The translations under genes were made by a program, and so were the position numbers. Below, piece by piece: positions 1 to 64,000 of a DNA stretch of 64,000 nt; positions within the stretch are counted from its first letter, which is position 1; each line of letters begins with the position of its first letter. The notes beneath the pieces were generated by a model. That model was not told where the DNA came from and made no database searches. It was given only the letters and a program-made list of their open reading frames with translations. Origin of the DNA: Symbiodinium sp. CCMP2592 (lineage: Eukaryota > Sar > Dinophyceae > Suessiales > Symbiodiniaceae); contig CAJNDT010003279.1 of the NCBI GenBank assembly GCA_905221615.1, positions 154,501 through 218,500 of the forward strand, given 5' to 3'.

Positions 1-2457
1 GTGCTGAAAGTAAAGCCACAAAGTGGTACTTTCATGGAAACCACCACCCACTGCCACCACCTCGACTCCGACAACCATCAAATACTCCTACTCCTCGTCC
101 CCCTCGTGTGTGCCTACGCCTACTGCTACCCCTACTCCTGCGCCTATGCCGATGGCTATGCACTCCTAATCCACTCCTACTGCCACGCCTACTCCCACTC
201 CCACTCCACTGCCGCCTGTCCTGCCGCTGCCTGCTACGGGACCTGAGCGTCACCCACCTGAAAACCCGTACCATCAACGATCACAGCCACAACCCACAAG
301 CCCTGCAACTATGCACCATGGAATTTTGGCATACAGCACTCCATAAACCTGTCAGTACAGCAACAATCCGACGCACATGCCGAACAAACCCCCGACCCTC
401 GGCCGCAAGGCAGTCCTTGCGCTTCTTCTGGGCTGGGGGATCGTCCTTGAAGCTCGGGTCGACTTTGTACCTGGCTCTAAGCCCAGTGGCTGCAAGGTGC
501 GGTGGTCGGGCAAGGCATCTTGGGGCTTGAGAAATGCGACCAACCCGGGTGGGTTTCTGAAGCTGACGTTTCTGGCCGGCCAGGCTGAAGCACACACCCA
601 GCGTAAAGTCAATGTCTGTGGGCTAGTGCACAGCAGCCGGAAGGTACAAAAAGAAACACTGGGAAGGTCCTCCTCACGAGGTGTTCTTTGGCCGAGAGTG
701 CCCAGCAACAAAGCTTAAACGTTGCGAGTTATACCCAACAATGCGCGGCACGACAAGCCTAGAGCGGACACGAGCAATAATCGATGTTGGCTGCATGGTA
801 GGTACACCAGACCGAATTCACACCGGAAAAAACTTTGTTCCAGGAAGCGCCCCTCCAAGCTTTGTTTGATCAAGGTTGGGGCTGCGGTGTTATTTCTGTC
901 GCACGACCCTGGCGTAGCACGTCTGTCTGCACGGCAAGAGATGCAGACAACGATACGACAGGAACGAATGAGTGGCCTTGGACGGACTAAACGCGTTTGG
1001 CACGCCCCAAAAATTTAAACCCCAAAACCGACGGAACCCCAAAAATCCCGACTTAAACCCTGGGCCCTAAAGAGGCACGGTCCAGCCCTCAGGCTGCTTC
1101 GAATTCTAGCCACTCTTGATGAAAAGCACCGAAGAGGCTTATGGGCTTGAGGAGGCTGGATTTCGGGGCTTGAGAGCTTCTTAAGGTTCGGGATGGAGGC
1201 TTGAAAGGCTCACGGTTTCAAGGTTTAGGCATATTATTTCCCTACGAAGCCTCTGGCTCTCAACCCTGCCGAACCAGGTTTCAACGGGGCGCATCGGCTT
1301 AAACATCCGCAGTTCTACATCGAAGCCGTGCACCCGAAACTCTAAAACGTCTGAAACCCTAAAAAAACAACTAACCTGGCAAGCCCCAAAGCCCTTAGAA
1401 TAACCCTTACGGAACCTTCTATAGAAGTTTTCGCGGACCCTACTGAGTTTATCCAGGTAGTGAACGTAGTCATAACAGCCCTTACACTGAAGCCTGAAAC
1501 TGCCCCAGATAGTAAGCCCCGCTAGATCCCTTTAAAGGGCACCCATAAAGCGACCCATGACAGAACCCTACAGTACCATTGGGGCACCCTTAAAAGGAAC
1601 CCTAGGATCCCATAAAAAGGATCCCTTAAAGGAACCCTAGGAACCATTAAAGGATCCCTTGAAGGAGCCCTAGGATCCCTTGAAGGATCCCTTGTCGGAT
1701 CCCTTAAAGCAACCCTACGATCCAATAAAGGACCGCTTGAAAAGGCACGCTTACAGGAACCCATGGGCTTGCTCTCATTCACGTCTCCCCCGGGCTGCCC
1801 GACTTGTAGAGCTTCTGTGACTGCTCGGAAGTGGCGGCATCCAGGTCCTCGTTCACAGTGTAGGGTTTAGGGTTCAGGGGTCTAGGGGGTAGAATTCAGT
1901 GGTTTGCGCCGCCGAAGGGCCAGGCACGGAAGCTTCTTCGGTGCTCACTTAATATAAAGCTGATGTGGACGGTGTTTTGGGCTGTATCACCTGTATTCTC
2001 ATGATTATATGTTCAAGTACACACAGACCAGTTTTCTTGCGGAGCCCTAGAAACAGCTACCGCCTAGCAACCCTCAAGTCGATACAAGCCCTACCACACT
2101 CAACAATAAGATTTTGGCACCCATCCCCTTGAACCCTCAAGCCCCAGAAGTTAGGGCAAGTGTCCATGGCCGACGGCTACCAAAAACCCACAATATAGGG
2201 GCCTTGATAATTAGAATAGGGTGTTTGGGTCCGTTATACGAACACTGCAGTAGGGAACCCCCAAACGAGTACTGTTAATTCTTTAAGCCCCGTACTAAAC
2301 CCCTGTAATACGCCTTACAGTAATTCCTACAGACCCCTTTAAAAGAAACGCTTAAAAGAACCCTACTTTAGGCCCCTGTATTACCAGAGAAACCCCCATG
2401 GAATCGGGCACCTGCCTTGTCCAACTTCGCGAGCCTTCGCTGTTCGAGCTCGAGCCT
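1..2457. other. Non-coding region
   Basis: Positions 1-250 are a pyrimidine-rich degenerate CTAC/CTCC repeat. Apart from the 1.5-kb tandem repeat I see no gene in the rest. Confidence 0.6.
1540..1760. repeat. Degenerate tandem repeat of GGATCCCTTAAAGGAACCCTA
   Basis: Roughly eight imperfect units built from GGATCCCTT(A/G)AAGG and AACCCTAG. No coding sequence seen around it. Confidence 0.7.
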
Positions 2458-2830
2458 GGGTCAGGGCTTAGGGTTAAGGGGTGTAGAGTTTAGGGCTTGG
2501 GGCTTCAGGGTTTAGGGTTTAGGGCTTGGGGCTTTAGGGTTTGGGGGTTTAGGGGTTTAGGGTTTAGGAACCCCAAAATAATACTTAAAGGATCATGGGA
2601 AATAGTAACTAGGGTAATAATCAAGGTAACTATACTTATAACCCCAATTAAGAAGCTTATAACCTTACTTACTAAGTCCCATGATCCTCCAAGTAGGGTT
2701 TAGGGCTTAGGGCTTTGGGGTTTAGGGTTTTGAGTTCAGGGTTAAGGGGTGTAGTGTAGGGTTCAGGGCTGGGGAGCTCTAAGGGATACTGGAAAGGCTT
2801 TAGGGTTCGGGGTTTAGGTTTCAGGCTTGT
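2458..2830. repeat. Telomere-like TTTAGGG block (degenerate)
   Basis: Many TTTAGGG and GGGTTTAGGG variants on the plus strand, interrupted by foldback copy 1. TTTAGGG is the known dinoflagellate telomere repeat. Confidence 0.8.
2582..2695. mobile_element. Foldback (MITE-like) element copy 1
   Basis: Ends TACTTAAAGGATCATGGG and CCCATGATCCTCCAAGTA form long inverted repeats; the interior is also near-palindromic (GGTTATAAG type motifs). This copy sits inside telomere-like repeats, intergenic. Confidence 0.85.
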
Positions 2831-3094
2831 TTATAACCTATGAAGGCAGTACCCTATTTAGAGGATCGGGGGGGCCTAGCAAGTAGGATTCTCGTCATAG
2901 GTTCAAAACCCCATAAGACCCTTATTGCTAAGCAAACTGTTCAATGCCTGTAATGCAATGCATATGAACCCCTATAGAACTCTAAGAAACGCTACGACGC
3001 CCTCATAAAGGCCTACAGCTCAAAAGAACCTCGAGAGTTCTCTGAAGTACCCCAGCAGAAGCATCTTCTTGGCCATGATCCGTGTAGTGATGCG

Positions 3095-3195
3095 ATATGG
3101 GAGTTTCCGAAAATAGGGGACCCTAATCTAGTACCCTAAATAGTAGGATCCTTATTGTAAGGATCCCAACCCCTAAGTTTCGGAAACTCCCATAT
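3095..3195. repeat. Second inverted-repeat family, copy A
   Basis: ATATGGGAGTTTCCGAAAAT... pairs with ...TTTCGGAAACTCCCATAT; interior rich in GGATCCTTA motifs. Confidence 0.8.
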
Positions 3196-4644
3196 GTCGG
3201 AAAATCAGAATTGGGGAGACGAGGCAACTCAAATCTTGAAAATCGGAGAATCCCGAAGCCAGACCCTGCGCGAAGAGCCGAGACCCAAGACACAGGAATG
3301 AGGAAGGCACTTTCCCGTGGTCAGCTCGATATCACGCTCGAGTCGTTCCCTCGGAAACAATGGGGATGGGGTTACGGTTGAGTAGACGGTCCCATGGTGC
3401 TTGGGGTTTAGGGTTTAGGGCTTCGGGTTTAGGAGTTACAGTAACCTGCCTGAAGTGCTCTGCATACCCAACCAGTGCAAGTCCTCCCTGGAATACAGCG
3501 ACATGCTTTCCTTTGCGATCCCTGAGGTAGCCTTGCAAGACCCATCGCACACCCTCCCAATGCTCCACAAGCCAGACCCTCAACCTAACCTCGGTTCGGT
3601 TACCGAGTGTGGCACCTGTGGTTCTGACGGTAGTCGTTGTAAGATCCTTCGGGTTCGGCAGAAAGCTTTCGTAGTTTCTTCCGCCGATCTTATAAAGCAG
3701 CCTTGTAATATGCTACAGTTCTGGCTGGTCTTTGGAGTCCGGCTTCAGGGCTCAAGGTATAACGGCTTCAACATTCCAAGGCTTAGGGTTTAGGACTTGA
3801 GCTTTAACGGTTTTGAACCTTGGTAAGAGGTCTGACGGTCAGGGAATCGCGACGGCCAAGCAAACTAGAATACCAGTGAGCATAGTAATAGCACGATGCT
3901 CGTGATGATTATTATTGTTACGCTTACTGTTTTAGGAGGGCTAGAGTTTGTGGAGGGGTGCAACAGCAATGGCCATGGCAATAGCCTTGTAGGGCTGTAG
4001 GAAAAGTAAAAGCAATGGCCATAGAACTACTGCATCAGCAACTACGTACAGTAGATTCTTTTCAACACTCGACCGGGAGCACGATTGTCGAAAGCTCAAA
4101 TCATCAAGAGCATAATTAAACCTGCATCCTAATGCTTGAGTTCAATCTGAGTCGCAGCCGTCATCACGACACGAAATTTCGTGAAAGTCATCATGATCAT
4201 CATAAATACCGTCATCATCATCATCATCGGCCTCCGCTGATTTGCGATCCACCGGTCGCCCCGCTAACATGCCTGGCACGAGGCACGGCGTTTGCAATTA
4301 AACCGCAGATGGGGAGGCGTGTTAAGCCACGTGGGTCCATTCTTGCTATGGATCCCTCACTTGCAGGCTCTTGCTCAAGAACTATAGAGAAATCATTTGA
4401 TCTTGGAGGTATTCTCAAAGATGCACTACGTTTAGCGGAACCCTTCTTGTAGCATGTCTGGCTCGAGATAAAGCGCTAAAAGCTAAACCACAGCCCTCCT
4501 CCCTCCTGTAGAACCCGAAACCCTGCAACGCTCAGAATCTTACCTACAACCCTCCACCCCTATCGGATCCTGGATAGGGACCCTCAACGCAGCCTATAGG
4601 ACCCCCTTCTAGGATCTGCTACAATTAACAGAGCCCCTAAACTC

Positions 4645-5095
4645 AAAGGATCCACCCCAACCCTAAACCCCAAACCCCAAACCCCTCACAGGAGCCCCCT
4701 AAACCCCAAACCCTAAACGGCTCTAAGCCCCTTTACACCAAGGAGCCCTTAAAGGGAGCCCTTAAAGGAGCCGTTAAAGGAGCCCTTAAAAGGATCCCTT
4801 AAAGGAAGCCCTGCAAAGAGGAGCCCTTTCAAGAACGCGTCGCCGCGACTGGGGCCCTCGGTCGTTGAAGCTGGACGTGTCCAGGGAGATGCCATCGCGA
4901 GAATCTCGGGCTTTAGGGTTTCCAGGGGGGGCTCTAAGAGATACAAGAAGGGCTTCAGGGTTTAGGGGTTTAGGGTTTAGGGTTTTAGGGGTTTGGGCTA
5001 GGGGTTTAGGTTTTAGGGTTAAGGGTTTAGGGTTTAGGGGTTGAGGGGTTTACGTAGGGTTTAGGGATTTAGGGTTTAGGGTTTAAGCTCTGAGG
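4645..5095. repeat. Telomere-like block, both orientations
   Basis: CCCTAAA variants from 4645 to 4730 and TTTAGGG variants from 4910 to 5090, facing each other around the 4.75-kb tandem repeat. Confidence 0.75.
4742..4806. repeat. Tandem repeat of AGCCCTTAAAGG
   Basis: Four to five units of AGGAGCCCTTAAAGG-type sequence, related in style to the repeat at 1.5-1.8 kb. Confidence 0.75.
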
Positions 5096-5099
5096 GATA

Positions 5100-7030
5100 C
5101 GACAAGGGTTTCCTAGTGAGGGGCTAGGGGGTCTGTAGAGTTCGTTTAGAGGTCTTCTTCTGGGGCTTGCTTTGGGCTTTCTTGTACGGTTTCTGGGCCC
5201 TGGAGGGTTTAGTCTTTGGGGCATGTGGCTTTTTTAGGTTTACGATTTTGACTTGTCGGCCTCGTCTAGGGATGGGGCTGGGGTCTGGGGAGGGGGAACC
5301 TCAAGGCTCAGAATGTTAGGTCAAGGGCTCAAGAGTTCAGGCACGATCGAAAAGCTCAAAGCATGCTCTAAACGCTCGGCACATTGTCACGCGGTTCTAG
5401 GGCTCTCAGCCTATTGAGTTTAGGCTTAGGGTATCAACGCATTGGGATGAGGGTTAGTTTTTGATCCACACTCGCAGCTTGGCGGCGAAACTATTAAAAC
5501 ATAAGGGGCTTTTGATAGTGGCTTGAGCTTTCCAGCGTCAGCGCCTGACACTACGACTGAGATTCAGCAGCTTACGAAGTAAGGACAGCTTTAAACCCCA
5601 GGCCCAACTTTGGGATCCCTCCATAACGACCCTCATGCAACCCGCAGATTTCGGAAAGCACCACCTGTAAAACTCGGCAGGATCAGCGCTCGCCTTGCGG
5701 GCTTCACGGCCCGCTACTTCCTGCACAGAGCCTTTAAGGATTGTGCATACTTTGGGCTGCACCTGGATGCTACAACCCAGAAACATGGAGAGTGCCTTCG
5801 GCTTGAAAGTTCACTGGGCCGGGTACAAGCTCACAAACCAGAGTTCGAGGCCCTTCGAACTTCTCCCAAACCCAGGGCCCCTCGCCTTATGCCCTGAACT
5901 CGAAATCCTTACAATCCGAACCACCCAAAGCAGGCCAAGGAGCGTGTCGACGGAACATGCGTGGACACCTGCTGGAGGGACTCCTGTGCACGACAAAAAG
6001 AGTCCTTGAAAGGTGTAGGGGCGTTTGGTGCTTTGCCAGCTGGGGATTTTGGGTTCTGGAAGCATTCAGGTTTGAGCTTGGCAGGTTCCTATGTCTGTCA
6101 TGTCGGAGTGTTCGAGCTTCGGGCCTTGATGAGGGCTTTGAAAGTTTGTTGCCTCTACTTCGGGTTGAAACACCTTAAGCCTAAAATTTGAAACCGCTGG
6201 CCTGAAAAGGTGATTCAAACTCCTGTCCCGACAGTTCCAACGGAGCCGACAGGGTGAGCTTCCGACTTCTGCAGCCTGGAGGTCTCAGAGGAAGGACATA
6301 GGCTCTGCTTTTTTTGCAAACATCGGTACAAAGGATGTATCGATAGCGGTCCTCTGCATTTTTCGGAGGTTTAGAGACTCCAGGCTTCCTGCGAAGGTCG
6401 CGCCAGAGAACCTTCGAGGTTGGCGAACTAGAAGAACCTGATCCGGAAGCCCTGAACAATAAAGTCTCGGGAGCCCTCCTATCTGACCGCATGCTCCTGA
6501 GGCGAGGTAAGCTTGCCTTTCCTCGGTCGAAAGCGTCGCTCCGCAGGAACAGTGAAGAGCTTCTGGTGCAGGGCATCATCATCATCTAGTAAGACGAGGA
6601 CCGATATTAAGTAAGATCAATCAATCTCAAGGGCTCAGCTGTACTCAAGCAGAGCAGAGTCTGGCAATCCCAGAAATTCGTAGAACACAGACCGAACTGG
6701 CCCTGGGCACCGCACGAAGCCATGGCGTCGCGCGTGAAGTCAGAGAAAGCTTCCAGACTTATACAGATTGCTTGTGTCTATGGTGTCTACGGCCAGGTAC
6801 TTCGTTGTAGCTGTGTGAGTATGTGTTTGTGTGTGTGTATGTGTTCCTTGCAGAAAACACTATGGGGTAGAGACGAATCTGAGTTGGTCATCTCCAGAGT
6901 CATGACATTTATTCCTGCAGACTCCCACCCATCTGTTCTTGAAGCGCGATTTAGTGGCAAGTGGTTGGTTCACATGATGCGAGCGAAAATCGACTGAGGG
7001 GCTGTATTCCAGAAGTCGACCAGTGCTGCA
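5100..7030. other. Non-coding region, possible stray exons
   Basis: Downstream of the protease. Short minus-strand stretches (about 5690-5760, REARKASADPAEFYR; about 6400-6440, SKVLWRDLRRKPG) have protein-like composition but no confirmed splice partners. Confidence 0.4.
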
Positions 7031-7495
7031 TTATCCCTTTGCAGTCGCCTTTTCATTGATGCTTTGGCGTGCCAATGCGAAGCCTATGCGCAGGCGCTGG
7101 CGATCGTAGACAGTGTAGTACCGCCTTCGAACAAGTCTCACCCCTCCAGCTTCTCAAGCAGGGCACACGCATCCGCCCGACCCCCAAACCCTAAACCCCT
7201 AAAGCCTAAACGCCTGAAGCCCTAAATCCTAAACCCTATACCCTAAACCGCCAAACCCTATACCCCCGCTGCACCTCAAGAAGGGATCACCAAGCAGGAA
7301 AAGCGGCCCCTGAGGACGCGGGACGTCTACCGCCATCAGCTGCAGCTCACAGCCGCCCTGGGGAAGGATGCGGAGGATCTACAAGGGTCACCAAAAATGG
7401 TTCGATAGTTTATACATATATATATATGTGTGCTACAGTACAGCAAAAAATCCAAAATATAGTAGCTGTAGTGTGTGTATATATATATATACATC

Positions 7496-7526
<31 letters not shown>

Positions 7527-8397
7527 TCATTTCTCTATGTCGTTATTTATTGCAACTGTAGTAACTAGCAACTATGGTAAGTATAGTATTGGGTTTTAGG
7601 TTCTCTAGTAACTATTGTATAGGGTTTGGGTGTTCAGGGAGGGGGAGTTGGTATGTTGAAGCTCAGTGAGACTACAACACCCAAGGGTTGAGTGCGCAGG
7701 GCTTGGAGGTTTGCACCTGACCTGAAATCCTTCTAGACGATTCTGGCACACATGCCTAAACCAGAGAGATCCCAAACACTCAGGCTCAAACCGGAAATGA
7801 AATCCTAGAACTCCCTGGAATCCAAGATGATTTTCTAGGAAACCGATAACAAAAACAGCCCGACGAAGACCCCGAACCCCGAACCCTGACCTGCCATGAG
7901 CACTGAAAGGGCACCTCCTCCCGCTCCACATAGTCCTGCGGGGTCAGCTGCAGCTCGAAATCCACCTTCGGCTTTGGGGGTCAATAGACTTAATAATATT
8001 AATAGTATTAATAGTACTATTAATAGTATCATTAATAGTAGTATTATCGTACTATTAACAGTATTAATAGCATTAGTAGTATTTGTAAGTAGTAATAATA
8101 GTATGAACGGTTTTCATGCTTTGTAAGAGGCGTTTGCTACACTAATTCGGGCCGTTCAGTAGGGCTTAGGCTCTTGCGCTCGAGGCTTCGGGTTTCGGAA
8201 GTTGGGGTTTAAGGCCTCATTTTTGCACAGGCTCTTGCCGTCTGCCTGACACTTCGACGTGTCTGAAGACCGAAGAGTTGAAGTCGTTTTCGGCCACCCT
8301 TCGGCGCAAGAGCTCGGATCATGCCCTTCTGGGAGCTGGCACGGGCCCGGGTCTGCGATTGAAAGCGCATGCGCCGGGCTGCTGCTGCTACTACTAC

Positions 8398-8453
<56 letters not shown>

Positions 8454-11286
8454 GCAATAATAATAATAATAATAATTCTACGACTAATACTACCAATACT
8501 ACTACTACCACTACTACTGATACTACTACTAGCAGGATCAGCAGAGGAACGATCCAGATCCAAAGACAGCATGGGCCTACAAGCCCTACCAGGAGTGTGT
8601 CAATCGAAGACCCCAAACCCCAAAGCATGGTAATGAGGACTAGGATGAGGAAAGGATCAGGAAGAGAATGGGAATGAGGCAGAGAGGATGATGACAATCC
8701 TCGTGGGTTTTCCTGATGAAGATGATGGTTACGACCACTGAAATGATTCTGTGCTCAAATCACGTGTACAATCGTCACCAGTATGAACACGACCGAGATT
8801 CGGATCCTCTTCAATCGCCTGAATGACCGCAGAAAACGGTTTAGGTTTCAGGTTACAAAAACGCTTGAGTCCGAGAGCAACATCAATCGGAATGAATATC
8901 GAAAGCCCCCCCTGTACTGTCCCGATGCTGCTGCCTCCTCCAGGAGGAAGCCAAGGGTGGGGAGCGCATCGAAATTGCTGCAATCCGGCGCAACCTGCCG
9001 GTTGAGCGTCTAGGGCTGGAGGGTATGGGAGCTGGCATTCCAGGACTAGGCATTGGGGATGCACCCTTCACGCTTTTTCTGTTTACCTTGTCTTCTCGCC
9101 CTGGTCTGACTTCATCCACGTCCATACTGACAGCGAGTTTCCGTACAAATCACAGGAAACTGCACACTCGGAGTCTCCAGGCCTGTGACTATCACTCCGG
9201 TAGCAGAGACTACCCATCTTCTTGCTGCTGCTTTCCACGACTACGACTACTACTGCTACTACTACTACTACTACAACTACTACTACTCCTGCTGATCCTT
9301 TGCTGCTTCGGCCTTGAGAAGTTCCGCCAGCTGCCGGGCGAGGCGGGTAGGCGCTGCCAGCGAGGAGGTCCTGGTAATGTGGGGGGCCTTACTTGGAGGA
9401 TCATGGGACTTCGTAACTGGGGTTATAATTAGGGTAACTATACTTATAACCCCAATTAAAGTACTTATAACCTTACTTACTAAGTGCCATGATCCTCCAA
9501 GTACTATTTTTGAAGTTGCCGTCGTTAAGGGTGTTTATAAGGAATACAACGATGTGTACTCTTCAGGTTCTATTCTCGGGGTCTACAAAAATGGCATGGA
9601 GTCTATAGGGTTTAAAAGTATCTTCGAGTAGAGTATCACGAAGATGATCGATTCTCATGGTTCCAATACAACCGTTGTTGTCATCACCGAGCTTGTCATT
9701 GACACTCCTGGGAATCGAATAACCGTGGTCTCAGGAATGAAATAGCCCTTGTCTTGGAAGAGGGGTGTCAAACAATGAGTCAATGTAAACGAGATAGGAA
9801 AGTCTCCAAACCTCAAACCTTAAGCCCAAAAGCCTAATCCCTCACCCTGAACCCCACAAACAATCCAGTAATGGTACTGGGCAAGCCATCACAAACCCGT
9901 AATCACTCAACAACACTCACTACAAGCACCGTGAAAGCCGACAAAATGCTCAAAAAAATTGAAAACTTGCGGAGAAAACTAAGCCCTCAACCCGAAACAA
10001 CGTGAACTTGTGGCTCCCGGTGTCGAGGGCGGCGGCGCAGGCGGTGTAGGAGCCCGGGGCCCCGCAGAGATCGGTCTTCGAGCCATTCAGGGTCAGATCT
10101 CTGAGGGACACCTGAAGCGGTTTTGGGCTTCGGGCGGTTTTGGGGTTTAGGGTTTAGAGGGTTTAGGGTTTGGAGTTTGGGTTTAGGGTTTAGGGTTTGC
10201 GGTTTAGGGTTTCAGGTCCAGGTTTGAGGGTTTAGGGTGCAGGTGAGTTTCAGGTGGCTGTGGTGTCGGCGGGAGCGTTGACAAAGGAGGTTGGGACTGA
10301 GTTCTAATGGGCTTCTATTGAGGTTCGTGTGAGATTTTCCGGCAATGGCTCATGAAAACAAAGCCTCGCGAAGACTTAGGGCTTTTTCGAGTTTACGGTT
10401 CGGGACCCCGCCTGCCAGAATCCAGGCTTCCAGACGGGTGCCCACTTAAGCTCGGACTCCATCCGCTCAGCATCCACCTTCCCGAAGCTGATCTCGCCCC
10501 CCTCAAGGGAGAAGTAGACGGCAAAGACCGGCCGGGCAAGCTTCCGACTCTTCACCTACAGTCACGGCAAAAAGCAGTTCGACGAGCTTGTACCAATACA
10601 AACAGCAGCAACAACAGCACTAATGGTGATGGCAATATTCATCAGGCTAGGAAGAGTGATGTTGAAAAAGAAACAGAAGAGCCATAATTCCTAATAACCA
10701 CTACTTACGTCCCAGTCACCAACTCATCGAAGAGGCAGAAGCCGTGATCCTGGGAAAGCTGTGGAAGGCCGAGCCCAAGCACTCCATCATAGGGCGCATT
10801 GCGAAACGGATGCTCACTTTGGTTGGTGGCCTCCACAAAGCTCAAGGCTGCGCAGAGGTCTTGTCCCACGCACACCTGGTCCTTCGCGTAGTGGCCGGTG
10901 ACTTGTCCCGTGCCGAAAGTCAGCGTCACGGCCTCGCGGGTGTAGTTGGCGGCGTCGATGTCTTTCAAGCACAGCTGGCGCTCTGCTGTGCTTGATTGGC
11001 TGGCATTGTAGCGCCTGCTTTGCAGGCAGCTCGGTGCTGAACAATGACTCGACGGGATCACAACATTGGCACTCCCAGTGTCAAAGGTCATGCGAAAGCT
11101 CTGGCTTGGTGAACCGACTGCCACCTCCGCAAAGTACTCGACCGTGCTTTGCCGTCGGCCCCAGCTGTCGGGTAAGTGCCTCCGTTGCCTTGTGAGTGGC
11201 ACGACCACCACTCCGGGCTGTGTGGACTTCCCACCGAGCGATTGAAAGGCCAGAGTGGCCACCAGGCACCTTCTTGTCTGCTTCAT
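7031..11286 (-). CDS. Pepsin-like aspartic protease (family A1), complete, 8 exons
   Basis: Endopeptidase with two catalytic Asp residues, probably secretory or vacuolar. Exons in coding order: 11286-10720, 10540-10412, 10111-10017, 9370-9313, 8994-8935, 7965-7891, 7357-7275, 7124-7031 (stop TAA). Together 1,161 nt, in frame, about 386 residues, normal for A1 enzymes. Seen: a basic then hydrophobic N-terminus that could be a signal peptide, first active site FDTGSAN (Asp ~69), YDGVLGLGL, the lobe-2 strand VFAVYFSLEGGEISFG, second active site ALDTG/TSS (Asp ~262, split by an intron), DCSNFDALPTLGF, LTPQDYV, GPLFLLGDPFLR and the closing RYYTVYDR...IGFA. Donors are GT, GC, GA, GC, GC, GT, GT; every acceptor is AG. 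The start Met was chosen because it precedes the hydrophobic stretch; the frame stays open upstream to 11442. A foldback element lies 19 bp upstream of the fourth exon. Family call is firm; substrate is unknown. Confidence 0.88.
7176..7262. repeat. Telomere-like CCCTAAA block in the last protease intron
   Basis: Repeated CCCTAAACCC variants between protease exons 7 and 8. Confidence 0.75.
7419..7525. repeat. (TA)n microsatellite, protease intron 6
   Basis: Two long TA/TATATG runs between protease exons 6 and 7. Confidence 0.9.
8398..8478. repeat. (AAT)n microsatellite, protease intron 5
   Basis: Near-perfect AAT units, followed by ACT/TAC units to 8530. Long ORFs here are low-complexity artefacts. 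Confidence 0.95.
9390..9503. mobile_element. Foldback element copy 2, in protease intron 3
   Basis: Same ends as copy 1, opposite orientation. It begins 19 bp upstream of the fourth protease exon (9370), replacing much of the normal 3' splice region. Confidence 0.85.
10133..10230. repeat. Telomere-like TTTAGGG block in protease intron 2
   Basis: At least seven TTTAGGG motifs with slight variation, next to exon 3. Confidence 0.8.
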
Positions 11287-11769
11287 ACCGGAACCCAGAA
11301 CCCTCGGCCCCAAACCCCGGCGAAGAGACCGCAAGCAGAACAGGCTCAAAAGACCAAAGCCTTCCCAAAGACCGCCCTCAACTGACCCGCCCTCATCTGA
11401 ACCGCCTGACATGCCAAGGATGCGTCGGAGAATGAGTCGCACCCATCCTGCACATGGTACAACCGGCTACACATGCACTGATGAATACGAGCACTACAAG
11501 TAATAGCAGGGACATGTCCAATTACAACAAGAATAGCAATGACGGTAAAGAGCAATAGTCGCTATACGCTACTCGTGCAACGACGTTGGGGCAACAATTG
11601 TACACAGCTGAAGCAAAGTAATATTGCAACCACAGAAAGATCATCTTGGGTCGAAACAAACACTGATAAGAATAGGCCTGCACCACGCGGCTGCGAGGCG
11701 AAGCAGAAGATCTTTGTCTGGGCATCGCCGGAGTGCTTGGATCCATCGGGCACATCAAGGCAACTTGGA

Positions 11770-12010
11770 GGATCATGCGTAGGTTTAGGTTTAGGTATCG
11801 GCTTAGGGGTGCAGGGCTACGGGGTTTCGAGGCGTCGGGCTTAGCGGATTAGCGTTCAGGGGCTCTGGGATGTAGAGTTTAGGGATTTGGGTTTGAGGGG
11901 TTTAGGGGTTTGAGGGGTTTCGGGCTAGGAGATGTGAGGTTTAGGCTCCAGGGGGTTTGGGTTTAGCAGTTCGGGGTTTAGGGTTTAGCGGTTCGGGGTT
12001 GAAAAGGTTT
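11770..12010. repeat. Telomere-like TTTAGGG block
   Basis: Degenerate TTTAGGG/GGGTTTAGG run upstream of the protease gene. Confidence 0.75.
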
Positions 12011-13119
12011 AGGTTACCATGTTAGGCAAGTTGGAATATGGTCTAAGTTACTTTACATGGTTGAATGGTGCTACAGATAACCTTGACCTGGCACTCGAGG
12101 TGTAGCAGTGTAGCCCCGACATACTGAGTCACTTGTCCGTGTCCTGAACCGGTTATTGTCCGTTCGTCAGTTGTAGATGACTGCCAAGTGAAGGCACCGC
12201 AGGGTCGCGGAAGTCCATTCCCACTTTTCATATTTGGCGACATCATCTGCACCACTCAGATGAAGATGAATGGACTGTGACCCAAAGCTGCGATCCAGCA
12301 ACATTCAAGGCCTGCTGATGCGAGCTGTGCCCTCTGCGAGAGTTGTCGTGCTCGGAGTCAGCCTGAAATCAAATCCTTTCTGACGCGCTTTCCTTTAAAA
12401 GATGCACCGGCGAGAGCTGGCCCTTGCTGTGAAACCTGGGTCGTGCTGGCATGCCAACACAAGCAAGCAAGCTATGTGGAAACCATTCAACCCAATATCA
12501 TCCTGCAAGTCTTTGAAGCCCTGCCGCCCTCAGTCTTGGTTTGCGATTTTTGGGTGGTTTGACAGAAAGAGGGTGCAAAGTGGAAAACAAGGCTGTGGTT
12601 TAGGGCTTTGGGTGTCCCCTTACAAGGGTTAGGAGTAGCAGAGACTATGGCGGTTACTGGATGTGTTTCACGGCTCACGAACGAGGGAAGTAGTTCCTCG
12701 AAAAGCAGCAATCCGCCACGCCCATGGGACAGTCTAAGCGAAACCCGAATCGGAAACCTAAAACCCTCCCAAGATCTCGCAGTCCACAAGGGGCCTTGTC
12801 GTAAACCTGAACCCTAGGCCCTAAGCCCGACTTCAGGAGTTTGCTTGCCGGTGCTGCTGCAAATGTTCGTCAACCGTGGACCAATCGGCGGGCTTCCGTC
12901 AGCTGGTGGCGGTGCATTTCTGGATACTTAAAGGATTCTGTGGCTGTGGCTCGTCTACAACATAAAGGGCAAAAGGGAAGGCTCGAAATCTTCGGTTCAG
13001 TCTCGACCCCAAAAAAACGGCATGTTCAGGCATTATGCCAGCATCGAGTCAGTATGCGCAAGCACCAAACAAAGCAAACTCTGGGTTGAGAACTGCAGGG
13101 AGATGTGATGCGTGGACCC

Positions 13120-13233
13120 TACTTGGAGGATCATGGGACTTAGTAAGTAAGGTTATAAGTACCTTAATTGGGGTTATAAGTATAGTTACCCTAATTATAA
13201 CCCTAGTTACTAAGTCCCATGATCCTTTAAGTA
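13120..13233. mobile_element. Foldback element copy 3
   Basis: TACTTGGAGGATCATGGG at one end and CCCATGATCCTTTAAGTA at the other. Downstream of the last kinase exon found. Confidence 0.9.
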
Positions 13234-14285
13234 CGTGATTTTCAGGCTCAGGCTGGTATTTGGGTCTGGGGTGGGTTTAGGGTTCAGGGTTTAGGGTTTA
13301 GGGGTTTAGGGGTTTAGGGGCGGTGTGGCATTTGATTGAAGCTGGGGATTGCGGAGTTTTCGGCGGAGAGTCTCTAAAGTTTCGAGTTGGGTACTTAGGC
13401 TTTTGGGCTTCGAGCGTAGTACTTCAAGGTACAGGCTCAGAATGCAGAGCCGGGCGACATGTAAGCACCCGAAGCCCTAAACCCCAAAGCCCCTGAAAAT
13501 CATGTTGTTGTGCCGAAAGTCTTGCATCTTTAGTCTTTGACCGCCATGGTGCCTATGCCCTGAAAGTCAGCCGAGATCTCCACGATCGAAGCTCTGCGAC
13601 AAGAGAGGTAGGCTTCGCCCCGTGGGCTAGGCAGCATGCAAGCAATCGCCGCGAAAATCAAAGAAATAGATGAAGCGAGTGAACCCAAACACGTTCGATC
13701 CGCAACCCTGAACTCAAAAACACCTAAGACCCCCAGTTAATAGCAAGACCAAAGCCCAAGAAAAGGATTGCTCGCATGCCGCTTACTGAGCGTGACAGAA
13801 ACGCCGTTGGGCTGCAGCTGTCTCTGCCTCGGATATGTGCCAAAGTGCATCGGGCTCAGGATTTCGGGATTCCAGGCTTGAGCTACCTGCCGTCCTGGGA
13901 AGCTGCGGAGCTTTGGGGTTTAGTAAACCCTTGAGGTTCAAGCTTTGACCTAAACCCTTCAACCGTTAAACTGCAGTTCACTGTCGAATGATTCTTCAAG
14001 AACTGGACATCTCCTAAACCCCACGGCCCCCGCACCTTTGGCGCCGTGTCCACTGAGGGAAATCATTAGAATATGATGAAGCTCACCTGCATCAAAGCAC
14101 TACAATACACACTTCTCAGTCCACTTCAGTAAGCCTAAGTTGTTGGGCAAACATACAACCGCACAGCCTTCATACTCACTATCGCCGCCGACACCTCCAG
14201 AGCAATCCAACCTCAGAACCCTAAACCCTGACGCCAGAACCCCTCAGAATCAACCTGGGGCCTCATGCACGCCGACTACAGTCAA

Positions 14286-14375
14286 AGCCAGAAAGTTGGA
14301 ATATGGATTAATGGTAGGATCCCCTATCATTTACCATAAAGGGGTTAGGATAATCATATTCCAACTTTCTGGCTT
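14286..14375. repeat. Third inverted-repeat family
   Basis: GCCAGAAAGTTGGAATATG pairs with CATATTCCAACTTTCTGGC. Partial matches to the same end occur near 12026 (AAGTTGGAATATGG) and 32953 (CCATATTCCAACTT). Confidence 0.75.
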
Positions 14376-14687
14376 CTACTGTAAGTCCCCAACTCAGCCG
14401 CTACGATCTCATCATCGCGATGAACCTCCAAAGTCCGAGACCGGTTGGGTTTAAAGGGCCCAAGGAGTATGGCGAGCGCTTGCTAGGAACCTGGTTCTAT
14501 TAGGGTTCCTTTAAATGGTACCATGAAGGGATCTATAATAATAAGGGTACTATGATAATGTACAGTAGCCTTCGGGAGTGTTCCGGGTTTCATTGTTGAG
14601 TTCAGGGCTGACACTTTTGGACTCAAAGTTCATCGCTTTGGGGGTCTCAAAATTCCCTGCAGCTCGCATGCAGTGCCAGGGGGGTTC

Positions 14688-14767
14688 CTATTTCGGATGC
14701 TTGGGTTTGCTGGGCTCCTTCGAAATGATTTCTTGATATGGAGTCTCCTGACTTCCGAACTCCTGCA
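14688..14767 (-). CDS. Possible last exon of the kinase gene (weak)
   Basis: Downstream of the fourth EF-hand exon (15584-15539), the minus strand reads CTGCAG followed by an open frame beginning EFGSQETPYQEI and ending in TAG at 14690-14688. An EF-hand ends in a conserved Glu-Phe, so this could carry the end of EF4 and a short basic C-terminus, but the expected G-x-I-D-F part of the loop is not directly attached. Another candidate is the stretch starting MMSPNMKS near 12245. I favour neither strongly. Confidence 0.2.
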
Positions 14768-15538
14768 GGTCTTCAGCAACAAGTGACTAGCAAGTGCATC
14801 CTCTGAGTCGGAGGTTCACCTCAGGCTTCCACCTGCAGGGTTCAAAGGCAACGTACAGCATGTCGAAGTCTTAAACCATGAACCCTAAACCCTAAACCTT
14901 ATAAACGGACCACAACAGCTGGAAATGCGGAAACAGGTGAACCCCAACCCGGTAAACTCCTCGTAGCCCTCAACGTCTCAAGGCCTGCGACCTCTCGGCC
15001 TATCTACCTGCCTACATTCCTATCTATCTGCCTGTCGATCTGCATGTGTGTGTGTGTAATTTTGCATACATGCATGTGGGTATGTATGCATGACCTATCT
15101 CATGTCAGTCATGCCATGTCATTGTGGATAGCGTATCAAACCGCCACCGGAAGTTATCTCAGGAAGCCGCTCGTGGAAATCGATGAATCCTGGCGGTCCC
15201 GTGGCAGGTCTTGGGATCCCCAAAAAAAGAATCTGAACTCCTAGGGCTTGAAGCGGGGCTTTGGGGCTTCGTTTAAGAAATGTAGGGCTCAAGGCTCGGA
15301 GATTCCGGACTTCGGTGATAATGCGGCGACGACACGGATGATGATAATGATCACCAACACTCTAGCAGCCTGACTATAGAGGCCTTGAGTAAGGTCTTAC
15401 CCATCTTGAGTGCACGAAGCCCTGCACACCCCACTAGGGGTTTACATTGTGCAGTTCGAGTTCGAAGAAAGGTACCTTGGGAAACAACTGGCTGGGGCAG
15501 CTGAGGCCTAAAGGAGCCTCAGCGGCTCAGGCCCAGGC

Positions 15539-18500
15539 CGTCTCCGTTCGTGTCCACCTCCGCCAGTATCTTCTTGATCTGCTCCTGTGTAGCCACGATA
15601 CCAACCGACCAAAGCTTCTGTTGGCTATGAAACGTCCCACAGATTGGGCTGAATAAGGAATCGGTTCATCACACGAATCCGATCTCGACTGAACGTCAAA
15701 ACGGACGATTTAGTGCAAGTTCCCCCCAAGAGCCAGTATCCCAAAGCCCGCCTTCGACACGGTGCGGTTGACCTGAACGTCTCCAAAAAGAGGGGATAGG
15801 CTTGTCCAAGCTCCCTAGAGGCGACAACAAGGTAGGTAGACCTCCATATTATATGATAGACTATATGATAGCACATAGTATGTCTTTTTGATGATATTAC
15901 AGTATGTACTATAAGAGATATATTAGATCGATTCGTTTGGAATCCCAAAAGTGAAGACGCCCCCGCCTCTAGAGATTCAAGTCACGTGAGCTCTCAGGGA
16001 TATTCATGTTAATGCGGCTCTTTGGGGTTTGGGATTTGATTTGCTTCTTCTTTTGAGGGGGTCCTGAAAACTCACCATCCCAATGGTTGCCCCTGGATAC
16101 CTACTTGGATTACAGAAAATCAACGTAGTCGGTTCATTTTCCTGTCGTCGGTTTGGACGCTACCAGCTGGTAAACTTAAACTCAAGGACGAATTTCTGCA
16201 TAAACCTAGTACTAGAGGTGTTCCTGGACCCCAAGAGCATGTAGAATAATGGCCTTTTACAGGATTTGGGCCATTATTTTACCTACCTTTGGGAGTTTAG
16301 GTTTCACCTCCTACGCTTCTGTGTTAGCTGTCGGTTTCGCCTTTCTAGGCCCCACATGTCAGCACTCAAATTAATAGGACTGAACAATAATACTCATAAA
16401 ATCATCGTAATCATAAGCTAAGAATCACAATAATGTTGATATAGTTTAAAGAACCGACTGCTCTAGGCGAAGAGGGAAAGCTTCTGAAAGTCGATCTTGC
16501 TAGGCAAGCCGCTTGGGTGGAGGGTAGAGTTTCGCACATGGGGTTATGCATGGGGTTATTGTGAATCTGAAGTATACGACTTTCGGGGCTTAGTCTTTAG
16601 GGTATATAACGCACGTGTACCTCAAATGCCCGTGAAGCCTGCAAAGTCTGACGAGCCCTCCTTTTCAACACAAGATAACCCTAAAACTTTAACCCTCTTC
16701 ACCTAAAACCTATACTCCTGAACACCCCCACCCAGCTTCTCGGGGACCCCCAGGCTCTCTTCTACATTTTCAAAAACCCGCAAAGGGCAAAAGGGCAATG
16801 GGGATCCCTGCCCTAAAAGGGGCTACATGATGGCTATGTAATGGCGACCTTAAGGTTTTATACCTAAGGGTCCTTGTTGGGGCTCCCTCCTTTTCATCCT
16901 TGGATACCCCAAAGTCCCCAAGACTGGAGCTATGAATGGCCCCGAAGCCCCAGACCCTGGAACCCAGAGGCCCGAAAAGCCTAGAACTCATAAAGCCGTA
17001 TTTAGGGTTTAGGGTTCGGGGCTTAGCAAAGTCAGCAACCCCGAAAACCTTGCAGCTCCGAACATTAGAGCACGGACTACCCGACTTTCAAAAAACGAAT
17101 GGAACCCCCTTTGACAGAGGTGTGAAGCTCAAAAGCCAGGCCTCTTTGGTGCCGAGCACTTCCTGGATCTCTTTGAGGGAGATCCGGCCGTCATCTGTCA
17201 GGAAGCAAAGCTTCGGGGGCTCGGGTCTTTAGGGATTCTTTGGGTTTAGGGCTGTAGGGTTTTGGGGTTTAGGGCTTTAGGGTTTTGGGCTTTTGGGCTT
17301 TAGGGTTTTGGGGTTTAGGGATTTAGGGTTTTGGGGTTTAGCGCTCTATGTGTTGTGCTCTTTAGCGTTTGTGTTCCAGGAGTTTGATTCGATCATCTGG
17401 AGAGTGTGTGGGGAAGATGTGTGCATATCCTCTTGAAGTACGAGGACAGCCCCAAACCCTATCTCACACCCTATAAACCCTAAATGGCTTTCGAAGGTTT
17501 CCAGAGGGGGGTTGGAGGTGTGGAACTGCAAGACTGGAGTCTTCTAGCAGATGGGGCCTCCTACTTGGAGGATCATGGGACTTAGTAAGTGAGGTGATAA
17601 ATACCTTGATTGGGGTTATAAGTATAATTACCCTAGTTATAACCCTAGTTACTAAGTCCCACGATCCTTTAAGTAAACTGTACTGTGATTCTCCACGGTT
17701 CCTGCAGGGTTTATGTAGGGGTTTCCGAAAAGTAGGGGTACCTCATTTTGGAGTCCTTTTAATAAGGATCCTACGATTTAGGATACTACATTAGGGTCCC
17801 CTATTTTCGGAAACCCCCATTTGGATGTTGAATAAACTTGCAATCCGAGGGTTGGATCTTGGGATCTTTCAAGCCTTTTCTTTTGAACGCAGGGCTTGCA
17901 CTTTGGTGTTTAGCGGCTGCGCCAGATACGAGACCCGAAACCACAAACCCTAGACGCTAGCCTAATTTAAGCCCCTTAACCCCTAAACCCTATAACGCTA
18001 GTTCAGCCACGCGGCCGTTCTTGTCGAAGACACGGAAGGCTGCCCAGAGAGCGCTCTCCTGCACCTTGGCGAAAGGTTTCGGGATCTGTTGCATTTCAGG
18101 CTCCAGCTTGTTTTTGTAGGTTCAGCTTTAACTTGGAACTTAGGGATTGGGATTGAGGCCCCGAACTCTCTGGTTCGCATATGGGGTTATACAACAATAC
18201 TGAAAGCATGATACGGTGTGGCGAGGCGCTTTGCGGCCGTCAGATGTTTCAGTGCCAGCCAAGTGGAGGCTGGGGTTGGTGTTAGTCCGCCGCCAAACGG
18301 CGGCACTTTCGTTGCAGCTGTGCCTCTTCCCTACTGCCCAGAAAGGTTGGGCTTGCATTTTGAGTCCAGGGCTGAAAGCTCTGGTGAGGGGCGGGAGCGG
18401 GTGTGTGCAATAGTAAGACGTTATAAGATCATCTACACCCCATCTGACACTGTTTGCCTGTGCCTTTTATTCTACACCCTAAACCTCGAAGACTGAACAT

Positions 18501-21500
18501 ACACCTGCAAACACCCAGACTCCAAACCAGGACAGTGAACCTTTAGACTCCGAACCATACTTCAAGCACTCTCCGTCCGGCCGAGGAAAATGCAACTGCC
18601 TTTCTCTCCATCGCAGCAGCAAGGAACTCCGTATAGTCCTGGCCACGTGGAGGATCGGTGAACTTCGTGGGTGTAGGTGAAGTTAAGAGATAGAAAGATG
18701 CCAATCTGTAATCAAGCAATGAGCCGAGTATGACTGACATCGCCAAACTTCTTAAGTCACTGGCATTCCTCTTGAGTCGTAGTATGCTGGGTTTTGACAG
18801 GTATTTGTTTGACATGTTTTTTGTTGAGGCACCCGGGGTGCAGGTGGGCTTGAAGAACACTTTCACGCTTGGAGAATGTAAATATGCCACCATCATTACA
18901 GCCGATGTGAACAAGTAGCGATGGCATGCTCCTGTTTCCCCCTAACAGCTGCTGCAGCAAAAGCGTGCGGTGCGCGTGCGCAGCCGCAAACCACCTCCCC
19001 TAAAAGCAGTTCTTGAGCAGTGCTCGACAAGCTGGGCTTTGACGGAAATCCTTGGAGACTGCTTTGAATGCTACTGTAGGGGACTTCCAGTCATGCAAAC
19101 ACTCCAAAAAGAAACCCTAGAGAAACCCCAACTGAGACAAGCACGCATCTAGCCATGAGGCCCAAAGCCCTCAACACCCAAGAAGACATTGTTGAGGACC
19201 CCGTCGAACCGACATGGAAATGACCTCTCTAGGTCTGCATTACATTGAAAAATCTCACCAAAAAAAAAGCCCTTAAACCCTAAGCCACAAGGCCCAAAGC
19301 TCTCAAGACCCTGAAGCTACGTTCGAAGCCCTGAAGCACTTCAATGCTGGGCCAGGGCCACGATCTCGCCCGAGCCATCTGCATCTACGGCCCGAGCCAG
19401 ATGCTGGAGGTCCTTCGTCTTTGTGGGATCTGCCACCCAAAAACAGGCTTCCTTGTACGCATTACTGTAAGGGTTTTTGCTAGCGCCATGCGCGCGAGTC
19501 AGCGCGCCTTGGCGTCTTCCCAGCAACATCTCTCAGCTTTCTGTGTACAAGTGCGTATTTATAATGGTGTCCTAAGGCGGTGTGGCCAGGTTGGTGGAAC
19601 TCTTCCGGATAGTATACTGTAAGGGTTACACTACAACGGGTTACGAGTACCATAATGAGTATTTCAACGGTTTAGGGTTTAAGGTTCAGGGGTTTATATA
19701 GAGCTTAGGAATTTCGTCTTTCGTGCGGGAATTTTGGGTGGGGAGTTCTACCTCCTTCTGTCCTTGTTGGAGAAGGTGTCGCCGTGGCCGGAATTCTTCC
19801 TCGGAAACTCTTCGGCTTGGCACAACAGCTACACAAGTCTCTGCTTCAGAGGGAACGCCCAAGCATGAAACCTCCAAGCGTCGTTTGGGCCTGCGCCTTC
19901 AACCCTAAAGTTTAACGCCCGAAACGGGACAGACCGAAAGATGTTCCTGAGACTCGGACAACCCTTCCTTGAGCTCGTTAAAAGTGATGATGCCATCACC
20001 ATCCTGGCTCAAAGCTTGCGGGCGGCTTTAAGATCATGACAAGGGCATAACTGAGTCATGACAGTTCGACTAGAGATTGTGAAGCACTTCCATCACCAAA
20101 GGATGGAAGATCCCAACACAGTACTGGCTTTGGGGCTACACCCAAGGGGTCCTGGTCCAGCTCGGTGAAGACCTGTCGCAACCTGATTTGAATGGACTTG
20201 AAACCAGTTTACCAAGGGATCTTGGTGTCTGTAGCGGTGTTGAGCATGCGTGGGCTTATAGGCTTAAGGTTGAGCGCGAGGGTGTGGGTTTTAGGTGAAA
20301 AGGTTTGGAGACTTCTGGTCAGAGGACATTCCCGGGTCCGTGAGCTGGGAGCTTCCGTGTCACAAAACAAGGGGCTTGTGGCTTCGGGTTTAGAAGTTCT
20401 AGAATGTGCAGGGCTGAAGCCCTTCGTGCTGAGAAACACCTTGAAACAGGGCCCCCGACGCGCTGAGAGTGCCGTCGTCCTGACCGCAAGGCAAGAGCCC
20501 CATCTGATGTTCTCAGTACCACTGCAGCCTTTGAAGATGAGGGCTTAAGATCTGAGGCTTGAACCCCAGATTGCCCAGCCCTCAAACTGAGTGCACTGAT
20601 CCCGGCTTGAACCCGAATCCTGCAAAAGGAGCACCCCCATCCCCGATCCACAACTCGAAACCCGTCAACAGAAGCACTCGCACCGAACACCACCGAAAGT
20701 TCAGGGCCTAGCATCTCCAAAGCCCAAACCCTAGACCCTTCAACCGGCTAAGGCTTGAGATTTAGGGTTCAGGACAAACCCCCCGGCTGATCGGAGAAAC
20801 CACTGAGCTCCTGCTGTCGGGCGAGAACGTGGAGCGCTGCCTTCTTGAAACGGTGCTCGACGCCTCTGATGCGCTCCAGGAAGGGAAAGGAGCCCCTAAA
20901 CCCTGAACCACAGTAACCCTTTAAGAAGGAGCCCCTTAGCGGCCCCGGCTTCCAGGCCATGAGTACTCGGGGGATCATGGGACTGAGTAAGTAAGGTTAT
21001 AAGTACCAGTTACCCTAATTATAACCCCAGTTACTAAGTCCCATGATCCATTAAGTAAGCTAACACACTCAGCTGCCAAGCTCCAAGTTATGTTACCTCG
21101 TTACGTAATACTAGCTGAAGTTCCGCGATCGGCTTGATCAGGCCCTCGGCGCAGGGACGAAGACATGGAATTTCCCAACCCGCGTTTACACTTCAAGCCA
21201 GGCTTTTGGGGATGCTGTCGCTCGACGTTGCAGATTAACGACGAGTCGCCATGCAAGTTCTCACAGCTCCAAAGCCTTTTCATCAAGACACTCGTTTTTC
21301 CTAGCAATTCCAGGGGCCTGAAGAAAGCAAAGCTCTTTTCGTACCACTGCAAGTTTCACCGAGGCGTCCACTGTACCTGCGAAGATTCTCCATGACCGCC
21401 TCAAGGAGGGGAGGCCAGAATCGAGGCAAGGCTTCGGTTCCCCTAAATCCCCCTTAAGTGCCCTAAAACCCCCAACCACTCCACCGTCCCCCCTTTGGGT

Positions 21501-24500
21501 CGCCGACTGAGGACAGCGAAGCAGTGGGAAGGCTCCTGGCAAGGAAGACGTGACTCTCTTTGGGGGTTAGGGGTTTAGGGTTTTAGGGTTTAGGGCTTTA
21601 GGGGTTTAAGGTTCAGTGGTTTAGGGGACAGTAACCCTCTGGCTGGTCAACAACTATACTATACGCAGATAAATCGATAAACTGTTGCACCGTCTGTGGC
21701 TTCAACATACAAGTGCATAATGTACAGCTCCGACATACAAGTGCATAATATTCAGCTCTACACACACACACATAGACACGACGCACGCTTACGCACATGG
21801 CGACTCCACCTGCACATCTACACACCTGTACACCTGCACGTTTACACAGGTACGACCCAGACATTGAACATCCACCACCCATCCATCCCTCCGTCCAGCC
21901 AGGCAGCCAGCCGGCCATGCATGCGCGCATAGCATAACATGACATGGCATAACAAGGCCTGGCATGAATCATAACAACATGTAACATGACATGGCACCAC
22001 AGAACATGACAGACACCAACACGGCACAACAACATGCTATGACATAACAGAACATAGCACAACGTAGTGTAACATGGCATAACATGCCACATAACATAGC
22101 ATAACAAAACATAACCAGGCATAACAACAAAAGCATGACATACCAATCTGGACTTAATTCAAAATAACATACCATGACATGAAATTACTTTGCAGAGCAC
22201 ATCTACCTACCTACCTACCTGCCTACCTACTCCCTGCCTGCCGCCTGCCCGATCCCCTACCTACCTACCAATAGACAGATGTACAGACAGACCGATGGAC
22301 AGACAGACAAGCAGACAAACGGACAGACTGACAAACAGACTTTCTCACATGGACACATAAAGGGCGCGTGTACTTGCATGTTATACGTATCTCTACAGGC
22401 CTTTCTGTGGTTACTCAGATATTACTTTGGTTACATGTTGGTCATATAAATGACAGGGCACATGATGGCACAGTCAATTCTTCAAGCTGGACAGGAATCA
22501 GCCGCAGCGACATGTAATGTTGAAGCTAGATGTCGCTTCGAAAAATCAAGAACGCAGATCACCGTGGCTCACCAAGCGCCCGACGCAGAGCTGGTAAGCC
22601 AAGGGTCTCTCAACGCCTGAGAATTTGAGATGTCGATAAAAATCTTGAAGCGCGTCATCAGAAGCCCGAAGAATGATAGGACACGACCCCGCGAACATCA
22701 CAAGCACACAAAAACATTCAACAGACCCCGGGTCGGGAGTGGGCAAGGCTTGTGGCTGAAGGCTTGTTGTAGTCATCGTTGTTGTGATCAGTGCTGGAAG
22801 CCGCATGATGAAGACAACGATCAGTGCCGTCTTGTTCTTGAAAGGCTCGAAAGGAATGATGAGAGGAGATGGGGCTCTGGAGGCTTTTGTGGGGCCATGA
22901 ATGGATGTGGAGCGGGCAGCGAGAGAGAAAGAGAAGAAACAATCGCTCGTGCTTCCCTACTTGTAGCTTGGGGGGTTTCAGCGGAGGGGCTTCGGGTCTC
23001 AACTTGGGGGTTCGGGATTACTTCTGACCTGGTTCTGTTTCTGTGAGAGCCTCGATATGCAACAAAGCTGAAGTAAGGCAATCAACCCTCAAATAAATGT
23101 GAGTGTATCTGAATTCTACGTGGGGGGATTTCGGCGGCGATGAGCATCGGTGGTACTCAACTGAGAAAGAACAGTTGCCTCAAGTATGACCAGGCCTTAG
23201 CAACTCGAAAGGGCCTGTCAGTCCCTGCAGTGACACTCTCCCTCCTGCCTTGGTCCGTCTATCCCTACTTACCAAGTCCTCGTGTCCCTCCATGGAAGCC
23301 CCCGGTCCGGCCTCCTTCGCTGAGAGTCGCTGCTCCGGACTCTTCTGCAGGAGCTTCTTGATCAGCTCCTCCCACTGCTTTCTTGGTTCCTTATTGTAAT
23401 TATAGTATAAGGGGCCCTATCCCCATCACAGTACTATAGGGGCCTAAATGATTACTGGTGCGTCTAAACGCCGAGGCCCTATGCGCGCTTCTATGACCAT
23501 GATTTCACAGGCTTGAACTTTTTTTGTTCTGGGCCTCTTCTCCTTTCAGCAGTTCATTATGCCTGCGATCCCAAACACGTCGGAATCTTGTCGCTTCATA
23601 CCCAAAAGAAGTTCCGGGCTCCCAACACATGGTCATGTGGCCTGCGCACGGCTACAACCTTCGAAAATTCCAACACACCTTACACGGAAACCGTACATGC
23701 GCTTTGAGTAGGCAAGTAGCATGGCCGGGGAACGACTTTAGAGACATCGATCTGAGAGCACCATTTCAGTGGAGAACCGTGCGCCGTGCCACAGGTGATG
23801 CCGGATTCCACCCGCGCCATCAGTCACCTAAATAAACCCTTTACATCCCTCTACTCTAGACACTAGACAGAACTGTGCTACACTCTTCGGCGAAGGGCCC
23901 AGGGTCGAGTTGCACAGAATTCGTGCCCATGCACTTCTTGGGACCATCTCTTCTCCCGTCTCTCACCAAGTTGTGCGAGATCAGCAGCGCTTGCAACATC
24001 TAGGAATCATGGACGAGTGTGCTACGCAGAAGGCGCATACAGGAGCAGTGGCCGGAGACTCGACGAATCCTGGGAGTTTTACCTGTTTTTGCAAGCAAGT
24101 AGGGCCCTTCTTTGTGCAACTCTGTTCGTCAAAATGAGTCTGCATGCAATGATTATAATGGTATCAGACCACCTAGCCAATCCCAAAAGGCCACAAGCCA
24201 AGATCCAGAATTTGCGGTTTAGGGTTGAGGATTCTTTCTAGGAATAGTATATCCAAAACGGAACAACCTTCAAAAAGTCCGCCGGATGCAAGTCGTCGAC
24301 CGTCCTTCGCTGCTCTGGAGACGCCCTGAAAGGCTTCTGGTGGAAACGTGCACTTGGCCGTTCTGACCTGGCAGTGATCTTCTCGCCTACTTGGAGGATC
24401 ATGGGACTTGGTAAGCAAGGTTACAAGTACCTTAATTGGGGTTATGAGTATCAGTTACCCTAATTATAACCCTATTTGCTAAGTCCCATGATCCTTTAAG

Positions 24501-25454
24501 CAGTGATCTTCTCGCCTACTGCTGCGTGCCAGAACTGGTCGCTGGTCTCTCAGGGTCCCCTGTGTGGCTATACACTTTCCGTTTAGGATTCCAGGTGTAC
24601 AGTTTACACGTCCTACCGTCGGCAATCTGCTGCGAAGCAGACGGGGGTGCCTTCTGCAGGGTGGCTGTCGTACCCTCTTCCTTGAAGGGGAAGATCCCGG
24701 AGAGCAGGATATACCTCGGCCGTAGGCCATGCAGAACCGGTTTAGGGTTCAGTGTTCAGGGTTTTGGCTTTGGAATTGGGGTTAACACCGGCCATGCCCA
24801 CTAGCTAAGACTTACATGCAGGCAGGACCTCAAGGAAGAGAAAAATCTAGAACCTTCTGCCACATGTTCCTCATGAGCCTGGAAGCACTACTGAGCGAGA
24901 GGCCCAGGCCAGGCTTGGACAGAAAAGTTGCGGGCCTTCTTCGGACGCTTTGCGTACTTAAACTCAGCTGCAAGTACGCAACAGTAAAGTCGCACTAGCA
25001 CTGGCGATGCTAGAAGCAAGTCCATCGAATCGAAGCTTCTGCAAGCATCAAAGTAAGTTCCAAGGAGCTGCCTTTGAAAGGTCTGGACAGAGAACTGGAA
25101 GGCCCGGAGGCTGAAACACACAATCTCGGCCCTCTGCAGGACCACGCCAGCACTCCAGCAGTCGACTTTTTCGCTGTACCTGCATCGCAGGAGTCACACC
25201 GACCAAGGATTTCTTTTGCCAATGTATTCTATAAGTTGTCCTTGCTGCTATTGCTGCTACTCCTACTACCACAACCACCACCAGCACCACCACGACTACG
25301 ACGACAACTACTACTTTTACTACCACTTACTGCTCACTGCTTGCTCCGTATTGATTACTGAACTACTACTACGACAACGACGACGCGCCGGCGACTACTA
25401 CTACTACTACTACTACTACTGCTACTACTGCTACTACTGCTACTACTGCTACTG

Positions 25455-25520
<66 letters not shown>

Positions 25521-28500
25521 GTACTACTAGTACTACTACGACTACTACGACTACTACCCCTCCTCCTGCTGCGACGACGACGACGACGATGGCGACGAAC
25601 TGCAAAGATGCCATGCCTATCACCAACACCATGGCCGTCCTCGTGATGCCCAATACGGAAGATAGCAAAACAGCAACCGAACGCAAGGCAGCATCACGGT
25701 ATCACTCACGCGGATGCTTCCGCGATAGGGTTAAATGCATTTTCGAAAAAAAAGAAAACGAGAAGCTTCAAAGTTCAAGGATAGATCCAGAACACCAAAA
25801 CCTAGACTCGCAGAAAGCCTGGAAGAGCAACGCAAAGCAATGCGGAACTGGCCAAAACCCTGTCCGACCACCTTGATGGAGGGAACCTTAAACGCCGGCC
25901 TGGGGAATCTAGGCAGCACCTCCGGCGCCACATAGTACGGCCTGCCGCGAATCTGCAAAGCATAAACTAGCTAAAGTTCCTGATGTGCTGGGATGAAACA
26001 AGTGCTCCAATCGAACCAACAAATATAGAGTCCAACTGCGCTAGGAATCTTGGACTTTGTCGAAGTGTCTTGCAGGAACAAAGCAAAATCAATTAGCAGT
26101 AGTGCTGATGGCGCTCGTCATCACCGGTGGTATGTGAGCCGTGCAGGCTGCTGAAGGTGTCCGTTGCTATGATGAATGGGAAGAAGATCACGATGCTCGT
26201 GGTAATGACAATGATGAAGATTGATGAAACTGGTCGCGACGATAACTCTTGTCTGGCTGGAAAGGCTTGTTTGTGAAACGAAAAGGATGGAATTAAGGAT
26301 GCGATTATGGTGTCATGCACAGATTTCGAGCTTAGGCTATCAGCAGTAAGATCCCGAGACCACGACAAGCAGGCGCAACCTCCCCTTCTTCTGAATGGAC
26401 ATGCAGGCAGCGCGTGCCGACTTTGGAGCTGAACGAAGCCACCGAATGCCGACTGGCCTGGCACAATTCAAACGATAGATGTTTGCAGGTTCTGCTTTGA
26501 AGCCTGGCATATAGGCTGCAGGAACGGCTCGAACCTTCAGAGCTGCGGAAGCGCAGCGAGTCGAGTCTCAGACTTAGGACCTGACGGTCTCTCACCCTTT
26601 GTGAAAGTTTCAGAACGTGAAAACTCTTGATGTTGGTGTGCACAGGGGCCGAAGGCCTCCAAGCTTTATAGGCAGCAGCCCACCACACAGTCCACCCCAG
26701 TATAGTCATCTAACCGTCGTCGTCGCTGTTGTTTGTAGCACTTGCTGTCGTGGTGGTAGCAGTGGCAGTAGACTGGTAGCAGTTGTCCTCGTCGTAGGAC
26801 TCCTCGTCGTGGTCGTCCTGGTCATCGTCGTCGTCGTCATGGTGGTCGTGGTCGTCGTGGTCGTCGTAAAGTCGCGAAGGTCGTGGTGGTCGTGGTGATC
26901 GTGGTGGCCGTGGTGGTCGTTCGTGGTGGTCGTGGTGGTCGTGGTGGTCGCGGTCGTCGCGGTCGTCGCGGTCGTCGTGGTCGTCGTGGTCGTCGTGGTC
27001 GTCGTGGTCTTCGTGGTCGTCGTGGTCGTCGTGGTCGTCGTGGTCGTCGTGGTCGTCGTGATCGTCGTGGTCGTCGTGGTCGTCGCGTCGTGGTCGTCGC
27101 GTCGTGGTTGTCGTGGTCGTCGTGGTCGTCGTGGTCGTCGTGGTCGTCGTGGTCGTCGTGGTCGTCGTGGTCGTCGTGGTCGTCGTGATCGTCGTGGTCG
27201 TCGTGGTCGTCGCGTCGTGGTCGTCGCGTCGTGGTTGTCGTGGTCGTCGTGGTCGTCGTGGTCGTCGTGGTCGTCGTGGTCGTCGTGGTCGTGGTGGCGG
27301 CGGCGGCGGCAGTGGTGGTAACAGCATCCTTCTTCTCTCTTGGTGGTGTACCACTGCCGTCGCAGGGCAACGTGCTACATGTTTGAAAATCTTGCTCACC
27401 GCAAGCTTGGCCGTGCCTCGAAATGTGCAGCAATGCCGAAGTCAATGATCTTGAGAACGTTGTCTGGAGTGGGTGCTGGAGGGGTTTCCGAGTTTACGGG
27501 TGCGGACGGGGCCTCGAGGTTCTACATCTGACATCAATTCCAGACCCATGACGTGACACACAATGGGGCGATTTCATCACTAGCAGGCTATGGAGTCAAA
27601 TGCGGAACCTGAAGTCGGAAGGTGCAGACCACAGTCCCCACAAAAGCGTCATGAGCGGTGACACGATCACGCCATGGTCTGTGATCATCACCATCACGGT
27701 CACAAGGCGAAGAACAGCAGCACCACAAGTACTGTTCTGGCACTGAGAAGCTGAAAAATCGCAACAACACTTACACATCGACTGATGAAAAGAGTAGTGG
27801 TACCAGCACCAACAACAGTCACTGTCATCTGCAACATCACCATGAAGATAGAAATAAGAGCAGCACTAGGAAGAAGCCGATCAGACACGACGACGGCGAT
27901 AATGATCAGATGCAACGACCTCGATCATACCACCTCTTGTGCAAATGCTGTTCTTCATGGCGTCACAACCCTGAACCTATCAACCTGCCACCCGCAAGCC
28001 CGACACTGCACCAAAACTCCCTGAGCACCCTACACCCTAAACTCTAAACCCTAAACTTTAAACCGTAAAGCCAGTCTAAACTTTAAACCCTAAACATCTC
28101 TAAACCCTAAACTCTAAACCGTAAAGTCTCCCGGACAGCTCCTTTGATCGGCGCTTTCTTCAAGAAGAGGAAGTTTTCCTCGAAGGCTCAAAGACAAAGC
28201 ACATCTCCACGGGCCCAGCATGATAAGAGTTCTAGTCTTAAGAAGAAAGGATTCATATTACTTCGTATTCATCACCATAATAATTGGCTGTCAGCAGCTT
28301 TTTGCCTTTAAGCACTCGAGCTTCGGTTACGCAAGCTTTTCTGCCAGGGCAAGGGCTTCCCAAAACTTCCAGTTGCTTGGGGCGTGAAGCATGAAAAATC
28401 TGAAGTATATGTCACGTCTCTGGTGACTTCAACTTGGGCTTTTGGGATGAGCTTCGGCTTGGAACTTGCTCACATCACCGTAACTATCAAACCGGCAGCT

Positions 28501-28964
28501 CTGCTGCCGTTATGATACCAGTACTCCCTTCGTGATATTGTCATCACAAGTACTGATAAGTACAATATCAAAGCCAAGCCCTCTGAGCTCAAAGCGGGCT
28601 TCAAGTCGCGGTGGCAGACTCCATTCTGCGGGGGCAAGTTCGGTCCAGAGCTTTGTGGACTTCGGGGTTAGGGCTGAGGCTTTACATATTCGGGGTGTTG
28701 GCTTGAACACAAAGACTCCGTCGAACTGAGCAGCCAGGTACAGCTTCGGGCTCGAGCGCCTTAGGAGATGCCCTCAGCTGCTTCTCTGTGCCTCATGCAT
28801 GTACACCATGGCTTTAAAGATCTGCTGCATGATGATGGCCTGGGAACACACAAAGGGGGGAGATTTAGCAGTAGTAGTAGTAGTAGTAGTCGTCGTCGTA
28901 GTCGTAGTCGTAGTCGTAGTCGTAGTCGCAGTCGCAGTCGCAGTCGCAGTAGCAGTAGCAGTAG

Positions 28965-29038
<74 letters not shown>

Positions 29039-29040
29039 CT

Positions 29041-29104
<64 letters not shown>

Positions 29105-32100
29105 TAGTAGATTGCATCGACCGACCGAAGTCCGTGCATAGTAGTAGTAGTAGTAGTCGTCGTCGTCGTCGTGGCAGTTGTAGCAGCTGTTGTTGTTGTT
29201 GTAATAGTAGCAGTACAAGCAATAGTAGCAGTAGTAGCAGTAGTAGTAGTAGTAGCAGTAGTAGTAGTAGAAGCAGAAATTGGTAGTCGGCTCGTCCTTG
29301 TCCTCATCATGGTAAAGGCAGTGTGTAGAATATAAGAAGGAGCAAGTAGAATGTAGAACGTCTGGTGGTGGTGGCCGTAAGAGCAGGAGAATCAAAAGCA
29401 GCAGTGGCACAATTCCGGTACTCACTGCCTGGAGCTCGCCAGCTCTCTTATACTTCTGGCAAGCAGAGAAGCAAGCGCAACCTGAACAATTACAACTTCA
29501 AGCGCCTTACAGGCAAAGTGCGAACATTGTCAACACGAAAACCATGAGACGTCGACTCTTCAGCCAAGTATCCACGAGCAGGAACCACAATGAACCCCAA
29601 ATAAGACCCTAAACTTACCCTACTCCCTAGACACCGGCCCAGCGCAGCAATCCAGGGCCGCGGCTGCATCTGCCTCGGACATCCTGCCCTGGAGATTTGG
29701 CAGCTTTAGGCATGAGATGAGGGTAAGATCCAGGTCCAGGAGCAAGCAAGTCCCCAAATTCCGAACTCACAATGGCATCGCATAGCATCAGCATCGCGCC
29801 GCAGCCGGGCTCTGCTGTGTGGTCAAGCGCCTCAACACCCCAAGGGCAATCACGTGCACCTGCTCCAAGATGGCATCGAAGAGCTCTCCGCCCTTGCAGC
29901 ACCTGAGACACAAAACTCAATCATGGGTGCTTCTCAACACAGTGCGATTGTGCTTGAAAGCACCACGGAGAGTACCAGATTTATCATCCCTAGCGCTTGA
30001 TGCTGGAGCAGTGCTGACAATCGCTGAAGGTGGATTGTCGCCGGTCTTTTTATCTGACGATGGATCTGCTGCCACGCGTTACGTGCAGGATCACTGTGAG
30101 AGAGGTCAGCGCCGCTTGAGATCAGTGGTTGAGGTCAGTGGGCCCAAGCCTGGTTCTTAGATTTGGCAGTGCTGTCAGGCCGCTGACATCAACAGGTGCA
30201 GACTGGGAGCCTATCCCCAGTAACGTGCCGGCATCCACAACACAAAAAACGCACCGCTCGAAGCCTTTTGCACATCCTTTTGGATCCCCCCAAGTATGCG
30301 GCCGTCCCGATCGGCCATGACCGAAAGTCTCCGGGCCAGTTCGCGGACGAGAACGCACACTCACATGCAATTCTGACACAAACCTCGCCGTGTCGATCTC
30401 TTTGATACTAGTCTGCTGCGTAGTCTCCTCATAAATGTGAGTCCTCGCCATCGGGTGACATGTTTCTTGCATGCTGGAAGTTTTGAACCTGTCTGGGTTC
30501 CGTCAAGAGCCTTATGCTTCGGCATGTTTGACTCCTCCTTCACACCCCAAACCAGCAGGGTGCTTCAGGGCCTTGCCCCAAGTCCCAGCAACCCCCGCTC
30601 ATCCCTGAGACTGCACAAACCCGCGAGGCCCCTAGCAAACACTCCTGCAAAAAAATCCGTGTTTCAATGGCCCCGTGTATATCTACACTAGCACGAAAAG
30701 ACAAGTCCTGACAAGAACCCAGAAGCCGAAGATCCCAACTGAGTTGCGAGCTCCATTATCAAATAAATCTGCTTGGAGTCCTCGAAATACTCAAAGACTT
30801 TGATGATGTTCCTCAGGGAAGGGAGGTTGACGATTTGTGCCTGGCTGCCAGGTGATGAAGCAGAAAAGGTGTGTTAGAAAGAAGGGCCAAAGCCTGCTGG
30901 AGATCAGTCTTGGGGCCTGTCCGACACTGAAGGCAAATCTCGAACTAATCAAGTTGTCTATCTGGTTCAAAGGACACCTTGATTGCCAACAGCCTGGTTC
31001 TGAGGGTCTCAAAGCCCCAAAGCCAATCGATTCTGAGCGAGATGCGGATGATCCATGGAGAACATGGTCTTGATCTCGCGCTCCAGCCTGCGTGCCGTCC
31101 GAGAGCGGGGCTTCATGCTCGAGCGGGTGTCCAACAGTGATAGCCCTTGCAGTTGGAGCAGTGACACAGGGCCAGCAGCACCGAGGAGCAGGAGCAGTGG
31201 TAACATCAGCTCCACTTAAAGCATCATGGGACTTAGTAACTAGGGTTATAATTAGGGTAGCTATACTTATAACCCCAATTAAGATACTTAAAACCATACT
31301 TACTAAGTCCCGTGATCCTCCTAGCAGCAGTAAGATGACAGAAACGACATTGGCGGGTGGCAACGGTTCTTGGCATGGCACAGTGCTGACAACAGTGATG
31401 ATAGCGATGATACCGAGAAGATGATGAGGGGGAGGAGTGAGGAACATCCGCACGATTCCTCACGGTTCCTCACGACATGATGGCAATATTAACAATGGCT
31501 TCTCTCTCTTTCATCTGGATCTGAATTCGTACGTGAAACCGACCCTCCAAGCGGAAAATCACAAGAAAGGAAAGTCACAGTATCGGCCTGTCATACTTGG
31601 GTACGCGGCTCTTGACGATGATCTTCAAAGCCTGGCGACCCAGTAACACTCCCGCCGCTACTACCATCACATCTACGAACAGTCTAGGGCTCATCTTGGG
31701 CGACTTGAACACGAACCCTAAACCCCGAGCAACAAGCTCAGATGCAAAGCACTTAAAGGATCATGGGACTCAGTAACTAGGGTTATTATTAGGGTAACTA
31801 TACTTATAACACCAATCAGGGGCTTATCACCTTACTTACTAAGTCCCATGATCCTCCAGGCATCATTACTTTGCCACTTCGTCTTGCATGGTCCGAAACC
31901 CTGAACCCTGAGCCGCCGAGCCTCAAACCCTGCAAGTGTGCTTTTGCAGGGGAACTCGGCCGAGTTTCGGCGAGCTCCCCAAAAAGACTCAAGGGGGTAC
32001 TTGCAGGATCATGGGACTTAGTAAGTAAGGTTTTGAATATCTTAATTGGTGTTTTCAGTATAGTTACCCTAATTTATAACCCTAGCTACTAAGTCCCATG

Positions 32101-32578
32101 ATCCTTTAAGTATCGCAAATGCGCCGGAGCGAGAAGCGTGCTGGAACGGCCCGATCGACGCCCGAGAGCTTCTCCTGCGCACGACCTCAGCGTACGTTGG
32201 GATTGGGGTCCGAAACTCTAGCATGCTTTGGAGCCTTAGCCTGAAGCGGCAAAGCTGGCGCATAGCTGAGTCCGCGGCAGACTTTGGCGAAGCCGCCCTC
32301 GCCCAGAACGTCACTGCAGCGTCCGAGCATGGAGGAATGGTTCTGGGTGGGGATCGTGGGTTCAGGGTTTGCTGCTCAGGGCAGACTGGATTGAATGACG
32401 AAGAAGCGATGACTATGCCATCACGGCAAGCATACAGTACGGACGACATCACACCTAGACGTGAACACCGCGCTTGGGACACTGTTGAAAAGCTACACCG
32501 CATCAAGCTGCAGCTGAAAGACAAAAGATGTCTATAAGAGCCGCACTGCTCATCGAACTCAAAGCGCTCACGCACATC
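15539..32578 (-). CDS. Calcium-dependent protein kinase (CDPK-type: kinase domain plus four EF-hands), partial at both ends, at least 24 exons
   Basis: Ser/Thr kinase switched on by Ca2+ through its own EF-hands. Exons (minus strand, high to low): 32578-32547, 32313-32241, 31631-31588, 31087-31046, 30811-30752, 29902-29860, 29688-29665, 28839-28792, 28625-28596, 27463-27417, 25952-25920, 25173-25138, 24714-24651, 24367-24305, 23374-23312, 22616-22580, 20863-20815, 20182-20152, 20003-19947, 19418-19362, 18638-18600, 18058-18016, 17194-17142, 15584-15539. Motifs in order: GEGGFAKV loop, ALKII lysine, LEREIKTM, DHPNIIKVFEYFED, CKGGELFDAI, SEADAAIIMQQI, HRDLKP, IDFGIA, YYVAPE, DCWSAGV, LLSGIFPF, LIKKLLQKSPEQRLS, DPWL, junction FKKAALHVLARQ, then EF loops DQDGDGIITFNE, DADGSGEIDYTE, DKNDDGRISLKE and DTNGDG. 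Donors: 17 GC, 4 GT, 3 GA; acceptors all AG. Phases agree at nearly every join. Exceptions: one base is unaccounted for between the HRDLKP and DFG exons; short exons seem missing before and after the YYVAPE exon; the N-terminus and the end of EF4 were not found. About 371 residues are recovered. Individual ends may be off by a few bases. Confidence 0.85.
17228..17342. repeat. Telomere-like block, kinase intron
   Basis: TTTAGGG alternating with TTTTGGGG motifs, upstream of the exon at 17194. Confidence 0.75.
17562..17675. mobile_element. Foldback element copy 4, kinase intron
   Basis: Same ends as copy 3, with one change (CACGATCC). Lies in the intron that splits EF-hand 3 (18016 to 17194). 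Confidence 0.9.
17713..17820. repeat. Second inverted-repeat family, copy B (kinase intron)
   Basis: TAGGGGTTTCCGAAAAGTAG pairs with CTATTTTCGGAAACCCCCAT; same core TTTCCGAAAA and GGATCCTA interior as copy A. Lies 38 bp from foldback copy 4. Confidence 0.75.
20964..21057. mobile_element. Foldback element copy 5, kinase intron
   Basis: Slightly shorter copy (about 94 bp) with an internal deletion. It ends 101 bp upstream of the exon starting at 20863. Confidence 0.85.
21905..22335. repeat. Degenerate tandem repeats, kinase intron
   Basis: ACATGACATGGCATAACA-type units to about 22190, then CTAC units and ACAGACAG units. No exon seen within. Confidence 0.75.
24388..24500. mobile_element. Foldback element copy 6, kinase intron, with 21-bp flanking repeat
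   Basis: Flanked by identical 21-bp sequences at 24371-24391 and 24500-24520 (starting GCAGTGATCTTC), so the insertion duplicated its target. The left repeat ends 4 bp from the exon edge at 24367, so the 3' splice region itself was duplicated. Confidence 0.9.
25376..25560. repeat. (TAC)n microsatellite, kinase intron
   Basis: TAC with some TGC units, between the YYVAPE and DCWSAG exons. The missing short exon should be in this intron. Confidence 0.95.
26700..27312. repeat. (GTCGTG)n microsatellite, kinase intron
   Basis: About 600 bp of GTCGTG/GTCGTC units with two larger near-identical blocks, between the DFG and YYVAPE exons. ORFs of 200+ codons on both strands are artefacts of the repeat. 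Confidence 0.95.
28028..28130. repeat. Telomere-like CCCTAAA block, kinase intron
   Basis: About ten CCCTAAAC-type motifs between the HRDLKP and DFG exons. Confidence 0.75.
28868..29277. repeat. (AGT)n microsatellite, kinase intron
   Basis: AGT units with AGTCGT and AGC variants, 30 bp upstream of the exon at 28839; broken at 29110-29140. Confidence 0.95.
31213..31325. mobile_element. Foldback element copy 7, kinase intron
   Basis: Ends CACTTAAAGCATCATGGG and CCCGTGATCCTCCTAG. Between the exons at 31588 and 31087. Confidence 0.85.
31751..31860. mobile_element. Foldback element copy 8, kinase intron
   Basis: Ends ACTTAAAGGATCATGGG and CCCATGATCCTCCAGG. Between the exons at 32241 and 31631. 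Confidence 0.85.
31998..32112. mobile_element. Foldback element copy 9, same kinase intron as copy 8
   Basis: Opposite orientation to copy 8, 138 bp away. Two independent insertions in one 609-bp intron. Confidence 0.9.
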
Positions 32579-33514
32579 CTGCAGACAAGTGAGGCAGTCA
32601 GGCAGCAACGATGTTCCTCCAGTGATAGTGACAGTCGCATGGCTAAACGTCAGCAGAAGAACGAAACCCTCGTCCTGTCGAAGTGACACCGCATGTCCAT
32701 GTAGACAAAATCTTGAGACATCCTCTATATACACACATATATACGTATGTAAGTTAATATGACATGTGCCAAACATAGAGAAGAGAAAACTTTCCTCTGG
32801 ACCAGCCTTGCCAGCATTTTCCACGAAATAGACCTGCACAAAGCTGGCGAAGGTCAACAGTCAGACGAAGGGTTTCGCAAACAGAGGGCTTCGCATGTAT
32901 AGGTGTACCTAAGGTAAAGAAAGGGGGAATCTCAGTTTTCATCATCCTGAATCCATATTCCAACTTCTGGGCTTCACTGTGGGGCTGCGGGTTGAGAGTT
33001 TAGGGTTTACGACGTGATCCAGGGCTACGGTTATCACGGATCGGCGCACATTCATGCATCTGCATGCCTGCATGCCTTCATGCATTCGCACATTCATGCA
33101 GTCTTTCATGCATACACACACATACATACATACATGCATACATTCATTCATTCATACTTGTATATGTTTGCGGCCTGTTCTGGCCAGTGCATATTGAATC
33201 TTACTGGCCTTGATAATTCTTCTCGTGCTGTTCGCTTCTGCCGAGCGGCTTTGGGCTTTAGGCCTAGGGTTTGGAGTGTAGGGGTCGGGGTTTGGAGTTT
33301 GGAGTGGAATGCTCAGAGTTTCGGAGCTCCCTTCAGACTCAGCGCCCACGCCTGACAGATACCAGCCCTCGAGCCCCTAAACTGAAACCTCAATGGCCCG
33401 CAATCCTAACGCTTAAATTCTTATACATCACCCCCCAAAAAAACTTAGTTGAATGCGAGGAAGGGACCTTCTGAGTCGGCCCCCGTCGGTGACCCTGCGC
33501 AGCATTTGGGCTTC

Positions 33515-33628
33515 AACTGGGAGGATTACGGGACTTAGTGAGGAAGGTTGTAATTGCCGTAATTGGGGTTATAAGTATAGTTACCCTACTTATGACCCTA
33601 GTTACTAAGTCCCATGTTCCTTTAAGTA
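33515..33628. mobile_element. Foldback element copy 10
   Basis: Diverged left end (GGGAGGATTACGGGACTTAG); right end TTACTAAGTCCCATG then TTCCTTTAAGTA. Upstream of the known kinase exons. Confidence 0.8.
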
Positions 33629-34617
33629 GTCTGTGGCAGCGGCTTCTTGTGGCGTGTTTCGGGCTGGTAGATATCTCGGGGTTGACGACATGGCACCAAG
33701 ATCAGGAATCAGGGACGATTGCACCACATGGTCTCGATGTCCCGTCCCGGAAGCATCTTGAGATTCACTTTTGAAGTTCCAGACACATTGAGCAGAGCCT
33801 ACCTCGGCATGTTTGGGATGTGCAAAGGCGCATTCCGTCGGGAACGACTTGACGGTCGCAGTCTGAGAGATCCAACTGCCCTCCCTTAGCAGCAGCCCAT
33901 TCGTGTGGCAACAGGCAGCAGCAGCAGCAGCATCATCGTCATCACCTGCGCAACCACCAAAACTACCACAATCGTGGTTGGGTCGTCAGAAGAAGAGCAC
34001 TTGCAAAGAACCACATCCCTTGCAGTGAACACAGCTCGGCGCACTCGATGGTGGCTGTCACCACAGTTGAACCAATAGCAGTACCTGTCGAGGCTGGCAG
34101 CCCGTGAAGATGTCATGCCATGGTCTGCGCAAACAATCTTCAGACAGCACGAAAACAACGGCGGGACAGAACTGCCGTGGCGTTGCCTGGCACAACAGCT
34201 AGCAGGATCCCCACCTTGGATATGCAATCGTGTGCGAAGCAACAACAACCGCTCACATGTTGGGCCAAGTAGTCTCAGCTTCGGTTCCCAACCGAGGGTG
34301 TGAAGACCGAACACTAGAAGATCAAAATATGCCGCGCCACTCTCCACCGCCAAGCTGGAGGTCTCAGAATCGCTTGCCTGGCAGCAAGAATAACCTTCAG
34401 AATAACTCCCAGCTTCACTGCCGTATCACACGTCCTGTCAAAACTGCGAGAGAGCACGATTGGTCCCAGTGAAGTACTGACTAATGCCAAATTCGTCGCA
34501 CCAGCACAGACCCTCAAGCGTTGATGTTACTGCAACAAGGAGCTGACGATCAGCAAGGAAACGCCTCAACACGCCACACCCTCAATCCTGGGCAGTGGAT
34601 CCTAAATCTTTCACCAC

Positions 34618-34905
34618 TCTTTCGACTCTTTCACCGCCCGAAACCCTAAACCCTATACCCCCTCCCCTAAACCCTAAACCCTGAACCCTAAACCCTCTAC
34701 CTGAAACCCCGACTTGGTGCCGAATGCTCAAAACCTGAGCGCCTGGGACTCCGATGCGCTGGACTCTTCGCTTTCGTCTTCGCACTGGCACGGTCTTTTG
34801 GGATTTAGGGTTTCGGGTTTCAGGGTTTCGAGTTAAGGGGTTTCGGGTTTGAGGGGTTTAGGGGTTTAGGGTCTCGAGCTTTGGGATTTAGGGTGCTTGG
34901 CTCAG
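34618..34905. repeat. Telomere-like blocks, opposed
   Basis: CCCTAAACC run (34640-34710) followed by TTTAGGG run (34798-34890). Confidence 0.75.
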
Positions 34906-35254
34906 GATTCAGGATTTATTGTTTCACATATTTTGTTTCGCACAAGGGTAAGGGGCGAGGCATGGCTCGTCGGGCTCAGGTTTTCGAGGCCCCCCGTTAA
35001 GTTGTGGCTTGTGTTCCTTTCAACGGTGCCTGCGATATCGGCTTGTGGCCACAGGCGCCCATTGCTCAGGCAGCAATCTCTGTGAACACTTGGAACAAGG
35101 GTTGAAAGTCTAGCCACTCCAAAGTTCTGGTGGCAGATGTCTGAACTCCACTTGGCTCCATCGTCTGATGGGTGCGGGACGAGAACTCAGCTTCTGCTTT
35201 ACCATGGCAAAGGGCCCAGCTGAAACGGCTGCGCGGACCCGGGCACTCATGTGA

Positions 35255-35392
35255 GAGGGACCCTTATAGGGGGGACGGGGGAGGGAGGGTAGGGGTCTTT
35301 TCCTTCCGAAACAGGCGTTGTCAAGTCCTTATTACAGCAGGTGTTAAGCCCCCCCCCACCCCCCTCCCCCCTACCCCCATAAGGGTCCCTAT
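35255..35392. repeat. G-rich/C-rich inverted repeat
   Basis: AGGGACCCTTATAGGGGGG and a poly-G/A arm pair with a poly-C arm ending CCCCATAAGGGTCCCT. Could fold as a long hairpin. Confidence 0.7.
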
Positions 35393-35994
35393 GCTTATGA
35401 CAAGGAGCATGGGAAAGGGTCCACTGTACCCAGGCCGGGCTCCTCGATAAGGTGCCGTGAAGATCAGCGGCAATTCTTCTAGGAATTATGGGGTCCAGAG
35501 CAGGAGGAGGAGGAGGAACAAGAAGTTCGCAACTTCAAGCAGCTCACAGACACTCAAGATGTGTGCATTCGCACTGAGAGGCTGGCGTGTGAACGTTCAA
35601 TGAAGCAACAACCTTTATAGTCGCTCTTGCTCGAGGCATTCTCATTCAATGTCACTGCTCTATGTTGCGGAAGGGAGCAAATCGTATTTCAAAAGACCGG
35701 AAGCAAGTCAACACACCAAAGCTGAAAATTGTGTTTACGACCCCAAAAGGCCAAACCCCAAAGGCATCCCAATGGCCTGTTAGCCTTGCTATCTTCCAGA
35801 CCTCTCCCACGACAGAAAAGCCGCGCCCACACCTTAATGAAAGCATGATGAACACAACGAGATGCTCTCTGCATCATATCGCGTATACCCATCTAGCCAA
35901 CTAGCTACCTTAGAGAGACATGCGAGTTGTGCATTAATACGATTGTCGTCATCGGCGATGGACTGCCGATGGTTTTGGATTTTGACGCTACTGA

Positions 35995-36082
35995 TGATGG
36001 TGATGGTGATGGTGATGGTGATGGTGATGGTCATGGTCATGCTGATGGTCATGGTCATGCTGATGGTCATGGTAATGGCACT
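35995..36082. repeat. (GATGGT)n microsatellite
   Basis: Repeated GATGGTGATGGT with CATGGT variants. Confidence 0.9.
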
Positions 36083-36904
36083 TCTTGCTACTAGCGTTGC
36101 TATTTAACCCTTGAAAGACCCAAGCGTCATGTTACAGGCCGGCATCCGCTTTTGGTCTGACTCTGCCGGAGGAGGCTGTCGCAGCCGGAACTCGGATTGA
36201 ATCCTTCGTTGCACAACGTAATCTGAAAGGTCCAACTGTCCACTGGACTGTCCATGGAAGGATGTAGCGCTTCAAAGCCAATGTGCTTCATCCAACAAAA
36301 CGCTTGTGGATCGTCCCTATCAAAGCGAGCAGCTCGGACCTGGCAAACAATCTTCGTTGAACCAAGCTGGTGCTATGTGCAGCCGGACAACAGAACTACA
36401 AAATAGACTCGCGAGCGTAAAGTCTCAGATCATGGAACGTGAGTGCTGAAGAGTCTGGCTTCGCCAGAACTCATGCAATTCAACTAAAAGACTTTGGATC
36501 GGACATTAAACAACGACACGACTGGTGGTCATGCCTTCAGGTCCAATGGATACCGGATGCACTTTTTCTGAGGTCTTGTCAAGCTTGTTGCTGCTGCTCA
36601 TGCTGCAATTGCAAAAAATTACGACTACGACGACAACTAAGACCACTGCTACTGCTGCGGCTGCTACTCCTTTTTGCTGCTGCCGCTGCTGCCGCTGCTG
36701 CTGCTGCTACTACAACTGCTCCTAACTCCGGTCCTTAAGGGGGGGTGGTTCAAGAGGGGAGGGTACAAGGGATCCTTACAAAACCTTAAGGGCACCTTAG
36801 GGAGCACGAGAGAGAACTAGGGATTAGTAATTAGCAAGTTATCTATCCACCTTAGAGCCCCCTCCCATAAGGATACTGTAAATTCTACTGCGGCTGCTAC
36901 TGCC

Positions 36905-37267
36905 AGTAGGTCAGTAGGACTACTCCTACTAGTTATTATTCCTTCTGCCCCTACTACTCCTACCAATTGTAGGACTCCTACTACTACTCCTACTACTCCT
37001 ACTGGTCCTACTACTTCTACTTCTCCTACTACTCCTACTACTACTCCAACTACTACTCCTACTACTACTCCTACTACTACTCCTACTACTCCTGCTACTG
37101 GGATGCTCCTACCACTCCTACTACTCCTTTTCCTACTACTCTTACTCTAACTACAACTACAAAATCTACGACTACCTCTACTACAACTACGACCACGCCA
37201 CTACCACGACCACGACGACCACGACCACAACGACCACGACCGCGACCGCGACCACGCCACTACCACT

Positions 37268-37299
<32 letters not shown>

Positions 37300-37388
37300 T
37301 ACTACTACTACTACTACTACTACTCCTACTACTACTACTGCAAGGGCTACTGCTACTGCTACTGCTACTGCTACTGCTACTGCTTTCT
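36905..37388. repeat. TAC/TACTGC/CCACGA microsatellites at the retrotransposon 3' edge
   Basis: ACTCCT units, then CCACGA units, TAC units, and finally TACTGC units (37341-37388) touching the element. Confidence 0.9.
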
Positions 37389-37657
37389 TCCGAACGCAGC
37401 AAGAAGATGTCTCGCTTGGCGGTCCAAGTTTTGGGGCAGGATCTGCATCCCGGCGCTTTCGCGCACTCCACCTTCTGTGAAGTCCAAAATGTTCTACGAC
37501 GCTCTCCCGGCCCGAGGGCCCCAAAGAAGAGAGCGCCGTGGTCTGTGTAGAGTGCCGGAGTACGTTGAGCAAAAATCACACACAACTGTACAAGTGTGAG
37601 GAATGACCTGACTATGCTGTTCGGCATTGGCACAGACTGGGGCACTTATAACCCAAA

Positions 37658-38520
37658 TTAGGGACTAGTGGCATCAGGGCAGTGCACATACAGAAAGGCA
37701 TAACAATTGGTATAAATGTGAAACCACTGAGTCTCGCTGCAGATGCGGCTTGCGGGTACAGCGTCCTGAGTGAGAAGTTGCATGCTGCTGTCAAACAGCA
37801 CCGCCCTATAGTGCCCCGAGCTCGCATCGGAGCCTTCATGCACCAATGCTGCTGCAAGTCGGAAGGAGACCAGCTCAACTTCCAGCGCATTGGGCTGCCG
37901 CAGATCGTTCTGGAACTTGGGAATTACAACCCGTGGTTCGGGAACTACCCTAGCAGAGGTTTTACCTAGGGAGTCGGGGTGACCTACGCCAAAACGATTG
38001 ACCTGTAGCAGCAAGACAGGCGGAACACTAAGCAAGCCTTGTCGCCCTTCCTGATGCTGGTGCCATGCATCGACTAGGCTTTGTAGGCTAATGTGGGGCA
38101 GTGAAGTGGGTCTTAGGGGATCAGGCAACCACAAAGGCCAAGTATTACCATCTTCAATCTTAAGAATTTGGTTATCTTGCTCCAGTCGTGACTCCCAGTG
38201 GCATTCAACTGCATCCGAAAGCAGCGAAGGTCGGAGGAACCGAAGATAGTCAACTATGTCATGCTGTTGCGTGGGAGACTGCCAGCCTATGTGGATTGCT
38301 CTCCAAGGTATTTGCTGCCAGAGATGAATCACACCTTTCCTCCGTTTGAGGCTTGCAAGAACCGCAAGCAGGCGCGTGCCAAGCAGGCCCTCACTAGAGC
38401 TCCGAGTCATCCCTTGCATAAGCAAACAATGCACCCAGGCAATGGCAAGAAAGGAGGCATTGCTGTAGCAGAAGTTACTGGTGTTCCCTAGTGCTAGGCT
38501 CCTGACAGTTCCTCGAGAAT
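37658..38520 (-). CDS. Retrotransposon: ubiquitin-specific-protease-like (C19) C-terminal domain
   Basis: Predicted cysteine peptidase acting on ubiquitin or similar tails. Seen: the Cys box NTSNFCYSNASFLA at the start of the domain, and the His box VHEGSDASSGHYRAVLFD followed by WFHIYTNCYAFLYVHC, matching the USP pattern of H-x-G...GHY and a closing Y-x-L-x-Y strand. The Asp-Asp pair usually found after GHY is not obvious, so activity is uncertain. About 280 residues, near the short end for USP cores. It is the last domain of the element and lies in the -1 frame relative to the segment before it. A host USP exon that happens to be adjacent is less likely, because it joins with no gap and is followed directly by the element's 3' UTR. 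Confidence 0.65.
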
Positions 38521-39603
38521 CTTCTGCAGGTTCTGGGCGAGCATGGAGCGGCCTAGGCGTTCTTGGCGCATGCTCAGCGCCACTGCTCTGCAGGCTCCAC
38601 TGTGGCTCAGTCGAGCCAGGATGTTCCATGCCCGATCCGCCTCCGAAGTCCGGAGGCCCACCTCCAGCATCATGGGAACGATCTCCCCGGGATTCTGCAA
38701 GGCCCTGCGTCGGGCCGCGTGGAACCGCAGCGTGGTCAGCGGCAGCAACACCAGGTCCTTGAGCTCCAGGAGCATTTCGAGGGTGCGCTCCAGTGTCATT
38801 GGGTCGCGGTCCTTCTTGATCTCGAGCTTCTGCTCCTCCCGGTTGTACTGGAGATAGGGTACGTTGCCGGAGCTGTCCAGGATAAGCATTTCCCGGGCAT
38901 TCTGGCGCGATTCCTCCGTCTGGGGAACCGCCTCCATCCTGGTGTACCAGACCTCCACGAGCTGGTGCAGGAGAGCTGACCGCATGGGGAGCGTGAGTTG
39001 CTCCGGTGTCTGCTCCTTCTGCTGCGTCCAGGCTTCTGCCGTCCTCTTCAAATCCGGGACAATGGAGAGGAGTCCCTTCGCTTGGCAGAAAAGAATAAAT
39101 CCCTTCTCCGAGCGGTCGATCGACTGTTGGTCCTCGTGACGAAGAACGAGGCGAGCCATCGAGGTGCAGAGCTTGGCCAATTGGGCCGTTTCCTTGTCCT
39201 GGCCCTTGTCCCATGACTGCTTGCTCCAGTAGTCGTTCTTGTGGCTTCCCCAGCCGGAACCATCGGTGGAGTGTCCCCCTTTGTAGTTGGTCTTCGGCCA
39301 CTTGTTGGGGCCCTTTCCGTGACCGTTGCCGTTGCCGGATGGGGTCTCCTTCTGCTGCTCGGTGTGGTAGCCGCGCTTGTGGTCCCGGTTGCTGGTGTCC
39401 ATTTGCGACGGCGTCGGCGCTGAGGGGGCTGAAGGCTCCGAGGTGTTCTGGCGTTCCTCCTCCTGCTGAACTTGCTGCGCTCCCGCTCCCAGGTTGCCGG
39501 TGGGGTTGGCCTTGGCCATGCTCTGGATCATCGCCATCTGCTTCTGGGCAGACAACAGCTCCGTCCCGGGCTCGTCCTGCAGTTCCGCCTCCATGCCGGC
39601 CAT
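38494..39603 (-). CDS. Retrotransposon: Q/K/G-rich internal segment (369 aa), function unknown
   Basis: Open from Met 39603 to TAG 38496-38494. Residues ~1-75 are rich in Q, E and M; ~75-130 are G/N/K/W-rich and low complexity (GNGNGHGKGPNKWPK), resembling RNA-binding linkers; ~135-369 look folded and helical (LLELKDLVLLPLTTLRFHAA, EADRAWNILARLSHSGA). Its balanced composition shows this frame, not the overlapping Gly/Pro/Ala-rich one, is the true frame here. Its stop overlaps the point where the USP-like domain becomes readable in the -1 frame (GGA GCC TAG region, 38496-38505). No named family is recognised. Confidence 0.6.
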   Translation of the reverse strand: MAGMEAELQDEPGTELLSAQKQMAMIQSMAKANPTGNLGAGAQQVQQEEERQNTSEPSAPSAPTPSQMDTSNRDHKRGYHTEQQKETPSGNGNGHGKGPNKWPKTNYKGGHSTDGSGWGSHKNDYWSKQSWDKGQDKETAQLAKLCTSMARLVLRHEDQQSIDRSEKGFILFCQAKGLLSIVPDLKRTAEAWTQQKEQTPEQLTLPMRSALLHQLVEVWYTRMEAVPQTEESRQNAREMLILDSSGNVPYLQYNREEQKLEIKKDRDPMTLERTLEMLLELKDLVLLPLTTLRFHAARRRALQNPGEIVPMMLEVGLRTSEADRAWNILARLSHSGACRAVALSMRQERLGRSMLAQNLQKILEELSGA

Positions 39604-39605
39604 TG

Positions 39606-40192
39606 GTTTCCTGCGAGGCTTGAAAGGCTTTGTGCATAAGGATTAAGAGGCCTGTCCGGATGAGTGTGGGACAGGACTGCACATGCTTAGCCCTGCTGTG
39701 GTGATGCACACTGAAGTCCTGGCGGCACCACTGACACGGGCTGAAGACTGTGGCTCTACGCTCTGCTAGCCAGCTCGGCAGCTCCTTGAGGACGGTGCGC
39801 AAAGCAGGATGTTGCACACTGACATGCCTCGTGAGATAGTTGGGCTTTGCAAGCCACTGATTGCAAAGCATGCAGTGGTTCTGATCGCTCGCCCTAAAGT
39901 GCTTCGCAACTGACCTCCAATCCGTATGCGATAAAAGCTGAACGAGATCGGCTGACAGCAGGCACCATAGATCACTCAGGGAAGCAATGGCCGTGACTGC
40001 AGGATCCGAAGGTGTGCAAATCCGAGTAGATAGGGATGGCACGGATGCATTTGACGCTGCTGAACTTTCCATTTTGTCCGATGCCTGCTGTGACTGACTG
40101 TGTAGCACAGCAACACTTGCGCTCAAAGTGCTGACAGAAGGACGGCCAGGAAGTGAAGTTCCACTGGCAGTGCTTACAAGTGGGAAGGCCAT
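39606..40192 (-). CDS. Retrotransposon: extra C2H2 zinc-finger segment
   Basis: Continues ORF2 in the next frame (+1). It overlaps the ORF2 end from 40192 to 39972. It holds HCMLCNQWLAKPNYLTRHVSVQHP-type and CQWCRQDFSVHHHSRAKH-type C2H2 units separated by a hydrophobic helix. This frame stays open to 37658, but between about 39600 and 38520 its translation is Gly/Pro/Ala-rich shadow of the other frame. Whether it is a separate ORF starting at Met 40192 or is reached by frameshifting cannot be told from sequence alone. Confidence 0.6.
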
Positions 40193-43100
40193 TCAGGGCA
40201 TGACACATGTAATCAGTACGCATCTGTTGTTGTGTACGCTTTGGCGTGGGTAGGCTTACTGCAACTTCGTCTGTTTCGGGCTTGGGATGTTTTAGTGCGC
40301 AATGAACTCTGACTGCTTTGAGGGAATCAAAGTAGAGCCCGCAGTGCGGACATGCCTGTGGCTCCACATGATGCGCTATTGCAACTAGATGCGCCTGGGT
40401 GTCAGCCGGGTGTGACAGCATTGGAAGAACGGACGCCTGCGTGTCTTGTGTTTGTTGTGAGAAGTAATGGTCCAGGGTCTGCCATCTGGACTGAACCCGC
40501 GCAGGTTGCAGGCACACCATGACACCGCAACGGCAATTGTGCAGTCGCCGCAATGCCCTTTGGGCAAGATCCTTAAGGGGGTCCATGACGGAAAGCTTAT
40601 CAAAAAGTACTTGTGCAGGCTCCCTGGTAAGATGTACAGGTTCTTTGATGACCATCCGCAGCTGCCTAGCTACAGTTTTGCTGATAAGAACCGAACCAGT
40701 CCCCGAGGACACAACACAATCCAGTCCATACATCAAACTGGCATATGCACATGCACGCCAAACCTCCAACTTGAGGGCACGAGTAAGGCCGACGCTGCGC
40801 AGTGAAGGCAGGAGTCGGTTAAAGACGTTCCAAGATTGCCGAACCCTATGTTTGATCGTAAGAAGTTCAGAGCAGGTGTAGCTCAGCTGACAGCCCAGAT
40901 AGGTGTGCTGTTCAACTACAGGAAGCTCTACTTGTCCGGATTCGGTCGCAATCTTGATGACCCTGCCTTTGCCATGCTTGCGAGACACATGTTCCTTGAT
41001 GATTCGGTTGGCTTGGCTGCCTTTAAGCTTGATAAGTATGACTGTTTTGTCCAAGCTCGGCTGCATCCCAAATTCATGCAAAACATCCAGCACAAAACCG
41101 ACCAATCGCACCGCTCTAACTACATCCTCTGGCTTATTGATGACCCATTGAAAGAGCCAGTCGTCGGCAAACGCTGACAGTTCCTCTGGCTTAAGCTGTT
41201 CCAGAAGGCGAACCATGACCACCGCAGTAAACATGGACCACAGGGTGGGTGCAAGCCCACACCCTTGGCGTATACCATTCTCTGTGTCAATGGTGGTTTT
41301 GTGCGGGCCGAAGGAAAATTGCATTTGCGCATGCGAATGCAGGGACATTATTGTCCACACCAGCGCTGGATCGGCTTTGGAGTTTTGTAGGGCCGTCAAG
41401 AGATGGGCTCGGGGCATTAGGTCAAACGCTTTACGCAGATCTACACTTAATGTGATGCCACCTCTGCAGGGCAGGACGGTGTGCCCCTGGTATCGGGTTT
41501 GTGGTGTGGCTGTCTGCGCGCGCAGAATGGACTGAACGTGGCAGCAGTGCGTGAACGCTCGATCCAGCGCATCCTGAGCCGATCTGTTCTGCAGGTAGGC
41601 GAATTGAGGCAACTCCGACAAGACTGCGTCCGCTGCTGGCTGCAGTCTCTGCTTGAGAATAACAGCGATTGCTTTGGCAACTGGATGCAAAAGGGAGATG
41701 GGTCTTAGGGATGAGGGACTCGGTGGTTTGCCGGGCTTTAGTAAGAGAAAGATGTCAGCAATGTGCCAACCATCAGGCGGGGGGTGTCGCATATCAGCCA
41801 GCCAGCTGTTAATTTGCACTGCAATGTCAGGCGCCATCAAGTCGGCCGCCTCTTTCCACAGCACCGCAGGTGGGAGTGAAGCGGGCACCGCTTTGCCCGA
41901 CGGAAGGCCTTTGAGGGCAGCTGTCACTTCCTCTGGTGAAAACTGTAATGGCGTAGAGGGCGGGGTTAGGGAAAAGTGTGGCTCATCGGATCTTGACACT
42001 GTATGATAAAGCTCGTGGAAGTAGTCGCGTACACACCCAAGGCTCTCTAAAGGACTACATGGTAAACCCTTCGCAGTACGTATTTGAAGCTTCCGTCTGG
42101 GCGCAGGCGGCGCCAACACTCGCAGCAAACGGAAAACGCAAGTGAGGCTCTGAGGCTGCGCAGCGGCGTCTTGCAACAGTTGCGTTACCACCATCTTTTT
42201 ATGTTGTCTACATGCGGTGCGTAGGTGTTTCTGTAGTCTTTGTAGCCTGGCGTGTGCTAGCCACAGACGCATGTGACATCGCAAGCCACCTCGCTGCTGC
42301 ATGCGTGACACTCGAGCTCGCCACTGCCAGAGAGCGGTGATGGTGGGTGATTTAAGGTCAGGCATAGCCAGGTCGGGTGGGCGGACTCTGTGTCTAGTTT
42401 CTACACTCTGGGCACGAGCTAACTTCCAAGCTTCGGTAATAAGATGATCCGGAGATGAAGCTCTTGTATTTTGCTGTAAAGATTCAAGTGCAAACTTAAA
42501 CTTGGTCATAATGTGCGGGTCTTTTCGCTGAAGATCAACTACAGTTTTCCTAGGAATTGGCGGGGGTGTCGTAGGGCAAGGCGGCCTATGAGGTAGAGGT
42601 ATGCTTCCCACTAAGGGCAGGTGACGCATGCCAGTCACCGGGACAAAGGGCAGAGTCACAGGCTTGGTTTGCCTAGCCTCTTGATCACACTGCTGTCGAT
42701 TGACCATTGCGAAGTCAATTTGGCTGTGACCTTTGTCCGAGGCGGGCAGGTACGTGCAAGAGCGTCGCCCTTGCCAGGACCAGGTGTTCAGGGCAACCAG
42801 GTCAAACTGCTCTAGTGCGGATTGTAGCATACTTGCATCACTGGCATGCGCGCTAATGTGCTTCGCAACACCATGTCCTACTAAGTTTTGATGGGGTTGC
42901 AGACTACAGTTAAAGTCTCCCAAAAGCAACAGTTGGTTACGCTTTGGTATGCTGTTCAATAGGGTGACAAGCTTGGCCCAGACCTCTGCCCTTTTAGCCA
43001 GGAGAATGTCCTTACTACGTTCGTGGGCTTGTTTGTTTTTGGCAATGGACCACGCATGTTGATAAAGAACAATTACGTCAGTGCAAGGCTCAGTGGCTGT

Positions 43101-44050
43101 CAGGCGGATGTGCAGCAATCTACCAGGAATGACATCTTCGTAGAATACGCTGTGAGGGGGATGCTGGGTACGATCGATCAGGGCCAAAAGGCCCGCTTCA
43201 GACTTAGTTCCTCCGCTGTGTACAGCAGAGAAGCGTCCAGTTTGATATTCAAGTGCATTCCGCCAGTGCGTTTCCTGTATGACAGCTAGCTGGATATGCG
43301 CAGCCTCCGGCAGTGTCAACCACTGTTGCACTTCTGCATGCCTATCCCGGGTGAGACCTGAGGCGTTCCAAGAGAGAAAGTGTAGTCGTTGCGGGGCGGC
43401 TTTGGGCTTCACAGGTTTACGATCCTTAGGAGGTCGTTCTTCATGTTGGGTGCCTAACTGCTGTGCACTGAACCATTTGCCTCTGTACTTGGTGCCGCCA
43501 TGCATGGCAGCCCTTTTCTGGGCTCTGCGAAAGGCCCTCTTTATGGCAGGCTTCCTTGGCACTGAGGGGTTGTCGCCGTTGGGGTTCGTCTGACCCTGAA
43601 GTCTATCGTTGCGGGTTTCCGGGACTTCAGAGAGTTCCAGGCGTGGATTGCTCTCAACCCTCGTGTCTGTAGCTCTGGCGGCTAGTCCTAACTGCAAAGT
43701 GTAAAATATGGTAATCCAGAAAAGCAGAAGACGAAGCCAGTTACCAAAGCTACCCTTGGACTTGGGACCAAGGCGGCCATTGTTAGGGTTCCTAGGGGTT
43801 TTGTAAGGTTGGTGCTCAGGGTGAGTAGGTGGGCAGTGTGAGGCAGTGCCACCGAACTTTGACAAGCCTACGTTGCCTAGGCGCAAAAGAACTGTACAGA
43901 AAAACTCACCGATCAGAAGCCCAGGGCTCAGCAGTCGAGCGAGGAGGCAGAGTAGGGCAATTTGTGCCGGCAGGCCGGGGCCTCGAGCACGTCGCCGTCG
44001 CGATCCGCTGGCCTTCCATTTAGGCCGAGTCGGTCGCAGATGCTTTCCCA
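39972..44050 (-). CDS. Retrotransposon ORF2: AP endonuclease and reverse transcriptase
   Basis: Nicks target DNA and copies the element RNA by target-primed reverse transcription. Endonuclease motifs: FLSWNASGL (~43370), IQETHW, LLLLGDFNCS (~42915), SQIDFAMVN and GMRHLPLVG. RT motifs: LLLKPGKPPSPSSLRPISLL (~41735), FAYLQNRSAQDALDRA, LSVDLRKAFD (~41440), GIRQGCGLAP, the catalytic FADD (41161-41180), LDKTVIL and YLGCQLS. Two C2H2 units follow (CPHCGLYFDSLKAVRVH and CKHCQWNFTSWPSFCQH, 40350-40110), probably for nucleic-acid binding. The frame is open upstream to 45254, but that part is ORF1 and microsatellite read out of frame, so I start where ORF1 ends. The first Met close to the endonuclease is at 43505. 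Catalytic residues appear intact. Confidence 0.85.
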
Positions 44051-44052
44051 GA

Positions 44053-44889
44053 TCAGTCCGTGCTGGAGCCGGCTGCTCCACTGGTTGATCGCGCTGCGGC
44101 TGGCTGAACCTCATCTGGCAGGTCGGCGTCATCGGGAAGTATTCCCAGTGAGTACCGAACAAACCACTGCTGAAAGGCACGTTGTCCATCCATTCCGAGC
44201 AGAGGGAATAGGGCATACATGGCAGGGACATACAGTTTGTTCTCCAGTAGCTCCAAGAGCCGGGCCATGAGCGTACGGGCTCGGTGTCCCACAATGCCCC
44301 TCTGCAAGTTTGGCTGGGCCAGTCGGCTGAGGTGCTGGAAGTATAAGTGTTTCGGAGGATCGGCAGAGGCTCCGGTGGAGCATATCCAACCTTTATCGTT
44401 TTCTCGCACTCCTTGGTCAAAGAGTCCTCCCAAAAATCCATACTCCTCATGTAGCCTTTCGAACTCCTGCTGTTCCATCTGTGGCGCCAGGATGGCATAT
44501 ACATCTCCGGGTTCAAGATGCTGCCAGTTGCGTCGCTGTGCATCCACTCTCGCTCTGACTGCTCTTCCGTCTGAAACCCGAAACTTGACGTGGGCTTCCC
44601 AGAATAACATACAGAGCTCAAAGAGTGCTCGGCGTGCAACCTGGTCCAGAAGATGGCGCCTCTCTGTGGCAGCTTTACGCTCCGCTTCCCGAGCCGCCGC
44701 TGCTGCAGCTTCATCTCGGTTGTCACCACCAGCACCATCACTAGAACTGCTGGCAACCCCAGCTGACGAAGAGGCCACATTGCTGCTGTGCGTCGATGAT
44801 GACTGAGCAATCGATCTTGGCATGCCCCCGGCCCGAAGGCCCCGTAAGAGGACAGCCAAGAAAGACAATCTGTCCGAGCAGCTTCCCAA
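44053..44889 (-). CDS. Retrotransposon ORF1-like protein (278 aa)
   Basis: First ORF of the non-LTR element. It has a Ser/Ala-rich N-terminal region, an Ala/Glu/Arg segment likely to be helical or coiled coil (around residues 50-85), then a folded-looking region with many aromatic residues (LFELCMLFWEAHVKFRV, QQWFVRYSLGILPDD). In non-LTR elements ORF1 proteins usually bind RNA and help form the RNP; that role is inferred from position only, since I see no zinc knuckle or RRM. It ends at TGA 44055-44053, where the next frame (ORF2) is already open; moving +1 just before the stop leads straight into ORF2. Confidence 0.6.
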   Translation of the reverse strand: MGSCSDRLSFLAVLLRGLRAGGMPRSIAQSSSTHSSNVASSSAGVASSSSDGAGGDNRDEAAAAAAREAERKAATERRHLLDQVARRALFELCMLFWEAHVKFRVSDGRAVRARVDAQRRNWQHLEPGDVYAILAPQMEQQEFERLHEEYGFLGGLFDQGVRENDKGWICSTGASADPPKHLYFQHLSRLAQPNLQRGIVGHRARTLMARLLELLENKLYVPAMYALFPLLGMDGQRAFQQWFVRYSLGILPDDADLPDEVQPAAARSTSGAAGSSTD

Positions 44890-44997
44890 AACAGCAGTAT
44901 GCCTCTACGCGGTGCAGTCACCCAGAAGCAAGGACCATGCACCAAGCAACCCCCAGGAGAGGAGACTGTAAAAACCGTTCGGGCCGAGACACTTACT

Positions 44998-45240
44998 GCT
45001 ACTGCTACTGCTACTGCTACTGCTACTGCTACTGCTACTGCTACTGCTACTGCTACTGCTACTGCTACTGCTACTGCTACTGCTACTGCTACTGCTACTG
45101 CTGCTGCTGCTGCTACTGCTCTGCTACTGCTACTGCTACTGCTACTGCTACTTCTACTACTACTGCTACTTCTACTACAACTGCTACTACTGCTACTACT
45201 GCTACTACTACTTCTACTACTACTGCTACTGCAGTTGCTT
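44998..45240. repeat. (TACTGC)n microsatellite at the retrotransposon 5' edge
   Basis: Near-perfect TACTGC units to about 45145, then ACTTCTACT variants. Same strand and motif as 37341-37388. Confidence 0.95.
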
Positions 45241-48144
45241 ACTTGCGTGGTCAAGAGTTCATGAAGCGATGACTTGCCTCAGGCCGGCAAGCAATTGACT
45301 AAACAAGCAACTAGAAATTCAGGTGTGACGGTCATGACAACGACCTAACGCTTCTCAACATTACCAGTCACCGGCGATCTTCGTAACAGCCACAGACTTG
45401 GAATCTCAGGAGGCACGAAGAATGAACATCCCTGCAACTGCAGATGAATGCAACACATGTGAACATGGAACAATTCGCCACGAAAACTGTTGTACCGTGC
45501 CCCAAGATCGTTGGGTTTGCTCAGATTTGCTAGCAACTCTTCGCTCATAGCTTCAATCTTGTCGACGATTTTAAGATTATCTGATTATCAACGAAAATGC
45601 TTGCTTTACTTTACTTCAGCCACATGCCCATCACATGCTGTATTCTCCGGCAGCCCCGGAAAATAATTTCAACACCAAATCCTGCACCTCGTGGTGAGCT
45701 ACCATGCAAGAATGATTCCGAAGCCTCAGCGACGGAATGAGCCAAGTGCTCATGGCATACACCTGTAGCTCAGGAAAGCCCTCTGCCCCTACAAAGCTCG
45801 AGAGCCGGCTCATCTTTAGCTCCGAAGCTGGCAGACTCGATGCTAAAAGGAAACTTCGACAATGGGGTCATCCTCATCCTCATTGAAGTCAGCAGAGCTC
45901 CCGCAGGTCTGTCGGAATATGATCTGCACATTTGCCGTGAGAGCAAGCTGCATGGGCGTATTACCCCGGCGATTGCGCAGATTGGGGTCTGCTCTGGCAG
46001 ACAGAAGGCAGGACACCAGCTGTGGATTCCCGGCTATAGCAGCATAACCCAGCGGAGTCGTGCTTCCCTCACCAAAGTACCGCAGCATCGTCTCCTCCCT
46101 GCCCATAAGCTGCATCGCACGGCAGCCCAGCTCCAACAACCTCCAAGTGCCTCTGATGCCATGGGCAAAATTCGGATCCGCATTCCTCTGCAGCAGGAAC
46201 GAAACGAGCTGCTGATCCTCTTGGGTGTCTTTGCTGAAGCTCACCAGGTTAGCCAAAGGAGTTGTCGTGAGACCAGCCCCGTAGCCATTGATGGCCGCCT
46301 GTCCGGAGTAGCTTCAGCACTGGACTTGGGGACCGAAACCCCGCTCCCTAACCACACTGAAAATGAGTTCGACGCCGCTGCCTTCGAGTCGATAAGCTTT
46401 TCCAGCACATCTTTCGGAGCTAGACCGGCACACGCTCTCGTCAGCGGAGTCGCCTGAGCTCTATGAAAGCGACTACAAGAACTTGTGAAGAAGTAAGACG
46501 AGATAGTCCCCAATACCCCGTTCACACAACGTCTTGCCGTACCTTGGCGGATTTGCCGAGCTGTGTAAGCTTCTGGAGAACTCACAACTGGAATCCCATC
46601 TGCTTGGAATCGGCCCTCACCCAAACTTCATCTAACCTCCCTGGACTCATGACCTGCCTTGGTGGGTAAGCCGCAGAGGTTGACATCAGCTCGGTACCGT
46701 AGCAAAAGCTCCACAGCCCCGACAGTGCGACAAGTGCCAAGCACGGGTGCCCCCATGGAGTCCTCACGGAAAATGGAAAACCCCCTTTTCAGACCCAACA
46801 TGGAAACCACCCTATCCCATGACCAACAATTCGGGATCCCTTGTGAATTGTCCGGCCCGAGTGTCCATGTGCGACAATCTCGGATGGCACTTAATCCTCT
46901 AGAAACACAAGTTATCATGGCGACATCCTTGAAAAGCACTCGGCCTGCTTCACGACAACGTCTACAACAAGATGTTCTATCAAGTTCTGTCTATCAGGCT
47001 TCCCCGGCCAGTGTCCAAGGAGATCGAGGTCGTGAAATGCGCCAAAGGTGACCCCGTTTTCGCAGGGTTTCTGCTTCCTCAAAATGAAGGGCAACCTGAA
47101 GATGGAGATGATGGCTACGGCTAGGGGTGATGATGACGATGCTGGCTAAGGTCATGATGGCGTGGGCACGACAACGAAGACCTCTATGGTGGAAATTATG
47201 ACAACCACGTTGATGGAGGTGGTGCAGGACAAGACTGCTTTCGCGCTGTTGGGCTTGACATGCTTCTCATGATTTCTTGGCGAGTTTGCTGATCGTCACG
47301 CTCCTGTTCTGCACGGCTGCTATGTTCAACTGTTCGGCTTTCCCAGACTGGCAAAACCGCATGCAGAGCTACCAGAATTACTGTCATGAGCACAACAAAA
47401 TCTCCAGACTGTCCTTGGTATTGGGGTCTGCCCGTAAGCGGAGAAGCTCTTCCAACGGCAGCAGAGTCCTTCGCCCAACCAGCACGGCAAGGTGAACGGG
47501 TGTGTAGCCAGCCATTTGATCCACCTCATACCTTAGAGGGCATTGCGGAGTGTTGTCAGGATTTACAAGGGTTAGTGGATTTTGTTTAGGGTTGGAGGAA
47601 TGGGCTTGGCGAACTTGGAAAGGCTTCCCGGGTTCAGGCAAACCTGCCCGACATGAACCAAGAGGCATCAGCGGCAATCGGGTGGTGGTTGGGGCACCGG
47701 CACCCGCAAAGTGGTGTAGCATATCCATATCACAGCTTAACACCGCACAAGCGACTGGGCCCATACCTTCTCGCTGCCGAATGGCCTCCTCTTCCGACTG
47801 AAAACCGAAATGAGCGAGGAAGGAGCCGACCGAGCGTCGGGGACTTTCAAGGACCAAAAACTCTTGGATGCGTGCCTTCAAATAGCGACAAAGATCTGTC
47901 TCGTTGGAGTTCTCCAGGAGCTGAATCTTGGCTTCCAAGGACATCAAAAGGAACTCTCTGACCCTGGCCTTGTCTGATGCATCCGACCACTCACCCTCGA
48001 GTGGTAACTGCCGCACCCAATCCCTTGGCATGATGAACTCCGCATGGTCCCAGTTGAACGCAACAACGATCGGCAAGTCCGCCTTACATCCCAGCTGCCG
48101 ACACCACATTTCTGCCAAACACCAGCCCCTTCGCAAGTAGGAGC

Positions 48145-49216
48145 AACTTGAACTTGAACTTCTTGTCAACGTCAACCTGCTCCGTACCCGAAGGTTGGTA
48201 GTTTAGACGCGCTCAAGAAAGAGTACTGTAAAAGAAGCCCACAAGGTAGCCGAACCATGGTCCGCAGTGTGTAGAACAGATTGGATCTTCATGGTCAGAT
48301 CAAAGGAAGGGAAAAAGTCCCAAGACCGCAGTTCCCTCAACAGCGGCCTGAGGTGCCCGGCATAAATAGCGCATGGGGTGGGCAGTCCCATACACCCTGG
48401 CTCAAACTCAGTGGCCTGGCCCAGCCTTGGGGCTGGCGCCAGACGGCCGCGCCCGTGGTCTCCGTCTCTTCGGTGTGCTCGGCTGAGGTTGCGAAGGCGA
48501 GGCAATGGGGGCTAAGCGTGTAGCCCTCCCCGTCGGGGTCATAGCGCGTTCAGCGACTTCCCGGCGCTGGTGGTATTCAATCACGAAGTCCGTAGGCGCA
48601 GAAGAGGCCAGCGAAGGTCGTCGGTCGGGAACAACTCGCTCCTCTGGCAGGAAGTGCACGCCTTGAGCCGCAAGGGCCTCAGGAGTGCTCTGCGCGTCAC
48701 GAGCCTGCAAGTTGCCAGCCGAGAGCGGCGACTGCAGTTCGGTCTCAAGCTTCGGGTGAGGGTCCTCGGTGGTGTCAGGCATCTCCTCCATGGCAGCCCC
48801 CTCAACTGCCTCTTCAGAGCGGCCGTCTCCCCCGGCCGTGGGAGGAACAGGACTGGCAGCGGCCTGTGCACGGTCTCTGCGCCTCTGCCGCTTGTCGCGG
48901 CGCTTCTTGGCTCGAGCCTCCCGAAGTTGCTCAGCCAGGGCCTCGCAGTCGCCAGAAAGCCCAGCAGCTGCGGTGCCAGTGTGCTCCTCGACGGTCCTTG
49001 CCGGTGTGGCCTTGGCAGTCTGCTGCAGGATTGCAGTTGTGACTGCCGCGGCCACTGCCGCAACGGTCCGGCGCGGAGCTCCCGACTGGCATGCCGCCTT
49101 CACCGCCGCGGAGATCCACGCGGCATGAGGGGTCGACATTGCGCTCCTATGACAGAGGTACACCTAGGGTGCCAAGGCGGAGAGGCCTACCTCAACCTGC
49201 TGTCGCTCGAGCCCTT
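48145..49216 (-). mobile_element. Gag-only non-LTR retroelement, 1,072 bp, with 12-bp target-site duplication
   Basis: Flanked by perfect copies of GCTCCTACTTGC (minus strand) at 49228-49217 and 48144-48133. Its minus-strand 3' end is a short tandem tail of CAAGTT units (48145-48162), typical of non-LTR elements. It carries one ORF, a 77-bp leader and a 263-bp 3' UTR, and no reverse transcriptase. Removing it with one duplication restores the host exon. Confidence 0.8.
48408..49139 (-). CDS. Gag/ORF1-like protein of the short retroelement (243 aa)
   Basis: Start chosen at ATG 49139 (sequence CGCAATGTCG), which begins MSTPHAAWISAAVKAAC; an in-frame ATG eight codons upstream (49163) is possible. 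Residues ~1-45 form an Ala-rich helical stretch (APRRTVAAVAAAVTTAIL), ~70-95 a dense Lys/Arg block (AKKRRDKRQRRRDRAQ), and the C-terminus is again basic (PKRRRPRARPSG). Basic, Ala-rich proteins like this occur as ORF1 of dinoflagellate LINEs; that link is from memory of the family, not a search. It probably binds RNA. It lies wholly inside the inserted element. Confidence 0.55.
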   Translation of the reverse strand: MSTPHAAWISAAVKAACQSGAPRRTVAAVAAAVTTAILQQTAKATPARTVEEHTGTAAAGLSGDCEALAEQLREARAKKRRDKRQRRRDRAQAAASPVPPTAGGDGRSEEAVEGAAMEEMPDTTEDPHPKLETELQSPLSAGNLQARDAQSTPEALAAQGVHFLPEERVVPDRRPSLASSAPTDFVIEYHQRREVAERAMTPTGRATRLAPIASPSQPQPSTPKRRRPRARPSGASPKAGPGH

Positions 49217-50673
49217 GCAAGTAGGAGCCGTAATTGCACGGCTGTCCAGAGCTGTGCTGCAATGGGGGCACCAAAGCCACGAACAGATTGCAGGTCTCCA
49301 CATAGCACGGAATGGATGCTACAGCTGCATGGAATGAGCCCGCGTCTCTTGCCACATCCTGCGGAATTGAAAACCAGTCCATCCAAATATACGCATCTTT
49401 CAGTTGCGAGCGCTCGGTCGCCGTGAGCCTCCTCTGCCCGATAATGCACTGAGTGATGAGGTCCTCCGGATATGCACTCTAAGCCGCCGTCCATCACGAC
49501 TGTTCTCTGATGCTGCTACTTCAACTGCTGCTGCGGCTACGACGACGACTGTTGCCACGACCGCTACCACTGCTGCAACTACTGCTCTTGCCTGTTGCTG
49601 ACAGTATTCACGCGACAGCCACCACCACCGGCAAAAACCAAGAACATCCAACAACCCTACGACCAACTCATCGCAAAGGCAAACACAATCGAGATGCAGT
49701 TCTGTTACAGCACTTCTATCTACCCTCTTCTGGCCGATGGCTACAATGTCTTTACTGGACTAAGCCCTGGATTCTCCTCCTGCAGAGCCTGCCGGCCGTC
49801 GATGAGACGCTGCAGCAAGCTGCGAAGCACGCCGAGCTGAAGTCCTTGTTCGTCAGGATGAGAGCGGCCTCGCAACGTCTTATCACCATGAAGGCCGAGC
49901 ATACTACTGACTCCTCCAGCATCTCGGGTCTGCCTATCTCAATCCAAGCCAAAAACCTGACCTGCCAAAACATGCTACGACGCCGGAAACGCTGTTGAAC
50001 CACCCCACGACTGCCTAACCATTGGTGAGAAACGAAGATTGTGAAGAGGCGTGGTTCGTGCTGTCGTAGGAGCCCAGAGCTGCGCAGCTCCTCCCGGGTT
50101 CTGTCGAAACCATCTTCAAAACACTCAATAGGATGCCCGAAGTACTGTTGAATGCTGATTCACCGTGATTATGTCTGTTGAACAGGTTGTAAATGGTAAA
50201 CGATGATAGTTGGTGACCACACAAAATCGGGTTTTGCTGTCTCCTCGTGAGGCAAAGGAGCTCCTGACATCTTCAAGACATCGGAGACATGCACCAACCA
50301 CATCGGGCACTCCTTCCTGCAGGGGAGCTCAGGGCTCATCGCCGTCCGGCCTACGAGTTTGAACCATGACACGTGAAACCTCAAGCCGAAGTCAGTCCGG
50401 TCAATTCCCAACAAACCATGGACATGACAAACTATGATGCTTTCCAGCTGGAGGCCATCCTAAAACACGCCACCCTTTGCCAAGACTTCCGGTCGAAACG
50501 AGCCTGTGAAGAGAAACTGGCACAGCGGTGTGGCCCTTGCTTGTGCAGGTGCCCATGTCTCAAGTGAGCAGCCGACACGTGGTCACCGAACAGGGGATAG
50601 GAACAGCTTCTGCACTGATGACCGCTCGGCTTCCTTCAAAACTGGCATTGGCGGCAACATCTTGAAAGCCCGA

Positions 50674-51045
50674 TCATGGCTGCGGTTCACACGACACCCA
50701 GAATTCCAACATGACAGCGGCAACAGGCCGCGCAAGCAATCTTGCCAGACTAGAGAAGACCTCGTTCCATGCGCCAAAACCCCGGAACGCAGAGAACCAC
50801 TCAGGGTTCGCGCGAAAGTTCACGGCATGCTGCAAGTTTATTCGTAGCAGGTTTGTGCAACACTCTAAGTAGTATGTGTAATCGTACTCGAGATTATTGT
50901 TGTCGAAAAGCATGTGCGCAAGCTCATGATTCTCAGAGATGTCCCTTACTGTGCAAGCATGATCAGAACGAGTATCATGAACTGCGAAGCTGCAACACAT
51001 CATCTTCAGCATCATCTTCACCCCTTCGAAAATCTTCCAGGGCAT
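50674..51045 (-). CDS. Possible exon, unrecognised
   Basis: Minus-strand ORF with balanced, protein-like composition over about 80 residues (ENHELAHMLFDNNNLEYDYT, then YYLECCTNLLRINLQHAVNF and FSAFRGFGAWNEVFSSLARL). The upstream part looks like translated non-coding DNA. No splice partners were established. It could be an exon of a gene lying between the ankyrin gene and the fragment at 53 kb. Another stretch with similar quality lies near 51,600-51,770 (LEAFDGESWAEVHAQKLTDF). Confidence 0.25.
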   Translation of the reverse strand: MPWKIFEGVKMMLKMMCCSFAVHDTRSDHACTVRDISENHELAHMLFDNNNLEYDYTYYLECCTNLLRINLQHAVNFRANPEWFSAFRGFGAWNEVFSSLARLLARPVAAVMLEFWVSCEPQP

Positions 51046-52845
51046 TGTTCAACTTAGCTTTTGGGACAGCACCCATGGCCACAGACAAAGTCGCACCAGG
51101 AACTCTGCACCAGCCGTGGCGAGGAGGGATTTGGCTTGCTAAGACTTTGTTCTTCTTGTGTTTTTTATTGTTCATTCTTGGCCTTGTGGTGCAACTGCAA
51201 ATGCTGCGGAATCCTGGAGAATCGTGCCGCCGACTCGAAAAGCCCAGCTGACAGGTGATAAGTTGCTTATTCTTAAGCCATCAGTGCAACCGTTTTCTTT
51301 GCTCCAGATTGGGCCATGCTGGTATGATGGTATACACAGTTGAACAGCGGGTCACCCTGCCTTTGGCTGGGGCTCACACCGATACTTACTCAGACTTACT
51401 CCATTTAGCAGCTTCGCTGCTACGGAAGTCAAAGTTTAAGAGACAAGCTAAACAAGGTAAAGCAAGCCAGAACAAGTGTGAACATGAAACGGCCCACACC
51501 CATGGCGGCGGAAGTAGTCGCTCGGATGGTTTGTTTCGCGCAGGTTATTGGCAAAACACCGGTGTTCTCCTCAGCTCGGGTTCACAAGAAGTGCTGCGAT
51601 TGTCAGGACACTCTCGGTGGCGGGACATAGCAACAGCAAGGGCGCGATCTGTAAAAGCGAGACTATGCCTGTCACGGCACACTGCGGCGTGCAGGCATCT
51701 GGAAGTCCGTCAGCTTCTGCGCATGCACTTCTGCCCAGGACTCGCCGTCGAATGCTTCGAGGCTCCACCGGACAGGATCCTTTGTTAGATCGATCTCGGG
51801 AATAGTGGCAATACTGGTCAGGACCTGCCGATTGTCTCTTCCCCCCTACCCCGGTCGCCGAGGCGCTTTGCGAGTGCTAGCAGTGGAGGTGGTCAGCCGA
51901 AAGCCCACCGCGGCCACAGGAGACCTGCACAGAACATTGCGAGCTTGGAATCAAAATTCAAACGAATCCGCATTTGTCCAAAGTGGACAAGCCCTTGGTT
52001 GCAACATGACAGAGTACATGTTTCGGGAATCACAACACCAAGCTCGTCCGAAGACGCCCCAGCCGACTCCCTTAAATTCCAAAGCTCGAGACCGCAAACC
52101 TGCGCCCAGGGATGGAAAAGCGAAGACAAGCGGAACGAGGGCGTTGTTGGTCCAGCTGCTGGCGACATTCCCATCGAAGGCACGAGACGGCTCGGAGCCC
52201 GGCAGCTCCTTAAGTACTGTCTTTGTCAGCTTTCAGAGCTTGGAAATTGATGCGGGGTGCCTTGAAGTTCAAGACTTCAAGTGCAGAATGTCCAGGCTCC
52301 AGGATTCGGACTTCGAGGTTTCGGTATGCCAGGCAGGTGCGGTACACTCCGCTAGGGTTCCCTATGGTGACTTCCGGACCCCAAAGTCCTGAACCCTGTA
52401 GGCCGAACCGGCGAGCATTGATTCAGCTTGGAATCAGAGCCGTCTGTCTCTGCTTGTGGGTGCGCAGTGATCGGCTTGTCCTCCCCAAACAACGTCAACT
52501 CCGCCAGACTCACACCAGTGCTGGCAAGGCCTCCAAATGCAACCGCTTGTTAGGGCTCTCCAGGTGTTGAGAGAGTTGAGTGGTTCGACTCAACCAGGCC
52601 CGAACCATGGAATTGTCTTGCAACGGGGAAACCCTGCGGCCTCAAACCAAAGGTAGGTCTACTTCGTTCAACCGCTGTAGGGACCCACATTTCAGCAGAG
52701 GGTGGGAACTCAGCCTGAGCGAACTTTGGACACGACAAAGCGCCATCGCTGGAAGCAGCAGTCGGAGCTGCTACACGCTGCTGTTTCATTCGCAGATCCT
52801 GCAGTACATGATCGTAGTACGTGCCATGGCTTCCAAGCAAGGCAC

Positions 52846-53612
52846 CTAACTAAGGACATGAGTACATCCAAGACCAATCTGCACATTTTTGATCATGAGC
52901 ATGTACCGGTGCACAACTCCTGCATAAGGCGAACCCTCAAACGTGGCGGCTGCGGTGGAGCTGACACTCCCTGGTGGAGCTGTGGAAGTCGCAGCTCCGG
53001 ATGTTGAAGAAGTCGAAGAAGCTGATGCTGAGGAAGCCAATGGCAAGCTGAGCTTGCCGGATGCGGAAGGCTTTACGGACGGCGCAATGCGTCCGAGGGA
53101 GAGCCTGGATCTCAACAGCTTTCCTTCCAAGGCGAACTTTGGGATCGGAAGCACGCCGACGATGGCGGAGTTGATGCTGTCAAGGACAGAGAGTCCTCTC
53201 GCAATAGCAGTTAGGCGACGCCTCTCTCGATCTTCCCATACATTGATCTCCGACATCAAGCGTCTGTGAGATGGTCGAGAATGCATCGGCTTCATCACGC
53301 CTTGGCAGTTTCCATCTGAGCATGAGCCTACGCACAGAAGGGGCAAAAGATCTGCCAAGAAGCCCGCGAGCTTCTCTAGGTGTCCCCGGTGAGTGGCCAG
53401 ATGCATCTCGATGCCTTCAGCAAACTCCCCGAAGTCCTCGACTCACGGAGCACTGCGTCAACGCAAAAATTGCAGAAAATTGCAAACACAACCACAGTCG
53501 ATGTCCTCTAGGGATTGGTTTACTCCGAGCTCCGTGTCGAGAATGGTCGTGCCGAGCCGCCGGCGCCGACGATCCAGCACAGCCTCTGGCAGCCACGCAC
53601 CCTCAACAAGTT
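52846..53612 (-). CDS. Unrecognised multi-exon gene, fragment (three exons)
   Basis: Three minus-strand stretches read like coding exons with plausible splice sites. About 53612-53523: GAWLPEAVLDRRRRRLGTTI and ILDTELG, with a GT donor after it. About 53436-53350: DFGEFAEGIEMHLATHRGHL, preceded by GAG/G. 53263 down to at most 52846: MSEINVWEDRERRRLTAIAR and ILDSINSAI-like residues, then a Ser/Ala-rich tail, preceded by CACAG. Ankyrin-like flavour (MHLATHRGHLEKL) is present but too short to call. The region is next to the TIR/ankyrin gene and might belong to a related gene. Function unknown; the tail may be non-coding. Confidence 0.35.
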
Positions 53613-53768
53613 TAGTGTTGCGCTGTTAAGTTCTAAGTTCTTCATGCCATGTGCAAAAACTATCCAAAACTATCCAAGAGAGCGCCTAAGCTGTAAAAGA
53701 CAGTCAGAGCATCCCGATCTTTACAAGAGCAGCCGACAGGTGGCAGAGACTTCTTCCGCAAACCCCTC

Positions 53769-53880
53769 ACTTGGAGGTTCGTGGGTAGCTGTAAGCGGGG
53801 TTATAAGTCCCCTAATATGGGTTGAACTTATGGTTACCCTACTTGCAACCCCACTTAGAACTACCCATGAACCTCTAAGT
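53769..53880. mobile_element. Foldback element copy 11, diverged subfamily
   Basis: CACTTGGAGGTTCGTGGGTA at one end and TACCCATGAACCTCTAAGT at the other, with a GGTTATAAG-type interior. Same plan, different sequence; the only copy right of 37 kb. Confidence 0.7.
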
Positions 53881-53899
53881 CTCCCAGCCCGGGAAACCG

Positions 53900-55190
53900 C
53901 GCCTGGGCCAGCCTCACCAGCCAAGTGTAGGGGCTCCATATGTCCCAGTCGAGGATGCTCATGAGGTTCATCCTTGCAAATCGTCATGGGGAATCGTAAG
54001 GCACGTAAGGAATTGAACATGAAACTCTTTTTGATGCTCAGGCTTTGAAGGCTCCAAGCGCCAGAAAACACTCCTTACCGTAATAGAGAAACCATATTAT
54101 TTACTGCAGAAACCCTTTCATTTGCTATAGAGGCCATATTGATTACTGTAAAAGCCTTATGAATTACTGTAGATCCCGGGCAAAGAACACAGGCTCGGGC
54201 GTTCGTAGCATCTGACTGCTGGGCCGAGACCATGGGAGAGCAGGAGGGACAATTTAGTTGCGGGCGAGCGTTTTACAGGACTCCCTTATGCAGTATTGCA
54301 AAGATGTGCCCGCGTACGGGTCCAAAACCGGCGAAAAAATCACAAAGCAAAGGCAAAAGACACGGCCACATGAGCAATCGGACCTCTCCTGGCTCTTGCC
54401 CCGCCTCGACTCCACTACAAGTACCTTTCCAGCAATCAAGGAACCATGTTTAAGTCAACCGAAGTTCAGCTGGCGCAGACAAAAAGCCATACGTAGTCAG
54501 ACCTTGTCCAACCGAGATTCATCTACGCCATGCCGAGGAGGCCAAAACCAAGGACCTGATTCTGATCCTACGCTTTGTCAAAGCTGGTCATGTGGGTCAA
54601 GCTGAGGAGCCCCTGTGCTTGGAGCACAGAGGTGGTGATGTCTGGAAATCGGTTGCGAACATTAGCGGTCGCGCAGTTCAACCAGGAAACACACTGCAGG
54701 GTGTGTGCGCTCTCGCTCTTGCAAGCATATGCTTCTGGAGATGTAGCGGTTCCCTTGGCCGCCTCAGCTGTCCACTGTAAAAAGCCTTCTTTGGGCTTCT
54801 GGCAGCAGAGCTTGCCACGTAGGTCTTTACACTGTCTTTACACAGGCCTCTCCAAAGCCTGAGACTGGAGCAGCCGAGCGCTGGAGCATGGAAAGGCGGT
54901 CTCTGTCACGTTGCTGGAAATTCGACAAGTGTGATGGCAGGCAAGATATCTGTCTCTTCCAAGTACAGGAAGCTAACGACACGCCTTTTTCTGATGTGCG
55001 ATTCCTTGCACAATGCTTTCAGCTGCGCAGCGGACACCTCTATACAGCCCCGGGGAAAACCCATGTGGGGAAAAACGGCGACGTGAGCTTGCACTGCTGT
55101 CTACTAAAAGGGATAGCTCGGATGTCTGAATGTCTGTAGTCTCGACAGTTGACATGATCACAGCTGTCAAGTCAACAACCTTCCACCGCC
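53900..55190. other. Mostly unassigned region
   Basis: Contains short repeats of the TTACTGTA type (54075-54170). Minus-strand stretches near 54600-54720 and 54906-55094 (SAAQLKALCKESHIRKRRVV) could be exons but have no context. Confidence 0.4.
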
Positions 55191-56702
55191 TCAAGAAGCG
55201 TGGCCGAACTGGGTGGCCGAAGCATTGAACATCAATCTGCCCACCTCCCTGTTGATGTCATCTTCCTTTCCCTTGATCCATCTATCGATAGCCCTCGCAT
55301 CAGCATCTTCTTCGCAACTTGCTTTGCGGACGTCGATGAAGTGCCCGTGCATGGCATGTTTGAGCGCAGTGGTACGCTCGGTGGGCGGTGGACACACAAA
55401 GAGGAAGACAATAGCAAAGACAATGGCCCCAAAAAGGACAAGAATACAGCGAATGGGAAAGAATACGCCACACAGAAACGAAATAAACCATGTCAAGAAA
55501 AGGATACACATGATGTAACAGAAGTATTCGGCTGCCTTTCCGCACCAAAAGCGAGTGTCAGGACAGCAATCTGCAAACAAAGCATCACAACGCCTTGAGT
55601 GGCGGTCCCACGAAAACGGGTGAACGACGATCCCTTGGGGGGTGGTCCTTGGCGTCGTCGGCCTGTTCATCGCTTGCTGCTGACTCTCGATGTCGTCTAT
55701 GGCCGCCGAGGCATCGGCTCTGTTGCTCGCCAAGTCGAGCGGATTTCCGCTGAAGACGATCTCGATGTTGTTCTCCATAGCCACATGTAGTTCGAAAACG
55801 CACCACTTCCTTTCATGAACTACGGTATTCTGAGTGGATACCAGAATCAAGTAGCCAGTTGGTGGCAAGTTCCGCAGAGCAACATAGAAAGGCGAAGTGC
55901 TGATTTCCGCCAGCATGTCTCGGATGTTGAGGTTCTGAGGATTCGACAAGAAACAGATGTAGATTGCACCCGTGCCATCCCATTTGGCTCTCAAAGACCG
56001 GTCAAACTCAAAAATGCCTTCCTTCCAAGCGTGGGAGACAAAACGAGTGACCTGGGCCCCTGCCAAGGATCGCATCAAGGCCCAGCTAACACCGGGGCAA
56101 ATCAATGAGGCGTTCCCGGTTTCTGGTTTGATGACCTGGTCATTGATCTGGTACATGTTGGGGCCGATCAAGTCATTGTTGAATTTACAAGGATCATAGG
56201 CATGTTCACCTGTGCCTGTGTTCTGAATCTCTCCATTGCGCCAGTTCTCCGAGACGATGCCCACAAAATGTTTCCAGCCATCGATGGTGATCCCCCAGCG
56301 ATCGGCTGGAATGACTTGCCGGAGATAGTTCGCTCCCGCATATAGGAAGTAAGGGCGGTCCTGCACGCGCTGCAACTGTTTCGCTGCTACGATTTGAGCT
56401 GCAGCATAGCGGACCTCTTCCTGAAGAATGGCCTTGAGTCGCCGCAGTTCTTCACGGACTTCTCTGTCCACATCACCAGAACTTACGCAACAGCTCATCA
56501 CGTCGTCAACATGGATAGTCTCCTCATGCGTGCCCGCAAAGCGCACCACTACTCTATCTCCCTGATCTTCATCGGTACGCAGAAGCTCCTGGGGAACTGT
56601 CACTCCCCAACTTCTTGGCCCCGTCGGAGTCCTCACAAAGCTGTACGGTGGGATCCCACAAGCTAGTGGGTGTGGAACTGGCAGGGAAGGAGCCGACATC
56701 AA
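55191..56702 (-). CDS. TIR-like domain protein with C-terminal membrane segments (503 aa), intronless
   Basis: Single uninterrupted ORF. Residues ~1-200: a Pro-rich start, then a helical region (VREELRRLKAILQEEVRYAA). Residues ~225-330 carry a TIR-like or related fold: RFVSHAWKEG, AIYICFLSNPQN, GYLILVSTQNT and ERKWCVFELHVAME, the WCxFEL motif typical of these domains. Residues ~400-450 are strongly hydrophobic and give two likely transmembrane helices (YIMCILFLTWFISFLCGVFF and an adjacent ILVLFGAIVFAIVFLFV segment). A charged cytosolic tail (IKGKEDDINREVG) ends the protein. Met 56702 is the first Met of the ORF. TIR-like domains act in signalling or as NAD+ hydrolases; I cannot identify a catalytic Glu with certainty. 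Lack of introns differs from the other host genes here and may mean an mRNA-derived copy. Confidence 0.6.
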   Translation of the reverse strand: MMSAPSLPVPHPLACGIPPYSFVRTPTGPRSWGVTVPQELLRTDEDQGDRVVVRFAGTHEETIHVDDVMSCCVSSGDVDREVREELRRLKAILQEEVRYAAAQIVAAKQLQRVQDRPYFLYAGANYLRQVIPADRWGITIDGWKHFVGIVSENWRNGEIQNTGTGEHAYDPCKFNNDLIGPNMYQINDQVIKPETGNASLICPGVSWALMRSLAGAQVTRFVSHAWKEGIFEFDRSLRAKWDGTGAIYICFLSNPQNLNIRDMLAEISTSPFYVALRNLPPTGYLILVSTQNTVVHERKWCVFELHVAMENNIEIVFSGNPLDLASNRADASAAIDDIESQQQAMNRPTTPRTTPQGIVVHPFSWDRHSRRCDALFADCCPDTRFWCGKAAEYFCYIMCILFLTWFISFLCGVFFPIRCILVLFGAIVFAIVFLFVCPPPTERTTALKHAMHGHFIDVRKASCEEDADARAIDRWIKGKEDDINREVGRLMFNASATQFGHAS

Positions 56703-56709
56703 GACTCAA

Positions 56710-58590
56710 GCTGGAGTCATCAAGCTTTCTTCGAGCAAAAAGATCTCCCTGATCAACTTCTCTGTGTCCATGCTCGCCGGGTTCTTTGGCGTCATACGTT
56801 TCATCCGGAGCAAGGCCAAGGAGAGACATACAACAAACTCGCAAATAGCAATCACTAGTAGCGATTTGTACCAACAGCAAAAACACGAATCACAGCACTC
56901 TTTACTGTAAGAAAGTCAGCTCCCACTCAAAAACACCCAATACTGAGGACAGCACAAAGCATACTAGGCTCGAAAGCGTGAGCATCTCCACCGGACGCAG
57001 GCGCGACCTTGGGCTGCCAAGTCACAGGACTCTTAGTCGGATTCAGGGACTTGTAGAAAGCGGGATGTCGGTACTGTGAGGCAGAATCCTCAACCTCACT
57101 CGAGGCCGCTTAGCACACATGTTCCTTGCGGTTTTGAAGGATGTGGCAGTGCAATTACAGTAGAGACCTCAATGAAGAATATTTTTTCCTCGTGCCAAGC
57201 AGCTCCACTGCCGTTAGGTATCGTCGGCGACGTTCTTCGTCCGTGATCCAGGCGAAGTTGCCACTGATGATCTGGACGCACATGGTCGCGGCAACACCGT
57301 GTCTGGCTCGACGCGGACTCTTCGAGCTTGTGGGTTTAGGGTTTAAGGTTTATAAGGCTTCGGCTTTAAAACTTGGGGTGTACAGGTGCTCAGAGTTAGG
57401 GCTTGGGCTTAGGGGTTCTGAAGTGAAATGTTGGAAAAGCGCAAGGAGTACGGTGACATGACAGCTTCTGGAAAGGAGGCCCGGTGGTCTTTGCAGATGC
57501 TGCAGAAGTGGCGGCAGGGACCGACTCTCTCTCTCTCTCTCTTTTTCTTGCGCGCAAGGGACCGACTCCGAAACCACAATCCAAGGGAAGTTTTCAGATG
57601 CAATGGGGTCTAGAATTTTGGATTTTCGAAGATCTGGGATTTACGGTGCTGGGCCCGACTCTACTCTAATTCCCAGCTGCTAGACGAACCTGTTCGAACC
57701 ATTGTAGTTAATTGATGCAGCTGTTCAGGACCGTTTCGTGCGAATCTCCTTGCTCATTGCACCGCCGGTCAGATCAAGAATTGAGTGGGCTTTTTGCTCG
57801 TAGCTGTTTCCCTATGCGCAGTGCTTTCGTGATGTGTATCACACCTTTTGACACAGATGTCCGTGGGCCTCTGCTCGGTCCTGAGACGACCGAGATGACC
57901 TGACCTTGAACAATAAGGTTTGGCCACCTCTGCTTCCTGCGACGATTTCAGCGGGGCGTGCATGGACATGACGTGCCGTTTAACCACTCGGAGGTTACGC
58001 ACAACAAACCTTGCCACCCTCGACTCAAAAACTCCTTAAGACTATATCTAAGCTTTGCAGCCTTCGAGCCCAACAATATGGTCAGAAAACACACGGGTCA
58101 GTTGCTTCAGTTGTCTCTTGCAACACATAAATCGCGGTGACATCTGGTCCCGGCTGTTCAAATCACACAGAGCCTGGGTTTACATCGCCACACAGAGCCT
58201 GGGTTTACATCGCATTGTCGGAAAAGGGCAACTTCACAGCAAGCAAGCAGCATTGGGTCTGGCTGCTGGCCTCCTTTCCGTGTGGAGGTTCCACGATACA
58301 TCATTAGCTACTGGGAAGAACCGGTGGCTTGTAAATGGTTAACATACTTTACGAGGTTAGCTATCTGTTTACAAACAAATGTAAAGGGTTAAGTTGGTTT
58401 AGCTATAGGGGTTAGCATAGCTTAGAAAAGGGGGTTAGTCTAAGTAACATAAGGGGTCCCTTATACGTCTAAAACCTTCCAAACCCTGAACATAAAAGCC
58501 TCAAGCCCTAAACCCAAACCCTGCAAAACACAAGTCTTTTTTTGCATGCCGGTCGTTCACGGTCTTCCGGCTATAGAGAACCTCACCCTC
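56710..58590. other. Mostly non-coding region
   Basis: One weak exon candidate at 57.2-57.3 kb, a short telomere-like run near 57330 and 58500, a TCTC run near 57525, and a short direct duplication (CACAGAGCCTGGGTTTACAT) at about 58166-58213. Confidence 0.5.
57190..57320 (-). CDS. Possible exon, unrecognised (weak ABC-transporter flavour)
   Basis: Minus strand reads MCVQIISGNFAWITDEERRR followed by YLTAVELLGTR. The G-N-F-A-W motif recalls the start of nucleotide-binding domains in ABCC-type transporters, but no Walker A is nearby. I would not name it on this evidence. Confidence 0.2.
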
Positions 58591-58593
58591 GTT

Positions 58594-58704
58594 TAAGGCC
58601 GTAGCCTGAGAACTTCTGCATTTCAGCAGATATATAATATACTGGGAGGCCGTAGCCTTCTGCATCCCATTCTGCATTTCTGCAGCAAAAGAGGCCGTAG
58701 CCTG
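58594..58704. repeat. Direct repeats of GGCCGTAGCCT
   Basis: Three copies of GGCCGTAGCCT occur within about 105 bp, interleaved with CTTCTGCAT and TTCTGCATTTC repeats. They lie just downstream of the zinc-ribbon ORF and may mark the left part of the same mobile cassette. Confidence 0.6.
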
Positions 58705-58719
58705 GAAGAAAGCTTGCTT

Positions 58720-59076
58720 TCAGGCTGAGTTTTCAGACTCCTCTTCCTCATGCTCCTCTTCTTCAGCCACTTCCTGCTGGGAATCCCCATGCACATCTTC
58801 ATACTCTGCAGAGGACTGCTCGGGCACGGCAGGGAGAGCATGCTCGTCCCCGGACTCCACGATATTCATATATTCGTACTCCCTCCATGCCCTTCTGTAG
58901 TTGCTGCGACGGACATCCCTCTCATTGTACCACTTGATTGTGCATTTTGCACACCAGTGGTTCTGGTGTGCATTTTTCACTCTGCAGCAACTGGGGTCAC
59001 CGCATTCCGTGCAGGGTCCTGCACACGGGTCCATCCTCAAACGGCGGCTGCAGGCTCCTCCCATTTCAAACTGCAC
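58720..59076 (-). CDS. Small zinc-ribbon-like protein with acidic tail (118 aa)
   Basis: Complete short ORF. Residues ~17-47 hold a Cys-rich cluster, CAGPCTECGDPSCC, followed 13 residues later by CAKC, which could bind one or two zinc ions. A basic and aromatic stretch follows (WYNERDVRRSNYRRAWREYE). The last 20 residues are mostly Glu (EVAEEEEHEEEESE). No family is recognised. It shares strand with the two ORFs upstream and lies 0.4 kb after the K/Q-rich gene, so it may be a third gene of the same mobile cassette. A role in DNA or protein binding is inferred only from composition. Confidence 0.45.
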   Translation of the reverse strand: MQFEMGGACSRRLRMDPCAGPCTECGDPSCCRVKNAHQNHWCAKCTIKWYNERDVRRSNYRRAWREYEYMNIVESGDEHALPAVPEQSSAEYEDVHGDSQQEVAEEEEHEEEESENSA

Positions 59077-59501
59077 GTGTGCAGGAGCTTATAAGGATGG
59101 CCTTGGCCGCGATGCACTCGCAGTCTGTTTTTAGAGTTCGCAGCACCTTTGGCCTTGGCCGGATATCACAGCCATCGCCCGAAGACAGGCGAAGGGCAAG
59201 CTCTATAAATAATATTATAGCATTTGAGCCACATGGCGGCAGCAGATTTCACACATGATATAAGGCACATGAGACAGCATGCTTGACGACCCCCATACAT
59301 GCCCGATGACCCAGTGAAAACCCTTCGCATGCATCTGTTTCCTTGCGATGCACTCGTGTGTCAGCAGCTACTTTGCTGCATGGTATATAATGATCTATCT
59401 GTGCAGCATGCTAACCGATTTTCGGTGCAGTGCTCATGTGTGCATACACACATAGAAGCAAAAAGTTCGTTGGCATCGCTTTCGAGCCCTGCACAGCTGG
59501 C

Positions 59502-60990
59502 TTAGCAGCCGTTCTTCTTCTTCCACAGCAGAATGGCCTCTCTGTGGGCCTCTCGCTGGCACTCTACCACTTGCTGCTCCGAGAAGCCTTGCTGCTTTGC
59601 CCACGTTCCGGCTCGCTTGGACATGCGAGAAGCATAGTTCTTCTGGATGCAGCCGTCCTCCCAGACAATTTGGAACTTTCGCTTTCCATGCGAGCCTTGG
59701 GCTTGCTGCTCCTTTGCTTTGCCTTGGCCTTTCTTCGAAGCACTCTTGTCCTTGGACTTTCCTTTGCCTTTGCCCTTGCCCTTCTTCTTTGGATCTTGGC
59801 CTTGGCCATTCGTTTTTGTCTTGTTCTTGGCCAAGTTTCCTTGGCCACTCGCTGCAGCTGCAGCAGCCGGCTTCTTCAGAATCCCAGCTTTGCGATCTTT
59901 GAGCTTTCGGAACAAATCTTCGTCCTCGAGATCGTTCTCGGCAGGGAGCGACTCCGTTGCTTCGGGTTCTTCGGCTGGAGGCAGGGCCAGCTGCAAGGCC
60001 GACTGTCGCCCTGGCGAGGTCTGCTGTGTCGCAGCCGAAACCGCCTGGGCTGGGTTGCCCAGAGCAAAGCCGACCCCGGCACTGCTGCTGCTCAGGTCGC
60101 CTCCTGTGATGGAGTTCCGTCCAGGGGTCCTGCAGCAGGTATACAAATGGAAAAGCATGCATGGGCTGTGTATACAGATGCAAAACAAAGGAAAAGATAA
60201 AAGAAGCATGCAGTCCTCCTTTGCAAGATATTGGCGCCTGCAGCAAGCTGCAGCTCCCTTCGCCCACCATCCTGGATGGCATTCTGACCGCAGCCCTGGT
60301 CCAGCAGTCTTTCCAGTCGCCCGAAGCACTGCTCCATGCGGCTCTGGAACTCGTTCGCATGCTGCTCAGACACGGCGGCCTGGCCATCTGGCCTCGGCAG
60401 CCTCTGCTTCTTGTTCTTCTGCAAGAGCTTCCGTTTTCACGGATTCCCAAGATCTCTTGAAGACCTGGACCTCTTCGTAGATCTCTTCATATGTCGGCAT
60501 CTGACTGAGCTCGCCGGCTGCCAGTGCCAAGAGGAAGGCCAGGCCTTTCTTGACCGTCTGTTCTGTGAGGTTCCTCAGCCAGCTGCAGATACCTTTTCAG
60601 AAGGATTTCCAGCCTTGCCGGTGCTGGCGACTTTTCCAGCATAGACCACTCAGTGACCGTGATGAAGTTTCCCGGCTTCAGCAAGGTCTGCGGCTTGCTT
60701 TCCTCCTTTCGCTTGTTCGGCGTATATGTAGTATCTGGCGGCGGTGTTGCAGCCGTGGCCGTTGCCAGAACTTTGGCTTCAACTTTTTCAAGCAACCGTT
60801 CTGACAGGGTGCTCTCGAAGCTCAGATCCTGGATCGTCTGCTTCATCTGCATGGCTTGCCCTAACGACAGAGAGCCAAGGCTCTCCAGCCGGGTGCACCA
60901 GCTGTTCATCAAAGCATCGACCGAAGCCTTGCTCCCACTTTGTGCCCACTCGGCCATAGGGCTTAACTCGGCCTGCAACTCTCGGGCCAT
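59502..60990 (-). CDS. K/Q-rich protein of unknown function, one intron and two frame changes
   Basis: Starts at Met 60990 (MARELQAELSPMAEWAQSG). Frame a runs to about 60590; the protein-like reading then moves +1 (LRNLTEQTVKKGLAFLLALA) and near 60430 moves +1 again (NKKQRLPRPDGQAAVSEQHA). An intron of about 110 bp follows, with a GC donor near 60256 and acceptor CTGCAG before 60129. The last exon to TAA/TAG at 59502 contains KKPAAAAAASGQ, a long Lys/Gly/Gln-rich stretch (KKKGKGKGKGKSKDKSASKK) and a conserved-looking C-terminus (KRKFQIVWEDGCIQKNYASR). No domain is recognised. The two shifts may be mutations, sequencing errors or true frameshifts. The gene lies between the transposase-like gene and the zinc-ribbon gene. 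Confidence 0.4.
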
Positions 60991-61053
60991 CTCGCCGTGG
61001 CGAGATATATATAGCCGTGGCCAGAAAAGGAGAATCCAGAAGCCCCCTCTATA

Positions 61054-61095
61054 GGAGCCAAGATGCTACAACCCCACTACAGGAGCCAAAATGGC
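61054..61095 (-). repeat. Two ~28-bp direct repeats resembling the dinoflagellate spliced leader
   Basis: On the minus strand GCCATTTTGGCTCC (61095-61082) and GTAGCATCTTGGCTCC (61069-61054) repeat at 28 bp. Both resemble the core GTAGCCATTTTGGCTC of the dinoflagellate spliced leader with one or two differences. They lie 64-105 bp upstream of Met 60990. Confidence 0.4.
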
Positions 61096-61198
61096 AGCTG
61101 CATGCACATCCATGGAAAAAGAGCATGGTACAGGTCGCCTGCATGTGTGTGTACGTGCAGATTCCCAAAATCCAGGATGCATGCAGGATCAATCTTTT

Positions 61199-63280
61199 TC
61201 ATCGGAGGGAAGCAGGCAGGATGATTTGTCGTCGGCCTCCGGCCATGTCTCTCCATGTGCATGCACACAGAAAGTCTCTGCATGGCAGCAGATGCAGGCT
61301 GTCTATGCAGGAGCACTCCCCCACGAGGTCATCGCAAAGCAGAGAAGAAATGGAATGCACAACACTGTAGGCTTGCCCTGCCAGTTCCACGAATGCCCAG
61401 ACAAGGGCACACTCCAAGCAACCGTTCCCTTCAAGCAGCACCGCATCGCCACGACATATCCGTTCCCCGGAGGGCAGCCTGACTTTTTCTGCCACATGAA
61501 TCACTTGTGCCGAGGTCAGCTCCGGAATGATTTTGCGAAGTGCTGCCGCCTTCCTCCGAGAAGCTGGCTTCGGGTCCTGCAACTGCAGCATCGCTGCGAA
61601 ACAATCAGCTCTTGCCAAGCAATATAGTTCTTGTCCAAGAACTTCTCGGAGAAGACCCTGCTCGTAAGCAGAAGTCTTCTTGATGTCCTCGGCGAATCTC
61701 TTGATAGTGCGATGCTTTCTTTCGTGAGTGTAGCACTGAACCATGAAACCCCACTTTTCCAGGTGCGAACCGAAGTGGAGAAGCCAATGGAACTTGGAAT
61801 GCATGCGGTCCTGCCACTCAGCAGCATGCACTGCTTGCAAGAAATCGGAAACGTGCTTTCTCATCTGGCCGGGCGAAACCGCTCCCTCACTGCGAGCTCT
61901 CTGGCAGCATGCCACGAGTTTGTCCAGCTGCAAGAAACATTGGATCGCTTGCACTGCCTCAACATTTGCATTTGCCCTGGCGAGCTGCCTGAAGAAACAA
62001 GCCAATATTGGAGACAGTGTCAAGCCTTCGGAGGCCGTGCATTTAAAGGTCTCGGCTTCCTTGCATGCTTTTGCTCGGGACTGACCCAGCATCCCTTCGG
62101 CCTTGGCCGAGATGTTCCGGGGCAGGGTCCACTTGGCCACGTACTCGTCGGCGATTTCCCAGAGATTGGGAAACTGCTTCTGCAAAGCTTCCAAAACAAG
62201 CCAGGTCACTGTCTGGAAGACACCGGAGACCAGCAGGGTGTGCATGCTGTCGTGGCAATACTGTGAGACCGGCCGGACCAGCCATCGTTGATCCTCTTGT
62301 TGCAGCAGGGAACAACTATTATAAGTCCAGCCGGTGGCTTGCTGCCACGTGCTGAAATCTGCAGCATTCAGAAGCATCTTCTTCTCTGCCAGTTTAGCCA
62401 TGGCCTCGTGGATGGATTGGTCGGTCGCAAGCGAAAGCTTACTTTCTCGGATCTCAGAGGAACCGACCACGGGGAGCCCGCTGCTGTGCAGGATATCACA
62501 TCGTTGTGCTATTACATTCCTGCACAGCATGCACATGCGGGTGCCAGCATCCCCCTTGCAGCTCCATAGAGCTTTATGGGCACCACCGTCTTGAACGATC
62601 ATTGACAAAACCACCCGGAAGAGGACGGGCGGACCTCCTGGTCGCTGCAACGATATGCACCCGTGCTCCAGATGGTTGGCCGGCCGCATGAATATGTCTC
62701 GCAGGATTTTCGGGATCCATTGAGAGACACCTGCTTCGGCCTTGGCCATCAGGCTGGATCGGAGCAGTCCTATGCATAGCCACGACTCCTCGTGCTGCAA
62801 TGCATAGCTTCCAAGTTCTACGAACGAGGCATAGCAAGCCCAGATTTTTCTCTTCGTCTGGACTGCCAAAGGATTACCCGGCACGATCTCGTCCGTATAG
62901 AGGATCAGCCGCCATGCCGAGCTGGGGCTCGGAGGATTCTTGTCGATGCACGCCCAAAAATATTGGGCGAAGTTGCTGTCGGCATCCGAGATAGCAGCTT
63001 GCAGCAGAGCCCAAAAATCGACACTGGGTATCTGCAGCTCTGCACCATCTGTCTGCAAAAGTGACAGACGATTGAGGATCCTATTCTCTTTCAGGGGTTG
63101 CCAGGCAGCCTCGGCTATATGTTTTCTTTGTGTGAGTTCCGGGACACCCTCGTCCCGGAGAACTTTGCAAACTTCGGACAAAGCCGAGGCTGTGAGATGG
63201 GGCAATTTCCTTCTCAGAGCATTCACCTTCTGAAGCTTCGCTGGTCTTTCAGCAAAAGCATCGGTGCTGCTGGAGGCCAT
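61199..63280 (-). CDS. Putative DDE transposase-like protein (693 aa)
   Basis: Intact ORF from Met 63280. Seen: WRLILYTDEIVPGNPLAV (Asp ~130), IVQDGGAHKALWSCKGDAG followed by MCMLC (Asp ~244), YCHDSMHTLLVSGVFQ (~342), KFHWLLHFGSHLEKWG (~496), and CYTHERKHRTIKRFAED (Glu ~520). This order, an Asp in a strand, an Asp near a CxxC, a D-x-M-H motif and a late Glu in E-R-K-H, resembles CACTA/EnSpm or Plavaka-type transposases; the resemblance is my inference. I recall the Y-[ST]-D-E-[IV]-x-P-G-N-P-L motif in many dinoflagellate proteins. Residues ~1-60 are helical and may bind DNA. The 0.4-0.7 kb upstream hold the hairpin array and 22-bp repeats. Alternative: a domesticated or unclassified dinoflagellate family. 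Confidence 0.55.
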   Translation of the reverse strand: MASSSTDAFAERPAKLQKVNALRRKLPHLTASALSEVCKVLRDEGVPELTQRKHIAEAAWQPLKENRILNRLSLLQTDGAELQIPSVDFWALLQAAISDADSNFAQYFWACIDKNPPSPSSAWRLILYTDEIVPGNPLAVQTKRKIWACYASFVELGSYALQHEESWLCIGLLRSSLMAKAEAGVSQWIPKILRDIFMRPANHLEHGCISLQRPGGPPVLFRVVLSMIVQDGGAHKALWSCKGDAGTRMCMLCRNVIAQRCDILHSSGLPVVGSSEIRESKLSLATDQSIHEAMAKLAEKKMLLNAADFSTWQQATGWTYNSCSLLQQEDQRWLVRPVSQYCHDSMHTLLVSGVFQTVTWLVLEALQKQFPNLWEIADEYVAKWTLPRNISAKAEGMLGQSRAKACKEAETFKCTASEGLTLSPILACFFRQLARANANVEAVQAIQCFLQLDKLVACCQRARSEGAVSPGQMRKHVSDFLQAVHAAEWQDRMHSKFHWLLHFGSHLEKWGFMVQCYTHERKHRTIKRFAEDIKKTSAYEQGLLREVLGQELYCLARADCFAAMLQLQDPKPASRRKAAALRKIIPELTSAQVIHVAEKVRLPSGERICRGDAVLLEGNGCLECALVWAFVELAGQAYSVVHSISSLLCDDLVGECSCIDSLHLLPCRDFLCACTWRDMAGGRRQIILPASLR

Positions 63281-63380
63281 GGCCCTATATCACCACGGCA
63301 CCGCACCAACAGCAAATGCCGGAACATCTCCGTGGAGAGTTCCTTCTTCTCCCTGTGCCTGCAGCAGCAAGCAGCCACAT

Positions 63381-63472
63381 ACACGCCTCCGTGGAGGCTT
63401 CCACACGCCTCCGTGGAGGCTCCCACACGCCTCCGTGGAGGCTTCCACACGCCTCCGTGGAGGCTTCTCGCA
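63381..63472. repeat. 22-bp tandem repeat, four units with dyad core
   Basis: Units begin at 63381, 63403, 63425 and 63447. Each contains GCCTCC-GT-GGAGGC, a 6-bp inverted repeat around GT. It lies between the hairpin array and the start of the transposase-like gene. Confidence 0.9.
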
Positions 63473-63689
63473 TCCTTGGATGCTGGGTCTCCATGGCAAC
63501 AACAAACCAAGCTACAGGACGGGTGACACAACAAATGGCCCCAGGAAGGGGTGCCTGTCTGCGAACACAACTGCACCAAACCTTGTCTGTGCTCGACTCT
63601 GGGCATCTGTATGCATGCTGCACGACTGCTTGGGCCCGGCTTTCCGCTGCTCAGAGAACACATTTCGGCAGGCCCACAAAACCCCCAAA

Positions 63690-63941
63690 ATATGATATAG
63701 AAAAAACTATATCATATGAAAACAAAGTCAATCATATGATATAGTAGAAACTATATCATATGAGGCCAAAATATTACATATGATATAGAAAAACTATATC
63801 ATATGACATCTGGCCCCACAGACTTAGATGATATAGTAGAAACTATATCATATGGCCAGCGAGGCCATCATATGATATAGAATATACTATATCATATGGT
63901 TTCCTTTCAATATATATGATATAGAAAAAACTATATCATAT
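63690..63941. repeat. Six-hairpin array of the 12-mer CATATGATATAG
   Basis: Six inverted pairs of CATATGATATAG / CTATATCATATG separated by 5-6 A-rich bases, at 63690-63717, 63733-63762, 63777-63805, 63828-63854, 63869-63898 and 63914-63941. Units 2, 3 and 5 have perfect 12-bp arms; units 1, 4 and 6 have 9-11 bp. Centres are 43-49 bp apart. The sequences between hairpins differ from one another. Confidence 0.95.
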
Positions 63942-64000
63942 TTTCTACGTTTGGATAAGGTTCCAATCTTAAGGTTAACAGAAAATTATTCTTTAAAAAA

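Follow-up and report, generated by a model that had tools for sequence, protein, structure and literature searches.

Near the right edge of the 64-kb window analyzed here (the whole stretch of DNA under study, C3279:154501-218500), one 12-mer is repeated in inverted pairs at nearly even intervals, which raises the question of what this array belongs to and what it does. To our knowledge, little is known of how defined DNA sites control genes in genomes of the dinoflagellate type. The reading that we put forward with moderate confidence, from a comparison of related copies, is that the array acts in cis as an operator or enhancer, a putative protein-binding region placed centrally in a transposon and beside its presumed transposase gene.

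Structure of the array

The initial annotation described six inverted pairs with loops of 5-6 bp, and these are confirmed at 63689-63942 as six pairs of the 12-mer CATATGATATAG. Eight of the 12 half-sites are exact and the remaining four deviate at positions 1 and 3 only; 10 of the 12 half-site columns are invariant, with variation confined to these outer positions. The loops of dyads 1 through 6 measure 6, 6, 5, 6, 6, and 6 bp and are A-rich on the plus strand, the spacers between dyads measure 14, 14, 19, 14, and 14 bp, and the whole stretch coincides with a local dip in GC. The centers of neighboring dyads lie 44, 43.5, 48.5, 44, and 44 bp apart, a measured range of 43.5-48.5 bp that agrees with the 43-49 bp, mostly about 44, reported initially. 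The units, to which no strand is assigned, are as follows.

63689-63718: dyad 1, loop AAAAAA
63733-63762: dyad 2, loop TAGAAA
63777-63805: dyad 3, loop AAAAA, six bases long in most other aligned copies
63806-63824: the sole long spacer, 19 bp, a length shared by the third spacer of the sister element C2280
63825-63854: dyad 4, loop TAGAAA, left arm altered at positions 1 and 3
63869-63898: dyad 5, loop AATATA
63913-63942: dyad 6, loop AAAAAA

With up to two mismatches allowed, the 12-mer has 15 matches in the window, 12 of them in the array; shuffled sequence averages 2.1, and none of 100 shuffles reaches 15. Hairpins with arms of at least 9 bp number 14 in the window, of which the array supplies six, and five shuffles gave 1-5. 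These counts exclude a chance origin of the array. The DNA between the pairs had been called unrelated, and within the array this holds: mean identity is 90% among the repeats and 25% among the 14-bp spacers, the latter the same as for shuffled spacers. A further suggestion, that the sites lie on one helical face, is not borne out, since at 10.5 bp per turn 44 bp is 4.19 turns and one interval is 4.6 turns, the intervals as a whole spanning 4.1-4.6 turns.

Elsewhere in the window, a LINE-like ORF at 37661-45278 matches reverse transcriptase and, weakly, endonuclease, and it overlaps a second ORF with a ubiquitin-hydrolase-like domain. Telomere-like interstitial tracts of TTTAGGG are numerous across the window (2463-2568, 4957-5085, 10139-10238, 17227-17345, and others).

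The array lies near the center of an 11.3-kb DNA transposon

Homology among copies extends beyond the array on both sides and stops at window positions 58309-58310 and 69624-69627 (copies C557 and C435). The element so bounded is about 11.31 kb long, 58311-69624 in window coordinates, and runs beyond the window into L014, the stretch to its right. By these coordinates, 5378 bp separate the array from the left end and 5682 bp separate it from the right. The ends are inverted copies of CTGGGAAGAACCG..., the left reading CTGGGAAGAACCGGTGGCTTGTAA and the right, on the other strand, CTGGGAAGAACCGTGGCTTTGTAAG.

58309-58310, no strand: target-site duplication TA, left copy; the right copy is at 69625-69626, beyond the window
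58311-58336, plus strand: left terminal inverted repeat CTGGGAAGAACCGGTGGCTTGTAAAT; the right end CTGGGAAGAACCGTGGCTTTGTAAG is on the other strand at about 69600-69624, in L014
58311-64000, no strand: left 5.7 kb of the 11.3-kb element, which runs on to about 69624 (L014:1001-6625)

Both ends could be read in eight copies; among a further set of eight retrieved for their ends, five of which count here, C5140 and C2223 yielded one end each and C4778 neither within the stretch. The target duplication is 2 bp and matches in seven of the eight, being TA in C3279, C435, C301, C474, C602, and C497 and CA in C454; the flanks of C557 are mismatched (CA and CG). Dispersed copies, terminal inverted repeats, and a target-site duplication mark a cut-and-paste DNA transposon, so that the initial proposal of a DNA transposon is borne out, and from its many near-identical copies the element looks recently mobile. 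The array is not, as had also been suggested, a transposon end, since it is 5.4 and 5.7 kb from the ends, whose sequence is different (CTGGGAAGAACCG). Terminal inverted repeats had been anticipated near 58 kb and past 64 kb, and they were found there, at 58311 and about 69624; the second array anticipated with them was not, as neither a second array nor an inverted partner occurs at 57-64 kb of the window. Within the 11.3-kb element, the array core is present in exact form at 5.4-5.6 kb and nowhere else. The 400-bp ends carry repeated words of their own, with 10 eight-mers seen at least three times (shuffles gave a mean of 0.5 and a maximum of 3). At 60427-60430, about 150-160 bp present in nine of ten compared copies are absent from the window copy (pairwise alignments; C452 aligns differently).

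Genes of the element

All long ORFs examined are on the minus strand; three (727, 270, and 436 aa) lie on the right side of the array and three (693, 167, and 275 aa) on its left. The array itself is intergenic: it lies upstream of the 693-aa gene, in the stretch that separates this gene from the 436-aa ORF.

61199-63280, minus strand: 693-aa ORF, presumed transposase, with candidate acidic triad D130, D344, and E520
60487-60990, minus strand: 167-aa ORF of the element
59502-60329, minus strand: lysine-rich 275-aa ORF within the element
L014:1489-2799, minus strand: 436-aa charged ORF

The probability that the 693-aa ORF is open by chance is about 1e-9. A scan of the element proteins against Pfam gave nothing above cut-off; the whole 693-aa protein matched no Pfam entry at E of 1 or below, its pieces had two weak matches below cut-off (E 0.43 and 0.17), neither of them to a transposase, and NCBIfam gave nothing above cut-off and one match at E 0.23. 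For families B and C of this protein (33-36% identity), a limit of E 10 still yielded no Pfam match. The blocks YSDEVxPGN, QDGxAHK, KGDxGTRxCLLC, HDxMHT, and FHWLLH...ERKHR are common to families A, B, and C, and we take them to resemble the blocks of CACTA tnp2. D130, D344 (in HDxMH), and E520 (in ERKH) are conserved in families B and C and are a candidate catalytic triad. Based on the structure of the element and these shared blocks, we presume that the 693-aa protein is a transposase; its single-sequence structure prediction (pLDDT 37) was unusable. Ahead of the family B and family C genes examined lie co-directional ORFs (L030:5-1243 and L031:76-1299), each about 410 aa long and lysine-rich at one end. 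No dyad array was found within about 2 kb upstream of the one gene copy examined in each of the two families, and the array is thus not required by every such protein.

The 436-aa protein is a candidate DNA-binding protein. Its ORF is the fastest-changing of those compared and contains a CPICW...HRTW stretch that by eye is also present in C2280 (L032, about 310-480). Upstream of the 167-aa ORF, the 13-base GCCATTTTGGCTC at 61083-61095 matches a piece of the dinoflagellate spliced leader; a match with at most one mismatch arises in 14 of 100 shuffles.

The array accompanies the gene across the genome

The 12-mer occurs 251 + 234 times in the 1.1-Gb genome and its reversed control 112 + 102 times. 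Among the first 100 places listed there are ten clusters of at least four 12-mers, most with 44/44/49 spacing, and in all ten the array center lies about 0.4-0.55 kb before a match to the 693-aa gene. The core dyad, CATATGATAT-N8-12-ATATCATATG, is more specific, with 139 occurrences in 1.1 Gb against 9 for its reversed control; 50 of the 139 were checked, and all are on 17 contigs bearing the 693-aa gene, within about 0.7 kb upstream of it. In the converse direction, at least 67 rows in the genome match the 693-aa protein (with 64 of 769 candidates scored), and among the matches listed 29 span residues 1-692 or 1-693 at 98-100% identity. For a set picked by gene (19 of these 29 full rows plus the partial copy C2078), the array is upstream in 20 of 20, with 11-13 core words in each. 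The association of array and gene foreseen by the initial annotation is therefore seen from both sides, and neither an array without the gene nor a solitary array was encountered among the 50 dyads checked of the 139. Such linkage is to be expected among copies of one element; hence what it shows is membership of the array in the element, not action on the gene. A satellite or general host site is unlikely given this linkage.

The same counts bear on the proposal that a host protein, such as a promoter, chromatin-boundary, or replication factor, binds the array, which would then form the promoter platform of the element in AT-rich DNA. The position upstream of a gene and the local GC dip would fit such a role, as would the decreased GC at dinoflagellate domain boundaries described in one review (PMC11453091), although presumed promoters are there placed in domain centers rather than at boundaries. 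A general host site would occur elsewhere too, however, and the core dyads (139 against 9 in the control, the 50 listed all on contigs with the element gene) tell against this proposal, which we consider unlikely.

Outside this genome, searches of plasmids, phages, and viral contigs, of Rfam at the gathering threshold, for tRNA, and of PDB sequences (four matches, all at E of 1 or more) returned nothing relevant. Prokaryotic genome contigs contained no array, only five loci with one dyad each, with an extra half-site beside the dyad in L001 and one about 1 kb away in L002. One or other of the two 12-mer strings occurs in six publications, none of which, judged by title, concerns this subject, and the literature, at incomplete coverage, yielded no described dinoflagellate element of this kind.

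Sites are kept and intervening DNA changes in diverged copies

The copies are related by descent, and we compared three diverged lineages (C452, C160, and C256) with the window copy, C3279, as reference. Differences from the window number 5/144 in arms, 9/35 in loops, and 27/75 in spacers for C452, and 6/144, 10/35, and 27/75 for C160, that is, 3.5-4.2% in arms, 26-29% in loops, and 36% in spacers. Arms differ from loops and spacers together at p = 1.8e-10 (C452) and 3.7e-10 (C160) by Fisher's test, and from the flanks at p = 0.029 and 0.025. The left flank has 20/336 (C452) and 20/315 (C160) differences and the right flank 50/442 and 52/408, the latter inflated by the interval 64.0-64.25 kb, where 8 of 10 copies depart from C3279 by 12-14%. 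In C452 the loop and spacer lengths are unaltered save for the one base missing in the third loop of the window, while in C160 one loop and one spacer contain insertions. One unit has been lost from C256, which shows no contrast between arms (5/121) and spacers (3/75), a pattern that either speaks against a functional reading or is that of a decayed copy. Seven near-identical copies (C301, C435, C454, C474, C497, C531, and C557), with 0-3/144 differences in arms and 1-4/75 in spacers, have too few differences to add much support. Over 31 copies, variable columns number 21/144 in arms, 19/35 in loops, and 48/75 in spacers. That sites are kept while the DNA between them has changed suggests an array on which a DNA-binding protein docks.

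Four tandem 22-bp units with the near-palindrome GCCTCCGTGGAGGC occupy 63381-63467, between the array and the start of the gene; the 250-bp bin with this repeat has 54 gap bases in C452 and 75 in C160.

The array could in principle have no function, palindrome conversion or template switching keeping the dyads alike and scrambling loops and spacers. Conversion among the 12 half-sites could indeed lie partly behind the likeness of the arms, some of the spacer changes are clustered, and the spacers differ by 36% where synonymous sites of the adjacent 693-aa gene differ by only 1.5-1.7% in C452 and C160. Moreover, the array falls in a block of raised divergence between near-identical genes (63650-65300, reaching into L014), which probably reflects exchange with another lineage; spacer divergence is above even the flanks within this block. 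Conversion within an array, however, cannot halt drift between lineages, and the core is the same in C2280, where the DNA of the gene is 22% different. The spacer lengths kept in C452 also argue against this explanation, which we regard as quite improbable.

A sister element retains the core and part of the spacing

At C2280:583400-586300 (L032), a homologue of the 693-aa gene is broken by stops, its two pieces having 75% protein and 78% DNA identity. Seven dyads with the core CATATGATAT lie at the homologous place, some of them degenerate and dyads 6 and 7 most so. With units assigned by hand from the listed half-sites, their lengths are 30, 30, 32, 29, 29, 30, and 31, their starts are 44, 44, 51, 40, 43, and 44 apart, and the spacers are 14, 14, 19, 11, 14, and 14. 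Half the half-sites (7/14) match the core exactly, one has one mismatch, four have two, and two have three. At up to two mismatches and with overlaps included there are 21 half-sites, against a mean of 1.2 and a maximum of 8 in 500 shuffles. Over the first three spacers, 24 of 47 bases agree with those of the window (a level that 0.7% of shuffles reach, with 16.6 expected), from which shared descent of the two arrays follows. Hence C452 and C2280 both retain the core CATATGATAT, the unit of about 30 bp, and, over the first four units, the 14/14/19 spacing, while loops and spacers change.

These dyads also bear on whether the hairpins act in RNA, in the processing, termination, or stability of a polycistronic transcript. 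Folding is far above that of shuffles (z of -12.5 for minus-strand RNA and -15 for single-stranded DNA), and position 11, A-T in the window, is T-A in three of the seven C2280 dyads, a two-sided change that keeps the pair, although a change of DNA half-site looks alike. Position 11 is unpaired in the other four, however, position 12 is paired in one dyad and unpaired in six, and five of the seven have 2-3 mismatches within the first ten pairs. The changed arm cells over the 31 copies (62 cells, representing 22 distinct changes, with 13 gapped cells set aside) are all one-sided, which is weak evidence that the DNA sequence rather than the hairpin is under selection, because so few changes make two-sided ones unlikely anyway. 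Action in RNA therefore seems to us rather doubtful.

Comparison with known systems

The initial annotation likened the array to the subterminal repeats of CACTA/EnSpm elements. In Jozin of Chenopodium, Tgmt* of soybean, and En/Spm of maize, a 12-bp motif is likewise present in many direct and inverted copies beside a transposase gene. CACTA terminal inverted repeats begin CACTA, or also CACTG; the ends here start CTGGGAAGAACC (CTGGG), and the two bases preceding them vary (TA, CA) and are repeated after the right end. CACTA motifs are arrayed at both subterminal regions, unlike the single central array here, in which all motifs are paired at nearly fixed spacing, the core is confined to 5.4-5.6 kb, and the ends have other repeated words. 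The comparison thus fails on array position, on termini, and on the length of the target duplication, which one account gives as 3 bp for CACTA/EnSpm (CMC) elements (PMC4158355) and which is 2 bp in seven of eight copies here. Jozin has 19-23 motif copies, 8-13 per end (PMC8978399), and the subterminal repeats of En/Spm are bound by an element protein (PMC2613891).

By function, the array would be closer to another system than to these plant repeats. In phage Mu, the operator and internal enhancer are a group of sites inside the region that controls the transposase gene, and the enhancer is bound by transposase and required in cis for transposition. The array here is placed similarly and may serve regulation and perhaps complex assembly, an enhancer role being conjecture.

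CRISPR arrays likewise have near-identical palindromic repeats and unrelated spacers of nearly fixed length, but the spacers here are 14 bp long and common at the same rank to most of the 31 copies, and the ORFs scanned include no Cas family, so this is not a spacer-acquiring locus; matching of spacers elsewhere in the window gave one chance match with two mismatches.

Proposed function of the array

The binding sites for a dimeric protein envisaged by the initial annotation are the best reading of the conservation pattern. We propose that each inverted pair would be bound by one dimer, and that the fixed spacing would allow contact between neighboring dimers. Occupancy of the array could then set the expression level of the adjacent presumed transposase gene, and the array may perhaps also assemble a transposition complex. 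The putative binder is most likely encoded by the element, as either the 693-aa protein itself or the 436-aa protein. The short repeated dyad with its conserved core is a ready probe for this binding protein.

A wider proposal is considerably more tentative, and we think it possible rather than likely. It is that the element represents a superfamily, as yet undescribed, of large DNA transposons with several genes, probably from dinoflagellates, with CTGGG ends and 2-bp duplications of TA type, in which six or seven phased dyads at the center would be bound by the element's own protein and serve as combined operator and internal transposition enhancer, a Mu-like arrangement in a eukaryote. If the operator or enhancer reading is true, a transposon can carry its protein-binding array in the middle of the element and not at its ends.
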